From the NCBI GenBank assembly GCA_025355385.1, contig JANXZS010000199.1, positions 1 through 64,000 of the forward strand: DNA of 64,000 nucleotides, written 5' to 3'. How positions within the stretch are numbered: the stretch's first letter is position 1; the number at the start of each line of letters is the position of its first letter. The notes below the pieces were generated by a model. That model did no database searches. It saw nothing but the letters and a program-made list of their open reading frames with translations, and was not told the DNA's origin. Of this stretch, positions 1 through 64,000 are shown in pieces. A program made the position numbers and the translations under genes. Source of the DNA: Acidobacteriaceae bacterium. GTDB lineage: Bacteria; Acidobacteriota; Terriglobia; Terriglobales; Acidobacteriaceae.

Positions 1-372
1 CCGCGGGAATTCAACTGGGTGATTGGAGTGATGTTGTTATTCATCACTCTGCTACTGAGTTATACGGGCTATCTGCTGCCTTGGGATCAACTGGCTTTCT
101 GGGCGATCACGGTCGGCTCCAATATCTCCGCTGTGGTCCCGGTGGTAGGCAAGAAGGTGCACTTCCTCATGCTGGGCGGGAATCTGGTCAACGCAAACGC
201 GCTACTCAGATTCTATGTGCTGCACTGCGTCGTACTACCGCTCGCGGCAGTCTTCTTTATCGCGATTCACTTCTGGCGGATTCGCAAAGATGGCGGGCTC
301 TATGTGCAGCAGAGCGAACCCAAGTTCCTCCACACTGAAGAGCCCGTGGCGTCTTCGAAGGAGGTGCGATGA
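1..372 (+). CDS. Cytochrome b, N-terminal (b6-like) part of a menaquinol:cytochrome c reductase, 5' end outside window
   Basis: The visible 123 residues are the second half of a cytochrome b6-like protein, the transmembrane quinol-oxidising subunit of a bc-type complex. They contain the motif [11 protein letters not shown], a segment ending in [13 protein letters not shown], and a last helix with two histidines separated by 14 residues (LHC...AIHFW), the spacing of a b-haem ligand pair in cytochrome b helix D. The frame is open to the left edge, so the start, the first haem ligands and probably a Rieske gene lie outside. The stop codon overlaps the next start (ATGA at 369-372), showing translational coupling with the cytochrome b C-terminal part. 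The split into two genes resembles b6/subunit IV rather than mitochondrial-type fused cytochrome b. Confidence 0.9.
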
Positions 373-1073
373 GCGATCGAAAAGACTTCACCGCCGGCCT
401 GGACTCCGACGCCCGCAAGTCACCTAGACGCGTCGTCTTCGTGACCCGCCGAACATCCGCGCAGGTAAAGACCAGCGATGAAGATCAGCTCCAGACGTAT
501 CCTGAAGTCCTGTTTCGCGCAGTGCTGGCGATCGAACTTCTGGCAATCGTGCTGGTAGTGATCTCCCTGCTCTTTAATGCGCCTCTCGAAAGCATCGCCG
601 ATGCTTCGCGCACACCCAACCCGGCCAAAGCCCCGTGGTATTTTCTCGGGTTGCAGGAGATGCTGCATTACTTTCCACCCGTGGTTGCCGGCGTTCTGAT
701 TCCAACATTGCTCGTCATTGCCCTGGTGGTCATTCCCTACTTCAACATCAATATCGAAGCCGAAGGATTATTCCTGAAGGACCACCGTCGCCGTCTCAGG
801 ATCTTCTATGCCGTGGCCGTGCTACTCTCGCTTTTCTTATGGTTCTTTGGTGTGTACGTCGCGCTGGTACCCACCCTGATTATCGCCGGGCTGATGGTTC
901 TGGCTGGCTACAGCTCGCCACATTCATCTTCCAGGTTCCAACGCTATCTTGCTTCAAAGCCGCTCTCATATTGGGTTATGACGTGGTTCATGTTCGAAAT
1001 GATCGTGCTCACTGCAGTGGGTACGTTTTTCCGCGGTCCAGGCTGGTCCTGGGTATGGCCCTGGAGGAGTTGA
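369..1073 (+). CDS. Cytochrome b, C-terminal (subunit IV-like) part of the bc complex
   Basis: This 234-residue membrane protein continues the cytochrome b of the upstream gene and should supply the remaining transmembrane helices and the Qo site. A cytoplasmic N-terminal arm of about 50 polar residues precedes the first helix. The Qo-site loop reads [18 protein letters not shown], so the PEWY position of classical bc complexes is APWY here, with the glutamate replaced by proline. Further hydrophobic segments lie at about residues 105-125, 150-190 and 195-215. It overlaps the upstream stop by 4 bp and its own stop abuts the GTG of the multihaem cytochrome. The role in quinol oxidation is inferred from family and operon; the Qo variant suggests a low-potential quinone such as menaquinone. 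Confidence 0.88.
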
Positions 1074-3134
1074 GTGCAGCCGTCTAGGAACAGATTGGTC
1101 TCAGAATGGCAGAAGCTATTCGGTAATCCTATCCGCGCATTCGGCGTGGTCAGCTTGCTGCTGGTGATCGTCCTTGCGATTGCTCCGGCGAAGAACTACT
1201 TCAGTGAATCGCGGCATTATCAGAAGCAATATCTCGCGCTGATTCACGTCCGCAGCGATGCCAACACATTGCAACGTCATTTCCACCCGGACATTCAGCA
1301 GATTTGGCTTCCGGAAGTGGGCGCGGTGGATCGCTGCACAACATGCCACCAGGGCTTGAAGGAAGCAAGCCTGGCAGACGTAACTACACAACCCTTCCGT
1401 CGACATCCTGTGATACCCCACTCGGCAGAGCAGTTTGGTTGTGTGCTATGCCACCGCGGGCAGGGTGCGGCAACCACCGTCGCAGAAGCACATAACAGCG
1501 CGCTGGCAAGGGAAGAGCCTGTCCTTCCGGCGCGGTACATGCAATCCTCGTGCGGCCAATGCCATCACACCGCCCTCGTCGGGACGCCGCAATTGAATAC
1601 CGGTCGGACCATGCTCGCTCGCAATGGCTGCGTGCACTGTCACACCGCGAGACTCCCCGACGGAAGCACGATGACGGCCACGGACAATCCCCCTTCGCTA
1701 ATTCATGTAGCAGACAAAACTACACGAGACTGGATCTATGCATGGCTGAAGGACCCGCTGGCCTATGCTGTTTCGGCGACCATGCCGAACTTCAATTTGA
1801 GTGATGAAGATGCACGGGATATTTCCGCGTTCCTGATCAGCAACAGCACCCCGGCTGCAGGAGATGCAGCGCCAGTTGTAGCCGCATCCTCTAAGACGCC
1901 ATCCGATCCAGTCGCTGGACCGAGCTTGTATGGCGAGTCATTCTGCTCCTCCTGTCATGCTATCCAGAACGCCGCGGGAAACGTCGTAGGTGGCGATATC
2001 GGTCCCGAGTTGACCCATATCGGTAATAAGGTTAAGCCGGAATGGCTGCAAGTGTGGCTGGGGAATCCGCGTATCTACGACTCCAATACGCCGATGCCGC
2101 ATTACCGCTTTACCAGCCAGCAGATCGCCCTGCTGGGCGGCTTTCTGCAAGCCAAGAGCGACTCAAGCCTGCTGGCCAACGTTCATTTGGAGGCGGCGAC
2201 TGCTGGGCAGATCGCCCATGGCAAAACCCTCGTGACCGACTATGGATGCGCATCGTGTCACGAAATCCGAGGCGTGAAGAAGCCGGACAATTTCGGACCA
2301 GAGCTGAGCCGGATCGGGAGTAAACAGCTCGCGGAACTCGTCTTCCTGCCGGGGATGACCCACACTCTTCCGGATTACATTGCAGGGAAGATTCGTCAGC
2401 CCCGAGCATTCGGGTCAGGATTGAAGATGCCGCAATACACCTTCACTCCCACCCAGATAGGTGCTTTAACTACGGCGTTGCTATCGTATACGGATCGAAG
2501 CCACAACCTGCCTGCCGCGCTTGCCTTGCCCTCACTGCCTACTTCGAACTACCGGCCGGCGGGGAATCCCGGAAGGCTCATGGAGGAGCTGGCGTGCCAG
2601 AGCTGTCATCGCATCAACGGCCGTGGCGGAGATATGGCCCCTGATCTGACTATGGAAGGTAGCTCAGTGCAGCGCGCCTGGTTGAATGACTTCCTCAAGA
2701 ATCCGAACACGTTGCGCCCGTCGCTGATTCGACGAATGCCGCGTTTTAACCTTACGGATGGAGAGAGAGCCGAACTGACTGACTACATGATGACTGCCTA
2801 TCAGTCGCCGACCATCGACCGAGACTCGATGCCACTCAGCGGATATTCAGCGCCACTGGTGGAACAGGGGAAGCAGCTTTTCTACTCAAAGTATGCTTGC
2901 CAATCCTGCCACATCATCGACAGCAATGTGGACAAGGGATACATTGGACCGACTCTCACGCAGGTTGGTTCACGGCTGAACGCGGCATGGATCTATGCAT
3001 GGATGAAGAATCCGCAGGCATTGCGGTCGGATACTGTGCAGCCAAACTTCAATATGAGCGATGAGGATGCACGTGCTCTGACTGCATTCCTCATGTCTCT
3101 CAGGGGAACAACGAGGCTGGAGGCAAAACGATGA
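1074..3134 (+). CDS. Membrane-anchored octahaem cytochrome c of the bc complex (three N-terminal haems plus five tandem cytochrome c modules)
   Basis: The 686-residue product starts at GTG directly after the previous stop. A single hydrophobic helix (about residues 22-38) would anchor it, with the rest in the periplasm. Eight CXXCH haem motifs are visible at about residues 88, 123, 160, 186, 291, 392, 508 and 609. The last five each start a similar module: CXXCH, then GP-L--IG, then W--WL-NP, then MP-[FY], then an ALxxFL-like helix. In the fifth module the putative axial Met of the MP-F motif is Gln (VQPNFN). The protein probably carries electrons from the cytochrome b/Rieske core to a terminal oxidase or soluble carrier; that role is inferred from operon position. 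Length and haem number far exceed a classical cytochrome c1. Confidence 0.9.
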   Translation: MQPSRNRLVSEWQKLFGNPIRAFGVVSLLLVIVLAIAPAKNYFSESRHYQKQYLALIHVRSDANTLQRHFHPDIQQIWLPEVGAVDRCTTCHQGLKEASLADVTTQPFRRHPVIPHSAEQFGCVLCHRGQGAATTVAEAHNSALAREEPVLPARYMQSSCGQCHHTALVGTPQLNTGRTMLARNGCVHCHTARLPDGSTMTATDNPPSLIHVADKTTRDWIYAWLKDPLAYAVSATMPNFNLSDEDARDISAFLISNSTPAAGDAAPVVAASSKTPSDPVAGPSLYGESFCSSCHAIQNAAGNVVGGDIGPELTHIGNKVKPEWLQVWLGNPRIYDSNTPMPHYRFTSQQIALLGGFLQAKSDSSLLANVHLEAATAGQIAHGKTLVTDYGCASCHEIRGVKKPDNFGPELSRIGSKQLAELVFLPGMTHTLPDYIAGKIRQPRAFGSGLKMPQYTFTPTQIGALTTALLSYTDRSHNLPAALALPSLPTSNYRPAGNPGRLMEELACQSCHRINGRGGDMAPDLTMEGSSVQRAWLNDFLKNPNTLRPSLIRRMPRFNLTDGERAELTDYMMTAYQSPTIDRDSMPLSGYSAPLVEQGKQLFYSKYACQSCHIIDSNVDKGYIGPTLTQVGSRLNAAWIYAWMKNPQALRSDTVQPNFNMSDEDARALTAFLMSLRGTTRLEAKR

Positions 3135-3865
3135 GCACGAATCTATCGGCGTCAGCCTTGATCTTTTTTGCCATCGCCACCGCAGGCTGCGCGCGCAAGC
3201 CCGCGACTATCGTTTCTCTCCATCCGACGGCCTACGGCTCCGCGTTGGTTGAGACGAGCGGAGGCAAGCAGATGGGAGCCACCGGCACCATGCTCGCCCA
3301 ACCCCTCGTGGCACAGGTCAACGATGATCAGGGAGCAGGGGTCGCTGGTGCGTTGGTGGAGTTCCATGGACCCTTCGGCATCAGCTTCGAACCGTCTGCG
3401 GCGCTGACTGACGCTAGCGGCCAGGCAACGACCAATGTGACGCTGGGAGGAATGGCGGCACGCTATCAGCTCACTGCAACCACACGATGCAAGGCACAGA
3501 AAGAGGTTGCGCTCAACGTAGTCGAGGTTGCGCTGGGATATCAGCAGGAATTGGGATACCAGCTCGGAGAGACTTACTGTGCGCGATGCCACAACCCGGA
3601 GTCTTCAGCCGAGCGTGTATCCAACTACGACAATCTGCAAGTAAAGCCGCATACCTTCACTGACGGAACGACGTTGAACAAAATGACCGATGCCGAACTG
3701 ACATCCATCATCGATCACGGCGGGGTAGCCTTGAATAAATCGGCACTGATGCCGCCCTATGGCTACACTCTTGACAAGTCCCAGACGCAGGCGCTGGTCG
3801 CCTATCTTCGACTCGTCTCGGATCCTCCCTACCAAGCCCCAGGAATGGTGTATGCACAAAAATAA
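3131..3865 (+). CDS. Lipoprotein with bacterial Ig-like (Big_1-type) domain fused to a mono-haem cytochrome c
   Basis: The 244-residue product has a lipoprotein signal with lipobox ATAGC at residues 16-20, so it is probably anchored in a membrane facing the periplasm. Residues about 45-145 look like an invasin-type Ig domain (QVNDDQGAGVAGALVEFHGP, then TDASGQATTNVTLG). The C-terminal half is a small cytochrome c with one haem site, CARCH at about residue 150, and a likely distal ligand in ALMPPYGY followed by a helix ending AYLRLV. It overlaps the octahaem gene by 4 bp (ATGA), so it belongs to the same operon and is likely an accessory electron carrier or structural partner. The Ig-cytochrome fusion is seen directly; the function is inferred. 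Confidence 0.85.
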   Translation: MSTNLSASALIFFAIATAGCARKPATIVSLHPTAYGSALVETSGGKQMGATGTMLAQPLVAQVNDDQGAGVAGALVEFHGPFGISFEPSAALTDASGQATTNVTLGGMAARYQLTATTRCKAQKEVALNVVEVALGYQQELGYQLGETYCARCHNPESSAERVSNYDNLQVKPHTFTDGTTLNKMTDAELTSIIDHGGVALNKSALMPPYGYTLDKSQTQALVAYLRLVSDPPYQAPGMVYAQK

Positions 3866-5159
3866 AATTGCTTGGCTGGGCCTCGCAATGCTCTCTGTGG
3901 GCATCTGTTCTGGCCAGGTCGTACCTCCGGTTGAGATCCAGGACACGCAGATGCAAACACTGCAACGGCAGAACATCAACAGCCTGAAGCTGACTGGTCA
4001 ACAGATCCTGGCGCACCACTTCGCGTTTCCCTTTTACCTAAGTCAGAAACTGGATATAGATCAGCAGCAACAGCTGCGCACGGACCAGAACTCTCTCCGC
4101 TTCGAACTTTACGACGGTCAGACTGTTCTGGCCATTTCCGGGAATTACTACGCAGCCTACTCGCAAAAATTCGATGAAGAACAGAGAGCAAAAGAGACTC
4201 TGCTGCAGGTGATACTGCCGATTCTCAAGATCGCAGTGTCTCACTTCGGAGAGAACTCTACGGTTCAGGGTTACGCGGTTGAGATCTCTCACCACGTGGT
4301 GAGAAAGTCGATAGGGCTTTCCGTGGAACGCCCCGAGAACATGATGACATTCCTGCCACAACAGGCCGCGATAGCACTGGTACGTGCTAAGAGCGAAGGC
4401 CAGCAGGAAGCTGCCATGCTCCACGCACAGGTGTTCCTAAACGCGGAGCCGTTGAGCATCTGGCTCAGCGAGGGAGGCACCCGAACTGCCAAAGCGGTTC
4501 CTCACAAGCAGGCACCCACGGCGCAGGAATCTCCGCTCGCTCGCACCGAGGCAGACCTTGTAAAGGCCGTGGATGCCCCTGTTTCGCCTGCGGAATCTGC
4601 GCCGCCTTTGTCTACTGCGCCAAAGCACGACGATGTCCAGTCGCCGGCACCACCTCCAAGAGATACATCGAAGGCGGCACTCGCTGCTTTACAGTCTGCC
4701 AACCACGATCTGACCGGTCGGGTCATGAAGGAACTCGACGCGCAGGCGCACTTTGTGTCTTATGCGCCTCCAGCGTTTATCATCTTTCGCCAGGGGATCT
4801 ATCTCGAGCTTTCAATCAATACTTCCCTACCGGCATCTGCTGCTGGCTCGCGTTACAAGCTGGGGGCTCTGGCCTTTGACGATCACGTAGCTCATCTGAT
4901 TCGCCCCTTGCTCGGCTACTTCAAGGGTGAGCAGAATTTCGACGGAATAGGCATAAGCACAACGGTTCACTTAGCCGGAAAGACTGGAACTGTGCCAACA
5001 GATTCTCAGGCAGTGGAATTTTTCCTGCCGTTTCACGCGCTGCACTGCTATGAGCGTTACGACTGCACAGGTCAACAATTGATCGATGCGGGAACCGTGC
5101 TGATCAACGGCGAGCGCGTGGGTATGGATCTGCAGAACGCTGAAGCCTACGTGCACTAG
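3852..5159 (+). CDS. Exported protein of unknown function at the end of the cytochrome bc operon
   Basis: I do not recognise the family. The open frame extends to 3759, but the ATG at 3852 is preferred: it begins a clear signal peptide (KNKIAWLGLAMLSVGICSG) and overlaps the upstream stop by only 14 bp. The mature protein of about 415 residues has two similar-looking lobes, roughly residues 45-195 and 275-435, separated by a Pro/Ala/Ser-rich linker. Each lobe has a short beta-like segment (RFELYDGQT; IYLELSIN), an amphipathic helix (LLQVILPILK; HLIRPLLGYF) and a Phe-Leu-Pro motif (MTFLPQ; EFFLPF). No haem motif is present. The duplication is my reading, not a computed alignment. Operon position suggests a periplasmic role linked to the respiratory complex. 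Confidence 0.7.
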   Translation: MHKNKIAWLGLAMLSVGICSGQVVPPVEIQDTQMQTLQRQNINSLKLTGQQILAHHFAFPFYLSQKLDIDQQQQLRTDQNSLRFELYDGQTVLAISGNYYAAYSQKFDEEQRAKETLLQVILPILKIAVSHFGENSTVQGYAVEISHHVVRKSIGLSVERPENMMTFLPQQAAIALVRAKSEGQQEAAMLHAQVFLNAEPLSIWLSEGGTRTAKAVPHKQAPTAQESPLARTEADLVKAVDAPVSPAESAPPLSTAPKHDDVQSPAPPPRDTSKAALAALQSANHDLTGRVMKELDAQAHFVSYAPPAFIIFRQGIYLELSINTSLPASAAGSRYKLGALAFDDHVAHLIRPLLGYFKGEQNFDGIGISTTVHLAGKTGTVPTDSQAVEFFLPFHALHCYERYDCTGQQLIDAGTVLINGERVGMDLQNAEAYVH

Positions 5160-5431
5160 GCATTTTGCTGTGTCGCAGGGATGTTTCCATCACGCCGCGC
5201 CTTCTGAGAATATCGACCTCATCGTTCCGAGAGCATGTCATCTCACTGAATAGCTAGGGCCTGCCGCGTTCGGTCACCCAAATGTGTGCCGTTGTGGTTG
5301 CTCTATTTAGCTGACGACCTCTGTATTGCAACCACTTAGCGGTATTTACGCATCGAAATCTTTATCACGGACTATGCTGAAGCTTCATTTTGAACAAGCA
5401 TTGTCGCGAGATAGTAGGTCACCCCAATAGA

Positions 5432-6040
5432 ATGCCTGTAGAATCTCAAAGTCCGATTTATCCTACGCCACGTTCCTTGAACAGTACTCCGCGAGCCGGG
5501 GCCGATTTGCTGCGACGGCGGCAGACGATCGGATTCTGCTATCGAGGGTCCGCTCGGGAGATCAGAGCGCAATGGAGGCACTGTTCGATTGCTATTCGGG
5601 GGTAATTTATTCTGTCGCACTTCGGGTACTCAAAGATCCGGGCCAGGCAGAAGACGTGATGCAGGACATCTTGATGCAGGTGTGGCGCAATCCGGATGGC
5701 TTTGTTTCCGAGAGGCACGCTCGGCGGTTGGCTGGTCGTTGTCTCCCGCAATCGCGCGATCGACTCCCTGCGCCGTCGTCGGCCGAGCGACTCGGTGGAA
5801 GATGTGGTATTAGTTTCACGTACCGACCTTGCTTCTGAGGCCGAACGGAATTTGTTGATGGAGAAAGTGCGGGGCGTGGTAAATGAGTTGCCGCCGGATC
5901 AGAAGCGATCAGTTAAGCTGGCCTTCTTTGACGGACTCAGCCACACAGAAGTTGCAGAGAAAGCGGGCGAACCTCTGGGTACGGTAAAGACTCGAATCCG
6001 ACTGGCGTTGATCGCTCTTAGAAAGGTACTGCGAACGTGA
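5432..6040 (+). pseudogene. ECF-family RNA polymerase sigma factor with one clear and one suspected frameshift
   Basis: Sigma region 2 is read in one frame from about 5521: DRILLSRVRSGDQ, then MEALFDCYSGVIYSVALRV and EDVMQDILMQVWRNPDGF. Near 5703-5710 the coding frame shifts by +1, and the rest continues as RGTLGGWLVVVSRNRAIDSL and the region 4 helix-turn-helix (DGLSHTEVAEKAGEP, GTVKTRIRLAL), ending at 6040. A second shift is suspected upstream: the frame with region 2 has no good start after its stop at 5428, whereas the neighbouring frame opens with ATG at 5432 (MPVESQSPIYPTPRS). Without a shift, translation could begin only at the ATG at 5572, inside region 2. The stop overlaps the anti-sigma start. 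It could be a decayed gene, local sequence error, or programmed frameshifting. Confidence 0.75.
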
Positions 6041-6887
6041 CGGACGGCCGACACATCCCGGATGAAGACCTGGCCCTCTATTCCATGCAGGCGCTGCACT
6101 CAGCTGATAGTGCGGCTCTCAAGGTGCATCTGGCGAGTTGCGACGTCTGCAGCCGTGAATTGGCTGAGGTAAACGGGGATCTAGCAGCACTTGCTCTAAC
6201 AGTCGAGCAGCAACCCCTTCCCGAGGGGGCACGGGAGCGCTTCGTGGCGCGCGTGACTGCGGAAAAGCGGCCAGTGAGTAATGTGATTGCCATGCCAGAC
6301 CCGCGCCGTCGCAGTTTTATCCCAGTCCTGATACCCTGGGCCGCAGCCGCGGCGATGCTCGCCGTTGCCGGATATCTTGGAGTGCAGAACCGCGACCTCG
6401 ATCGACTGCTCAATGCGGATCGTTCGCAGATTGCAACCTTGTCCGCACAGGCTTCGCGTGCCCAGCAGGTAATGGACACTCTGACCGCGCCCTCCGCCCA
6501 GCAGCCGACGCTCACCGAGGGAAAGGCAGCCGTTGCGCCTACCGGACATACCAGCTATGTTCCTGACCGTGGAGCCCTGATTTTCGTAGCGAACCACCTG
6601 AGACAGGTGCCGGCGTCAAAGACCTATGAATTGTGGGTCATACCGGCCAACGGTGGGGCTCCTATCCCCGCTGCACCTTCCGACCGGACGCGAATGGCAC
6701 GGCGAGCGTGGTGCTCCCGCCGCTGCCCCAAGGGGTTCCAGCAAAGGCCTTTGGTGTAACGATTGAAAATGAAGGCGGATCGCAGACCCCAACGATGCCA
6801 ATCGTTCTCTCCGGCGCGTGGCGTTCGTTCGCAGGCCATCCGATTCAACCTGCGTGTGCTCCCGAAGATGGATGTTACGAACTTTGA
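6037..6887 (+). pseudogene. RskA-type membrane anti-sigma factor, frameshifted near its end
   Basis: The frame from the GTG at 6037 gives an N-terminal anti-sigma domain with a zinc-type HLASCDVCSREL segment (about residues 31-42), a transmembrane helix (VLIPWAAAAAMLAVAGYLG), a coiled stretch, then the extracytoplasmic RskA domain (YELWVIPANGG). At about 6671 the reading moves to another frame, where the domain continues as TFRPDANGTASVVLPPLP and IVLSGAW and ends at 6887. One missing G (GCTGCACC for GCTGGCACC) would restore a continuous protein of about 283 residues. Uncorrected, the product ends at 6759 with an unrelated Arg-rich tail. It overlaps the sigma factor by 4 bp, the normal arrangement in which the anti-sigma holds its cognate ECF factor at the membrane. 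Confidence 0.8.
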
Positions 6888-8067
6888 CATGCCGCTGCCA
6901 GTGGATGATTTGTGCTAGTACTTTACGTTGCGGTTGGCCTTCCACGGTGCGAAGCAGTTCTACAATTTTGGGCGCTCCGACGTGCTGGTAGTCGGCGGAT
7001 AGAAGACCATAGCTTTCGACCGAGTCGTACTTGCGGCCTTCCCCACTCGATTGCGTGCCATTTAACGGCCAGTAGCTCCACGCCAGATCATGCTCCTTCA
7101 TATATCGGATATAAAGGAGAAACCAATCTGAATTCGATCCGCAATCCAACGTCTGGCAAGTACCGAATTCGCCAATCCAGAGCGGCACTCCTGGCTCTGT
7201 TTGCAACAGAAATCCAGCGCGCGCGTCGTAAAGCTGCTTGAGTTCGTCATAGCTGGCAAATGGGTGTTGAGCAATGTTGTAGGCGTGAGGGGAGTAGACG
7301 AGCCTTCCCGCCACCTTAAGCCTGACCGGTAGCTTGTCAAATCCGGTGAAGTTAGTCGAGTACTCCGGGCTCTCTACCATGATGAGCAATCGGGGATTGG
7401 CGATGAGAACAGCATCACCACCCCGCTCCGCGGCTGCATGCCAGTCAAGGTTGGGATCTGCGCCGCCCCAGGCTGCGCCGCTGCGGAGTTCGTTGCGCAA
7501 GTCGGCACCGATCACCCACCGCTCGCCCTTATATCTACGCACAATGGTCTGCCAATCGGTGAGCCACTTCGTCTCAGGATAGCTGGTGCTATACCAGAGG
7601 CCGTTCCCGTCTGTTTCACTGCAGCACCAGTCAGCCCGGCTAACATGATTATCCAAAATCACCAGAATGTGAGCCTGACCCAAAGCATGGATCACTGCAT
7701 CCATGACATCCATCGCATGCTTACCTTTGAATTGTGGATTGGCCTTAATGGCGTAGTCGGCAACCAGTGGATTGTGCTCCAGCGTCTCATTGGCCCATGG
7801 CAGCCGCACGGAGTTCACTCCCAGGTCGCGAATCTGATGCACGATGGTGGCCAGCAGCGCATGATCAAGTCCACCGGCTACATGTTCTTTTTCGTCGAAG
7901 CCGTACCAGTTCACCGAAGTAAGGCGCACGGGATTACCCTTAGCGTCGAGAATGCGATGGCCGCTGGTATGCAGCGGCGGCGTAATCTGCGCGAGAGCAA
8001 CTGGTGATTCGAAAATGACACATGCAGTCGCTAATAGAATTGCGCGAAGGATTGAAGGACGAATCAT
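6616..8067 (-). CDS. Secreted glycoside hydrolase family 5 protein (endoglucanase-like) with read-through C-terminus
   Basis: A signal peptide (about residues 1-27, ending ALAQ) precedes a GH5-type barrel. The expected catalytic acid/base is E193 in DLRNEL and the nucleophile is E300 in LWIGEFGT; SVRLPWANE and LDNH are further GH5-like motifs. It probably cleaves a beta-linked polysaccharide such as cellulose or mannan; the substrate cannot be told from sequence. The conserved domain ends near residue 380 (IVELLRTVEGQPQRK). From there the frame runs another ~100 residues antisense to the anti-sigma gene with low-complexity Arg-rich sequence. Removing one A of the AAA at 6922-6924 would give RKY and a TAG at 6915-6917. 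I therefore suspect a lost stop; the native length would be about 383 residues. Confidence 0.82.
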   Translation of the reverse strand: MIRPSILRAILLATACVIFESPVALAQITPPLHTSGHRILDAKGNPVRLTSVNWYGFDEKEHVAGGLDHALLATIVHQIRDLGVNSVRLPWANETLEHNPLVADYAIKANPQFKGKHAMDVMDAVIHALGQAHILVILDNHVSRADWCCSETDGNGLWYSTSYPETKWLTDWQTIVRRYKGERWVIGADLRNELRSGAAWGGADPNLDWHAAAERGGDAVLIANPRLLIMVESPEYSTNFTGFDKLPVRLKVAGRLVYSPHAYNIAQHPFASYDELKQLYDARAGFLLQTEPGVPLWIGEFGTCQTLDCGSNSDWFLLYIRYMKEHDLAWSYWPLNGTQSSGEGRKYDSVESYGLLSADYQHVGAPKIVELLRTVEGQPQRKVLAQIIHWQRHVKVRNIHLREHTQVESDGLRTNATRRRERLASLGSAIRLHFQSLHQRPLLEPLGAAAGAPRSPCHSRPVGRCSGDRSPTVGRYDPQFIGL

Positions 8068-8180
8068 GCGTAGAATGATACGCCGCTCGCGGCCGCAACT
8101 TACGAGTTGTCCCAGACCAGTGAGTCCAGTGCGGATCCACCAGTCGTTAGTAGAAAACTTTCACCCCGTAAGCCGTCGAA

Positions 8181-9080
8181 GTGAATCCAATGCTTATGAC
8201 CAGGAAAACTATCAATGCAGCAGCGAGTGGGAGCTTTACGATCGGCGGTGACCTCACAGTAAATCGCATCGGCTTCGGGGCAATGCGAATCACTGGGAAC
8301 GGCATCTGGGGCGAACCGAAGGATTCCGAAGAGGCGAAGCGCGTCCTGCGCCGCGCAGTAGAACTGGGCGTCAATTTTATCGACACCGCAGATTCCTATG
8401 GGCCGGAAGTGAGTGAGCGCCTCATTGCGGAGGCATTGCATCCGTACCCGGCGGACCTGGTAATCGCGACCAAGGGCGGTCTGACACGGCAGGGTCCTAA
8501 TAAGTGGCTTCCCGTGGGGCGCCCCGAATATCTTCGGCAGTGCGTGGAAATGAGTTTGAGACGACTGAAAGTGGAACGCATCGACCTCTACCAACTGCAC
8601 CGCATTGATCCCAAAGTTCCAGCGGAAGAAACTTTCGCCGAACTGAGAAAGATGCAGGAGGAGGGAAAGATTCGCCACATCGGTCTCTCCGAGGTAAAGC
8701 CGGAAGAGCTTGATAATGCACGGAAGACAATCGATGTAGTGAGCGTGCAGAACAAATACAACGTGGGCGAACGGGCCAATGAGGACACGCTGGAATACTG
8801 TGTGGCCCATGGTCTGGGATTTATTCCGTGGTTCCCGGTTGGGGCGGGAAAACTCCTGAGACCCGGCGGCGTGCTCGATCGGGCGGCAAAGCAGTACAAC
8901 GCAACCGTCGCACAAATTGCGCTGGCATGGCTGCTACATCGGTCGCCGGTGATTCTGCCCATTCCGGGGACATCTTCAGTCGTGCATCTGGAGGAGAATA
9001 TCGCGGCGGCGGGATTGAAGTTGAACTCGGACGAATGGAAGACGATTGAAGACGCCGCCAAAGATTTTGTTGCAAACTAA
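8181..9080 (+). CDS. Aldo/keto reductase
   Basis: The 299-residue product is a TIM-barrel NAD(P)H-dependent oxidoreductase of the aldo/keto reductase family, probably cytoplasmic. The catalytic tetrad is visible: D68 and Y73 in FIDTADSYG, K98 in ATKGG and H140 in LYQLHRID. The family signature continues with GKIRHIGLSEVKPE and a C-terminal coenzyme-binding motif (LPIPGTSSVVHLEENI). Substrate is unknown. The first in-frame start is GTG at 8181; ATGs at 8190 and 8196 are alternatives and none has a strong ribosome site. It is divergent from the GH5 gene and convergent with rpoD, from which it is separated by a shared hairpin terminator. Confidence 0.9.
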   Translation: MNPMLMTRKTINAAASGSFTIGGDLTVNRIGFGAMRITGNGIWGEPKDSEEAKRVLRRAVELGVNFIDTADSYGPEVSERLIAEALHPYPADLVIATKGGLTRQGPNKWLPVGRPEYLRQCVEMSLRRLKVERIDLYQLHRIDPKVPAEETFAELRKMQEEGKIRHIGLSEVKPEELDNARKTIDVVSVQNKYNVGERANEDTLEYCVAHGLGFIPWFPVGAGKLLRPGGVLDRAAKQYNATVAQIALAWLLHRSPVILPIPGTSSVVHLEENIAAAGLKLNSDEWKTIEDAAKDFVAN

Positions 9081-9104
9081 AGGAAACAACATTCCGCAAG
9101 AAAG

Positions 9105-9146
9105 AGAGAGGGCCGCGATTCTAATGGATCGCGGCCTATATTTCTT
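9105..9146. terminator. Bidirectional rho-independent terminator between the aldo/keto reductase gene and rpoD
   Basis: A perfect 9-bp stem is formed by GGCCGCGAT (9111-9119) and ATCGCGGCC (9128-9136) with an 8-nt loop. It is followed on the plus strand by TATATTTCTT and on the minus strand by a CTCTCTTTCTT tract, so it can serve both convergent genes. Confidence 0.85.
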
Positions 9147-9165
9147 ATCCTGATTTTCTTGGGAG

Positions 9166-10854
9166 TTATTCCCGAACACCGTCGACGAACGCCTTAAGCT
9201 TGCGCGAACGAGAAGGATGCCGCAGCTTGCGCAGGGCTTTCGCTTCTATCTGACGAATACGCTCGCGAGTCACCTGGAAGCTCTGTCCTACTTCCTCCAA
9301 AGTATGCTCCGATCCATCTTCCAGGCCGAAGCGCATTTTGATGACGCGCTCTTCGCGTGGAGTCAGAGTGCGCAGCACCTGAGAAGTGTACTCCTTGAGG
9401 TTGACGCTGATCACAGCATCCGAAGGCGACACAGCTTGGCGGTCTTCAATAAAATCGCCAAGGTGTGAGTCTTCCTCTTCGCCAATCGGAGTTTCGAGCG
9501 AGATAGGCTCTTGCGCAATCTTGAGCACCTTGCGAACCTTCGCCACCGGTATATCCATGCGGCGAGCGACCTCCTCCGAAGTAGGTTCACGCCCAAGCTC
9601 CTGCACCAGTTGACGCGAAGTGCGAATGAGCTTGTTGATGGTCTCGATCATGTGCACGGGGATACGGATGGTGCGGGCTTGATCCGCAATGGCGCGCGTA
9701 ATTGCCTGCCGAATCCACCATGTCGCATAGGTTGAAAATTTGTAACCGCGACGGTACTCAAACTTGTCCACTGCCTTCATCAGGCCAATATTGCCTTCCT
9801 GAATCAGGTCGAGAAACTGCAAACCGCGGTTGGTGTATTTCTTCGCGATGGAGACGACGAGGCGCAGGTTGGCTTCGATTAATTCTCTCTTGGCCTGCTC
9901 GGCGTCCATATCGCCCTGGATCATCTCGCGCTGCGTGCGCTTGAGTTCAACGATTGAAACGCCCGCTTCAAACTCAAGCTTCTCGAGATCAGTGCGGCAA
10001 TTCTTCTGCTGGCGGCGATATTCCTTGCGAAGTTCTTCGCTCTTGGAAGCGTCGTGCTTAACTTCAAGAGACTTGACCTGCCGCTCAAGAGTACGCATCG
10101 CATCGACGGTCTTGTTTACTTTGTCGAGGAGCCGCTTACGTTCCTGATTGGTGTACTTCAGTTCACGAACAATGCGCGAGACATGCACGCGCTCGCGGGC
10201 GATGGCCCAACGCGTCTTGCGGTGTTCCTTGGCTTTGGTCTTGATCGCCAGGGACGGCAGTTTTTCCAGCAGGATCGCGATTTTCTTCTGATGCTTGATC
10301 AGTGCGTCAACGCGGGAAACCGTCTGCCGCACACGTGCTTGCAGAATCTCCTCGGTGAGTTCTTCCTCATCGAAGATTACAACTTCTTTTACGTTGCGAA
10401 CCCCACGTTTCAAGTCTTCGCCGAGAGCCGTGATTTCGCGGACCACGATCGGCGAGCGCGAAATCGCCTTGAGCACGCGTAGTTGGCCGCGCTCGATGCG
10501 TTTGGCAATCTCTACTTCGCCTTCCCGTGTCAACAGCGGAACGGTGCCCATCTCGCGCAGATACATGCGGACTGGGTCATTGGTTTTCTCAAGTGCGCCA
10601 GGCGTAAGGTCGAGTTCTACGTCTTCGCCATCTTCGCCTTCGGCCTCGAATTTCTCTCCCCCGAACTTGGGGCCGCCTTCGAGTATGTCGATCCCCTGTG
10701 TCCCAATCGTTGTGATCAGGTCATCAAGATCGTCGGGTGAGTGCAAGTCGCCAGGAATGAGGTCATTGACCTCGTTATAGGTCAGATAACCCTTTTCCTT
10801 GCCTGCCTCAATCAACTTCTGAATATCTTCTTCGTACTTGTCTTCAATAGCCAA
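9166..10854 (-). CDS. rpoD: Primary (housekeeping) RNA polymerase sigma factor
   Basis: The 562-residue protein is a full-length sigma-70 of the RpoD group. Region 1.1 is at the N-terminus ([21 protein letters not shown]), region 1.2 contains [21 protein letters not shown], region 2 has [20 protein letters not shown] and the -10-recognition segment [20 protein letters not shown], and region 4.2 has the -35 helix-turn-helix [21 protein letters not shown] charged non-conserved stretch of about 150 residues lies between regions 1.2 and 2. The start codon is TTG (GCT ATT GAA follows), with GGGAG 9-13 nt upstream. It lies downstream of dnaG in the same direction, as in the macromolecular-synthesis operon, but 306 bp away. 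Confidence 0.97.
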
Positions 10855-11160
10855 GCGGCATATCTCCCGCGAAATGTGTTCGGATCGGATCCGTGCTCGG
10901 ATGAGGATAAGGTGCGAGGCAGGCCACTTAAGGCTTTATCCCTTGGCTCTCGATGGGGCGCAGGGGCAGGTAGACGCACTTCCTTCAAAGATTAACAGGA
11001 TACCATGAACGCACCAACGAAGCCCACCGCAGACGGCTTCATGTGCGTTTGCTTTAGGGACATCTTCGATCTTGCGTCCTATCCAACATTTGTTAGACGC
11101 GTGAAGCGCCGCATTCGCTTCGATTTGTTACGGCCGATTGGGGTGGCGTAACACTGGTGT
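10855..11160. other. Gap between dnaG and rpoD
   Basis: These 306 bp hold no coding sequence that I can support. The gap is long enough for an independent rpoD promoter. On the minus strand TTGGTG (11017-11012) lies 17 bp from TAATCT (10994-10989), a weak -35/-10 candidate that matches consensus at only about half of its positions. No strong terminator hairpin was seen. Confidence 0.4.
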
Positions 11161-12924
11161 TCATCCCGCTCCGACCGCCCTCAACTCCCTGTCGATGGAC
11201 AGCTTCTCAGCCGTGAGGGCGGTTAGTAAACCCCAGTCGCCTTTCCTTTCCGCCTCCGAAATGGCAGCCCGCAGGGCGCGCTGGCGACCCTCGAGAAACT
11301 GCAACCGGAGGTTTTCAAGGGCAAACTGTGCCTCCTGCTCGGTAACAGGATCCGTCTCCTCCAGCAGAACCTGCGCCAACAGCGCCCGCGAACGGCCTTC
11401 GGAAATTGATTCCAGGGGCTGAGCAGACCCGCGATGGAGCAGACTTTCAAGCGCGGTCCGAACTGTAAGTCCCTCGAACTGGGCTGGCTCGCTCTCTAGA
11501 GCGGCAGCCAGGGTGTCAAACACCGGATGTCCGGATTCGCCGCAAAAACCTCTTAGTAGTATCTTTTCCACTTGACTCACCCCGCTGGTTGGAGAGACGA
11601 CCTTCTCCCGTCGGCGCGCGGCGGCCTGCTTCAGCTCCTCCCGCAGCACGGCGGAGTCGATACCCAGCTTCTGGGCCGCATCTGCGGCAAACTCATCCCG
11701 TGTCAGGCGGCTGGGCATGCGGCGGATGTGCGGCAGCAGGAAATTGAGTGCTTTGACCTTGGACTCAGAATTGCGACCGGGGAATAGCTGGCGGGCGCGG
11801 TCGATTAGGTAATCCTGCTGACGGCGAGCACTGCGCAGCGCCGCAATATAAGCGGGGGCACCCTTCTCCCGGATGTAACGATCCGGGTCGAGGCCGCCTT
11901 CGAGGGTCACGACCTTAATCTCGAAGCCCTCCTCCGTGAGCAAAACGATGGATTTTTCGGCTGCATTAGCCCCGGCGGTATCAGGATCAAAGTTGACTAC
12001 TACCTTGCTGGTGAAGCGCTTGAGGAGATTTACCTGCTGCTCGGTGAAGGCGGTGCCGCTGGTGGCGAGTACGTTCTGGACGCCGGCCAGGTAAACGGAA
12101 ATGCAGTCCATCTGGCCTTCGACGAGGATGGCGAAGTCATGCTGGCGAATCGTCTGTTTCGCCTTGTCGAGATTGAAGAGCACCTGTCCCTTGGAGTAGA
12201 GGGGCGTCTCCGGGGAGTTCATATACTTTGGTCCGGCCTTGTCGCCGGAGTCGAGTGCCCGCGCTGTGAATGCGATAATGCGGCCCGACTCATTCGCGAT
12301 GGGGAAGGTGATGCGCTTGCGGAAGCGCGAGTAGATCGAACCGGAGGAGCCGTCTTCCTGTTGCTTGAACGAAAACAGGCCCGAAAGCCGCAGCATTTCG
12401 ACGTCGGCCGATCCTTGCAGCCGCTCCCGCAATGCGTTGAAGTTGTCTGGTGCGAATCCTATGCGGAACCTGCCAATAGCCTCCGGCGTCAAACCCCGAC
12501 CGCTGAGGTATTCGCGCGCGACAGCTCCCTCAGGCAAGCGCAGTTGTTCCTCAAACCATGCAGTGGCCTGCTCATGAAGCTCGAGCAGCTTGCCGCGCTG
12601 TCGGCTTTCGCGCGCTTCCTCCGGACTGTTGTATTCGCGCTTGGGAAGTGCGATTCCGCACTTCTGCGCGACGATCCGGATTGCTTCGGGGAAGCCCACG
12701 TTTTCAATTTTGCCGACGAAAGAAAAGACATCGCCGGAGACGCCGCAGCCGAAGCAATGGTAGAACTGCCGCACCGCATGGACAGAAAAGGATGGCGACT
12801 TCTCCTTATGAAAAGGGCACAACCCGGAGTAGTTCTGTGCACCGGCCTTCTTTAGGCGCACATATTCTCCGATGACGCGGACGATGTCCGCCTGCTGTTT
12901 TACGGATTGTGCAATGTCTGACAT
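11161..12924 (-). CDS. dnaG: DNA primase
   Basis: The 587-residue enzyme makes RNA primers at the replication fork. The N-terminal CHC2 zinc-binding domain has its ligands at C36, H39, C57 and C60 (LCPFHKEKSPSF, FYHCFGCG). The central catalytic core carries the TOPRIM motif ILVEGQMDCI and the acidic VVNFDPDTAGANA. The C-terminal third, which would bind the DnaB helicase, is weakly conserved and ends in a helical region. The order on the minus strand is gluQRS, dnaG, rpoD, so the classic dnaG-rpoD pair is preserved but rpsU is absent. The length is in the usual range for the family (about 580-640 residues). Confidence 0.97.
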   Translation of the reverse strand: MSDIAQSVKQQADIVRVIGEYVRLKKAGAQNYSGLCPFHKEKSPSFSVHAVRQFYHCFGCGVSGDVFSFVGKIENVGFPEAIRIVAQKCGIALPKREYNSPEEARESRQRGKLLELHEQATAWFEEQLRLPEGAVAREYLSGRGLTPEAIGRFRIGFAPDNFNALRERLQGSADVEMLRLSGLFSFKQQEDGSSGSIYSRFRKRITFPIANESGRIIAFTARALDSGDKAGPKYMNSPETPLYSKGQVLFNLDKAKQTIRQHDFAILVEGQMDCISVYLAGVQNVLATSGTAFTEQQVNLLKRFTSKVVVNFDPDTAGANAAEKSIVLLTEEGFEIKVVTLEGGLDPDRYIREKGAPAYIAALRSARRQQDYLIDRARQLFPGRNSESKVKALNFLLPHIRRMPSRLTRDEFAADAAQKLGIDSAVLREELKQAAARRREKVVSPTSGVSQVEKILLRGFCGESGHPVFDTLAAALESEPAQFEGLTVRTALESLLHRGSAQPLESISEGRSRALLAQVLLEETDPVTEQEAQFALENLRLQFLEGRQRALRAAISEAERKGDWGLLTALTAEKLSIDRELRAVGAG

Positions 12925-12966
12925 GAACGGGTACGCTTCCGAGCATACTGCAGCGGCTTCGAGATT

Positions 12967-13881
12967 TCAGGGGGCGATCGAAAACGTCGGATCTACTATC
13001 TCCTCAGGGCAAACGCCGCGCTGCCGCAAGGTTTCGAGGGCCAGGCCGTCATAGCGTTTTGCCAGGCGGCGACCCGAATTATCCGTCAACAGCGGGCAAT
13101 GGAACCAGAGGGGTTGTGGCAGGCCCAGCGCACGATAGAGCAGGATCTGGCGCGCGGTCGATTTCATGAGGTCGGCACCGCGAACAACCTCTGTTACCCG
13201 CATAGCGGCATCGTCGACAACTACGGCTATCTGGTAGGCAGGTACATCGTCGCGGCGCCATACCAGGAAGTCGCCAAAGTCGCGTCCTGCGATGAAACAC
13301 TGCGGACCGAAATGCTGGTCGTAAAACTCGACAGGCTCGCCATCAGGCACGCGGAAGCGCCAGTTCGCTCCGGCGGGGGCAAGGAACGCGCCGGGATCAA
13401 GCGAAGTACCGGTCGTCTGACTGAACGTTCCGGGACTGGAGGTTCCGGGCCTGCAAGTTCCAGGATAGACGATCTCATCATCGACGCCACCAAGAGTCGG
13501 GGCACCCCCTTCATGCGGAGCTTGCGCCGACCCCTCGAGATCCTTACGCGAGCACCGGCAGGGATAAATTGCGCCTTTCCGCAGCAGTTCTCGCCATGCC
13601 GCGAGATACATGTCAAGGCGCTTGCTCTGCTCGTAAGGAGCAAACGGCCCTCCAACATCGGGGCCCTCCTGCCAGCGAATACCCAGCCAGCGCAGCTCCT
13701 CGAACATGGCCTGCTCATATCCGGGCCGCGAGCGGTTGGGGTCCAGGTTTTCATTGCGAAAGATAAGCACACCCGCGGCCTCGCGACTGCGCTGGTACGC
13801 GGTCCAAAAGGTACGGGCGTGCCCCGCGTGCAACAAGCCAGTTGGCGAGGGTGCCAGTCTTCCGCGATATTCCTGGGTCAC
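12967..13881 (-). CDS. gluQRS: Glutamyl-Q tRNA(Asp) synthetase with an internal pentapeptide repeat
   Basis: The 304-residue product is a truncated glutamyl-tRNA synthetase paralogue that attaches glutamate to queuosine in tRNA(Asp). The class I HIGH-type motif is HAGH (18-21) and the KMSKS-type loop is LAKRYD. Zinc ligands appear as C108, C110, Y139 and C143. The anticodon-binding domain is missing, as expected for the family. Two oddities: the usual RIEDLD signature reads RNENLD, and the zinc region carries three tandem PGTxx units (PGTCR, PGTSS, PGTFS), the first containing C143, followed by a Gly/Thr-rich insert. The start is GTG with no ribosome-binding site but with a -10-like TAAACT 7 nt upstream, suggesting a leaderless message. 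It lies 42 bp upstream of dnaG. Confidence 0.93.
   Translation of the reverse strand: MTQEYRGRLAPSPTGLLHAGHARTFWTAYQRSREAAGVLIFRNENLDPNRSRPGYEQAMFEELRWLGIRWQEGPDVGGPFAPYEQSKRLDMYLAAWRELLRKGAIYPCRCSRKDLEGSAQAPHEGGAPTLGGVDDEIVYPGTCRPGTSSPGTFSQTTGTSLDPGAFLAPAGANWRFRVPDGEPVEFYDQHFGPQCFIAGRDFGDFLVWRRDDVPAYQIAVVVDDAAMRVTEVVRGADLMKSTARQILLYRALGLPQPLWFHCPLLTDNSGRRLAKRYDGLALETLRQRGVCPEEIVDPTFSIAP
13425..13469. repeat. Three tandem copies of a 15-bp repeat inside gluQRS
   Basis: The units are ACGTTCCGGGACTGG, AGGTTCCGGGCCTGC and AAGTTCCAGGATAGA. The core GTTCC(G/A)GG is shared. Because the unit is 15 bp, expansion adds five residues without changing frame. Confidence 0.75.
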
Positions 13882-14031
13882 GAATATTAGTTTAGAGCGA
13901 AATACTCATTGCTATGCACGCGAGAATTGAAATGGCTAAAAGGTGGAGGGCATCCAGAACGCCACGTCTCAACTTCCTATCTGACGCTGGCCGCTCAACC
14001 CAGATAGGCTTAGGAGGAGGTATCTTGCCTG

Positions 14032-14535
14032 ATGAAATTAACTCGCCTTATATTCTTTCTTGTCCTCTTGTCTTGCTCGCTGGCAGGCGGTGCCCAGACC
14101 GGTATCTACGCCGCGTTCACGGGTGCCAAGCTCAATCCCAACACTGACTGGATCTACGGTCCGACGGTAGGCGTGTACCTGGACACGTGGCACTTTGGGC
14201 TGGTGAGCGCAGGAATTGACCTGCGTGGTCAGTTCCTGGGCGGCGGAGGCGCTACCCAGTTGAACAGCGGGCTGGGAGGAGTAAGAGTCGCGGCAACGCC
14301 ACACATTCTTCCCATAAAGCCCTATGCAGAGGCTATCGGTGGCATTGGCTATTACAAGTTCGCGCAAGGTTCATCGACAAACTTCGAATACAACTTTCTT
14401 GGTGGAATCGATTTTACGTTCTTTCCGCGGCTGGATTGGCGGGTCGCAGAATTCAGCTATGGCAGCATCTCTGGCCTGGATAACGGCTTTCATCCGAAGA
14501 CACTGAGCACGGGCCTCGTCTTTCGGCTGCCATGA
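14032..14535 (+). CDS. Outer-membrane beta-barrel protein
   Basis: The 167-residue product has a signal peptide (MKLTRLIFFLVLLSCSLAGGAQ) and then alternating short amphipathic strands ending in aromatic residues, for example YGPTVGVYLDTW, FGLVSAGIDLRGQFLGG, KPYAEAIGGIGYYKF and a C-terminal TLSTGLVFRLP. This is the pattern of a small eight-strand-type porin-like barrel, close to OmpA/OprF-type outer-membrane proteins. Function unknown. A strong GGAGGAGG ribosome site lies about 10 nt upstream of the ATG. It is convergent with the polymerase gene, 38 bp away. Confidence 0.8.
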   Translation: MKLTRLIFFLVLLSCSLAGGAQTGIYAAFTGAKLNPNTDWIYGPTVGVYLDTWHFGLVSAGIDLRGQFLGGGGATQLNSGLGGVRVAATPHILPIKPYAEAIGGIGYYKFAQGSSTNFEYNFLGGIDFTFFPRLDWRVAEFSYGSISGLDNGFHPKTLSTGLVFRLP

Positions 14536-14573
14536 CGGGATGTTAGGAGCAAGCCCGGCATCTTGACAGGGCG

Positions 14574-15878
14574 CTAGAAAAGATCGGGGATGCTGGTGAA
14601 GGCGATGCGGGTCGGCGCCGCGGCCTTTGCCAGCAGCATGCTCGCGGCGCAGAGTGTGTCGGTTCCGTACTTGATATTCAACGAGTCCATCACGCCTGAT
14701 AGTCGCGTGCGGCGTGACTCGGGATCGAGAGAAGCAAATAGGCTCAAGGTGTGCAAATGATCCGGTACCAGATCGCCAAGCTCGACACCGACGTAAAACG
14801 GCTTTTCAAAGTTCGGGCCAACCGGCCTCGCAGCCCAGAGCTTCTTAAGCGCTTCGATCAGAGTCTGATTGTCCTGGCACTCGATAATTGACAACCCCTG
14901 AGACCAGGCCGACTGCGGAATCCCGGAGTAATGCTGGGACGTGGCAGCGGCTTTGGGCACGGCGTAGCGGATAGCGAGCTTTATGTGCGTGGCCCACAGC
15001 CGCGCTGTGCGCAACCGCATTGCCGCCTTATGCAAAAGCTTGTGCGCGACCGCATAGGAACCCTCCGCATTGCGCAGTTCCGGCGGCAGAACATGCGAGT
15101 GGCTGACGGATTTCTGGTGCTCCAGCTCGGCGTCGTTGAAATCCTCTCCGCGCAGCCAGTACCATAATTTTTCCCCGGGCATGCCTCCCCAAGTGGTGTT
15201 CATCTGCTCCCGATCGAGCGCTAGTAGCTGCTTCATCGTTCGTATTCCGGCGGCATGCAGACGTTTCTCCATGCGCGCTCCAATACCAGGCAGATCGCGG
15301 GGCGTGAGTTGCAGCAGCGCCGCTTCCAAGATGTCTGGCGTCAGAGCAACCAGGCCATCGGGTTTCTCCATATCAGAGGCAATTTTGGCCAGATATCGAT
15401 TCGTAGCCAAGCCGACGGAGCAACACAGAGTGGGTCCGGCATGCTCCCTGATGCTGGCCTTTACCCTGCGCGCCAGGTCGAGGGCGGCGAGAAGGGGGCG
15501 CTCCCGCCCAATCAGGCGGCAAGCCATCTCGTCAATAGACATGACGGCGGATACAGGGATGCAGGTTTCGACCGCCTCCACGATGCGATGGTGGTAATCG
15601 ACATACTCTTCATGGCGGGCCTCCACTAGCAGAATTCCCGGGCACATCCGCTTGGCCTCTCCAACTTGTGTTCCGGTGCGTACCCCGAAGGCTTTAGCCT
15701 CGTAACTGGCTGCGATGCAGCAGGTTGTGTCGGCCATCAGGGGAACCACCGCCACCGGCTTGCCGCGCAACTCGGGACGCAATTCCTGCTCCACCGACGC
15801 AAAGTAGGAGTTCAAATCAAGGAAAAGCCAATTAAGGTGCGGCTGGCTCAGTACCGCCGGACTGATAGGGGGAGCCAT
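14574..15878 (-). CDS. Y-family DNA polymerase (DinB/Pol IV-like)
   Basis: This 434-residue protein is a translesion DNA polymerase. The first catalytic carboxylate is D21 in LFLDLNSYFASVE and the second pair is D115-E116 in MSIDEMACR. Palm and finger motifs (ASYEAKAFGVRTG, SVGLATNRYLAKIASDMEKPDG) and the helix-hairpin-helix thumb (LPGIGARMEKRLHAAGI) are present. The C-terminal little-finger domain is present but diverged, and the usual SIDEAYLD is SIDEMACR, so this may be a specialised Y-family branch rather than orthodox DinB. No C-terminal clamp-binding motif was obvious. No clear LexA box was recognised upstream. Confidence 0.88.
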   Translation of the reverse strand: MAPPISPAVLSQPHLNWLFLDLNSYFASVEQELRPELRGKPVAVVPLMADTTCCIAASYEAKAFGVRTGTQVGEAKRMCPGILLVEARHEEYVDYHHRIVEAVETCIPVSAVMSIDEMACRLIGRERPLLAALDLARRVKASIREHAGPTLCCSVGLATNRYLAKIASDMEKPDGLVALTPDILEAALLQLTPRDLPGIGARMEKRLHAAGIRTMKQLLALDREQMNTTWGGMPGEKLWYWLRGEDFNDAELEHQKSVSHSHVLPPELRNAEGSYAVAHKLLHKAAMRLRTARLWATHIKLAIRYAVPKAAATSQHYSGIPQSAWSQGLSIIECQDNQTLIEALKKLWAARPVGPNFEKPFYVGVELGDLVPDHLHTLSLFASLDPESRRTRLSGVMDSLNIKYGTDTLCAASMLLAKAAAPTRIAFTSIPDLF

Positions 15879-16028
15879 ATATCACTTTCGCCTTTTATTC
15901 GTCCCACAGCAATTACACATACTAATGTTTATTGGCGTGGTACCGTTCATTCACTCAGTGATTCTTTTTTTTGCAAGATAGTCATCCAAGCGTCAACTTT
16001 TGGCTTCTATTAAAATGGGTGTTTTGTC

Positions 16029-16199
16029 ATGTGGTATCCAAATCTTCAAGGTCTATCGGAATGGTTCTTTCAGCATGCGGCTCTGACGCTGGCTATCCTG
16101 GCGACAATGTGTGCTGCACTGCTGATCGTCTGCGCAATTAGCGCGGTCTGCTCGCCGTGCAAGGAAAAGGATAGATTATTCCACCGGACGGTGTTTTAA
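16029..16199 (+). CDS. Possible 56-residue single-pass membrane peptide
   Basis: The ORF starts MWYPNLQGLSEWFFQHAALT, continues with a hydrophobic helix (about residues 18-41, rich in Ala, Leu, Ile and Cys) and ends with a short charged tail containing CSPC and KEKDR. The pattern of N-terminal amphipathic segment, one helix and basic tail resembles real small membrane proteins. There is no good ribosome-binding site before the ATG, and the family is not recognised. Coding status is uncertain. Confidence 0.3.
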   Translation: MWYPNLQGLSEWFFQHAALTLAILATMCAALLIVCAISAVCSPCKEKDRLFHRTVF

Positions 16200-16309
16200 C
16201 CGGCCCCAGTTCCCCGCGACTTTACTAGATTGCCGAGCGGCCCTGCCTTAGGAGGGAATCGAGCAAGGCTATCTGCGGGGAGTGTGTCACGTTCCTCCTC
16301 TTCCCCATC

Positions 16310-16315
16310 TATAAT
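16310..16315 (+). promoter_or_regulatory. Consensus -10 box 8 nt before the carboxylase start codon
   Basis: TATAAT is followed by 8 nt and then the ATG at 16324. Transcription starting about 7 nt after the box would give a leader of 1-2 nt. No consensus -35 is evident at 16-18 bp, and no strong ribosome-binding site exists, which fits a leaderless message. Confidence 0.5.
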
Positions 16316-16323
16316 CCGCAGGC

Positions 16324-17940
16324 ATGAGCCACGACACTCCTACTCGTATTGACCACCTGAAAGAACTGGAACGTAGAAACAGCCTGGCCGAGGAAGGTGG
16401 GGGCGCAGAGCGACGTGCGCGGCAGCGTGATGAGGGGAAGCTATCCGCCCGGGAACGCATTGCGTTGCTGCTGGACGAAGGGACCTTCGAGGAACTGGAC
16501 AAGCTGGTAGTGCATCGTTCGACCGCCTTCGGGATGCAGGAGAAGCGCATTTCGGGTGACGGCTTCGTGACTGGCTACGGCCGGATCGACGGTCGCACAA
16601 CATTCGTATTTGCGCAGGATTTTACCGTCTTCGGAGGATCACTCTCTGAAACCAATGCCGCCAAAATCGTAAAGCTGATGGACATGGCGATGCGCGTCGG
16701 AGCACCCATCATTGGCCTGAACGATTCGGGGGGAGCACGCATTCAGGAGGGTGTCGTATCGCTCGCCGGATACGCTGATATCTTCCTGCGAAACACGCTG
16801 GCCAGTGGCGTCATCCCGCAGATATCAGCTATTCTCGGGCCATGCGCCGGGGGAGCAGTTTATTCGCCGGCCATCACCGACTTCACCTTGATGGTCAACA
16901 AGACGAGCTATATGTTTGTCACCGGGCCTGACGTCATCCGCACGGTCACCCACGAGGAAGTCTCCAAAGAGGAGTTGGGCGGCGCGACCACACACAACGA
17001 GATCTCCGGGGTTGCGCACTTCATGGCAGAGGACGACGCGGAATGTCTGGCAATGGTTCGCGAATTGCTCAGCTTTTTACCCGCGAACAATCTTGAAGAC
17101 CCCCCACGCAAGGTGTGCAGCGATGCCGCAGACCGTGCCGATGCAAGCCTCGACACCCTGGTGCCGTCGGAATCGAACCAACCCTACGACATTAAGGACG
17201 TGATCACGCGAATTGTAGATGAGGGCTACTTCTTTGAAGTTCACGAGCACTTCGCGCGAAACATTGTCGTGGGCTTTGCTCGCATGAACGGGCGACCTGT
17301 TGGCGTCGTGGCTAATCAACCCGCTTTTCTCGCAGGTGTACTGAACATCGACGCCAGCGTTAAAGCGGCACGATTCGTTCGCTTTTGCGACGCCTTCAAC
17401 ATTCCACTGATCACGCTCGAGGATGTGCCTGGATTCCTTCCCGGGACGGAGCAGGAGTACGGTGGCATCATCCGGCATGGCGCGAAGTTGCTCTACGCAT
17501 ACGCCGAGGCCACGGTGCCCAAACTTACCGTCATCACGCGCAAAGCCTACGGAGGAGCCTACTGTGTGATGAGTTCAAAACATCTCCGCACCGATTTCAA
17601 CTTTGCCTGGCCCACCGCGGAGATTGCGGTGATGGGAGCGGAGGGCGCCGTAAATATCGTTTACGGCCGCGAGTTAGAAAGAGTGGTGAAAGAGGCGGAG
17701 GAACAAAAGGGCCCACTTAGCGAAGAGGAGAAAACACTGATACTGGCCGAGGCGCGCGCCCAAAAGGTTGAGGAGTTTCGGGAACAGTTTGCGAATCCTT
17801 ACATCGCGGCAGAGCATGGTTTTGTAGACGCCGTGATCGCCCCGCACGACACTCGTCGACGACTCATTTCCGCACTGGAAATGCTGGATACCAAGCGCGA
17901 CAAGAATCCCGCTAAGAAGCACGGCAACATTCCGCTGTGA
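16324..17940 (+). CDS. Acyl-CoA (propionyl/acetyl-CoA) carboxylase beta subunit, carboxyltransferase
   Basis: The 538-residue protein is a biotin-dependent carboxyltransferase of the PccB/AccD5/MmdA family. It would transfer carboxyl from carboxybiotin to an acyl-CoA such as propionyl-CoA, in the cytoplasm. Both crotonase-like halves are seen: the N-terminal one with [14 protein letters not shown] and [14 protein letters not shown] (acyl-CoA oxyanion hole), the C-terminal one with [20 protein letters not shown] and [14 protein letters not shown] (biotin side). No biotin carboxylase or biotin carrier gene is adjacent, so the partner must be encoded elsewhere. The MmdA decarboxylase alternative cannot be excluded by sequence alone. 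The start is preceded by a -10 box but no ribosome site. Confidence 0.93.
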
Positions 17941-17960
17941 CGCATTTCCTTCAGCAGCAG

Positions 17961-18842
17961 TCAGACCGCGCGTAACTGGGGCTTACCCTTCTCGTTCAAT
18001 TCCACATACCCCATCGGATGGTGGTGGTCATGGGTGAAAAGCACCAGCCACTTCTCAGGAATGGCGCGGGAGTAGAAGCGCTTGCGCTGCGCGATACAGG
18101 TGACCGGATCGAGGTCGTAGCCCATAACCCACGTGAGATCCAGGTGTGCGCTGGTGGGAATGAGGTCTGAGATGTAGCAGGCCCGCTCGCTCCCAGAGTC
18201 GATGTAAATGCCCATCACATGTGCCGTATGTCCGGGATACATATCAACGGAGATGCCGGGGACAACCTCGCCGGGCCCGTCCAATAGCGTCATCTGTCCA
18301 CTTGCGACTAGGGGATCGTAGTTGTCGGACATGTAGCTGACGGCATCGCGCTCCAGTTGGAGATGAGCGTGTTCCACTTCACCGCGATGCGCAAAATAGC
18401 GGGCATTGGGGAAGAAGGGTACGATTCCACCTTGAGGGGTCCTGGTAGTGTTCCATCCCGAGTGGTCAAAATGAAGATGCGAATTGATGACGATGTCGAC
18501 TTCTTCGGGACGAATAGCCGCAGCGCGAAAAGCGTCCGGCAGCAGTTGCTTTGCGCCAAAGATGCCGCGCATGCGGTCTGAGAGCTTGTTGCCGATTCCG
18601 GTTTCAATTACCACCGTGTGTTTACCTGTGCGCACCACGACGGTGTTGGTCCCCAGCAGGATTCGATTCTCTTCATCCGCGGGTGCGTGCTTTTCCCACA
18701 TCGGCTTGGGTACGACACCAAACATTGCACCGCCATCGAGAAAGAAGAAGCCGTCGGTCAAAACGGTTAACTCGAAGTCTCCCAGCCGGGAGCGGGAGCG
18801 AACGAGATCATGCGAAGTTGTCTGCTCCGACGGGTGTTTCAC
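17961..18842 (-). CDS. MBL-fold metallo-hydrolase
   Basis: The 293-residue protein has the zinc-binding motif H122-L-H124-F-D126-H127 in NSHLHFDHSGW, a second ligand set in PGHTAHVMG and a late SD (YISDLIP). It belongs to the large metallo-beta-lactamase superfamily; the sequence around GIGNKLSDRMRGIFG and FPNAR is typical of the lactonase-like/AidC-YtnP branch, so lactone hydrolysis is possible but unproven. No signal peptide. Its start overlaps the stop of the DPP-IV-like peptidase by 4 bp, so the two are translationally coupled. It converges with the carboxylase gene with only 20 bp between them. Confidence 0.88.
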   Translation of the reverse strand: MKHPSEQTTSHDLVRSRSRLGDFELTVLTDGFFFLDGGAMFGVVPKPMWEKHAPADEENRILLGTNTVVVRTGKHTVVIETGIGNKLSDRMRGIFGAKQLLPDAFRAAAIRPEEVDIVINSHLHFDHSGWNTTRTPQGGIVPFFPNARYFAHRGEVEHAHLQLERDAVSYMSDNYDPLVASGQMTLLDGPGEVVPGISVDMYPGHTAHVMGIYIDSGSERACYISDLIPTSAHLDLTWVMGYDLDPVTCIAQRKRFYSRAIPEKWLVLFTHDHHHPMGYVELNEKGKPQLRAV

Positions 18843-21106
18843 TGTACCTTTTCTGGATTTGCAATTGTGGTTGTTACGTTTGTATCAGTATTCATCAGAT
18901 ATCTGTCGAAGTGAGAAAGGATTCGTTGAAACAGGTGTGTGCGCGCTTCCTCTCCAGCTATGGAGTGTGTCTTGCGCGGATAAAGTTGGAGTTCGTAGGG
19001 GATGCCAGCCTCAATGAGACGCTCGATGAACTGGATCGAATTTCCCATGTGTACATTATCGTCACCCGTCCCTTGGACCAGAAGCAGATGGCCCTTGAGA
19101 TTCTGCGCGCCGTTGATCACGGAGAAGTCATGGTAGCCCTCAGCGTTGTCTGCCGGGCTTCCAAGGTAGCGCTCTGTATAGGTGGAATCGTAGTTGCGCC
19201 AGTCGGTTACCGGGGCCACCGCAACTCCAGCGGCAAAGCGCGGCGAATGGGTCATCGCATTCAACGTGAATGTGCCGCCCCAGCTCCATCCCCACCATCC
19301 CAGACGAGTGCGATCGAGTTGAGGAAAGCGCCCCAGGACGTCGTCCAGCGCATGCAGCTGATCTTCTAGTTGCACGGCTCCAAAATTGTGATATGCGGCC
19401 TGTTCAAAGGCGCGGCCGCGTGCCCCCATACCGCGGTTGTCCACGTGGAGAACAGCGTAGCCGTGCTGTACCAATAGTTGATCGAAGAGCAAGTCAGTTG
19501 ACCATGCGTCTCGGACGGTCTGCGCGTGCGGTCCACCGTAAGGATTGACGATAAGTGGAACGCTTGCTTTTGCTGTATTGGCGGGAGGCAAAAGTAATTC
19601 TGCGTAGAGGACCGTTCCGTCTGAGGCTTTGCTCTCCAGGTTCTCCGGCTTGACCAGCGAATATTCGCGTAGCTGCTTCGATTGCCAGAACGCCTTGCAC
19701 GAACCCTTGATCGTGCACATGCTCACGACCGTAGGCGTCAGCCGGCTGGAATAGGTGTCAGTATAAAAAGCCGAGTCGGGTGCCAGTGATGGATCATGGA
19801 AGCCTTTAGTCTGCGATATCCGATGCTTGCCGTTGCCGTCCATCTGTATTGCCCAAATCTGCTGCTGCCGCGCGTCGCCTTCATTGGAAACGAAGTAGAT
19901 GGTGTGGTGGCTCTCATCCAGACCAGCGATAGAGCTGACCTCAAAGTCTCCCTTGGTCAGCTGACTCTCAAGTTTGGCGATGGTTGGAGTGGCTGCGTCA
20001 AAGGAATAAAGGTATAGGTGCGTGTGTCCATCCTGCCAACTGGTTAGCGCAAAGTGAGACACGCCAAAGGTAATGTCGTATGACTCGTCAAGGTACTTAT
20101 CGTCGTTCATGGCAAGCGCAAGGGTGGCAGTCCCTGCCCCAGGTTCAGCAAAGAAGATGTTGCGATGCTTATGATCCCGGCTCAAAGTTTCAATCCATAG
20201 GGTCTTTCGATTGACCCAGCCGAAGCGCGGTATGTAGTCCTGACTTTCCTGGGGCGGCAGCTTTATCCAGACGGTTTTACCACCGCTGCCGTTGACTACT
20301 CCCACACGGACCGCAGGATTGTTGTCGCCCGGTTGCGGGTATCGCTGGAGGTCGACTTGGGTGTGAGCCGGAATCCAATCCACCAGCGGATACTCGGGCA
20401 CAGCAGTCTCATTCATCTGCAGATACGCGATCTGCCGGGAGTCCGGGGACCAGAAATAATTACTCCTTACGCCCAGTTCTTCCAGATACAGCCAATCCAC
20501 CTGACCGTTGAGCATGTTGGAATCTTTGTTAATGCTCAACGAAGCGATTGGAGTTCCCGGTTTGCGCAACTGGCAAACATATACATTGTGATCGCGAATG
20601 AAGCTTAGAACAGTGCCGTCGGGCGAAAACTTTGGATCGTCACCACTCGCAGCCCCGGAGAATGCCACTTGAATGCCGGTGCCGTTGCGCAGGTCGTAGA
20701 GCCACAGCTGACCGTTCGAGTCGAAGAGCAAATGGCGCGCGTCCGGACCCCAAACGTAGCCGGGCATGTTGTAGCGGGAGCGGTGATCCTTATCTTTCTC
20801 GGGGGTATTCGTGCTGATCAGGCTGGCCAGCTTCACACGTCCCACCAGCACCGAAGCCTTTCCCGTGGTAGCCTCTACCTGCATCAAGTCGCCCTCCTCA
20901 GAGACGTAGGTGACACGGGCCCCGCCGGGAGCCCATGTCACCCCTTCCGGAGCTTTGCCCGTCAAGTTACCCTCGCGGTAGATGTCAGCGACGGTGAACG
21001 CCTTGGATGGCTGGGTATTTTGTGCGAAAGCGGCGAGAGAGGCGATCGACGTCAATAGAACAGCGAACAACGGCAGAGAGGTATTCAAAGGCGGACCCCG
21101 GAGCAA
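18839..21106 (-). CDS. Secreted dipeptidyl-peptidase IV-like serine peptidase (family S9)
   Basis: The 755-residue product has a signal peptide ending AAFAQ, an N-terminal beta-propeller (about residues 40-490, with WAPGGARVTYV and FSPDGTVLSFIRD blades) and a C-terminal alpha/beta-hydrolase domain. The catalytic triad is inferred as S608 (GWSWGG), D682 (QGTGDDNVH) and H714 (KTHSIAG), and the DPP-IV signature YLEELGVRSNYFWSPD includes the double Glu that binds the substrate N-terminus. It probably removes dipeptides from peptides in the periplasm or outside. The open frame begins with TTG; a second TTG seven codons in gives a more conventional signal peptide. It is coupled to the MBL-fold hydrolase downstream. 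Confidence 0.92.
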   Translation of the reverse strand: MLRGPPLNTSLPLFAVLLTSIASLAAFAQNTQPSKAFTVADIYREGNLTGKAPEGVTWAPGGARVTYVSEEGDLMQVEATTGKASVLVGRVKLASLISTNTPEKDKDHRSRYNMPGYVWGPDARHLLFDSNGQLWLYDLRNGTGIQVAFSGAASGDDPKFSPDGTVLSFIRDHNVYVCQLRKPGTPIASLSINKDSNMLNGQVDWLYLEELGVRSNYFWSPDSRQIAYLQMNETAVPEYPLVDWIPAHTQVDLQRYPQPGDNNPAVRVGVVNGSGGKTVWIKLPPQESQDYIPRFGWVNRKTLWIETLSRDHKHRNIFFAEPGAGTATLALAMNDDKYLDESYDITFGVSHFALTSWQDGHTHLYLYSFDAATPTIAKLESQLTKGDFEVSSIAGLDESHHTIYFVSNEGDARQQQIWAIQMDGNGKHRISQTKGFHDPSLAPDSAFYTDTYSSRLTPTVVSMCTIKGSCKAFWQSKQLREYSLVKPENLESKASDGTVLYAELLLPPANTAKASVPLIVNPYGGPHAQTVRDAWSTDLLFDQLLVQHGYAVLHVDNRGMGARGRAFEQAAYHNFGAVQLEDQLHALDDVLGRFPQLDRTRLGWWGWSWGGTFTLNAMTHSPRFAAGVAVAPVTDWRNYDSTYTERYLGSPADNAEGYHDFSVINGAQNLKGHLLLVQGTGDDNVHMGNSIQFIERLIEAGIPYELQLYPRKTHSIAGEEARTHLFQRILSHFDRYLMNTDTNVTTTIANPEKVQ

Positions 21107-21200
21107 AGTTTAGGCACTTAGCTTATTACACCATGCTGGATTGGTGGCTACGTATCTCCAGTGCGCGATTGCTCTGTCAACATTTGTCGAGAGGGTGGCC

Positions 21201-21232
21201 GCCAACACGTAACCCATTGATTACATGTTGGC
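21201..21232. promoter_or_regulatory. Inverted repeat between divergent peptidase and zinc-ribbon genes
   Basis: GCCAACACGTAA (21201-21212) and TTACATGTTGGC (21221-21232) form 12-nt arms with one mismatch and an 8-nt spacer. It lies about 95 bp upstream of the peptidase and 170 bp upstream of the zinc-ribbon gene, where an operator or upstream activator site could sit. No regulator is assigned. Confidence 0.4.
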
Positions 21233-21399
21233 TGTAGGTAATAGGGGAAAGTTGAGATCGTCCGTGTACTCGGATCACTCGTGGCAACCGACGATCACCG
21301 CGTAGCCAGTTGCGCGGGGATTCATGATCGACGTCCCCACCCCCAGCAGGAGCGACGCGGGCCGCTGCGTGCTGCAAGTGTTAAACTATGAAGTATCGC

Positions 21400-22206
21400 A
21401 TGAATCCATTAGCCGAACGCCTTATCCGTCTCCAGGCGGCCGATGAGCGAATCGCTCACCTGCTGGAAGCCATAGCCGTGTTGCCCCGGCATCTGGCTAC
21501 TCTCGAACAGAAGCTTGAAAGCCAGAAACTCGCTCTCGCCGGGTTTGAAAAGGGACTCAAGACCGAAGAGGCTAAAAAGCGCGGCTTCGAAGTCGACATC
21601 AAGGATCACCAGCAAAAGATAGAGAAGTATCGTGAACAGTTGACTGCGGTCAAGACCAATGACCAATATGGTGCCCTGCAGCACGAAATCACCTTTGCCG
21701 AAGGCGAGATTCGCAAGCTCGAAGACCTAGAACTGCAGTGTATGGACCGCAGCGAAAAACTGATTGCCAATCGTGCCGCGGCAGGGACGGAGCTTGCAGC
21801 CCAGACCGCTCATATAGAAGTAGAGAAAGATCTGGCGCGCTCTTCCGCTGGTGAACAACAGGCAGAACTATCAACGCACAAGGCCGATAGAGTATCCATT
21901 CGCGCTGGTGTCGAGTCGACAGTCCTGGCGAACTACGATCGCATCTCCTCAGCGAAGAAAACCGCTCTGGCGCGGGTGCAAGGCCAGCAATGCACGGGCT
22001 GCCAGATGTTTCTGCGTCCGCAAATGTGGAATATGGTTCGTGAAGTTGGCGCCCTGCTGACCTGCGAGAGCTGTGGACGACTGATGTACTACGATGCCTC
22101 AAAAGAGCCGGTACGCGAACCCAAGCCTGAGGTTCCCAAGGCTAAAAAACGCACGAAGAAAGTTTCGAATGAAGCGGTGGAGGTAACAGGGACGGCGGGA
22201 ATCTAG
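21400..22206 (+). CDS. Coiled-coil protein with C4 zinc ribbon (DUF164 / CdsZ-like)
   Basis: The protein (268 residues from the ATG at 21400; an ATG at 21388 is also in frame) begins [18 protein letters not shown], then forms a long charged coiled coil (about residues 15-190) with the conserved [13 protein letters not shown] segment. The C-terminus has a four-cysteine zinc ribbon (CTGCQMFL, then [10 protein letters not shown]) and a basic Lys-rich tail. Members of this family are cytoplasmic, possibly nucleic-acid binding, with no settled function. The second ATG is preferred because the first directly abuts a -10-like TAAACT (21382-21387) and because relatives start with MNP. The stop overlaps a GTG that opens a nucleotidase-like remnant. 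Confidence 0.85.
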
Positions 22207-22379
22207 TGCCCCAGAGGGCGAGAAAGCGAATCGCCGTCGACATGGATGAAGTCTTCGCCGATCAGTACACGGCCCCACACAATCTGCGATCTTCTGGCTA
22301 CCCTCGCGTGGACAATTGGCGACAGGTAGCCCAGTTTTTTGATATCCCCGAGAGGGATGCCGCCGAGTTGGACAGGTAG
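22206..22379 (+). pseudogene. Remnant of a HAD-family 5'(3')-deoxyribonucleotidase (NT5C-like), N-terminal part only
   Basis: The frame opens with a GTG overlapping the upstream stop and reads RKRIAVDMDEVFADQY, which matches the first catalytic motif of NT5C-type nucleotidases (hydrophobic-DMDEV-AD). After about 25 residues the similarity fades, and the frame stops at 57 residues, against roughly 180-200 for the family. The remaining core, including the later Thr and Lys motifs, is not visible before the regulator gene. I read it as a decayed or deleted gene; coding of a short peptide cannot be excluded. Confidence 0.4.
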
Positions 22380-22486
22380 GGGCGCATCCCGTTTCCCCTG
22401 TTCAGTATTATCTTGCGAGGGCACCGCAGGCCTCGCGAACAGCTGCGCTTGGCTTCAAATACGCCCTAAGCATCGGCTTCGTTCGA

Positions 22487-23314
22487 CTAGCTCGTTCCGG
22501 CGTTTCTTTCCACTGAGACGGGTTGAAGTGGAGACACGCCAGATGACTTGGCGGCATCCCGGATGGTGGTGGGTTGCTTCGAGTTCGGGACAGCCGTTAA
22601 TGACTTCAGCCCAAAAGAAGTTCCCATTGGCCTGAGATTCATAGTTGGCTGCGTCGTCGCCTGTTGATGCATGGTCACGATAATCGCCGCGGCCGGAGCC
22701 TTACCCAGACAGCGATATGCATGCGGCGTGCTGGCATCGAAATACACCCCGTCTCCCGCCTCAATAACATGGACCTTGTCAGAATGCCGGATCTCGAGCT
22801 CACCCTCCAGAAGGTAAAAAAATTCATAACCCGGATGGACGTGCGGACGCACTTCGGCTGTCTTTTTAAGTGGGACGAACTCGGCGTAATAGGGATCAAG
22901 TTGCCGATCGGGGACCATGTAGCCGAGGCTTTCGAAATAGTAGGTGGGATCCTCAACCCCGGTCTGCGGAAGGCGAACGCGCTCCTTCTTCTTATGCACG
23001 CGAAATAGTGTATGCGGTTCCGTTTCAAAGAAGTAGGAGAGGTCTTTGCTAAATACCATAGCGACGCGCGCCAGATTCCTGAGGGTGGGAACCACGCGAC
23101 CTGTCTCAAGCTGGGATAAAAAGCTGGCCGAGAGACCGGTATGCTTCCCTAGTTCTACCAGACCCATGGATTTCTTTAGTCGAAGACGCTTGATGCGTTC
23201 CCCGATGTGTTTTTCCGTGATAAAACTTTCGGCGCTGCTTGCATCGATCGCCGAAGTGGCCACGTCATCTTTCAGCTCGGGCTTGGGGTTCATATGCAAT
23301 TCTTTTGACCTCAC
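22487..23314 (-). CDS. XRE-family transcriptional regulator with C-terminal cupin domain
   Basis: The 275-residue protein has a helix-turn-helix at about residues 36-90 (IGERIKRLRLKKSMGLVELG, LSASFLSQLETGRVVPTL) and a cupin_2 domain at about 160-215 (VHPGYEFFYLLEGELEIR, AGDGVYFDASTPHAYRC). This two-domain layout is typical of repressors such as PuuR/SutR that sense a small metabolite in the cupin. The target is unknown. A disordered Ser/Pro/Thr-rich tail of about 45 residues follows. Two starts are possible: ATG at 23314 or ATG at 23293 (MNPKPELK). It is divergent from the TIGR01777 epimerase gene, which is a plausible target. Confidence 0.9.
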   Translation of the reverse strand: MRSKELHMNPKPELKDDVATSAIDASSAESFITEKHIGERIKRLRLKKSMGLVELGKHTGLSASFLSQLETGRVVPTLRNLARVAMVFSKDLSYFFETEPHTLFRVHKKKERVRLPQTGVEDPTYYFESLGYMVPDRQLDPYYAEFVPLKKTAEVRPHVHPGYEFFYLLEGELEIRHSDKVHVIEAGDGVYFDASTPHAYRCLGKAPAAAIIVTMHQQATTQPTMNLRPMGTSFGLKSLTAVPNSKQPTTIRDAAKSSGVSPLQPVSVERNAGTS

Positions 23315-23415
23315 TCAACAGATGCGACTGACGAATAGAATGTTGCTAAAACTAAAATATTTTCCATTACGGTGAAACGCAATCCGCATAACTTCCATCT
23401 CTTAGACAGACTACG

Positions 23416-24363
23416 ATGCAGAATGGACAACGGATTGAGCCCATGCGTGCAAATGTTCTTCTGAGCGGTGCTTCGGGGATGATCGGAGAGGCACTGCGAG
23501 CATCCCTTGCCCGGAAATCCATTGCGGCCATGCGCCTCGTCAGGGGGCCAGGCGATCCCCAACCTGCCGAGTTCCGCTGGAATCCCGAAGCGACCTCGCC
23601 GGAACAGTCCATTCCCCCGATGCTAGCTTCCTTTCCTTTCGACGCAGCAATTCACCTGTCAGGAGCAAGTGTTGCAGGGCACCGGTGGACGACTGGCTAT
23701 CGGGACCAGCTTCGTCGCAGTCGCATTGTTACCACGCGCGCCCTTTGCGAACTTTTGCGTGGTCTGCCGCAACCGCCGCGCGTGCTGATTTGCGCATCCG
23801 CGATTGGTATTTACGGCGACCGGGGCAGCCAAATCCTTGACGAGAACTCCCCGCCTGGTACGGGATTCCTAGCCGATCTGTGCCGGGAATGGGAGGCTGC
23901 GGCGCAAGTGGCCGACGATGCCGGCATCCGCGTGGTTCATCTGCGCTTTGGCATTGTGCTGGGGGCGAGCGGCGGTGCGCTGGCAAAACTGTTACCGGTC
24001 TTCAGGCTCGGAGGAGGTGGCAAGCTGGGGAGCGGCCATCAGTGGATGAGTTGGGTTACGTTGCCCGACGTCGTGCGAGCTATCCTATTTGCCATTGAGA
24101 GGCCCGATCTGCGAGGTGCGATCAATGTGACTGCTCCCCACCCGGTCACGAACGAGGAATTTACCCGTGCCCTGGGACGGGTGCTGCATCGGCCGACCGT
24201 CTTCGCCGTTCCTGCAATGGCTTTGAAGCTTGCATTTGGTGAAATGGCGGAGGGCACCCTGCTGGCAAGCACCCGCGTGCTGCCAGGGCGCCTATCCAGC
24301 GCAGGTTTTCGATTTGAGCAGGAAGAGATTGAGCCTGCCTTGCGCTCTCTGCTGGCGAAGTGA
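23416..24363 (+). CDS. TIGR01777-family NAD(P)-dependent epimerase/dehydratase-like protein (SDR39U1/YfcH-like)
   Basis: The protein is an extended short-chain dehydrogenase: Rossmann motif LLSGASGMIGEAL, the family signature HLSGASVAGHRWTTGYRDQL, the catalytic-region SAIGIYGDRG, WEAAAQVADDAGIRVVHLR, and a C-terminal LPGRLSSAGFRFEQEE typical of TIGR01777/DUF1731. It is cytoplasmic, and the physiological substrate is unknown; relatives have been linked to cell division or chloroplast development without a firm reaction. ATG at 23416 is taken, but ATG at 23443 (MRANVLL), nearer the Rossmann strand, may be the real start. It is divergent from the XRE-cupin regulator. Confidence 0.9.
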   Translation: MQNGQRIEPMRANVLLSGASGMIGEALRASLARKSIAAMRLVRGPGDPQPAEFRWNPEATSPEQSIPPMLASFPFDAAIHLSGASVAGHRWTTGYRDQLRRSRIVTTRALCELLRGLPQPPRVLICASAIGIYGDRGSQILDENSPPGTGFLADLCREWEAAAQVADDAGIRVVHLRFGIVLGASGGALAKLLPVFRLGGGGKLGSGHQWMSWVTLPDVVRAILFAIERPDLRGAINVTAPHPVTNEEFTRALGRVLHRPTVFAVPAMALKLAFGEMAEGTLLASTRVLPGRLSSAGFRFEQEEIEPALRSLLAK

Positions 24364-24509
24364 TACGCAGAGCATTTCCCCTGATCCTTTGGTGTGGCGA
24401 GGTTTCGCGCGATATGCGCTTCTTTGGTGCGGCCGCCGCGCTGACGTTTGCCTGCCTCGCGACGCTGCCAACGAGAGAAATCTACCGGCTCTGCTAGGCT
24501 CAAGGGAAG

Positions 24510-25622
24510 ATGATTTGCCAGCCCGGGGAGGACGACAGAGCAACGCGCAGGATTTACCGCGCTGCTTCGATGTTTTTTTTCATGACAGCTACACTGCTCG
24601 CTGGATGCGGAACTCCAGCGGCACCGCTGGCCCCCACTCTGAAGCTACCGGAGCCGCCGAAGGATCTGAGCGCGATCCGAAGCGACAATAAGGTCCACCT
24701 GAAATGGACCATGCCTCGCCGCTCCACTGACAACATCTTGCTAGAAGGCACCGTAGGGGTGTTCGTGTGGCGCACTCCCGGAAGTGGTAAGGGTGAGTTG
24801 GTGGGCGATTTGAACGTCGCACCGGGGCTTGCAGGGGAGCTCGCCGACCAGTTGCCGCCGCAGCTGCAAACCGGATCGCCTCGTCTGATCTTTTATACAG
24901 TTGAGTTGCTGAACCATCTGGGGCACTCGGCTGGCCTATCGAATATGGCTTACTCGTCTGCCGGGGCTGCTCCACCTTCAGTAATGGATCTCTCTGCCGA
25001 GGTGTGGGCAGATGGTGTCGACCTTCATTGGAAGCAGTACCATTCAGAAGCGGCACCCGATATGCTCCGGATCCACAGGAAGTTGCTGGATCCGGCAGAT
25101 GCAAAGAAGTCGTCCGAGAGTAGCGGTCCGGAGCCGGTAATGCTGACCTTGCTTGTAAAGCCCAAAGACGGCAAAGATCGCGGGGAGGCGCTGGACGCAA
25201 CCGCGATGTTCGGCCGCCGCTATGAGTATTGGATTGAACGAGTGGCGCAGGCCAACCTGGAAAGCCATTCCATCGAACTTCTAAGCGGGCCCAGCAACGT
25301 CGTTCAGATAGAGACGAAGGATGTATTTCCCCCAAAGCCCCCTCAGCAACTGGCAGCAGTTGCGGTGGAAGACCAGCACGTGATCGATCTATCCTGGTCG
25401 CCAAACACTGAAGCGGATCTGGCTGGCTATGTGGTCTACCGTAGCGAAGGCGGCGGCAAACCCGAGCGAGTGTCGCCAAGTAATACCCCGTTAGTCGCAC
25501 CGTCCTTCCGGGACATCTCCGCGCTGCCCGGTCACAACTATCGCTACTCCGTCAGTGCATTGGACCGGAGCGGAAATGAGAGCCCGCGCTCGATCGAGGC
25601 GGAAGAATCCCTCCCCCAGTAG
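24510..25622 (+). CDS. Fibronectin type III lipoprotein of unknown function
   Basis: A lipoprotein signal is present with lipobox LLAGC; the ATG at 24510 gives a long Arg-rich n-region, while the ATG at 24570 (MFFFMTATLLAGC) gives a compact signal and may be the true start. The mature protein contains at least one clear FN3 domain at about residues 270-360 (VEDQHVIDLSWSPN, LAGYVVYRSEGGG, YRYSVSALDRSGNESP) and two diverged FN3-like repeats before it (VHLKWTMPRRS; GVDLHWKQYHSE). It is probably a surface or periplasmic adhesive or scaffolding protein. It precedes the FAH-family gene by 22 bp in the same direction, so they may be co-transcribed. Confidence 0.8.
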   Translation: MICQPGEDDRATRRIYRAASMFFFMTATLLAGCGTPAAPLAPTLKLPEPPKDLSAIRSDNKVHLKWTMPRRSTDNILLEGTVGVFVWRTPGSGKGELVGDLNVAPGLAGELADQLPPQLQTGSPRLIFYTVELLNHLGHSAGLSNMAYSSAGAAPPSVMDLSAEVWADGVDLHWKQYHSEAAPDMLRIHRKLLDPADAKKSSESSGPEPVMLTLLVKPKDGKDRGEALDATAMFGRRYEYWIERVAQANLESHSIELLSGPSNVVQIETKDVFPPKPPQQLAAVAVEDQHVIDLSWSPNTEADLAGYVVYRSEGGGKPERVSPSNTPLVAPSFRDISALPGHNYRYSVSALDRSGNESPRSIEAEESLPQ

Positions 25623-25644
25623 ACACTGCACTTAATGAGGAACA

Positions 25645-26430
25645 ATGAAGTATTGCCGCTTCCAAACGGAGAATGGACCGCAGTATGGCGAAGTGGTCGA
25701 GCGCAGCGGCCAGATGTGGATTAACCAGCTGATACCGCCACCGCCAGAGGATAGCGCCACCCAACTCTTCCGTGGAATTTTTGAGGCAATCCCCTTCGCG
25801 GCGGCGACCTTGCTGGCGCCGGTTACCCCTTCGAAGATCGTGTGCGTCGGTCGGAATTACCTGGATCATGCCAGAGAACTGGGAAACGATCTCCCCGCCG
25901 AACCGCTGCTGTTTCTCAAAGCGCCTTCTGCCCTGCTCGCTCCCGGTGGCACCATTTGGATCCCTCCTGCTTCCGAACGGGTGGACTTTGAAGGAGAGTT
26001 GGCCATCGTCATTGGCAAGCGTGCCAGCCGCATTGGCCCGGAGGAAGATGTGAAGCCCTATATCCGCGGCTACACCATCGTGAATGATGTGACCGCCCGG
26101 GATCTGCAAAATAAAGACGGCCAGTGGACGCGCGCGAAGGGCTTCGACACATTCTGCCCGGTGGGACCGATCGTATCGGACGAGATTGATCCGGCCGCGG
26201 GAGTGACCGTGGAAACACGGCTTAACGCCGAGGTTCGCCAGCATGGAACGACGCGGGATCTGATCTTCCCCGTCGCAGCCCTACTGCGCTATATAACGGC
26301 AGTAATGACTCTGGAACCGGGAGATCTGATCCCGACGGGGACCCCAGCCGGGGTGGGTCCAATGCATCGCGGGGATCGCATGGCGGTGACCATCGAAGGT
26401 CTTGGCACGCTGATGAATGTCGTGGGGTAA
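25645..26430 (+). CDS. Fumarylacetoacetate hydrolase (FAH) family protein
   Basis: The 261-residue protein has an N-terminal cap and the FAH core: [26 protein letters not shown], the metal-binding acidic pair in [12 protein letters not shown], the downstream [10 protein letters not shown] aspartate, [11 protein letters not shown], and [11 protein letters not shown] near the end. Such enzymes cleave carbon-carbon bonds of acylpyruvates or decarboxylate related diacids with a divalent metal, in the cytoplasm. The exact substrate (acylpyruvate, 2-hydroxyhepta-2,4-diene-1,7-dioate or oxaloacetate) cannot be told. An AGGA ribosome site precedes the ATG. Confidence 0.9.
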
Positions 26431-26492
26431 GACAGTCGGCCTGATTCGAATCGGTATCCGACCGCTGATCTATCGCCAAACAGCCTTTCAAA

Positions 26493-26537
26493 GCTCTGCA
26501 GCGAGCACTATTGGGACGTGAGCAACCGCTGCAGAGC
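26493..26537. repeat. Perfect 11-bp inverted repeat downstream of the FAH-family gene
   Basis: GCTCTGCAGCG (26493-26503) and CGCTGCAGAGC (26527-26537) are exact reverse complements with a 23-nt loop. No T-run follows, so a factor-dependent terminator, attenuator or protein site upstream of the next gene are all possible. Confidence 0.5.
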
Positions 26538-26636
26538 GGATTTATGCTGTTGAGCAGGACGCTAACAACTCTTTAGCTACCTTCACCGAGCGTAGGCTTA
26601 CTCACGAATTCACATCGTTAAAAGAAGGCAAGCCAG

Positions 26637-27068
26637 ATGACAAAGAAGCTCTTTCTTGTTTCGGTATTACTCCTCGCCATGGTGTCTTTTTCAAGGGGTC
26701 AGGTCATAACCCCCGGAGCAAAGGTCTATGTCGCTCCCATGGCAGATAGTTTTGACGTATATGTATCGGCTGCACTACGGAAAAAGGATGTCCCACTCGT
26801 AGTCGTCACGTCAAAGGACGCTGCTGATTACATCCTTTCTGGAACCTCCAATTCGCAGAAGGCTGGCTGGGCTAAGATAGCTTTCCTAGGTAACATACAT
26901 TCCTCGGAAGAGGCGAGCATCACGTTGGCTGATGTCAAAACGAGCGTGGTTGTCTAGGCTTATAACGTCAATAAAGGCAGTTCAGCACGCGGCAAACAGA
27001 GTACAGCTGAAGCATGTGTCAAGCACCTTAAAGAAGAGATAGAAAAAGGACAGAAGGCCCCGAAGTAA
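26637..27068 (+). pseudogene. Small exported protein interrupted by one in-frame TAG
   Basis: Translation from ATG 26637 gives a signal peptide (KKLFLVSVLLLAMVSFSRGQ) and a small domain (VYVAPMADSFDVYVSAAL, DAADYILSGTS, EEASITLADVKTSVVV) that ends at a TAG at 26955-26957 after 106 residues. The same frame continues directly with AYNVNKGSSARGKQSTAEAC and KHLKEEIEKG to a TAA at 27066-27068, giving about 143 codons in all. One G-to-A change of a TGG tryptophan codon would explain the stop. I recall similar exported proteins in Acidobacteriota but no function. The gene is more AT-rich than its neighbours. Read-through, recent decay or a base error are the alternatives. Confidence 0.7.
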
Positions 27069-27128
27069 CCAGCTGAGTCAATGTCTTACTACGGACCGGT
27101 TGCGCACGCGGTAGCGGCCTAGAACGTT

Positions 27129-27719
27129 TTATTCGGTCCCATGCTGCGGCGCATCTTTCCACTGATGGCCGCAAGACTCACAGAACCATTCGTTGACCGG
27201 ATCAGCCGATTCAAGCAGCGGATCCGGGGTGCCGCAGCGGGGACAATCCGGAGACTCAAAATCCCCCGACTCTTTTGCCGCCTCGTATTGGTCCTTTGCT
27301 TCGTCTGAAATGGGCTGTGCAAGCACTTCTTGCGCGCGCTCTACATCGTCGGGGGCGAGTTGCAGCCGGGGCATGGTACTGCCCGCTGAGGGTGGCGTGA
27401 CCACCTTACTGAGAATCCCTGCTATCTCTAGAGACCAGTAGGCCATGACAGCCTCCTCCAGAGTGCGAAAATTGCCGAGCAGAGCGTTTCCATCTGGGGT
27501 CATATCGATCGCCAGAGAGACTATCCCCGGCGCCTCGACCGATGGGCCGGGGCGGGATTCCGGCAATTCAAGCTTTCTACGCTGGAATTCCTCGCGCAAA
27601 ACCTTCTGAGCGATGTCTGTCAAGTCCTCGTACTGCGCTGCCAGCTCTTTCAGTTCCCTGTCATACATGCTGCCATAGTGCTTTGCCAATCGCTGGTAGT
27701 CGCGCGCTTCATCGTTCAT
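27129..27719 (-). CDS. Zinc-ribbon protein of unknown function
   Basis: The 196-residue cytoplasmic protein starts with a charged helical segment (RDYQRLAKHYGSMYDRELKEL), has a middle domain (NFRTLEEAVMAYWSLEIAGI, with a following RLQLAPDDVERAQEVL) resembling the DUF2007/putative signal-transducing fold, and ends in a zinc ribbon with CPRCG and CESCG (about residues 157-183). A GAGGAG ribosome site precedes the ATG. It lies downstream of gyrA on the same strand but is separated from it by a strong hairpin terminator, so it is probably transcribed separately. Function unknown. Confidence 0.75.
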   Translation of the reverse strand: MNDEARDYQRLAKHYGSMYDRELKELAAQYEDLTDIAQKVLREEFQRRKLELPESRPGPSVEAPGIVSLAIDMTPDGNALLGNFRTLEEAVMAYWSLEIAGILSKVVTPPSAGSTMPRLQLAPDDVERAQEVLAQPISDEAKDQYEAAKESGDFESPDCPRCGTPDPLLESADPVNEWFCESCGHQWKDAPQHGTE

Positions 27720-27785
27720 CGCTGGCTCCTCGGAAACACTCCGAGAGCGAAGTATAGCGGAGCCATTGAAAACGCATCGGAACGA

Positions 27786-27820
27786 AGAGAGGGCGCCGAT
27801 TACTCGACGCCCTCTCTTCT
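27786..27820 (-). terminator. Rho-independent-type terminator after gyrA
   Basis: AGAGAGGGCG (27786-27795) and CGCCCTCTCT (27808-27817) form a perfect 10-bp stem with a 12-nt loop, 31 bp beyond the gyrA stop. The minus-strand tail is only moderately T-rich (TCTTCGTTCC). Confidence 0.75.
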
Positions 27821-27847
27821 AGTTGATCCTTCGACAAATCAGAGCAT

Positions 27848-30469
27848 TTACTGCAGCAGAGTTCCGTTTTCCTGCTCGACCTTCGCCTCTTCCGGCGGGA
27901 TGACGACAGCCGCAGCAACCTTGTCATCTCCCTCCAGATGCAGCAGGCGAACGCCTTGCGTGGAGCGTCCAGCGGCGCGGATGGTCTTGGTATCGATGCG
28001 GATGATCTTGCCGTATTGGCTGATAACCACCAACTCCGAGGTCTCGTCCACAAGCTGAATCGCGGTAACCTTGCCGTTGCGAGCCGTGGTCTTGACGTTG
28101 ATGACTCCCCTGCCCCCACGCGTCTGCAGGCGGTACGCATCTACGTCCGTGCGCTTGCCGTATCCAATAGAAGTGACCGAAAGAATCAGGCATAGGCACT
28201 CTGCTCCGTCCTCTTCCTTCACACGCTGCAGGGGAGTTACGGCGATGCCCACTACGTAATCCGTCTTCTGCAGATCGATGCCGCGAACCCCTCGCGCCGG
28301 GCGGCCCATGGAGCGAACATCGTTCTCATCAAAGCGGATAGCCATGCCGTCATGCGTGGCGAGAAAGATGATCTGCCTGCCATCGGTAAGGCGCGCGCCG
28401 ATCAGCTCATCGTCCTCATCAATACCGATGGCGATAATTCCACGAGCCATGACGTTGGAGAAGTCCTTCAACGGGGTTTTCTTCACTGTTCCCTTGCGGG
28501 TGGCGAAAAAAACGAACTTGCCCTCTTCCTCCAGGTTGCGCACCGGCAGGATGTTGCGAACCGTCTCGCCGGGCTGGAGATTGAGAAGTGAGGCCATCGA
28601 CTTGCCCTTACCTGCCGCGCTCACATCGGGAATCTCATAGACCTTCAGCCAGTAGACACGGCCGGTGTTGGTAAAGCAGAGCAGATAGGCGTGAGTAGAG
28701 TCGATAATCAACTGCGAGACAAAGTCTTCCTCCCGCGTCTTCATGCCGAGACGGCCCTGACCTCCGCGCCGCTGCTGGCGATAAGTGGAAATGGGCGTGC
28801 GCTTGAGATAGCCGGAGTGCGAAACCGTCACGGCGACTTGTTCGTCGGCGATCAGGTCTTCAAGTTGCAGCTCGGCAGTCTCATCCAGAATTTGCGTGCG
28901 GCGTTGGTCGCCATACTGCTTTCGGATTTCTTCCAGCTCGGAAACAATGACGCGGCGCAGCTTCTTCTCTGAACCAAGAATCGATTCGTATTCGGAGATG
29001 CGTCCGCGGACGTCGGTCAATTCCTTCAGAATTTCGTCGATTGAAAGCAGCGTTAGGCGATAAAGCTGCAGTTCGAGCACGGCGTCGATCTGCTTAAAGC
29101 TGAGACCCAACTCCTGATTGAGGTTGGTAGTGTCCTTGTCGAGCTGGATGACAATATCTTTGCTCTTACCGAAGCGGAAGAGGTTTTCGCGTGCATCGGC
29201 GCGGCTGCTCGACGCACGAATAATCTTGATCACCTGGTCGAGGTTGTCGAGGGCGATCTTGTAACCTTCGAGGATGTGTTCGCGTTCGCGCGCTTTGCGC
29301 AACAGGAAAGCCGTGCGGCGGCGAACCACATCCACGCGATGGTCTATAAAGTGGCGGATGGCCTCGGCCAGACCGAGTTCCTTGGGCTGGTTATTCACCA
29401 CCGCAAGGAAGATCATGGAGAAGCTCTCCTGCATCTGCGTGTGCTTGTAGAGCTGGTTCAAGACGATCTGCGCTTCGGCTGTGCGCTTCAACTCGATCAC
29501 GATACGCATGCCATCACGGTCGCTCTCATCGCGGATGTCGGAGATGTCGTCGATGATCTTTTCGTTGACGAGATCGGCGATGCGCTCGATGAGCTTGGAT
29601 TTGTTGACCTGGTAGGGGATCTCAGTAACGATGATCGCCTGCTTGTCCTTGGTCATGTTTTCGACAGCGGCACGGGCGCGCATCAGGAAGCGTCCGCGAC
29701 CTGTCCTGTACGCCTCGGCAATACCGCTGCGACCGTAGAGGAAACCGCCGGTGGGGAAATCCGGTCCCTGTACGTACTTCAGCACTTCGGCCAATCCGGC
29801 GTGAGGATCGTTGACCAGCTCGATCGTGGCGTTGATAACCTCGGTGAGATTATGCGGCGGGATATTGGTCGCCATGCCGACAGCGATGCCGTTCGATCCA
29901 TTCACGATCAGGTTGGGTATACGAGTTGGCAGCACCGAAGGCTCAAGAGTCGATTCGTCATAGTTGGGGACAAAGTCCACCGTCTCCATGTCAATATCGG
30001 CAAGCATCTCGCCCGCGACTCGCATCATGCGGCACTCGGTGTAACGCATGGCAGCCGGTGGGTCGCCGTCCACGGAACCGAAGTTGCCTTGCCCGTCAAT
30101 CATGGGGTAACGCAGGCTGAAGGGTTGCGACATACGCACCATCGTGTCGTAAATGGCGGAGTCGCCATGGGGGTGAAAGACGCCCATTACGTAGCCAACG
30201 ACCTTGGCGCACTTGGTGTACTTTTTGTTGTGCTGCAATCCCATGTCGTGCATGCCGTAGAGAATGCGGCGATGCACCGGCTTGAAGCCGTCGCGGATAT
30301 CTGGAAGCGCTCGACCGATGATGACGGACATGGAATAGTCGAGATACGAGCGCCGCATCTCGTCTTCAATGTTGATCGGGATGATGCTGGCGGCACCGGT
30401 GGTATCCGGTCGAAGACCGTCTTTGCCGTCTCCGCCGAGGGGTAGCTGGGGGTTCTGATCGTCTGCCAT
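27848..30469 (-). CDS. gyrA: DNA gyrase subunit A
   Basis: The 873-residue subunit breaks and rejoins DNA in the GyrA2B2 complex. The breakage-reunion domain contains [20 protein letters not shown], the quinolone-resistance region [14 protein letters not shown] with the sensitive-type Ser and Asp retained, and the active-site Tyr in AMRYTECRM. The tower and coiled coil follow, then the C-terminal beta-pinwheel with the GyrA-box [11 protein letters not shown] and further blades ([26 protein letters not shown]). The GyrA box supports gyrase rather than ParC. gyrB is not adjacent. A strong hairpin lies 3' of the gene. A 389-codon antisense frame in this gene is a coding shadow. Confidence 0.97.
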
Positions 30470-30629
30470 AAGGAGTGGGGTGATTCAGGTAGTCAGAAAC
30501 AATAGCGCGGACTCGCGTAGTGGGATTCCAAACACCCTGAAATTAACCTAACTCTATGATACGCAAATAGTTACCTGTAGGCAAGCGATTGGCGCTCGAA
30601 TAACTCTAATGTTGCGAGTCACTTGCAAT

Positions 30630-31793
30630 TCATCGCGTGAGCAGGGGCAATCCCGCGACAGAAAAGACCGCTTGGCACAATAAAACGCTGCCTGTGGCGA
30701 AGAGGAATATCCGGCGATGTCGGCTTTCCAGAACGTCGGCGAAGACTCCGGCAATGAATGTAACAAGGAAAGGAAGTGCCCAAAGCCAGGGCTGGGCCTG
30801 CACGCCGGTGGTGACCATGACAAGGAGCGGCAACGTGACAAGCAGGGGTGCAGTGTTGCCGAAATAGCGCGCAGGTTTCATGACCAGATAAAGCGCTAAG
30901 GCCGCTGCCGCCGCGAGGGAGATGCCGGTGTTGAGCACGTTGGAAAAGAAGAGATGCGCCGGCAGAAACGAGAGGCTGATCCGGGCGACGCCACTGCGGA
31001 AGACGTAGCTGAATGCATCCGGATGGAAGGCGTATGAGGCGAAGAGCAGCAGCAAGGTTCCTAAGCTGGTGATCATCAGGATGGGTATGACATATGCGCG
31101 GCGCCCCTCGGCAAGGTACGCGAGGAATACAAATGCGAACAGGAAAGCGACGAGCACGGCAGCCACGTGTGCGGCCGCGGTAAATCCCAAAGTGGCGGTC
31201 AACAGGATGAGGCGCGGCCGCCACTTATGCCGCGGCCCTTGCATTGCGTGGGCCACTCCAATCGCCGTATACACTGCGGCATATAGGCCCAGGGCGGCGA
31301 GAATCTCATTATTCGCAGTGGTGCACGCGCGAACAATATCCGGTGAAAAGCAGTAAAGGGCAAGTGCAACAAATCCGCCCTCGTTGCCGTAGAGCCTGCG
31401 CGTGACCCACCACAATGCGCCTCCCAGTGCCAGGCCTGCCAGCACAAAGGACAGGCGGGTCAGCAACAGTATAAAACTGAGTTGATGGCGCGCCTCCCAT
31501 GTGGACGTCTCAGCGGATTCTCCGGCCAGCATGCGCTGCACGGTGAGTGGAAGGCCAGCGGCGCGGTAGCCGAGTGTGCCGTCATGGATATTTCCGCAAC
31601 TAGTGAAGTATCCCGCGAGCGGGGAGGGCTTCTCCCACATCTCGCGCCCGCAGCGTGCAAACTGGTAGTCGCGATCGGTAAGCGTCTGGTGGTGAATCAC
31701 CCAGAGACACTGCGATAGCAGCATGAGCAGTAGCAGCGCGGCAAATTGCTGGGGACGCTCGAAGCGAAATTTTCTTATCCTGGAAAAGATCAT
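30630..31793 (-). CDS. Polytopic membrane protein, possibly a GT-C-type (family 39-like) glycosyltransferase
   Basis: From the ATG at 31793 the protein has 387 residues and about nine to ten hydrophobic helices, with a first one (FAALLLLMLLSQCLWVI) near the N-terminus and a periplasmic loop containing HHQTLTDRDYQFARCGREMW. Such a loop with acidic residues after helix 1 is typical of dolichyl-phosphate-mannose-type GT-C enzymes, but no decisive motif is seen, so this is a guess. The frame is open back to 32117, but that extension overlaps the divergent sigma factor gene and is not protein-like. Start uncertain: no strong ribosome site. Confidence 0.7.
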   Translation of the reverse strand: MIFSRIRKFRFERPQQFAALLLLMLLSQCLWVIHHQTLTDRDYQFARCGREMWEKPSPLAGYFTSCGNIHDGTLGYRAAGLPLTVQRMLAGESAETSTWEARHQLSFILLLTRLSFVLAGLALGGALWWVTRRLYGNEGGFVALALYCFSPDIVRACTTANNEILAALGLYAAVYTAIGVAHAMQGPRHKWRPRLILLTATLGFTAAAHVAAVLVAFLFAFVFLAYLAEGRRAYVIPILMITSLGTLLLLFASYAFHPDAFSYVFRSGVARISLSFLPAHLFFSNVLNTGISLAAAAALALYLVMKPARYFGNTAPLLVTLPLLVMVTTGVQAQPWLWALPFLVTFIAGVFADVLESRHRRIFLFATGSVLLCQAVFSVAGLPLLTR

Positions 31794-31984
31794 TGCGTGG
31801 ACGAACTTGACTAGAGCAGCGTAACTGAACAGTGTAACGGAGTCGCGACACAGCAGCACCCTCGATCGATGAGAAGATACTTTGGCATTGGAATAAGGCG
31901 TCCAGTGGAAAATAGTTGAACGGTTTGCACGCGACGACGGTCTTCCATTGTGAACGGGCAATACAGGTTGAACGGAGATGGCGG

Positions 31985-32503
31985 GTGGGAAAGGGAGGCG
32001 AATCGAGCGATGAACGATTTCGAGAGCTTGTTCACCGCCAATCGCAGTTCGTCTTTCGCGTGGCCTACGCCATGTTGAGAAACGCTGCCGACGCAGAGGA
32101 TGTAGTGCAGGAGACATTTTTCAAGCTCTACCGCACCAACGCCTGGGCCGGGATGCGGGACGAGAAAGCATTTCTGGCGCGCACTGCGTGGCGAATCGCC
32201 GTGGACCGGCTGCCCAGACGCAAGGAAGAGGATTTGGATTTCGAGAGCGCATCGACGGCTGCAAGTCCCGAGGCTGCGGCAATCACTGGGAACATGAATG
32301 CACTGGTACGCCAGAGGATTGATGCCCTGCCGCAAGAGCTGCGCCAGCCACTAGTGCTCTCCGCTTTGGACGAGCTGACTTCACCCGAGATTGCACTTGT
32401 GATGGGGATACCGGAAGGGACGGTGCGGTCGCGACTCATGCGAGCACGAGCACTGCTGAAAGAGAAGTTAGCCGTTGTAATGGATGGGCACAATGCAAAG
32501 TGA
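31985..32503 (+). CDS. ECF-family RNA polymerase sigma factor
   Basis: The 172-residue protein has sigma region 2 (FVFRVAYAMLRNAADAEDVV then QETFFKLYRT) and region 4 (RQPLVLSALDELTSPEIALV, GIPEGTVRSRLMRARALLKE). Start at GTG 31985 is chosen because GGAG lies 7 nt upstream and region 2 then begins at the usual distance; the frame is open to a TTG at 31916 but the extra residues look unlike a sigma factor. The stop overlaps the membrane anti-sigma gene, and the exported protein follows, forming a three-gene overlapping operon. It should direct RNA polymerase to a stress or envelope regulon including its own operon. Confidence 0.9.
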   Translation: MGKGGESSDERFRELVHRQSQFVFRVAYAMLRNAADAEDVVQETFFKLYRTNAWAGMRDEKAFLARTAWRIAVDRLPRRKEEDLDFESASTAASPEAAAITGNMNALVRQRIDALPQELRQPLVLSALDELTSPEIALVMGIPEGTVRSRLMRARALLKEKLAVVMDGHNAK

Positions 32504-33128
32504 CGATCTGGACAAGCTGCTGCAAGAGGGGCTGGAGAGCTACTGCGACGCTGAGCCACTTGCCGGGCTGGAAGAGCGAGTGCTTCGACATGTGCGGGAC
32601 AAGCGCACGGTCATCAGGTGGACGTGGTTTGGCTGGGCGGCTGCCACGGCGTGTGCATCCCTGCTGCTGGCAGTGATCTTCGGAAATTTCGGGGGCTGGC
32701 CGCTCGACAGCCGGTTGACGAAGGGTGTGCATTCGACGACTGCGGATGGGCCTCTAAGCAGCGAGCTTCGAGTTGATCGCGGGAGCGCTGCTGAGAAGAC
32801 CGCTCCGCACATATCGAACGAGGTTGCGGCAAACGTGCCGCAGCGACAAGCAGTCCATGCACACGGTGGGAGGGGCCTGGTGTCTCTCAAGAGGAAGACA
32901 AGGCGGGAGGAGCTGCCCAAGCTGGAGGTGTTCCCTACGCCACATCCCTTATCGCCAGAGGAGAGGGCGCTGGTGGAGTTCGTGAATCAACATCCGACGG
33001 AAGCTGCACAGTTAGTCGATGCGGAGAGGCGGAGTTCCGAGCCGATCCAAATCGCGGCAATTCACATCGAGCCGTTGAATACAGATGGCCCGCAACAGGA
33101 GGAGGAGAAGAATGCGAACGACCACTAA
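32484..33128 (+). CDS. Probable membrane anti-sigma factor, unusual (no zinc motif)
   Basis: The 214-residue protein overlaps the sigma gene by 20 bp (11 bp if the ATG at 32493 is used) and is predicted to control it. An N-terminal cytoplasmic helix bundle (DDLDKLLQEGLESY, GLEERVLRHVRDK) precedes one transmembrane helix (WFGWAAATACASLLLAVIFG, about residues 47-66), followed by a disordered Ser/Thr/Ala-rich linker and a C-terminal segment (PHPLSPEERALVEFVNQHPTE). The Cys/His motif of zf-HC2 anti-sigma factors is absent. The assignment rests on position and topology, not on a recognised family. The C-terminus overlaps the next gene by 17 bp. Confidence 0.7.
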   Translation: MGTMQSDDLDKLLQEGLESYCDAEPLAGLEERVLRHVRDKRTVIRWTWFGWAAATACASLLLAVIFGNFGGWPLDSRLTKGVHSTTADGPLSSELRVDRGSAAEKTAPHISNEVAANVPQRQAVHAHGGRGLVSLKRKTRREELPKLEVFPTPHPLSPEERALVEFVNQHPTEAAQLVDAERRSSEPIQIAAIHIEPLNTDGPQQEEEKNANDH

Positions 33129-33690
33129 GTTATGGGTTGTGTCTTTAGCTGTGTGCTTCGTAATGGCGACGGGCTACGGGTGGGCGCAGGAAAACAACGA
33201 AGCAGGGAAGCAGGCCGCAATTGACACAGCGGTGGCGCGCGCGCAGGGTGGACCGTTCTATCACCTGGACTTTGTCGTGAAGGATGTAGATGGTAACAAG
33301 GTGATCAACAGCCGTAGCTATTCCACTTCCATTCAAAATGGCCACAACTCGATCCGTGCTGGTGCGCGGGTGCCGGTGCCAACAGGCACATATAACACCG
33401 GTAGCAGCATGGCCGGGCAATTCCAGTACCAGATTTTGGATGTAGGCGCGAATTTCGATTGTGGAGATGCAAAGGAAGTGGATGGCAAGCTCGAACTTAG
33501 GGTCAAGGCTGAATTGAGCAGCTTCGTCGAGCAGCCGGGAGCAGTAAAAGCGCAACCTGTCGTCCGTCAAAACAAGTGGGATGCGGACGTAATCGTACCC
33601 CTGGGAAAACCCACGACAATTTTCTCTTCTGACGATGTTTCCAGCAAGAGCAAGATTCAGGTGGAACTGACGGCTACGTTGATTAAGTAA
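33112..33690 (+). CDS. Exported protein of unknown function in the ECF sigma operon
   Basis: The frame extends to 33085, but ATG 33112 is chosen: it has an excellent AGGAGGAGGAG ribosome site and begins a clean signal peptide (RTTTKLWVVSLAVCFVMATG to WAQ). The mature part of about 165 residues is mainly beta (YHLDFVVKDVDGNKVINSRS, GQFQYQILDVGANFDCG, KIQVELTATLIK). No known family recognised. Overlap with the anti-sigma gene suggests that it is co-regulated with, and perhaps sensed by, the sigma/anti-sigma pair. A hairpin terminator follows, so it closes the operon. Confidence 0.75.
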   Translation: MRTTTKLWVVSLAVCFVMATGYGWAQENNEAGKQAAIDTAVARAQGGPFYHLDFVVKDVDGNKVINSRSYSTSIQNGHNSIRAGARVPVPTGTYNTGSSMAGQFQYQILDVGANFDCGDAKEVDGKLELRVKAELSSFVEQPGAVKAQPVVRQNKWDADVIVPLGKPTTIFSSDDVSSKSKIQVELTATLIK

Positions 33691-33703
33691 GTGAATGTGA
33701 ACA

Positions 33704-33738
33704 TCAAGCGTCCTGCCATTCGCGGGGCGCTTTGCTTT
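33704..33738 (+). terminator. Probable terminator after the ECF operon
   Basis: AAGCGTCC (33706-33713) pairs with GGGCGCTT (33725-33732), 8 bp with one G-U, loop 11 nt, followed by TGCTTTGCG. It lies 15 bp after the stop. The same T-rich tail may also contain the -35 element of ruvB. Confidence 0.5.
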
Positions 33739-33760
33739 GCGGGTGCGTCGGCGTTAGACT
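33732..33760 (+). promoter_or_regulatory. Candidate ruvB promoter with -10 close to the start codon
   Basis: TTGCTT (33732-33737) is 17 bp from TAGACT (33755-33760); the -10 is 9 nt from the ruvB ATG and no Shine-Dalgarno is seen, so the mRNA may be leaderless or nearly so. Confidence 0.45.
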
Positions 33761-33769
33761 CCGAAACAA

Positions 33770-34801
33770 ATGGCGAAGGCGGAAGATAATCCGGCGCGGC
33801 TGGTTTCAGCAGCCCCTGCCGAGGAAGAAGAGCCCTTTGAACTGAAGCTGCGGCCCCGGCGGCTGGCGGAGTTCATTGGGCAAGAGAAGGCGAAGGAGCA
33901 ACTCGCAATCGCGCTCGAAGCGGCCAGGACACGCGGCGAGGCGCTCGACCACGTACTGCTTTTTGGTCCCCCGGGCCTGGGCAAGACAACGCTGGCGACC
34001 ATCATTGCGAACGAACTCGATGTTGGTTTTCAGCAAACCTCCGGGCCCGCGTTGCAGATTCAGGGCGACCTGACCGCAATTCTCACCAACCTGCGCGATC
34101 GCCAGGTGCTGTTTCTGGATGAGGTTCACCGCTTGCAGCCGGTTCTCGAAGAGAAGCTGTACACCGCCCTAGAAGACTACAAGCTGGATATCATCATCGG
34201 CCAGGGTCCGGCGGCGCGCACCCACGTGATGGATATCAAGCCCTTCACTTTTGTTGCTGCGACTACGCGGCCGGGCCTGCTCTCGTCGCCCCTTCGCTCA
34301 CGCTTCGGCATCCTGCTGCGGCTGCAATTCTACACAGAGGATGAGCTGCGCTTCGTGGTTGAGCGGTCGGCTGAAGTCATGCAAATTTCCATCGATCGCG
34401 ACGGTGCCGCCGAAATTGCGCTGCGCTCTCGCGGGACACCGCGCATCGCGAATCGCCTGTTGCGGCGCGTGCGCGACTACGCACAGGTAAAGGGCACGGG
34501 CGTCATCGACCTGCCAACGGCACAGGCTGCCCTGAAGATGCTGGAGGTGGACGCACATGGCTTTGACGAGTTGGATCGCAAGCTCTTGCTCACGATTATC
34601 GAGAAGTACGACGGCGGACCAGTGGGGCTGAATACATTAGCCGCGACACTGGCCGAAGAAGAGGACGCACTAGAAGAAGTGTACGAACCCTTTCTGATCC
34701 AGATTGGCTTTCTCGATCGCACGCCGAGGGGCCGCGTTGCAACCCGGCTGGCCTATGAACATTTTGGACTCCCGCATCCGCGCAAGCAGCTATTGTTTTA
34801 G
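33770..34801 (+). CDS. ruvB: Holliday junction branch-migration helicase RuvB
   Basis: This 343-residue AAA+ ATPase drives branch migration with RuvA. Walker A is GPPGLGKT (residues 66-73), Walker B LFLDEVH with D117-E118, sensor 1 is in [20 protein letters not shown] (Arg finger included), and the C-terminal winged helix carries [18 protein letters not shown] and [12 protein letters not shown]. The N-terminus has the usual short acidic extension before [12 protein letters not shown]. ruvA and ruvC are not adjacent. No ribosome site is seen before the ATG. Confidence 0.97.
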
Positions 34802-34861
34802 GAATACGATTCCAGCAATCGGCCGGGAGTGCCGAATCGCTCAATGCAAGGAGGATCCATA

Positions 34862-35416
34862 ATGGCACGAACCGAATCCGTAATGCTCCCACTGCAAACA
34901 CCAGCTCCGGACTTCGCGCTTCCTGACGTGACTACGGGCGCGATCATCAAACTCGCCGACTTTGCCGGTCGCGACGCTTTTCTAGTCATGTTCATTTGTC
35001 GCCACTGTCCATTCATCCAGCATATCGAACGCGGGCTGGGCCAATTAGGCAGGGACTACTCCAAACAATCGCTGGGAATTGTAGCCGTTAGCAGCAACGA
35101 TACGTTCAGCTTTCCCGAAGACGCGCCTGAAAGCCTGCGCGAACAGGCGGCAGAAGTGGGGTTCATCTTTCCTTACCTCTTTGACGAGACGCAGGAGGTG
35201 GCGCGGGATTATGGCGCGGCTTGCACTCCGGATCTTTTTCTATTCAATCGCGAGCGGAAACTCGTCTATCGCGGTCAATTCGACAGCAGCCGCCCGGGAA
35301 ATCATGTGCCCGTCACGGGCGAAGACCTGCGCGAAGCGATCGACGCCGTGCTGGCGGACAAACCAGTGAAAGCGGAGCAGCAGCCCGCCCTGGGCTGCAG
35401 CATAAAGTGGAAGTGA
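34862..35416 (+). CDS. Thioredoxin-fold protein (AhpC/TSA or PRX-like family)
   Basis: The start at ATG 34862 is chosen over 34829 because AAGGAGG lies 8 nt upstream. The 184-residue protein begins with the peroxiredoxin-like LQTPAPDFALPDVTTG, has a redox-type CRHCPF motif (about residue 47), then AVSSNDTFSFPEDAPESL, FPYLFDETQEVARDYGAACTP and DLFLFNRERKLVYRGQFD. No signal peptide, so it is cytoplasmic; it may reduce peroxides or disulfides. It follows ruvB by 60 bp in the same direction and may share its transcript. Confidence 0.88.
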   Translation: MARTESVMLPLQTPAPDFALPDVTTGAIIKLADFAGRDAFLVMFICRHCPFIQHIERGLGQLGRDYSKQSLGIVAVSSNDTFSFPEDAPESLREQAAEVGFIFPYLFDETQEVARDYGAACTPDLFLFNRERKLVYRGQFDSSRPGNHVPVTGEDLREAIDAVLADKPVKAEQQPALGCSIKWK

Positions 35417-35485
35417 CCTGAGCTTGAAATTGAAAATTCGAGGTCTGGGTCGCCCGTGAGAGCGACACGGAATTTTTTTCATGCC

Positions 35486-38400
35486 CTACTTTGCCGCAAC
35501 CGTCCCAGCCGGTGCGCCATATTCGATCCTGATCGTTTGGATCTCATAAGGCTTAATCGCGAAGGTCAACTTGTCATTGGATAGGCTGGCATCTCCTGAA
35601 ATCGGGTTCTCCATCATGTCCGCAACCGAGACGGACTTAGCGCCCGCTGGAATTGTAGCTGTGACGGTGGCAGATTTTCCTGCCCACTCATAGACGCGCA
35701 GCAGCAGCGCATTGCCATCCTCCGATTTTTTGAGCGCGGTGAGTGCGACGTTCTCTGGCGTGACGTTGACGAACGAGTGCTCAGCAGGCCATTCACCCCC
35801 GTGATTGGAGAGCTGCATGGCGGTCAAGGGATAGTTTGTTTCGTAGCCGCGCCGCATGCTCAGCGCCGTTTTCCAGTCTCCCTCGTGCGGGTAGAGCCAG
35901 AAGGCGAAGTGCTGATGGCCACGATCCGCGTCGGGATCAGGCCATGTAGGCGAACGCAGCAGGGTAAGGCGCAGTACATTGTCCTTCGCATCGTAGCCAT
36001 ACTTGGATTCATTGATCAATGTAAGGCCATGCTGCGCGTCGCCAAGATCGGCCCATCGCATTGCGGGCACTTCAAACTGCGCCGATTCAAAGCTGTTGTT
36101 CCGCGTGGTGGGACGCTGGACCGTTCCGTAAGGAATTTCGTAGGTAGCCTTGGCGCTCGATGCCGAGAGCGGAATCGCGGCCTTCAGGAGGACGTGAGTT
36201 TCGTGCCAATCGATGTTGTTCGTGATCTTGACCATCGGCGATCCGGCCTCGAGCGAGATATCCTGTATAAACTTTGAGCTCTGCCATGTGCGTGTGACGC
36301 GGATGGTGCCGCGCATGGGGCCGCTCTCGACGAGTTGGATTGAATCGACCTTATCGATGGGAATGAAGGAATCCAGCGTGCCGGGGTCGATGTTCCAAGC
36401 ATCGTAATCCTTCGGAAGATCCTTGAATGTCTGCAGCTGATTGCCGCAGCCGCCATGGGCAATGCTGTCAAAGCTGGTCTTCTTATCGACGAGGCTGGTG
36501 ATGCAGCCAGTATGAGGATCGACGGCAACCCGCAGTAGAGAATTTTCAAGACTCTGACTGGTTGCTTTGAGGTCGGACGTCTCCGCCTTGGACGACGTTG
36601 CAGCGCGGGCATATAGCACCCGGTAACCAAGGGCGGGCACGTCAGTCGTCACCTGAACATGGAAACTGTGTGTCGTAGGATTCAACAGCTTCACATCGGC
36701 AAAGAGCGTCTTGCCTGCTGCATCCGTAATCTGGATTGCGGGCGTCGCTTCTGGCATCTGGACGGTGAACTCTACGGCATCAGAACGCTGCCAACCGAGA
36801 GGATTAAAGACTGCAACGGGAACGCCCTTGCCGTTGGTGTTGATGTAACTCGTCAGCGTCTGCAGTGCTCCTAACTGAGCTTCCCTGGTCTCCAGCCGGA
36901 CCACGTCAGTGTCCTTATCCGCGTCGCGATAGATAACGCCGATACCGGAACCGGCCGCCGTATCGTGGAATTGATTAAACAGAATCTTCTTCCAACCATC
37001 GGTCAGTTTTGCCTGCGGGTAGTCCCTGCCTTGAAGCCAGGCGAGCGACGAAAACTTCTCCGCGTTGAGGAGCAGTTCTTCCCCCTCACGCATATTCCGT
37101 TTGTGGTTGGCCTGCGTCGTCATGACGCCGCGGTGATACTCGAAGTAAAGTTCATCGTTCCAGACGGGAAGGCCCACCTTACCCTGAGGGGGCGGGGGTA
37201 GCACCGTCGACTTTGCAGCGAGCGAAGTGTAGTTCCAGACAGGAGCGTGTTCCGTGTCGAGGTGCGTTTCGACGTCGGAGAAAAAGCTCTGTGCTGTCCC
37301 AAACTTCGTTTTGGGGTACACGACATCGGGACCAGTCCACTTCATACCGGAATCGAGCATGGCGCGTGTTGGGCCACCGCCGTGGTCGCCGATTCCATAG
37401 AGGTGCATCATCTCAGTCGTACCCGGATTGAGTTTGCGGGCAGCGGCAAAATCCTCGGCCATGCGTACTGGCTCCACCTGATTGACGTAATCATGCGGAA
37501 AATAAGTTAGGACGCGGCTGCCATCCGGCGACTGCCACCAGAATAGTTTCAAGGGAAGTTGGTTGGTATCGTTCCACATCATCTTCTGCGTAACAAAGTA
37601 GTCGATACCCGACTTCTTGTAGATCTGAGGAAGTTGCCAAGTATAGCCGAAGGAATCGGGATTCCAGCCAATGCGAACGTCTCCGCCAAAGGTCTCCTTG
37701 AAGTTGCGCTTGCCGATGAGGATCTGGCGAACTAACGATTCTCCGTCGGGCATGTTCAGGTCGGGTTCCACCCACATGCCGCCGACGACCTCCCAGCGGC
37801 CTTGTTTGTAAGACTCCTTCATCTGCTTACACATGTCGGGATACTTATCGCACATCCAGTCGCTGTAAGCGGCGGCAGACTGGGTGAACGTATATTGCGG
37901 ATACTCGCGCTGGAGTTGCAGAGCGGTGGACCATGTCTTGCGAACTGCCTCCACCGTTTCCGTCCATGGCCAGAGCCACGCCGCATCGATATGCGAGTTG
38001 CCGGTCAGCCGAATATTTGCAGTCTGCAGGACGGATTTTAGCGATTGGAGCGAAACTTGCGCGGCGCGCAGAGAGGCATCGAAGGCAGTTTGGTTCGCGC
38101 GATCCAAGGCTCCAAGATCCACCATGGCCAGCGCGGCATCCAGTTGGTTCAGGTCGCCGGTCGCATCGAGCGATGGAAGCAATACCTGGGCTGAGCGAGC
38201 CTCCGCAGTCAATACTTCCGGATCGGGACGGGACTCCGCGAAGTCAATTCTGGCCTCGGCCGCATCAAAACTTTTCTTATCGACTGTGGCCAGCAACTTA
38301 ACCGCAACCAGAATTTTCTCTCCTGGCTTTGCAGGCTCAAACAATACGATGGGCTCCAGATCTTCTCCCAGTGCTACGCGACGGCCATTGAAATAGATGA

Positions 38401-38809
38401 TCTGAGGCATAGGGCCATTCGCGCCCGCGCGGAACTGAAACCAGATGCGCGCTCCCGTCAGGTCGTAGCCATTTAAAGTCCTGGGCACTTCAATCCACCT
38501 GCGGAACCACATGGCGTCGGTGGAGAATTGCGTTGGCTTCTCCACCTTGGCCCAGCCCGAATCGTCCAGCGTGGGCGATTCCCCATGAGCCATGTCGCCC
38601 TCGTGATAGGCCCAGCCCTGCACAGCCAGATTGCTAAGGGAAGTGAGGCGCTTGACAACTTCAGTGCTCTTTGGACTAAGCGCCGAAGTCGTTCCTGTCG
38701 CTTGTGCCCGGAGCATAACGGGGGCGAATAGCGGAACCGTTAGGGTGAGCAGCACAACCGTCGGGACGAGAGAGCGCCAAAGCGGAGCAAAAGAGGCGAA
38801 ACGAGGCAT
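35486..38809 (-). CDS. Secreted alpha-mannosidase (glycoside hydrolase family 38)
   Basis: The 1107-residue protein has a signal peptide (about residues 1-36, ending LRAQA), an N-terminal beta-sandwich (about 50-200), and the GH38 catalytic region beginning NIRLTGNSHIDAAWLWPWTE. The zinc-binding His and Asp of HIDAAW and the nucleophile Asp in GWNPDSFGY are present, as is FVTQKMMWNDTN. A mid alpha-helical domain and a C-terminal beta domain follow. It removes alpha-linked mannose from glycans outside the cytoplasm. GGAG lies 7 nt before the ATG. It stands alone; no other glycan genes flank it except galU. Confidence 0.93.
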   Translation of the reverse strand: MPRFASFAPLWRSLVPTVVLLTLTVPLFAPVMLRAQATGTTSALSPKSTEVVKRLTSLSNLAVQGWAYHEGDMAHGESPTLDDSGWAKVEKPTQFSTDAMWFRRWIEVPRTLNGYDLTGARIWFQFRAGANGPMPQIIYFNGRRVALGEDLEPIVLFEPAKPGEKILVAVKLLATVDKKSFDAAEARIDFAESRPDPEVLTAEARSAQVLLPSLDATGDLNQLDAALAMVDLGALDRANQTAFDASLRAAQVSLQSLKSVLQTANIRLTGNSHIDAAWLWPWTETVEAVRKTWSTALQLQREYPQYTFTQSAAAYSDWMCDKYPDMCKQMKESYKQGRWEVVGGMWVEPDLNMPDGESLVRQILIGKRNFKETFGGDVRIGWNPDSFGYTWQLPQIYKKSGIDYFVTQKMMWNDTNQLPLKLFWWQSPDGSRVLTYFPHDYVNQVEPVRMAEDFAAARKLNPGTTEMMHLYGIGDHGGGPTRAMLDSGMKWTGPDVVYPKTKFGTAQSFFSDVETHLDTEHAPVWNYTSLAAKSTVLPPPPQGKVGLPVWNDELYFEYHRGVMTTQANHKRNMREGEELLLNAEKFSSLAWLQGRDYPQAKLTDGWKKILFNQFHDTAAGSGIGVIYRDADKDTDVVRLETREAQLGALQTLTSYINTNGKGVPVAVFNPLGWQRSDAVEFTVQMPEATPAIQITDAAGKTLFADVKLLNPTTHSFHVQVTTDVPALGYRVLYARAATSSKAETSDLKATSQSLENSLLRVAVDPHTGCITSLVDKKTSFDSIAHGGCGNQLQTFKDLPKDYDAWNIDPGTLDSFIPIDKVDSIQLVESGPMRGTIRVTRTWQSSKFIQDISLEAGSPMVKITNNIDWHETHVLLKAAIPLSASSAKATYEIPYGTVQRPTTRNNSFESAQFEVPAMRWADLGDAQHGLTLINESKYGYDAKDNVLRLTLLRSPTWPDPDADRGHQHFAFWLYPHEGDWKTALSMRRGYETNYPLTAMQLSNHGGEWPAEHSFVNVTPENVALTALKKSEDGNALLLRVYEWAGKSATVTATIPAGAKSVSVADMMENPISGDASLSNDKLTFAIKPYEIQTIRIEYGAPAGTVAAK

Positions 38810-38944
38810 GGAGTATTCTCCGAAAGTTACCGCAAGTACAGCGGTGAAATGAGGGGACCCCTGAGTATATAGGCTTGAATGCCCTAATGGAAAGGTTACC
38901 AGCAGACGAATGGCATCCAGGCAGCGGCTTTTTCTGAAAATGAA

Positions 38945-39823
38945 CTAGAGCGACAGCGTCTTAAGATACTCGCGGAAGCTGGGACCCAGGTCTTCGCGTT
39001 TCAGCGCAAACTCGACGGTAGCCTTGAGCATTCCAAACTTGTCACCCGCGTCGTGCCGCTTGCCTTCAAATTTGTAGCCGTAAACTCTTTCGTATTGCAA
39101 CAGGCCCTTGATGCCATCTGTAAGTTGCAGTTCGCCTCCGGCGCCGGGCTTGATCCGTTCCAGGATGTCGAAAATTTTCGGCGTTAGGATATATCGGCCA
39201 ATGATTGCGTTTTTAGACGGGGCGTCCTCCATCGTCGGCTTCTCGACCATATTCTTAACTTCGAGGATGCGCGGATCTTCAGCCAGAGGCGTGCAGTCCA
39301 GAACTCCGTATGAAGAGATCGACGGACCCTCCACCTCCTGTGTGGCAAGGACTGAGCCCTGAACCTTGTCGTATACGTCGATCATCTGCTTGAGGCAGGG
39401 CACTTCCGCATCGATAACATCATCGGGGAGGATGACGGCGAAAGGTTCATCGCCAATCAAGTCTCGGGCTACGAGGATTGCATGGCCAAGGCCAAGCGAC
39501 TCCTTCTGCCGTACGGAGATGATGCGCGCCAAACTGGAAACCTGCCGGGTCATCTCAAGCAAATCCATCTTGCCGCGTGCTTCGAGCAGCGCTTCCAGTT
39601 CATAGCTCTTGTCAAAGTGATCTTCGATGCAATCTTTGCCTCGACCAGTGATGACGATGATGTCCTCGCATCCGGCGGCGATGGCTTCCTCCACGCCATA
39701 CTGGATGATGGGCTTGTCCACCAGGGCCAACATCTCTTTAGGAATGGATTTAGTGGCCGGCAGGAAACGTGTACCTAAGCCCGCTGCGGGGAAAACTGCT
39801 TTACGAACCTTCGTTCTAATCAA
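38945..39823 (-). CDS. galU: UTP-glucose-1-phosphate uridylyltransferase
   Basis: The 292-residue enzyme makes UDP-glucose from UTP and glucose 1-phosphate, feeding exopolysaccharide, glycogen or lipid glycosylation. The nucleotide-binding signature FPAAGLGTRFLPATKSIPKE, the active-site LPDDVIDAE, the SSYGVLD loop and VEKPTMEDAPS are all visible. The start codon is TTG, with GAGGAGG about 7 nt upstream. It is flanked by the mannosidase gene (same strand, 135 bp downstream) and the DUF885 gene. Confidence 0.95.
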   Translation of the reverse strand: MIRTKVRKAVFPAAGLGTRFLPATKSIPKEMLALVDKPIIQYGVEEAIAAGCEDIIVITGRGKDCIEDHFDKSYELEALLEARGKMDLLEMTRQVSSLARIISVRQKESLGLGHAILVARDLIGDEPFAVILPDDVIDAEVPCLKQMIDVYDKVQGSVLATQEVEGPSISSYGVLDCTPLAEDPRILEVKNMVEKPTMEDAPSKNAIIGRYILTPKIFDILERIKPGAGGELQLTDGIKGLLQYERVYGYKFEGKRHDAGDKFGMLKATVEFALKREDLGPSFREYLKTLSL

Positions 39824-39975
39824 TTAATCCTCCTCGTCATCTTTGACACTTGTTCAGCAGATCAACCGATGAAGCGCGATACAGGCGTCCCGCCTCGCTA
39901 CGTACGCAGTCACCCGTCGCAGATCATACACATTGGCACAGGTACGCGCATTCCACTCCGAAGTGTCGAACATCG

Positions 39976-41754
39976 CTACAGCGCAGGCGACGCATCACCC
40001 AGGATGGCTCTGCGAACGATCGCAATCGGAGGAAATCCTTGCCGCATGAAGTTGTCGTGAAACTGTTGCAGCGAGAAGCTCTCTCCCTGCTTTTTCTGGA
40101 CGTCGACGCGGAGCTTCAGTATTTCCAATTTGCCTAGCGTGTAATAAAGGTAAGTGGGATCCGAAGTGCCCCGCTTGGTTTCAACCAATGCACTTTCACG
40201 CGACTGGTAGCCTTCTTTGACGAAGAAATCGACCGCTTGGTCGAAGCTCATATTGCCGGTGTGCATTTGGATGCCAACAATAAAACGCGCATCGCGCAGC
40301 AATGCATCCTGCAGTTGACCAAGACGCAGAAGCTTCGCCTCGCGCGCGTCCCTTGCGCCGGCACCGGGCTGCCCATACCCCGCATCCAGCATCATCTGTT
40401 CGCAATAGTGCGCCCAGCCTTCAACATTGGTGCTCGCCCCGATAAGCTTGCGTACCTTGCTGGGAGCTTCGGGAACCCAGAGGAACTGAATGTAATGCCC
40501 CGGATATGCCTCGTGCACGGAAGTGCTGACAATCGTCCCGATATTGAAGCTCGCCATGTACTCGGAGACGTGTTGCGAAGTCCAACCCTTCTCTGGCAGT
40601 GTGACGTTGAAATAGGCTTCGTGGGCGATCTTCTCGAATGGCCCGGGCGTATCCATCGAGGCAAACGTGATGGCGCGCATGAACGGCGGCGTCTCTTCGA
40701 GAATTGGCCGGATATCCGATGGAATCGTGATGATGTGCTTCTGCTGAATGAACTGAATCAAGCCATCGAACGTGTCGCGGAAGCTCTGTAACAAATGATC
40801 GGGAGCGGGGTGTGCCGCGCCGAGTTCTTCGAGGGTCTGGCGCGGGGTTTTGGCCGCTTCTACTTCTTTGGCGATGCGGTTGAAATCAGCTTGGTTCTTG
40901 TGCAGGTCCGCGCGACCAATCTCAAGAAGCTGGGCAAGCGGCGTATCGACCATTTCGTCAAAGTGGAGTTTATCCTGAAAGGCTTTCGCGCCGATGCGAT
41001 AGTCGCCATTTGAGCGGGGCAGGAGATCGGTCTTCAGCCAGTTCTCATAGCTCTCCAGGGCGGCGATGACTTCGGCGTTCGACTTCGTGAACTCAGCCTT
41101 TGAAGTCGCATCGGTAGCTCGCTCGAATGCCAGCGGTACATCGCTCTTGAAAAAGCTGATGATTCCCGGCAGTTGCGCTATCGCAATCTCAGTGTAGATA
41201 CGTGGCGGATTCTTGAGATTCCGGCGCGCCGCGACGAAGGCCGCAGTCATTTGCTTTTCGCGAGCGACAAGAGACTTCAGCCTCTCATCCTGCGAGGCAA
41301 ACTTGCGTTCCATCAAAGAGAAGGCGCTATTGGTGATGCCGCCTGAATAGTTGTCGGGGTTCTTTTCCCAAGGACGGATGACATCCAACATCAGCAGCGT
41401 GGACTGAATGTTATTGCGAAGCAGGGTCAGGTCGTCCTGCGATACCTGGTCGAGTTGGCTGCCCGTAACGTCGGCGAATTTCTTTTCGAAGGAACGGAGC
41501 GAGGCTATCTGATCTTTTATGGCTGCGCCCGAGTAATCCTCCAGGAGCGAGTCATACTGGTGGAAGCCAGCGAGCGTGCCCGCTGTGGGCGCGTACTTGA
41601 AGTAAGTCTGCTCAAAATATTGATCGGCGAGAGCGCGGAACGCCGTCACAGCCTGTGCGGAAGGGACGGCAGCAGATTGCTGCGCGGTCCCGTTCTGAGT
41701 CGTGCTCATGAGGCCTCCCAACACCATTAAAACGATGAGCGATTTGCGGATCAC
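39976..41754 (-). CDS. Secreted DUF885 peptidase-like protein
   Basis: A start at GTG 41754 is chosen over the ATG at 41829: a GAGAGGG site lies 8 nt upstream and the protein then opens with a signal peptide (VIRKSLIVLMVLGGLMSTT). The mature protein of about 565 residues is mostly helical and contains a zinc-peptidase-like HEAYPGH at residues 414-420, with the rest of the DUF885 signature (EGWAHYCEQMMLDAGYGQ). DUF885 proteins are probable metallopeptidases of the periplasm. It follows mfd by 64 bp on the same strand, so it may be in its transcript. Confidence 0.88.
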   Translation of the reverse strand: MIRKSLIVLMVLGGLMSTTQNGTAQQSAAVPSAQAVTAFRALADQYFEQTYFKYAPTAGTLAGFHQYDSLLEDYSGAAIKDQIASLRSFEKKFADVTGSQLDQVSQDDLTLLRNNIQSTLLMLDVIRPWEKNPDNYSGGITNSAFSLMERKFASQDERLKSLVAREKQMTAAFVAARRNLKNPPRIYTEIAIAQLPGIISFFKSDVPLAFERATDATSKAEFTKSNAEVIAALESYENWLKTDLLPRSNGDYRIGAKAFQDKLHFDEMVDTPLAQLLEIGRADLHKNQADFNRIAKEVEAAKTPRQTLEELGAAHPAPDHLLQSFRDTFDGLIQFIQQKHIITIPSDIRPILEETPPFMRAITFASMDTPGPFEKIAHEAYFNVTLPEKGWTSQHVSEYMASFNIGTIVSTSVHEAYPGHYIQFLWVPEAPSKVRKLIGASTNVEGWAHYCEQMMLDAGYGQPGAGARDAREAKLLRLGQLQDALLRDARFIVGIQMHTGNMSFDQAVDFFVKEGYQSRESALVETKRGTSDPTYLYYTLGKLEILKLRVDVQKKQGESFSLQQFHDNFMRQGFPPIAIVRRAILGDASPAL

Positions 41755-41818
41755 AGCTATGCCCTCTCTATTTGTAATCGTGATTGTTTTTTCCTTGTAA
41801 CCGTCATTGACCTTAATA

Positions 41819-44800
41819 CTACGAGGCAACCTCTACCAACTCTAAAGATTCAAGGAGTGATCTGACTTCCGCGAAGACTTCTTCCGGCTTGACTGCTATC
41901 AGCGGAAAGCGAAGAATGCCCTGCGGGGTGAACTGAGCGCCACGCTTAGCGTTGGTGGCTACCAGCTGCATCAGGCGACCGGGATCCACGTTGGCCTTCT
42001 CGGTAAAGCGGACGTGCAATTGATCGCGCTTGCGGTCCACCTGGGAGATGCCGATGCGCTGGCACTCAAGACGCAGATTCGCTGCTTCGAGGAGATGGAT
42101 GGCCGACTCCGGTAAATCGCCGTAACGGTCTTGCAGCTCGGCGCGCACGTCAGCGATGACTGCCTCACTCTGCGCACCGGCAATCTTCTTGTAGATGCGC
42201 AGCCTCTGGTTCTCTTCCGCGATGTAGGATTCATCCACGCGCAGACTGATGCCAAGATTCAATTGCGTGGTCGCATGCTCCGGGAGATCCTCGCCCTTCA
42301 GCTTGCTCACGGCCTCTTCCAACATGCTGGTATAAAGCTCAAAGCCGACGGCTTCGATGTGTCCACTCTGCTCGCCACCCAGCATGTTGCCAGCGCCCCG
42401 CAATTCCAGGTCAAGTGCAGCGATTTTGAAGCCGGCGCCAAGATCGGAGAACTCCTTGAGAGCAGCTAGGCGGCGACGCGCAACCTCGGTCAGTTCTTGT
42501 TCGGGCGGGATCAGCAGATACGCATATGCGCGGCGGTTGGAGCGGCCGACCCGTCCGCGCAATTGGTATAGCTCGGAGAGTCCGTGGCGGTCAGCGCGAT
42601 TGATAACTATAGTATTTGCCAGCGGGATATCCAGACCGTTCTCGATAATGGTCGTCGCTACAAGTACGTCGTATTCGTGGTGCATGAAGCCGAGCATGGC
42701 GCGCTCCAGTTCCGCCTCGCCCATCTGGCCGTGGCCGACGATCACGCGCGCCGAGGGAACGAGTTCGTTGATCTTTGCGGCCAATTCGTAGATGGTCTCG
42801 ACCCGGTTGTGAACGAAGTAAACCTGTCCACCGCGCTCCAACTCCACTTCCAGCGCAGATCGAATCAGCTTCTCATCGAACTTGGCCACCACCGTCTGAA
42901 TCGCCATGCGGTCTTTCGGGGGTGTCTCAATCACGCTCATATCGCGCAGGCCCACCAATGACATGTGCAGCGTGCGGGGAATCGGCGTCGCCGACATCGC
43001 CAGTACGTCGATCTCGCGCCGCATCTGCTTCAGGCGTTCCTTGTGGCGGACACCGAATCGTTGCTCCTCGTCGACGATGAGCAGGCCGAGTTCCTGAAAT
43101 TTGAGATCCTTTGAAAGCAGGCGATGGGTGCCAATCAGGATGTCTATCTTGCCCGCCTCAACGCGCTCCAGAATAATTTTCTGTTCCTTCGGGGTGCGGA
43201 AGCGCGAGATCATTTCGACATTGATAGGAAATTGCTTGAAACGCTCTCTGAAAGTCTCAAAATGCTGGAAGCTCAGTACGGTTGTCGGCGTGAGCACCGC
43301 TACCTGCCGCCCGTCCTGCACTGCTTTGAACGCGGCGCGCATCGCTACTTCCGTCTTGCCGTAGCCCACATCGCCGCAGAGCAGGCGATCCATCGGCAGG
43401 CTCGACTCCATGTCGCGCTTGATGTCTGCTATGGCGGAGAGCTGGTCATCCGTTTCGTTGTAATCGAAGGCATCTTCAAACTCGTGCTGAAACTGGTTAT
43501 CTGGAGGGAAAGCATGCCCCTGCGCGGCTTTGCGCTGCGCGTATAGCTTGAGCAGCTCGTCGGCCATATCCTGCATCGCCTTTTTAACGCGAGCAGTCGT
43601 TTTGGCCCACTGCTGCGAGCCCAGCCGGTTGAGTACTGGCGCGGGCCCAGCGTCCGTCGAGCGATATTTCTGGATGAGATCAAGTCGCGTCAAGGGAACA
43701 TAGAGCCGCGCATTCTCGAAAAACTCCAGAATCATGAACTCGATGGTCAGGCCATCCTGTTCAATCTCCTTGAGGCCAAGGTAGCGTGCGATTCCATGTT
43801 CCACATGGACGACATAGTCGCTGACGGTCAGATCACGGAAGTCCGAAACAAAAGCGGCGGTCTTGGACTTCGGCCTAGTCTGCGCGATTCGCGCCGTGAC
43901 ATCGGCTTCGTCGGAAAGATCATTCGCCCCGAAGACGAACAGATTGTGCTCTGGCAGATTAACGCCGTTGGCGATAGGGCTCCGGAGAACGATGGGCGTA
44001 CGGTAATCGCCCGCAAGATAGCTGGATTCGTCGTAGATATTCTCGCTGCCCGTATGCTGCAGACGGCTTCCCAATCGATATGGCAACCCATACTCGCGCA
44101 GTAGCGTTACCAGCCGCTCCACTTCGCCTTGATTCGGAACGGCGAGCACGATGCGCTGGTCCTGCTGCATAAGCGAGCGCACCTGCTCTAGGAATGCGGG
44201 GATTGAGCCATGGAAACGCAGGGTTGGGCGGGTGGCGAAGGCGATCTCGCTGAGGGTAGTTTCTTCGTCGAGTACGTCCACGGCGCCGAGCTGATCGAGA
44301 TCCAGGCCGGGAAGCGAAGAGAGTTGTGCCCATAGCAGATCGGGGGGGAGATAGATGTCCTGGGGCGTGATCAGCGAACCGATGCCGCTACGATCGTGGC
44401 GCTGTTGCACCTTGGTCCACCAGCGCTCCATCTGATTCTTGATCATCGCCGGTTCTTCGACAAACAGCCGGGAGCGGGGGAAGAGGTCTAGCAGTGTTCC
44501 CTGCGCGCCGGAGACGGTGGCAAAGAACTCCCATCCGGGGAAGACGCTGACGCCCCCCGCCGCGATGGCCTGCGCAACAATGTCATCGTCTGCGGACGCA
44601 ATCCGCTCCCCCGACAGCCGCGTATGCACGGCGGCCAGCAGGCGGTCGTTGATCGGCGTCTCGGTGAGCGGGAGCAGTTCGGCCTCATCCAAGGGCGTTG
44701 AGGACCGCTGCGTCTCGGGATCGAATTTCCGCATGGACTCAATCTCGTCGCCGAAGAACTCCACGCGCACCGGGCGGTCTGCTTCAGGCGAATAGACGTC

Positions 44801-45376
44801 GAGAATGCCGCCGCGACGCGTGAACTGGCCCGGCATCTCGACCACATCCATAGCCGTGTACCCCACGCTGGTTAGGTGCAGGACGAGGGATTCCAGATCA
44901 ATCTCTTCGCCACGACGCAGCGTGCGCGCGAGGTCGGAGTAGTAGTCGGCCGCGAAGAGACGCATGGCAGCGGCCTCCACCGGCGCAATCACAATCGAGG
45001 CGGCTCCGGTCGCAATCTTCCAGAGAGCGGAGGCGCGCTGTTCCTGAACATCCGGGTGCGGGGAAAGGTTTTCAAAGGGCAATACATCATGAGCGGGCAG
45101 CGTGATGACAGCATCCGGGGAACAGGCCCCGGTTAAGTCGCAGCCCGCCCGCACGGCGATCTGCAGAGCATCGGCCGCCTTGTTGTCAGCCACAACTACA
45201 ATCACCGGCGTATTGGCAGCCTTGGCGAAGAGGGGCAGGTAGAGGGCACGGGCGGTGGAGGTCAGACCAGAGACACGACGACGCTCCCTGCCGAGGGCTA
45301 GATGCCGCCGGACACGCTCGAAGGACTCCGAATGCTCCAAATCCGCCAGAAGTTCGCGGACAAACGGGAGGATCAT
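41819..45376 (-). CDS. mfd: Transcription-repair coupling factor
   Basis: The 1185-residue SF2 translocase removes RNA polymerase stalled at DNA damage and recruits UvrA. The UvrB-like N-terminal domains are seen (PEADRPVRVEFFGDEIESM), then the RNA polymerase-interacting domain (DYVVHVEHGIARYLGLKE), the helicase core with Walker A GDVGYGKTEVA, DEEQRFGV (motif II), SATPIPRTLHMS, VVATTIIENGLDIPLANT and QLRGRVGRS, and the C-terminal D7 domain. Length is standard. The start is ATG 45376 with a -10-like TAAACT (45391-45386) 9 nt upstream and no ribosome site, again suggesting a short or absent leader. Confidence 0.97.
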   Translation of the reverse strand: MILPFVRELLADLEHSESFERVRRHLALGRERRRVSGLTSTARALYLPLFAKAANTPVIVVVADNKAADALQIAVRAGCDLTGACSPDAVITLPAHDVLPFENLSPHPDVQEQRASALWKIATGAASIVIAPVEAAAMRLFAADYYSDLARTLRRGEEIDLESLVLHLTSVGYTAMDVVEMPGQFTRRGGILDVYSPEADRPVRVEFFGDEIESMRKFDPETQRSSTPLDEAELLPLTETPINDRLLAAVHTRLSGERIASADDDIVAQAIAAGGVSVFPGWEFFATVSGAQGTLLDLFPRSRLFVEEPAMIKNQMERWWTKVQQRHDRSGIGSLITPQDIYLPPDLLWAQLSSLPGLDLDQLGAVDVLDEETTLSEIAFATRPTLRFHGSIPAFLEQVRSLMQQDQRIVLAVPNQGEVERLVTLLREYGLPYRLGSRLQHTGSENIYDESSYLAGDYRTPIVLRSPIANGVNLPEHNLFVFGANDLSDEADVTARIAQTRPKSKTAAFVSDFRDLTVSDYVVHVEHGIARYLGLKEIEQDGLTIEFMILEFFENARLYVPLTRLDLIQKYRSTDAGPAPVLNRLGSQQWAKTTARVKKAMQDMADELLKLYAQRKAAQGHAFPPDNQFQHEFEDAFDYNETDDQLSAIADIKRDMESSLPMDRLLCGDVGYGKTEVAMRAAFKAVQDGRQVAVLTPTTVLSFQHFETFRERFKQFPINVEMISRFRTPKEQKIILERVEAGKIDILIGTHRLLSKDLKFQELGLLIVDEEQRFGVRHKERLKQMRREIDVLAMSATPIPRTLHMSLVGLRDMSVIETPPKDRMAIQTVVAKFDEKLIRSALEVELERGGQVYFVHNRVETIYELAAKINELVPSARVIVGHGQMGEAELERAMLGFMHHEYDVLVATTIIENGLDIPLANTIVINRADRHGLSELYQLRGRVGRSNRRAYAYLLIPPEQELTEVARRRLAALKEFSDLGAGFKIAALDLELRGAGNMLGGEQSGHIEAVGFELYTSMLEEAVSKLKGEDLPEHATTQLNLGISLRVDESYIAEENQRLRIYKKIAGAQSEAVIADVRAELQDRYGDLPESAIHLLEAANLRLECQRIGISQVDRKRDQLHVRFTEKANVDPGRLMQLVATNAKRGAQFTPQGILRFPLIAVKPEEVFAEVRSLLESLELVEVAS

Positions 45377-45829
45377 GCCTGATGTAGTTTAGCAGGGGTG
45401 AACGCCGGGCTGGATGGTACGCGCCTCTTGGATTCCGCAAGAACGTAGCATTGGCGGGCCCGACACTGAAGTGCGAGTAAACAGGGTTAGGGAGGCTTGA
45501 CGCGATTGTCGCCGAAAACTCATTCGACACGACTTTGCAAACCCCAAAATGGAGAGAATTGTATTAAACGTCCTATTTCCCGACCACTCGGGAGCAATCC
45601 AATGAGCAGTTCAAGGCAAAGGTAACTCACTAAAAGCCCTGCCCACATCGAGGAACGGGTTGCGTCTCGGCTGTAGATTGCGACGATCATGGCGCCCTCG
45701 GTCACTGCGCGCATTTGCCTGGATGGGTCGGATCAGGCACGCAGACTTTAACTTGCGCGTACCCGCAGATGGGGGCGGGAGGAGGGCCGCCCCGAAGATC
45801 GGCCCTCACTGAAACGGCTGCGGCTGTTC
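45377..45829. other. Gap between mfd and the Ig-like lipoprotein gene
   Basis: The 453 bp contain the mfd promoter side (right of 45376), a hairpin (45782-45807) after the lipoprotein gene, and a 64-codon minus-strand frame (45520-45714) with one hydrophobic stretch that I do not accept as a gene because it lacks a ribosome site and family resemblance. Confidence 0.4.
45782..45807 (-). terminator. Probable terminator hairpin after the Ig-like lipoprotein gene
   Basis: GAGGGCCG (45782-45789) and CGGCCCTC (45800-45807) form a perfect 8-bp stem with a 10-nt loop, 22 bp past the stop. No T-run follows on the minus strand. Confidence 0.5.
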
Positions 45830-46891
45830 TTAATTGAAGATGGCTCCCACCGTATCGTTGGTCGTTAGCTTGACCGTGCAAGTGTTGGGCCCGGCTGCAG
45901 TAGGAGTTCCGATGTTCGTGCAGTTGTAGGACCATCCACCGAAAGCGACTCCGGCTTGAGCAGGCGCTGTTAGGGTCACGGCGGTCCCAATGGGGTAGGT
46001 TGCCACGCAGACTGAGCCGCCAGATGTGGAACCGGGGCCGCAATGGAGCACGTTCGGCGTACCTGTTGCGGAGGGAGCCGTTACCAGCCAATTGGTAGTA
46101 TTCAAACCTTCGTTATAGACAGTCAGTGTCGCCAAGAGCGCGGGTGCCTGCGAACCCGGATAGCATGAACCCGGAGTTGAAGGGGGGTTGGGGAGAACCA
46201 AGGGACAATTGAACGTTGCCGTGGCAGTTTGAATCCCTCCGTCGCTACCCATTACTCTAGCAATGATGTTGCCGCTTCCATTCCCATAGGCTGTAACAAT
46301 CCCGGCGGTAGCTCCGAGGCTCCCGGAAGTGTTGGTGTTGACGGGAAAGACGCTGGGCGTGGAAGAAATCCAGGTCATCGCGGGGGAATTTGTCAGGTCC
46401 CTGACGAATGGCGCCACCGAGTACGTTCCGATTGCCAGAAATTGCCCCGTATCCTGCAAATTGCTGACTGTAATGGTGGAGGGAATAATGGTGAGCGAAA
46501 CCAAGTTCGGCACCGATCCACCACCGCCTCCACTTGGAGTGGTAACTACGAGAGTTGCGCTGGAGCTCGTAGGACCATTGAATGCCTGTGCGCTCGCTGT
46601 GATTGTTGTTGTGCCCGTACTCACGGCCGTCACCAGCCCGGAAGAGCTGACGGTCGCCACGGAAGGAGTAGTGGAGGTCCAACTCACCCCGCCCGTTATA
46701 TTCTGCGTCGAAGGGTGTTTCGCATTGCCGTATGTCCCTACTGCGGTAAATTGTGCAGTCTGACCTAGGGTCAGAGACTGAGTTGCGGGGGTAACCTGAA
46801 CGGAATCCAGCCCCGAGGGGTTGGAACATCCAACAAGTGCGCTACCGAGGCATAGAAGCAAAAGTCCCGAAACACAGCGACGAGCGAACAT
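45830..46891 (-). CDS. Lipoprotein with bacterial Ig-like (Big_2) domains
   Basis: The 353-residue protein has a lipoprotein signal with lipobox LVGC at about residue 19-22. Two Big_2-type domains follow (about residues 28-118: VTPATQSLTLGQTAQFTAVG with SVATVSSSGLVTAVSTG; about 128-230: IPSTITVSNLQDTGQFLAIG), joined by a TPSGGGGGS linker. The C-terminal 100 residues resemble an InlB-type repeat with GVAFGGWSYNC and several cysteines. It is probably a surface-exposed structural or adhesive protein. AGGAG lies 6-10 nt before the ATG. It stands alone, with a hairpin downstream and 610 bp of noncoding sequence upstream. Confidence 0.85.
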   Translation of the reverse strand: MFARRCVSGLLLLCLGSALVGCSNPSGLDSVQVTPATQSLTLGQTAQFTAVGTYGNAKHPSTQNITGGVSWTSTTPSVATVSSSGLVTAVSTGTTTITASAQAFNGPTSSSATLVVTTPSGGGGGSVPNLVSLTIIPSTITVSNLQDTGQFLAIGTYSVAPFVRDLTNSPAMTWISSTPSVFPVNTNTSGSLGATAGIVTAYGNGSGNIIARVMGSDGGIQTATATFNCPLVLPNPPSTPGSCYPGSQAPALLATLTVYNEGLNTTNWLVTAPSATGTPNVLHCGPGSTSGGSVCVATYPIGTAVTLTAPAQAGVAFGGWSYNCTNIGTPTAAGPNTCTVKLTTNDTVGAIFN

Positions 46892-47501
46892 GTAAGTCTC
46901 CTGGCATTTCCAACGTCGGATTGAAGGCCGATCAAGCTTCGCTGCAGAGTCCGCCTGACAATTGGACAGGCGAAAGAAAGCTCGCTGACTAACTCAAGTG
47001 TGCAGATCAACCCTTGGGCCGACGCTTCGCTGTATCTGCTGCAGCAAATGAATAGCCATTTGTCGCTTTAAGCGCATTTGTTTGAAATTAATCAGTTACA
47101 TGGCATGCCACCACGCACTGGTGTCATCGCACGTAGACAGGGTCCGGTCGAAGATACTCGGTGTATACAATCACTCGTTCGTCAAAACCCCCGGCCAAGG
47201 GATAAAAGAGTGAGCCGGGTCGATTTCAAGACGGACTCCTCGTTTCCGATCAATTATCAGCGAACTAGATATCCCATGAACCGCGCAAATGCTCGGAAAT
47301 GCCGCCGCATGGATGTAACCGCCACCCACTCGTCTGGTCTAATCTCTCTGGAAGGACGGCTAGCCGGAGCTGATCGGGAACCAGCTCCGGCTGAGTGACC
47401 GGACGTAGAGCGCGACCCATCCCACGTCACAACCCAGGGGGAGGCTGGTCAAACCGATCACATGTCCTGTCCCGCTGAGTTTTTTACAGCCTGACTGGTT
47501 T
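46892..47501. other. 610-bp gap without a supported gene
   Basis: A 106-codon plus-strand frame (47078-47398) lacks a ribosome site, is low in hydrophobic structure and looks random. A perfect 11-bp hairpin occurs at 47362-47392. Moderately AT-rich stretches near 47040-47110 may hold the lipoprotein promoter. No RNA gene was recognised. Confidence 0.4.
47362..47392. repeat. Perfect 11-bp hairpin downstream of the M20 peptidase gene
   Basis: AGCCGGAGCTG (47362-47372) and CAGCTCCGGCT (47382-47392) are exact reverse complements with a 9-nt loop. It lies 110 bp beyond the M20 stop, without a T-run on either strand. Confidence 0.5.
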
Positions 47502-48944
47502 CTACTTCGCGGAACTGATCGCCTTCAGATAGCGGTAGTAGAACTCGACGGCCTGGTAATACGAGTTGACTGGGACGCGTTCGTCTTTGCCGTGGGCGCG
47601 CATGTCGTTGCTCTCTAGGGCGATCGCCGAAAATCCGTAGCTGGGGATTCCGGCGGCAGCCATGTAGATGCTGTCAGAAGCTCCCGTCTCCATAATAGGT
47701 ACAACAGGCGCGCCCGGCCAGAACTCGGCAGCAATGCGCTCCAGTGGCTCGAAGACCTCGGGGAGCGGCGGCGGTGGCGAGATGACGGTGCGCTCAGGTG
47801 CGGTGTCAAAAACTTCTCCGGCATCGTTCACGTATTTCACGGTGATCTTGTCATCATCGAAGACAGTGCTTAACTGCTTGCGGATCTGCTCTGGCGAGTG
47901 GCCGGGGAAGATGCGGCAATTGACGTTGGCCTGTGCCATCTGTGGAAGCGCGTTGTTGGCGTGGCCCGCGTTGAGGCGGGTCGCAACGCAGGTGGTCCGC
48001 AGAGTGGAGTTGTAATGCGGGTCCTGCGAGAGTCGCCTGATAGCTTCTGGATCGGGCACTGGTTTGAGGATGGCCGTCATGTCTGCTGCCATCTGGCCCT
48101 CGGCGCGTGAGGCCAGGCGGGTGAAATAGGTCTTGGTGACCGGGTTCAACTCGAATGGGAAGACGTAATGCTCCAGTCGCACAAGCGCATCGGAAATGTG
48201 ATAGATAGCATTGTCGGGCCGTGGCAGAGAACTATGGCCTCCGGGATTGGTGACCGTTAGCTGATAGTCCGCATACACCTTTTCAGTAGCTTCCACTGCG
48301 ACGAGCAGTGGTTTGCCCTGGCTCAGATCGATGCCGCCCGAATCAGGGTTGATGACGAATGCGGCGTCTACCAGATCGCGGTGATTCTTCAATAGCCACG
48401 CGACGCCATTCGATTTGCCACCCTCTTCATCGGCGGTCAGGGCAAGTATGATGTCGCGATCCGGCTTGTAACCTTCCTTCCACAAGCGAATGAAGTCGGC
48501 CACAAACAGAGCATCATCCTCCTTCATGTCCTGTGTGCCACGGCCGTAGTAGAACCCTTCCTTTTCGACGAACTTGAAGGGATCGGTGGTCCAGTCCTCA
48601 CGTCGCGCCTCGACCACATCCAGGTGAGCGATGATGAGGATGGGCTTCTTCGCGCCGGTGCCGCGATAGCGCACGACCATATTCCCTTTGCGATCATTCG
48701 GCCCCAACAACTGCACGTCGGCTGCCGGAAAGCCCGCCTCCAGCAGCCGCTTTTGCATCGCCTGGGCGGCGACGGTGGTGCTGCCAACAGAGTCGGTCGT
48801 ATTGATTTCAATCAACTGCTGAAAAATGTCGTGGGCGAGCTGGCGGTTCTGGGTATCGGCTTGTTGTGCGTGCAACTGGGCGGCGGGGTCGATTGCGGCG
48901 GCGAGTAGCAGGGTTGTGCAGGCCCTGAGGGCAACACTTTTCAT
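47502..48944 (-). CDS. Secreted M20 family metallopeptidase
   Basis: The 480-residue product has a signal peptide (about residues 1-27, ending LHAQQ) and the M20 two-zinc site: IAHLDVVE (His), GRGTQDMKED (bridging Asp), TADEEGG (Glu base and Glu ligand) and a late His in DMRAHGKDERVPV. A dimerisation lid is inserted (VTNPGGHSSLPRPDNAIYHI). It is likely a carboxypeptidase or dipeptidase acting outside the cytoplasm. GGAG is 7-10 nt before the ATG, inside a possible -10 context (TATCTT). No operon partner. Confidence 0.92.
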   Translation of the reverse strand: MKSVALRACTTLLLAAAIDPAAQLHAQQADTQNRQLAHDIFQQLIEINTTDSVGSTTVAAQAMQKRLLEAGFPAADVQLLGPNDRKGNMVVRYRGTGAKKPILIIAHLDVVEARREDWTTDPFKFVEKEGFYYGRGTQDMKEDDALFVADFIRLWKEGYKPDRDIILALTADEEGGKSNGVAWLLKNHRDLVDAAFVINPDSGGIDLSQGKPLLVAVEATEKVYADYQLTVTNPGGHSSLPRPDNAIYHISDALVRLEHYVFPFELNPVTKTYFTRLASRAEGQMAADMTAILKPVPDPEAIRRLSQDPHYNSTLRTTCVATRLNAGHANNALPQMAQANVNCRIFPGHSPEQIRKQLSTVFDDDKITVKYVNDAGEVFDTAPERTVISPPPPLPEVFEPLERIAAEFWPGAPVVPIMETGASDSIYMAAAGIPSYGFSAIALESNDMRAHGKDERVPVNSYYQAVEFYYRYLKAISSAK

Positions 48945-49094
48945 GCAGGCTCCGAAGATAGCGTTCAGTGGGAAGTCAAACTATCGCGATGAGCCGATTG
49001 TAGCGTTTCTGGGATAGACAGATAAGCTGTCTGCTTCTGCTGGTTCGAGGAATTATGCCGAGAGGATACAATCCAACCAGGGGGACCAGAGAAA

Positions 49095-49271
49095 ATGCCC
49101 TATTTTGAGCCCAACCCAACCAGCGGCAAACCAGGCACCAGAACTCCACGAAGCGGCAAGGCAGGCGGCGTGAACAGTGGCGTGCCCAAGGGTGGAAAAG
49201 TAAAAGCACCGAAGGTGAATCTGCCGCCCACGGTCCGCATGCCCAAGTCTCCAGGCACCACCAACAAGTAA
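49095..49271 (+). CDS. Possible 58-residue basic Pro/Gly/Lys-rich peptide
   Basis: The ORF has an upstream GGGGGA 9-10 nt before the ATG and a composition unlike random frames: few hydrophobics, many Lys, Pro and Gly, with PGTRTPRSGKAGG and KAPKVNLPPTVRMPKSPG. It could be an intrinsically disordered nucleic-acid-binding peptide. It lies 157 bp upstream of gatB on the same strand. Not recognised as a family; coding status uncertain. Confidence 0.35.
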   Translation: MPYFEPNPTSGKPGTRTPRSGKAGGVNSGVPKGGKVKAPKVNLPPTVRMPKSPGTTNK

Positions 49272-49427
49272 ATTTTGCGGCTATTGGCAAAATGAGCTAC
49301 GAAGTCCTGCTGCGTCTTGCGGGAGAAGCGCCACTGATCCGCTGTGCTTTCCTTCCCTGCAGAGCCGCTAGAGGAGCAGGGATTGTGGATTTTTGCTGAG
49401 CGTGCGCTGCTAGAATCAGGAGCAACC

Positions 49428-50903
49428 ATGGCTGCCACAACCAGTATTACCCCTGAGATCCTTGCCAAGTACGAGCCTGTCATCGGCCTTGAGGTCCACG
49501 TCCAGTTGCTGACGGAGACCAAGGCTTTTTGCGGTTGCTCCTCAAAGTACGGAGCCGAGCCCAACACCCACATCTGCCCAAACTGCCTGGGTCTGCCCGG
49601 TTCCCTGCCCGTTCTGAATTATCGGGCCGTGGAGTTCGCCGTACTCGCGTCGATGGCCATCCACTGCGAGGTGCGGGAGCGCTCCATATTCGCGCGCAAA
49701 AACTACTTCTATCCTGATCTACCGAAGGGCTACCAGATTTCGCAGTACGACAAGCCCCTGGGCGAACATGGGTGGATCGATATTCCTACGCCAGCGGGCT
49801 CCAAGCGTATCGGCATCACGCGCCTTCATATGGAGGAAGATGCGGGCAAGAGCATCCACGACGGTTTCCCTGACTCGGCCACACGCACGTACGTCGATCT
49901 GAACCGCTGCGGCACTCCGCTCATCGAGATCGTGAGCGAGCCCGACATGCGCACGCCGGACGAGGCTTACGAGTACCTCACGCGACTGAAAGAGATCCTG
50001 CTTTATACGGGGGTCAGCGACTGCAACATGGAAGAGGGTTCCCTGCGATGCGACGCAAACGTGAGCGTGCGACCGCGCGGGCAAGAGGAATTTGGCACCA
50101 AGGCCGAAGTGAAGAACGTAAACAGCTTCCGCTTTGTTCGCGCTGCTCTCGAGTATGAGATCGAGCGCCAGGTGGAAGTGATCGAAACGGGCGGGCGCGT
50201 GGTGCAGGAGTCGAGGACGTGGAACTCGCAAGAGGGCCGCACGTATTCTATGCGGTCGAAGGAACAGGCGCACGACTATCGCTACTTTCCCGAACCAGAC
50301 CTGCCGCCGCTGATCGTTAGCGCGGAGTGGAAGGCGGAGATTGCGAAGTCGATGCCGGAGCTCCCTGAGGCGCGGCGCGCACGCATGATCGCCGAGTACG
50401 ATCTAACGGAACAGGATGCGCAGACATTGACGGCGACGCGTGAATTCGCGGACACCTTTGAGGCATCGGCGAAGAAGGCCAAGAGTGCGAAGCGGCTGAC
50501 GAATCTTTATCTGAGCGAACTCACAGGAAGGCTGAAGGCTGCAGGCCTTGAGCTGGCGCAGTCGCCAGTCACGATGGATGGGCTGGTGGTCGCGTCGGAT
50601 CTGGCGGAGAAGGGCGATCTATCCAGCAGGCAGCTTAAACAGATCTTCGATATCGCGTTTGAGAAGAATGAGGATTTCCCGGTTGTGTACGAACGCGAAA
50701 AGCCGCAGCAGATCAGCGACCCGGCCGAGCTTGAATCGATGATCGACCAGATCATCGCGGGGAACCCGAAGCAGGTAGAGCAGTACCGAGCCGGCAAGAA
50801 GACGGTCGCGGCCTTCTTTGTTGGCCAAGTGATGCGCCTCTCGAAGGGGCAGGCGAATCCCGCGCTGCTGAACGAACTAGTGACGAAAAAGCTCGATGCC
50901 TGA
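49428..50903 (+). CDS. gatB: Aspartyl/glutamyl-tRNA amidotransferase subunit B
   Basis: The frame extends to 49344, but ATG 49428 is chosen for its AGGAG site and because the protein then opens MAATTSITPEILAKYEPVIG, in line with the family (491 residues). The GatB core is clear: GLEVHVQL, the zinc cysteines C35, C37, C50 and C53, ARKNYFYPDLPKGYQISQYD, RLHMEEDAGKS and the DxNxxGTPLIEIVSEPDM stretch. The C-terminal YqeY/tail domain is present. It amidates misacylated Glu-tRNA(Gln) or Asp-tRNA(Asn) together with GatA and GatC, which are not adjacent. A TAGAAT lies just before the ribosome site. Confidence 0.96.
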   Translation: MAATTSITPEILAKYEPVIGLEVHVQLLTETKAFCGCSSKYGAEPNTHICPNCLGLPGSLPVLNYRAVEFAVLASMAIHCEVRERSIFARKNYFYPDLPKGYQISQYDKPLGEHGWIDIPTPAGSKRIGITRLHMEEDAGKSIHDGFPDSATRTYVDLNRCGTPLIEIVSEPDMRTPDEAYEYLTRLKEILLYTGVSDCNMEEGSLRCDANVSVRPRGQEEFGTKAEVKNVNSFRFVRAALEYEIERQVEVIETGGRVVQESRTWNSQEGRTYSMRSKEQAHDYRYFPEPDLPPLIVSAEWKAEIAKSMPELPEARRARMIAEYDLTEQDAQTLTATREFADTFEASAKKAKSAKRLTNLYLSELTGRLKAAGLELAQSPVTMDGLVVASDLAEKGDLSSRQLKQIFDIAFEKNEDFPVVYEREKPQQISDPAELESMIDQIIAGNPKQVEQYRAGKKTVAAFFVGQVMRLSKGQANPALLNELVTKKLDA

Positions 50904-51087
50904 GGCTGGCGGTTCATGACCAGGATGCCTTATTGATCGACTCGCGAAGGCCACTTGAACCGCCTTACCATACTAGCCTCGAGTCTTCTGCGGATTCGAT
51001 ATAAGTCACCCAACCGACGATTGTTGCGTTCGGCGAAGGCGTGTGTCGCAGCGCGTAAAGATCCTCCCCATCCGGCGTCAGTCTGCC

Positions 51088-51618
51088 TTAAACCATCGCT
51101 GTGCTATCAAGGAAGTCGGAACCCCAGCCGGGGTGGAAGCCGCCCTGCCGCAGCAGGGTGCTGATTTGCGCCCAGTGGCGAATGCCATGAATCATGATAT
51201 GGACGAACAGCTTGCGACGGCTTACCGAAAACTGCCGTCCGCTGCGGGTAGTGAAGTGGATTACCTCTCCGGCATGGGACTCGCTGGTGCGCTCAATGAA
51301 ACGGCGAAGATTCCTGCGGCCCTCGTCTGCCAGCGAGAACAGTACCTCGGGAGCAGTAACCGGATCGTTGTCGTATCCGTGCACAGGCTCGCCCAGTAGT
51401 CGCTGCGAGTGGCGCAACTGCACCGCGACAATATGGTGGACAAGCTCTCCCACGGTTTTCGAGCCAGCCACATCACAAAGGACTTCAAGCGCCTGTGGAC
51501 GCGCTTCAAACCACGTTTGCCATTTCACCGCGTTAGCTTCATTGTCGGCCAGCAATTCTTTGAACGTAATCCCCGGAGTATGCATCGGTGCTGCCTCTTC
51601 CTGCCCCTCGTCCCTCAC
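51088..51618 (-). CDS. DinB-fold (four-helix) putative metal-dependent protein
   Basis: The 176-residue protein is of the DinB/YfiT superfamily, in which a four-helix bundle carries a three-His metal site. Candidate histidines appear in LVHHIVAVQLRHS and at FVHIMIHGIRHWAQISTLLR. Such proteins often transfer thiols or act in stress; this one has no assigned substrate. The ATG overlaps the purD stop by 4 bp (translational coupling), although an internal ATG (MHTPGITF) is a possible start. The name DinB here does not mean DNA polymerase IV. Confidence 0.8.
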   Translation of the reverse strand: MRDEGQEEAAPMHTPGITFKELLADNEANAVKWQTWFEARPQALEVLCDVAGSKTVGELVHHIVAVQLRHSQRLLGEPVHGYDNDPVTAPEVLFSLADEGRRNLRRFIERTSESHAGEVIHFTTRSGRQFSVSRRKLFVHIMIHGIRHWAQISTLLRQGGFHPGWGSDFLDSTAMV

Positions 51619-52895
51619 AGTAGTCCGTGTTTCGACCTCAGCGCTCTATGTCCAATGTCCCGACGATAGTACATTCCGTCGAAGTGGATCTTGGCAAGTG
51701 CGTCATATGCGAGCCCGAGAGCAGACTCCAGATTCCCTGCCGCGGCCGTTACCCCCAGGACGCGTCCGCCACTGGTCAGGTATTCGCCTTCAACCAGTGT
51801 GGTCCCTGAGTGGAAGACCTGCACGCCAGGAAAGGTTTCGATCAGGCCAGTAATAGCCTTTCCCGTCGCATATGTACCAGGGTAGCCCTCAGAGCTCGCA
51901 ATGACGCAGGCAGAGGCACCCGGGCGCCAGCGGAATTCGGTCTCGCTCAGGCGGCCTTCAACGCATGCCTCAAGGCCCTCAACCAGATCACTCTCCAGGC
52001 GCACAAGGATGGCCTGCGTCTCTGGATCGCCGAAGCGCGCATTAAATTCGAGCACCACGGGGCCGCGAGCGGTCATCATCAAGCCCACATACAGCACGCC
52101 GACAAAGGGCGCGTCCTCAGCAGCCATGCCATCGATGGTTGGCTGGGCCACGTGATTCAACAGCCACTCCCGCATTTTGTCGTCGACAATGTTGTCGGTG
52201 GAGTAGGCGCCCATCCCGCCTGTATTAGGCCCCTTGTCTCCTTCGCCGATGCGCTTGTGATCCTGCGCCGCAACCAGCGGCACCACGTGCTTGCCGTCGC
52301 TCAGCAGCAGGAAGGAGACCTCTTCTCCTTCAAGAAACTCTTCGATTACGACCGAGCGCTCGACGGCGCCCAGCAGTTCCCCGGAAAAGAGTCCTGCAAC
52401 GGCATCCAGCGCCTCGCGTTTCGACTGACAGATGAACACTCCCTTACCAGCTGCCAGGCCATCGGCCTTTACCACCACTGGCGCGTGGAAGAGGTCCATG
52501 GAGTCATGTGCCTCCTGCTGACTTGTGCACACGGCATAGGCGGCGGTCGGGATATTGTGGCGCTGCAGGAAGCGCTTGGCGAAGGCCTTGCTTGTCTCCA
52601 GCATGGCAGCAGCCCGCGTTGGGCCGAAAACGGGAATACTGCGACGTCGCATCTCGTCCACCAACCCGAGTGAGAGGGGCAGTTCGGGTCCCACAACGGT
52701 CAGGTCAGGTTTTTCCGCTGCTACCACTCGAAGCAGGTCGCCGAGGTCCTTCTGGCTGACGGCAACGCAGCGGGCCGCGGACGCAATGCCACCATTCCCG
52801 GGGGCGCAAACGACCTCGTCCACTCGCCGAGAGTTGCGGATGGCCCACACGAGGGCGTGCTCGCGGCCTCCTGATCCAATGACGAGAACTTTCAT
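51615..52895 (-). CDS. purD: Phosphoribosylamine-glycine ligase
   Basis: The frame is open to 53003, but ATG 52895 starts the conserved MKVLVIGSGGREHALVWAI and has AGGAG about 10 nt upstream, giving 426 residues. The enzyme joins glycine to phosphoribosylamine in purine synthesis. ATP-grasp features are seen: PVVVKADGLAAGKGVFIC, IEEFLEGEEVSFLLLSDG, GPNTGGMGAYS, VLEFNARFGDPETQ, and a C-terminal GRVLGVTA. It is divergent from the NRAMP gene and coupled to the DinB-fold gene downstream. Confidence 0.96.
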   Translation of the reverse strand: MKVLVIGSGGREHALVWAIRNSRRVDEVVCAPGNGGIASAARCVAVSQKDLGDLLRVVAAEKPDLTVVGPELPLSLGLVDEMRRRSIPVFGPTRAAAMLETSKAFAKRFLQRHNIPTAAYAVCTSQQEAHDSMDLFHAPVVVKADGLAAGKGVFICQSKREALDAVAGLFSGELLGAVERSVVIEEFLEGEEVSFLLLSDGKHVVPLVAAQDHKRIGEGDKGPNTGGMGAYSTDNIVDDKMREWLLNHVAQPTIDGMAAEDAPFVGVLYVGLMMTARGPVVLEFNARFGDPETQAILVRLESDLVEGLEACVEGRLSETEFRWRPGASACVIASSEGYPGTYATGKAITGLIETFPGVQVFHSGTTLVEGEYLTSGGRVLGVTAAAGNLESALGLAYDALAKIHFDGMYYRRDIGHRALRSKHGLL

Positions 52896-53072
52896 AGCGT
52901 GCCTGCTCCTCTTCCCATGTTGCCAAAGGGCTATCTCAGCAAACGGTACCCGCAAAGTCAAACTGGACCGCGAACGCCATTCTACGGACTCTTGCCGCCG
53001 CATCTATACTGAGGCGTAGCGGCACCTGTTCCGGCCGCGCCTGTACCTCTGTCTCAACTCAGCATTTATCCC

Positions 53073-54410
53073 ATGGCCATGGCTACCCCACCTGCGGCGC
53101 AGTCCCCTCAAAGATCGCGCTGGCGCTCCAGTCTTCGGCTGCCCAAATTGCGGACCGGAGAGCTTTGGTACTACTTCGGGCCAGCCTTCGTGGCCAGCAT
53201 TGCGTATATCGATCCCGGCAACTTCGCCACCAACTTCGATGGGGGCACCCGCTTCGGATACAAGCTGTTGTGGGTTCTGTTGTGGTCAAATGCGATGGCG
53301 ATTCTGATCCAGTACCTCTCCGCCAAGCTGGGTATCGCCACCGGCCGCACGCTACCGCAGAACTGCCGCACGCATTTCACTCGGCGCACAACAATAGGCC
53401 TCTGGGTCGCGGCCGAGGTTTCCGCGCTGGCGACGGATCTGGCGGAGTTCCTAGGCGCAGCGCTGGGTTTCTACCTGCTTTTCGGCCCGTGGGTGGCACG
53501 ATATGGTTTTGCCAAGCCGACGATACTGCTGATGGCAGCCGTTGCTGCGGCGATTTGTGTCTTCCTCATCCTCGCCTTCGAATTATGGGGATTTCGCAGC
53601 CTGGAAATCGCCATCATGGCGTTCGTTTTCGTAATCGGCGCCTGTTACCTGGTAGAGCTGTTTTTCGTACACCTCGACTGGAAGCAGATCGCCTTCCACA
53701 CTGTTGTGCCAATGATCGACCGCAAGAGCATTTATATTGCGGTTGCCATGCTGGGCGCGACCGTCATGCCGCACGTGATCTATCTGCACTCTGCGCTGGT
53801 GCAGCCGCGCGCATTTTCAGACAGTCAGAGTGCCCCCAAGGCTGCATACCTGAAGCAGCTGCGCCACCTGCGCTTCGAGGCGATCGATGTCTTCGCCGCG
53901 ATGAACGGTGCGTGGCTGGTCAATTCCGCGATGATCGTGGTGGCAGCAGCGGCATTCGCCGGAACGGGGCGGGCGGGCATGTCGATCGAGGAAGCGCATC
54001 AGACTCTCGGGCCCCTGCTCGGGCCAATTTCGGCCACTGTGTTCGCGGTGGCGCTGCTGTGCTCCGGGCTGTCTTCGTCGACGGTCGGAACCATGGCGGG
54101 GCAGATCATCCTCGAAGGGTTTCTCGAAGTCCGCTTCAGCATTTTTCTGCGGCGGCTGCTCACCTTGCTGCCGGCAATTGCCGTCATCGCCATCGGCCTG
54201 GATCCGCTGAAGATTCTTATCCTGTCGCAGGTAGCCCTCAGCTTCACTCTGCCCTTTGCCCTGATCCCTCTGCTGCTCTTGACCAACAATCCGGCGGTGA
54301 TGGATCGCTTCGTCAACGGCCGCGTTACCCGTGTTATGGGCTGGATCACAGTCGCAATCATCCTCGGGCTGAACGCGCTGCTGCTCTGGATGACGGCCAC
54401 GGGGGGTTGA
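53073..54410 (+). CDS. NRAMP-family divalent metal (Mn/Fe) transporter
   Basis: The 445-residue membrane protein has about 11 helices. TM1 contains the metal-binding DPGN (SIAYIDPGNFATNFDGG) and TM6 the MPH motif (MLGATVMPHVIYLHS), both hallmarks of NRAMP transporters that co-transport protons with manganese or iron. The loop between helices has GTMAGQIILEGF, another family signature. This fits MntH, but substrate specificity is inferred. No ribosome site is evident. A 416-codon frame shifted by two bases on the same strand is a shadow. Divergent purD is 177 bp upstream. Confidence 0.92.
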   Translation: MAMATPPAAQSPQRSRWRSSLRLPKLRTGELWYYFGPAFVASIAYIDPGNFATNFDGGTRFGYKLLWVLLWSNAMAILIQYLSAKLGIATGRTLPQNCRTHFTRRTTIGLWVAAEVSALATDLAEFLGAALGFYLLFGPWVARYGFAKPTILLMAAVAAAICVFLILAFELWGFRSLEIAIMAFVFVIGACYLVELFFVHLDWKQIAFHTVVPMIDRKSIYIAVAMLGATVMPHVIYLHSALVQPRAFSDSQSAPKAAYLKQLRHLRFEAIDVFAAMNGAWLVNSAMIVVAAAAFAGTGRAGMSIEEAHQTLGPLLGPISATVFAVALLCSGLSSSTVGTMAGQIILEGFLEVRFSIFLRRLLTLLPAIAVIAIGLDPLKILILSQVALSFTLPFALIPLLLLTNNPAVMDRFVNGRVTRVMGWITVAIILGLNALLLWMTATGG

Positions 54411-54505
54411 GTTGAGAGCGAGTCTGAGTAAGAAGATTTCACATTTTGTTGATGAAAGGCTCATTACTGAATCAATCGACGACGATGTTTGAAAAACCGA
54501 AACTT

Positions 54506-54523
54506 CTACTCCAGATGGAGTAG
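54506..54523. repeat. Short perfect hairpin upstream of the unknown membrane protein gene
   Basis: CTACTCC-AGAT-GGAGTAG forms a 7-bp stem with a tetraloop, 96 bp after the NRAMP stop and 38 bp before the next start. It could be a weak terminator or a 5' UTR element of the next gene. Confidence 0.4.
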
Positions 54524-54561
54524 GCAAAACAATAGACTTTTCGAGAGCGTGGAGAAAGAAT

Positions 54562-55461
54562 GTGACTACCCCGAAAGGCCAGTTTTCACCGGCTTATTTT
54601 GAAGACTTGGAGGCGGGCGCGGCGGAGCAGTTCGACGAAGCTCAACAGAAGGTTGCGGGCGAAAGAACCAAATTCTTCGAACAGCTAGCCTTGCTGAGCG
54701 GGGGCGCTATTATCTTGAGCGTTTCTCTCCTCAGTACCCTGTTTGGGAAGGTTGTCGTATACGGTTCTATAGTGCTTATCATCGGCTGGTTCGCCCTACT
54801 GGCTGCCTTACTATCCTCTCTTTACAGGGCATTACAATACCAGCTCTACATAATAGAAGCCTCGATGGCGCACTACATGAAGACGCTTGCCTCGAAAAAG
54901 ATAGCGCTGCACCAAAGAGCGAGCCAAGGCGCGATGGTTGTGGCTCCGCCTGACGAAGAAGGCAGGCCGATTCAAAGGTCTGCGGAAGAATTAAAGCAGG
55001 CCGCAGCGATGCTATACAGGTGCAGCGAACAGAGGGGAAAAAATGCTGCTCGGCTCTTCCAAAAAGTTCAAATCTCCGAGAAGATTGCGGTGCATAGTTT
55101 TTGGATCGGCGCGCTCGCCTTGGCGCTGTTTGCAGGATATAACCTTTTAAAGGTCCCGATTGGCAAGTCAGCGGTCGAAAGTCTCCATTTGTCGCCGGCT
55201 AAACAACGACTCATATCCCCACCGGATAGAAGTGCTGGCTTTGAGCGTGCAGCCTCCTGTTTGGAGTCTGATCGGTTGACATCTCTGTGCACAAAGCAGA
55301 ACTTCAAGCCGGGGAATGATCCCTTCACCGATATCGGCGTCTATGAAGTTCCATTACCTTCTCTCACACAAGTACCTGAAGGTTATCAATTAGAACCCAA
55401 TGGAAAGGATTGTGAGACCGCATTTCAATGGGCAAACTACTGTCGCATAAATCCTAAGTAG
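54562..55461 (+). CDS. Membrane protein of unknown function
   Basis: The 299-residue protein starts at GTG 54562 with GGAGAAAG about 9 nt upstream. A charged helix (AAEQFDEAQQKVAGERTKFF) precedes two adjacent transmembrane segments (about residues 50-95), a cytoplasmic or periplasmic helical stretch, a third helix (FWIGALALALFAGYNLL, about 182-198) and a Cys-containing C-terminal domain (ASCLES, ETAFQWANYC). No family recognised. The sequence is visibly more AT-rich than acnA and NRAMP next to it, compatible with later acquisition. Its stop is only 21 bp before acnA. Confidence 0.65.
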   Translation: MTTPKGQFSPAYFEDLEAGAAEQFDEAQQKVAGERTKFFEQLALLSGGAIILSVSLLSTLFGKVVVYGSIVLIIGWFALLAALLSSLYRALQYQLYIIEASMAHYMKTLASKKIALHQRASQGAMVVAPPDEEGRPIQRSAEELKQAAAMLYRCSEQRGKNAARLFQKVQISEKIAVHSFWIGALALALFAGYNLLKVPIGKSAVESLHLSPAKQRLISPPDRSAGFERAASCLESDRLTSLCTKQNFKPGNDPFTDIGVYEVPLPSLTQVPEGYQLEPNGKDCETAFQWANYCRINPK

Positions 55462-55482
55462 GGATGAAGGGAAGGCAAGGGC

Positions 55483-58299
<2,817 letters not shown>

Positions 58300-58711
58300 T
58301 TGACTGCTTCGGCCCCCGGCCCGCGAGCCTCCTGAGCCAGACACGGAACGGTGCTCATGCGACGGCACGGTTTACGGGCGCAGTTGACCAACTCGTTAAG
58401 CCCTGGCGGGAGAGTTCGCCCGGTGACAGAATAAAAACACGCACAAAAATGCCGGGTCAAACAAATAAGCGAAAGAAAAGGTCCCGGAGAAACCGGAACC
58501 TTGTTGTGCGGGACTCATGCAGAGGTTTTGTGCAGAAGCAGGGATCGTGTGATGTATCCAGCGTGAACGGTGTGGGCATTTTCTTGATGAAATGCCTGCA
58601 GAGATCTGTGGCTCACCTTACAGTAACCCTGCGTCTGCTGTAGTGTCGGTCGGCAATATTTCCCCAGATGATGCGGGGCGGCGTGGTTTTTTGGCCCGAC
58701 TTATGGTGTCG
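58300..58711. other. Gap between acnA and the small membrane protein gene
   Basis: The 412 bp contain a hairpin at 58478-58502 and otherwise nothing I can support. A 64-codon plus-strand frame (58449-58643) with a basic N-terminus was not accepted. Confidence 0.4.
58476..58505 (+). terminator. Possible acnA terminator hairpin
   Basis: AAGGTCCCGG (58478-58487) and CCGGAACCTT (58493-58502) pair over 10 bp with one mismatch and a 5-nt loop, followed by GTTGTG. T-run weak. Confidence 0.45.
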
Positions 58712-58936
58712 CTAGATTCCCATACCGTAATCGGCAGTAGGCATCCTGTCTCCGGCATGCGAGTAGAAGTCGTAAGGCGTGCGGCGCTTGAATTTGTAGC
58801 GCTGGCGCAGTTCGCGCCCGACGAAGACACCGACTGCGGCTACGCTAAGCGCTAGCGAGGCCCAGCCGATGGTCTTGATGGTGTTGCTTTCATATCTTGA
58901 TTCAGGCAGAGTCATTACGGCAGTTTCCTTTTCCAT
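58712..58936 (-). CDS. Small single-pass membrane protein
   Basis: The 74-residue product has a transmembrane helix (IGWASLALSVAAVGVFVG, about residues 23-40), a basic segment (RELRQRYKFKRRTPYDFY) and a short Gly/Met-rich tail. Two starts are possible: ATG 58936 (MEKETAVM) or ATG 58915. The topology with positive charges after the helix suggests the C-terminus is cytoplasmic. No function known. Confidence 0.6.
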   Translation of the reverse strand: MEKETAVMTLPESRYESNTIKTIGWASLALSVAAVGVFVGRELRQRYKFKRRTPYDFYSHAGDRMPTADYGMGI

Positions 58937-59070
58937 CCCCGCTGCTTCATCTCCCGATCCATCCCTGCGCAGGGCGGCACATATGCATACTTTCTAAAAT
59001 AATCATAGCGTAGCATTCGCTGTCTTTGCTCTAACACCTTGAGGGCATATGGGTAGACCAGCCGTTCTTT

Positions 59071-60120
59071 TCAGCTCATCGAGTTGATCTGCCGCAAAAT
59101 TGCCACTTTTCGCTCCGGCTCCAGGAAGCTGGCCTCCACCGAGTTTGCGGCTAGTTCCCGTAGATGCTCGGCGGAAAACCCGAAATCGCTGTGCGCCAGC
59201 AGATATTCCGTCTCAATATCGCTCTCAAACATCGCAGGATCGTCAGAATTCAGCGTAACCATTAAGCCGGCTTCAAAGTATTGCCTGAGAGGGTGGCGCT
59301 CGAGAGAGTTGCAGCATCCTGTCCGTAAATTGGAGGTGACACATATCTCCAGCGGCACCTGCCGCTCGGCAAGAACATCGAGCAGCTCCCGATCGTCAAT
59401 TGCCGAGAGCGCGTGGCCCAGTCGCTCTGCACCAATGTTCAGCGCGGCCCAGATTCCTTCCGGACCGACTGTCTCGCCGGCATGGGCGGTGAGGTGCAGC
59501 CCCGCCCCGCGCGCCTCAGCGTAAAGATCTCGAAAAGGCTCCGATCCGGTTCGCCGTTCATCGCCGCCTATGCCGATTCCGACGATGCTGGGTGCTGCCT
59601 GCCTCAGCACTGCCGCCTTACGGAAGACCCGCGCCGCCTCTTCTGGCCCAAAGTGTCGAACCGCATCGAAGATCCAATAGAGAGTGGTACCGAAGTCGCG
59701 TTCGCCCCGCTTGCGGCCGCGTTCCATTCCGGCAAAGATGCGATCCACAAGAAATGGGTCTCGTTCGCACTCGGCGCGTCGCCAATAGTAAATCACACCA
59801 ACGGAGACATAGACCTCCGCATGAACCACCCCCTGCTGAGCGAGTCGCTGCAGCATGCGGTATGTGATCAGTTCGTAGTCTTCCGGGGTTCGCAAGCGTT
59901 CGGTAACGGCTTTGAAAGCGAGCATAAACCCGCTGAAGTCATGATAGCGGTACAGCGACTTCGCCTCTTCCAGTGTCAGAGGAGGCCTTGGCTGCGAAGG
60001 ATCCTGCCGCTGGCTGAGTTCAACCAGGGTTGGAGCCTGGATCGTGCCTTCGAGGTGGAGATGCAGTTCAGCCTTGGGCAATCTGCAAAGCCAATCGCCC
60101 GCAATGGCCGTACTGTTCAT
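59071..60120 (-). CDS. add: Adenosine deaminase family protein
   Basis: The 349-residue TIM-barrel enzyme has metal ligands HLHLEG (H20, H22), the catalytic HAGE motif in LTAHAGETVGPE, the SIDDRE/ICVTSNLRTG region and the late LNSDDPAMF (metal Asp). It would deaminate adenosine to inosine. Homologues also act on aminodeoxyfutalosine in menaquinone synthesis, which is a real alternative in an organism with a menaquinol-type bc complex. Its ATG overlaps the APC permease stop by 4 bp, so the two are coupled; a permease for a nucleoside or amino acid next to a deaminase is consistent with a salvage role. Confidence 0.88.
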   Translation of the reverse strand: MNSTAIAGDWLCRLPKAELHLHLEGTIQAPTLVELSQRQDPSQPRPPLTLEEAKSLYRYHDFSGFMLAFKAVTERLRTPEDYELITYRMLQRLAQQGVVHAEVYVSVGVIYYWRRAECERDPFLVDRIFAGMERGRKRGERDFGTTLYWIFDAVRHFGPEEAARVFRKAAVLRQAAPSIVGIGIGGDERRTGSEPFRDLYAEARGAGLHLTAHAGETVGPEGIWAALNIGAERLGHALSAIDDRELLDVLAERQVPLEICVTSNLRTGCCNSLERHPLRQYFEAGLMVTLNSDDPAMFESDIETEYLLAHSDFGFSAEHLRELAANSVEASFLEPERKVAILRQINSMS

Positions 60121-61688
60121 CCTCGTGTCACGTCATCGGGATTGCCCGGAGCGAAGTCGCTGCGCTTACGGCTGTAGAAGTGGTAGATCACCAGCCCAAG
60201 CAGGAGCCATACGAAGAACCGAACCCAGGTGACGATGGGGAGGCCCGCCATAAGCAATCCGCAAAAAAAGAGACTGAGCAGCGGCACGATAGGGCCACCC
60301 GGAGCGCGAAATCCGCGGCGGCGATTGGGCTCGCGGTAACGAAGAATCAAGACCCCGATGGATACCAGCGCGAACGCGAAGAGGGTGCCAATGTTGGAAA
60401 GGTCGGCGAGAGTACCAATGTCCAGCAGCCCGGCGGGAACACCAACCACGAAACCAGCCACCCATGTAGCCACCGACGGCGTGCGAAAGCGGGGATGAAC
60501 GGTACCGAACCAGCGGGGGAATAGCTTATCGCGAGACATGGAGAACCACACGCGAGCCTGGCCCAGCTGAAAGACGAGGATGGAGGAGATCATCCCCAAC
60601 ATGGCGCCGATCAGGATAACCAGCCTTACCCAGTGGAGATGCGCGCCGCCCGGCATCAGTGAAAGCCTCTTGAGCGTGTTGACAACCGGGGCAGCGTCGT
60701 CTATCAGCGTGTTCCACGGCACCAAGCCGGTGAGCACTACTGCTACGCCGACATAGAGAATCGTACAAACGACCAGGGTGGCGATGATACCGATAGGCAC
60801 GTCGCGCTGCGGATTGCGACACTCCTCTGCGGCGGTCGAGACTGAATCGAAGCCGATGTAAGTGAAGAAGATAATGCTGCCGCCGGTGAGCATTCCCGAC
60901 CAGCCATTGGGAAAGTACGGGTGCCAGTTGTGCGGCTTGACGAAGCTGGCTGCGGCGAAAATGAAGATCAGGATGGCGGCGATCTTCAAAAGCACCATGA
61001 CGTTGTTCGTCTCGGCCGATTCGCGAATGCCCCGGACCAGCACCACGGTGATGAGCATGACGATGAGGAACGCGGGAAAGTTGAACCCGAGGTGCCATCC
61101 GGAGGCATAGACCGCCGTACCATCAAAGCTTTGCATTCCGGAGGGGAGGAAAGCTGGCGAAATCCATCGCAGTGCCGGATGAATGCCAAACCAGTCCATC
61201 AGATCGACGATGTGCGCGGCAAAGCCGACACACACCGCCATGTTCGATACGGCGTATTCCAGAATGAGATCCCAGCCGATGATCCACGCGACCAGCTCGC
61301 CCATGGTGGCGTAGGTGTAGGTATACGCGCTCCCGGCGATGGGAATCATCGATGCCATCTCGGCGTAACACAAAGCGGTGAACGCGCAGACCACGGCCAC
61401 CAGCATCATCGAGACCGCGAGTGCCGGTCCCGCCCCAGGCCTGCCAATCAGCGCCTGATGGTGGATGAGGTAGTCGAGCAGGGGAGTGTTGACGATAGAC
61501 GAGGTGTCGAACTTCTCCCCGGCGATCGCTGTGCCAATGACGGTGAAGATGCCCGAACCGATCACCGCGCCGATGCCGAGAGCGGTGAGCGACCACGGCC
61601 CCAGCGTCTTCTTCAGTCGCTGTTCCGGCCGCTCCGAATCGCTGATCAGTTTGTCGATCGATTTACGGGCAAAAAGCTGACTAGGCAG
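60117..61688 (-). CDS. APC-family amino acid permease, probable CTG start
   Basis: The protein has about 12 transmembrane helices and the APC hallmark IGAVIGSGIFTVIG near the N-terminus, then AMCYAEMASMIPIAGSAYTY-like helix 3 and EECRNPQRDVPIG. It belongs to the cationic-amino-acid-transporter branch of the superfamily. The first ATG/GTG/TTG in frame is GTG 61565, inside helix 1; the conserved cytoplasmic part (QLFARKSIDKL, RLKKTLGPWSLTALGIG) lies upstream and is open to a stop at about 61727. An AAGGAG at 61701-61696 sits 7 nt before CTG 61688, giving 523 residues. I infer this CTG start. It is coupled to adenosine deaminase. Confidence 0.8.
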   Translation of the reverse strand: MPSQLFARKSIDKLISDSERPEQRLKKTLGPWSLTALGIGAVIGSGIFTVIGTAIAGEKFDTSSIVNTPLLDYLIHHQALIGRPGAGPALAVSMMLVAVVCAFTALCYAEMASMIPIAGSAYTYTYATMGELVAWIIGWDLILEYAVSNMAVCVGFAAHIVDLMDWFGIHPALRWISPAFLPSGMQSFDGTAVYASGWHLGFNFPAFLIVMLITVVLVRGIRESAETNNVMVLLKIAAILIFIFAAASFVKPHNWHPYFPNGWSGMLTGGSIIFFTYIGFDSVSTAAEECRNPQRDVPIGIIATLVVCTILYVGVAVVLTGLVPWNTLIDDAAPVVNTLKRLSLMPGGAHLHWVRLVILIGAMLGMISSILVFQLGQARVWFSMSRDKLFPRWFGTVHPRFRTPSVATWVAGFVVGVPAGLLDIGTLADLSNIGTLFAFALVSIGVLILRYREPNRRRGFRAPGGPIVPLLSLFFCGLLMAGLPIVTWVRFFVWLLLGLVIYHFYSRKRSDFAPGNPDDVTRG

Positions 61689-61695
61689 GTCCAGG

Positions 61696-61701
61696 CTCCT
61701 T
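61696..61701 (-). promoter_or_regulatory. Shine-Dalgarno deciding the non-canonical permease start
   Basis: AAGGAG lies 7 nt before CTG at 61688-61686, which is in frame with the permease; no ATG, GTG or TTG exists between the upstream stop and GTG 61565. Confidence 0.6.
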
Positions 61702-61905
61702 CTTCGGCCGATTCGAGGGACAGATCAGCCTGTCGCGCATATCAGCGTGACAGGCCGCGAAATGCTTCCGAAGCGCCTATAGCGATTCCACTCCAGATGT
61801 ACCCGAAGCAGTAGAACCCCGCGTGGCTTTTCGATTAAGAGAACCGCACTACGCCACTCTTACCAGCACATAGCAGAGTGGAATTGCTCTAAAGACTGAC
61901 TTCGC

Positions 61906-62061
61906 TTACCGCTTGCTGGTTCCGCGGGCTAACTTCTTCACCTTCTGCTTGTTCTCGCCACGGGCTCCGGCACGAGGACCTTTCGGCGCAGCTTTCTTGC
62001 GAGCTGCACGCTTGACTTTCTTCCGTTCGACCTTATCTTCTATCTTCTTTGTGTCTGCCAT
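61906..62061 (-). CDS. Small Lys/Arg-rich basic protein
   Basis: From ATG 62061 the protein has 51 residues, over a third of them Lys or Arg (DTKKIEDKVERKKVKRAARK, GARGENKQKVKKLARG), with no aromatic residue. AGGGGA precedes the ATG by 4-9 nt. The longer frame to 62118 lacks a good ribosome site. It is likely a nucleic-acid-binding or nucleoid-type protein; not recognised precisely. Confidence 0.65.
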   Translation of the reverse strand: MADTKKIEDKVERKKVKRAARKKAAPKGPRAGARGENKQKVKKLARGTSKR

Positions 62062-62184
62062 GTTCCCCTGATTTCTTCGATCTTTAATGCGCGGCTCAAA
62101 TCGCCGCATATTGCACACTGCTCCATCGATTGCCGTCCGGACGTAACCTGATTCTGTCGATCCTGCAGCATGCCGCGATAGTGA

Positions 62185-64000
62185 TTACAACCTCTGCAGC
62201 TGGGCGAATTTTTCTACCAGCTTTTTAATTCCGAATTTTGCAAATTGTACCGTAATCTTCGCGTCTTCACCGTCTCCCTCCCGATGGAAGACGACTCCCT
62301 CGCCGTATTTCGGGTGGCGAACGCGCTGTCCCTTGCCGAATCCGCGTGCTCCAGTCGGTTCTGGAACCTCCAGGCGCGGACGAGGGGAACTGCCCGATCG
62401 CGAAGAGAAAAACTTCGCAATGTTGTCTAGCGAGCCGACGTCCGGTCTCTTCGGGGTGGCTGCGACCTGGTGACTGCGGCGGTAACCAGCGCTCTGATCT
62501 TCATCCTCATAGCTGTAGTGGCGGCCGGTATCGACACCGTCTTCGCTGTCGCGCCCGCGCGAGGGGTAGGGCGTGGAATAAGCGTTCCACGTGGAGGCAC
62601 GCTGCATTGCGCCGCCTAAATCCTCCAGCAGGTGGTGCGGCACCTCCTCGAGAAAGCGGGACGGCATGCTCGCTTCAGGCATATCGTTGCCGTAACGGCG
62701 ACGATAGCGCGCGCGGGTCAGCACCAGCGCATCCATGGCACGCGTCATCCCCACGTAGCAAAGGCGCCGCTCCTCTTCCAATCCGTTGGGGTCGTTAAGC
62801 GTTCGCGAGTGAGGAAAGAGGCCCTCTTCGAGTCCCGCCAGCAAGACCAGGGGAAACTCCAGTCCCTTGGCTGCGTGCAGCGTCATAAGGGTCACGCGCG
62901 AGTCGGGATTGTACTGGTCCGTGTCGCTGACCAGGGCGGCGTGATCCAGAAACTCGGACAGAGTTTCCCCTCGCTCCTGCGCATCCTGAGCAGCGTTGGC
63001 CAGTTCCTTGAGATTCTCAATGCGCGAGAAGGCCTCGGGAGTTCCTTCCGCCTCCAGCGAACGAATGTAGCCGCTGCGATCGATGAGGAAGCGGATCAAC
63101 TCCGGCAAAGTGGCGGCGTCACCGGGTTTGCGAAAACCCTCGACAGGCGCTGGCCCGGTTTGCTCCGCAGCATGCTCATCCGCGTGGCGATTTTTCTCCA
63201 GCGGCGTTGTCCTCGGGTACTCAGCGGGTGCGGCGTCGAGAAACGGATTGAAGTCAACGGCATTGATCGGCAGGTCTTCATCAGAGATGTCTGCTTCGCC
63301 GGCCGCGAGGTCCAGTCTCCCCTGAGAATCTCCGCCAAAGTCAAAGCTGACATCTGCCTGTTCCGCTTCGCTTGACTGGGCAGGGAGATTGGCGTCCTCC
63401 GCGCCTTCGTCGGCCACATCCGCAGACAGCTTCTCGGCAAATCCGGGAGCCAGCATCGCTCGCGCGTCCTCGATGATGCGGCGGAAACCTTCCAACGCAA
63501 TACAGGCGCGCTGCGGCAACAGACCGTTTCGGATGGCGTGACCCATCGCGTTCCAGGTGCTTGCTCCGGTCTCCAGCGCAACCCGCTCCAGAGTTTCGAG
63601 GGTCGTCTTGCCGATGCCGCGGGGCGGCGTGTTCACCACCCTTTGCAGCGCTACGGAGTCGTTCGGATTCTGCACCAGTTTCAAGTAGCTCAGCAGATCC
63701 TTGATCTCGGCGCGGTCGTAGAACGAGAATCCCCCAACCATGGTGTACGAGATCGTATAGCGACGCAGTGCCTCTTCCACCAGCCGTGACTGCGAGTTGG
63801 TGCGATAGAGCACGGCAACACGCGGGATCTCCTGCTCCTCGCCCGCCTTGCGCAAGTACTTCTGGATGTAGTCGGCAATAAAAAGCGCTTCGTTCTCGCC
63901 GTCGGGAGCCTCGTAGTAACCCAGTTGAGCGCCACCTTCGCGCTCCGTCCACAGTGCCTTGCCCTTGCGCTGCGAATTGTGCGCGACCACGGACGATGCC
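62185..64000 (-). CDS. pcrA: UvrD/PcrA-type ATP-dependent DNA helicase, C-terminal part (5' end outside window)
   Basis: The frame enters from the right edge and ends at 62185 after about 605 visible residues. Motif IV and later SF1 helicase motifs are seen: VLYRTNSQSRLVEEAL, TMVGGFSFYDRAEIKDLL, VNTPPRGIGKTT, TLMTLHAAKGLEFPLVLLAG and YVGMTRAMD. The C-terminal end has a PcrA-type RNA polymerase-interaction (Tudor-like) domain (RVRHPKYGEGVV, KFGIKKLVEKFAQLQRL). An acidic insert of about 100 residues interrupts the 2B domain (63111-63423). The Walker A and motif II lie outside the window. It unwinds DNA in repair and at replication-transcription conflicts. Confidence 0.93.
   Translation of the reverse strand, partial: ASSVVAHNSQRKGKALWTEREGGAQLGYYEAPDGENEALFIADYIQKYLRKAGEEQEIPRVAVLYRTNSQSRLVEEALRRYTISYTMVGGFSFYDRAEIKDLLSYLKLVQNPNDSVALQRVVNTPPRGIGKTTLETLERVALETGASTWNAMGHAIRNGLLPQRACIALEGFRRIIEDARAMLAPGFAEKLSADVADEGAEDANLPAQSSEAEQADVSFDFGGDSQGRLDLAAGEADISDEDLPINAVDFNPFLDAAPAEYPRTTPLEKNRHADEHAAEQTGPAPVEGFRKPGDAATLPELIRFLIDRSGYIRSLEAEGTPEAFSRIENLKELANAAQDAQERGETLSEFLDHAALVSDTDQYNPDSRVTLMTLHAAKGLEFPLVLLAGLEEGLFPHSRTLNDPNGLEEERRLCYVGMTRAMDALVLTRARYRRRYGNDMPEASMPSRFLEEVPHHLLEDLGGAMQRASTWNAYSTPYPSRGRDSEDGVDTGRHYSYEDEDQSAGYRRSHQVAATPKRPDVGSLDNIAKFFSSRSGSSPRPRLEVPEPTGARGFGKGQRVRHPKYGEGVVFHREGDGEDAKITVQFAKFGIKKLVEKFAQLQRL

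Follow-up and report, generated by a model that had tools for sequence, protein, structure and literature searches.

An in-frame TAG inside a conserved protein is what the gene studied here has in common with amber recoding, as described for pyrrolysine and for phage UAG reassignment. TAG in crAss-like phages is the topic of one source (PMC9523058), and the stop reassignments known in bacteria are said in another to concern UGA (PMC8629427). A different likeness is to nonsense pseudogenes of the ordinary kind, as they arise in accessory bacterial genes, with one stop, a conserved frame, a patchy gene and apparently broken copies elsewhere. The gene lies in the window, by which we mean the whole stretch of 64,000 nucleotides that was analyzed, located on a contig of 82.9 kb in an assembly of 4.63 Mb (321 contigs, estimated contamination 2.89%). 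It differs from recoded genes in that no recoding machinery was found in its genome and TAG is used as a stop nearby, and nothing sets it apart from ordinary nonsense pseudogenes. We regard it as probable that a recent nonsense mutation has struck an accessory gene, one that encodes a small exported protein of PelC/CsgG-like fold. A literature search found no paper on nonsense-mutation pseudogenes in Acidobacteria.

The reading frame runs on the forward strand from an ATG at 26637 to a TAA at 27066-27068, with 106 sense codons before and 36 sense codons after a TAG at 26955-26957, and the preliminary description of an in-frame TAG within an otherwise continuous frame was borne out. A mechanical ORF call stops at this TAG and yields 106 amino acids. 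The features are as follows.

26433..27128, no strand: segment unaligned with the sister genome G001 (from contig comparison and GC)
26637..26954, forward strand: open part of the gene, 106 residues, with a probable signal peptide and the beginning of a PelC/CsgG-like domain (from frame, relatives and predicted fold)
26955..26957, forward strand: in-frame TAG, in a column that is Phe, Trp or Tyr in the 48 full-length relatives kept, within what is predicted to be the final beta strand, spanning residues 105-113 (from frame, alignments and structure model)
26958..27068, forward strand: 36 codons, which encode the family's conserved C-terminal strand and helix, and the TAA; free of frameshifts (from frame, profile and relatives)

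By eye, the N-terminal sequence resembles a signal peptide, and we infer that the small protein is exported. Reinitiation after the TAG was rejected because the tail (26958..27068) has no in-frame ATG, GTG or TTG codon. The upstream neighbor belongs to the fumarylacetoacetate-hydrolase family; downstream, on the opposite strand, are a protein whose zinc-ribbon matches are weak and below cut-off, and gyrA. A promoter scan found no sigma-70 site, which says little.

The tail behind the TAG was searched alone, as 36 residues, against a profile of 48 relatives from which the window gene had been excluded. It matched at E 6.6e-12 (42.1 bits), compared with E 4.5 for the best unrelated fragment among 1712 stop-to-stop fragments of the window, the gene's own two included. 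By this match the tail is real protein sequence and the genuine end of a protein family, not a chance frame, in line with the earlier reading of one coherent protein up to the TAA at 27066. The 48 relatives were what remained of 94 matching ORFs after removal of 24 duplicates and 22 partial ORFs (span below 110 model positions, the window gene's own two copies among them). The stop falls within a domain that all 48 continue through, for at least 30 residues with the TAG column counted (higher counts being capped by trimming), as in a pseudogene, and none of the 22 dropped ORFs ends at the TAG, the window's own two copies aside. Orthologues ending at the same place had been named as a finding that would speak against an interrupted gene; no relative looked at ends there.

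Of the columns with 80% conservation among the nearer relatives, the window gene keeps 8 of 9 in the tail and 16 of 17 upstream of the TAG. Compared with the relative L012:1405-1827, identity is 50% across the 84 positions compared upstream of the stop, the signal region excluded, and 87% across the 30 positions after it, and the DNA differences after the stop fall mostly at third codon positions (3, 3 and 17 at positions 1, 2 and 3); L012 was the best of 16 relatives compared, with tail identities of 44-74% in the others. Selection after the stop was judged from one sequence, in which the tail is still conserved; the highest identity to any relative is 60%. A tree of 49 rows placed the window gene on a long end branch (0.89), and no grouping with half of the rows or fewer was well supported for it. 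The combination of one stop and a well-kept tail suggests a young pseudogene.

A change from TGG to TAG had been proposed, with Trp expected at this position in orthologues. The expectation held for part of the family: the column has Trp in 22 of the 48 full-length relatives, Phe in 23 and Tyr in 3. Among the 29 nearer relatives, however, Phe prevails (23, with 3 Trp and 3 Tyr), and 19 of the 22 Trp belong to a more distant clade. With Phe in most of the nearer relatives, Trp is one candidate for the ancestral residue, and a single mutation of a Trp codon could have given the TAG. The aromatic character of the column applies to the 48 relatives kept, as the dropped relative L149 apparently has Met there (by eye). 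In an earlier alignment of 32 relatives the row L023, which departs from the family after its middle, has Arg at the TAG column.

A structure model built from six sequences (mean pLDDT 79.8, pTM 0.68) has strands at residues 28-32, 54-57, 65-74, 90-99 and 105-113 and a last helix at 119-140, so that residue 107, the position of the TAG, lies inside the predicted last strand and ahead of the C-terminal helix. Foldseek searches with this model returned PelC chains first (E 2.4e-7, TM 0.58), with TolB and CsgG among those after, and the predicted fold is PelC/CsgG-like. The likeness to the PelC/CsgG type (PDB 5t11, 5t10, 4uv2) lies in this fold match; in contrast, identity between the window protein and the ten best PelC chains is just 18-21%, and no pel-type gene was present among the four window neighbors scanned. 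No Pfam family was matched by the read-through protein at E 0.1 or below, and its one NCBIfam match was weak (E 0.0081), far below the cut-off of that model. A PDB sequence search at E up to 1 gave two matches named tail proteins, neither of them PelC or CsgG. Matches of the open part to HEM4 (E 0.096) and DUF4336 (E 0.15) were below cut-off and, like those of 17 family members searched against Pfam, are read as possible chance matches; among the 17, three matched a phosphotyrosine phosphatase model (best E 0.0002), two matched DUF4136 (best E 0.0054), and other models were matched by one or two each.

Family matches were found in 63 of 398 genomes of the taxonomic family, the window's own genome included. 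G001, the sole other genome of the genus compared, gave no hit when searched for the gene with an E limit of 0.001; it is largely colinear with the contig, and the gap between the same neighbors holds a different ORF of 161 amino acids that had no Pfam match. Patchy in the taxonomic family and without a match in the sister genome, the gene is, by its distribution, accessory and probably dispensable. GC is 0.50 in the unaligned segment (26433..27128), 0.51 in the G001 gap and 0.57 in the window, and the GC3 of the gene, 0.53 with 0.42 in the tail, is lower than in any of the 37 window genes compared (lowest 0.547). Because the gap in G001 is likewise low, the low GC is by itself no sign of foreign origin; a plasmid search with the open part, bearing on a mobile origin, gave no match. 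Eight genomes carry a tandem pair of family copies (L011, L012, L013, L014, L015, L111, L112, L114), and the window has one copy. Elsewhere in the window, 22266-22367 matches residues 170-204 of a 206-aa ORF of G001 at 60% and is possibly the remnant of a lost gene.

The window's own assembly also holds an uninterrupted relative (L048) on contig C270, of 3845 bases, to which positions 26958-27046 have a DNA identity of 76%. It adjoins a second gyrA end that is only 66-68% identical to the gyrA of the window; C270 is therefore probably contamination, and the relative was rejected as a backup copy. The same contig has ORFs resembling BrnT/BrnA (named by eye).

The 81 match rows in the 398 genomes include three with an internal stop, namely the window gene and partial TAA-bearing matches in G062 and G161. 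Family copies in G068, G297 and G091 are split over two frames, as after a frameshift, and the family thus seems to decay elsewhere too; the genomes with these apparently broken relatives are assembled in 130-200 contigs, and errors may be among the cases. Copies that appear broken are L134, L135, L137 and L145 (two-frame in G068, G297 and G091, TAA in G062). Further partial family matches occur, for instance, in G069 and G187.

Decay, base error and amber read-through had been put forward as options in the preliminary description; decay is the best supported of these and base error its main rival, whereas several results speak against read-through. Programmed or leaky read-through, by which the full protein would be made, agrees with the conserved tail, and a near-cognate tRNA for Trp or Tyr would insert a residue in keeping with the mostly aromatic column. 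However, RF1 is present above cut-off, and the search for an amber suppressor tRNA and pyrrolysine genes that had been advised gave no support: the best PylS score was 21.3 bits against a cut-off of 178.15 (the same search gave matches in 13 of 14 control genomes, one of them above cut-off), and no CUA anticodon was found among 47 tRNAs, a negative that is weak alone because the set lacks expected members such as Asn, and the general tRNA model may miss tRNA-Pyl. The RNA after the stop has no unusual fold (z 0.60, with 137 of 200 shuffles folding at least as well), an Rfam search gave no match, and no relative was seen with TAG at the same column. Neighboring genes use TAG as an ordinary stop. 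It ends 13 of the 37 window genes checked, and all 12 of these that have a match in G001 terminate there at the same position to within 0-2 residues, five of them with TAA or TGA; TAG is thus an ordinary stop here, and there is good evidence from these comparisons that it terminates translation in this organism. We accordingly hold read-through to be highly improbable. We give just as little credence to leaky read-through by a near-cognate aromatic tRNA that would yield little full-length protein and let the TAG of this species switch between a truncated and a complete product. That the truncated 106-residue protein is itself the functional product is also very unlikely: its open part keeps nearly all the conserved upstream columns, but the cut passes through the predicted domain and the relatives run on beyond it.

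The TAG could instead be an error of sequencing or of the consensus, or come from a minority variant if the assembly is mixed, with the gene intact. A single disabling change in an otherwise well-conserved gene, with a conserved tail, fits this explanation as well, and so do the many contigs and estimated contamination of the assembly. Against it, 58 ORFs of G001 match the contig and 54 of them do so in a single frame without a stop inside the respective gene of the window; for six of the 54, stops fall ahead of the start of that matching gene (positions compared by hand). The other four are uninformative, being a distant paralogue, the 206-aa ORF, which matches over only 35 residues, and a pair of short, doubtful ORFs that contain stops, and base errors therefore seem rare, in a comparison blind to frameshifts that lie in the outermost 15% of a match. 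Frameshifts elsewhere had also been claimed. The one place checked does look broken: an ECF sigma-factor gene at about 5521-6040 on the forward strand has sigma-70 region 2 at 5521-5736 and region 4 in the next frame at 5714-6037, followed by an RskA-like anti-sigma gene at 6037-6759. The claim does not extend to the matched genes, which are unbroken in the 54 cases. Of the 82.9 kb of the contig, 70.4 kb (about 85%, summed by hand) align to G001, and both the TAG gene and the split sigma-factor gene lie in the unaligned 15% or so. The decay of dispensable genes fits this location better than random error does, although the test is a weak one, with two cases judged post hoc and an unaligned part surveyed less fully. 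We consider a base error unlikely, while giving it more weight than any of the other alternatives.

In the preferred explanation, a nonsense mutation in a dispensable gene would have made the TAG at 26955-26957, and translation would end there and leave a precursor of 106 residues that has lost roughly a quarter of the protein from its C-terminal side. Lacking the C-terminal helix and the greater part of the final core strand of the model, this product probably does not fold. We infer that function has been lost, that the loss is recent and that the TAG base is real. The family to which the gene belongs is patchy, has a predicted PelC/CsgG-like fold and is without a clear Pfam model, and its five named matches are all from Acidobacteria, from which the gene itself probably comes from an acidobacterium too. 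The gene also carries a caution, in that a conserved tail past an in-frame TAG is how a young pseudogene appears.
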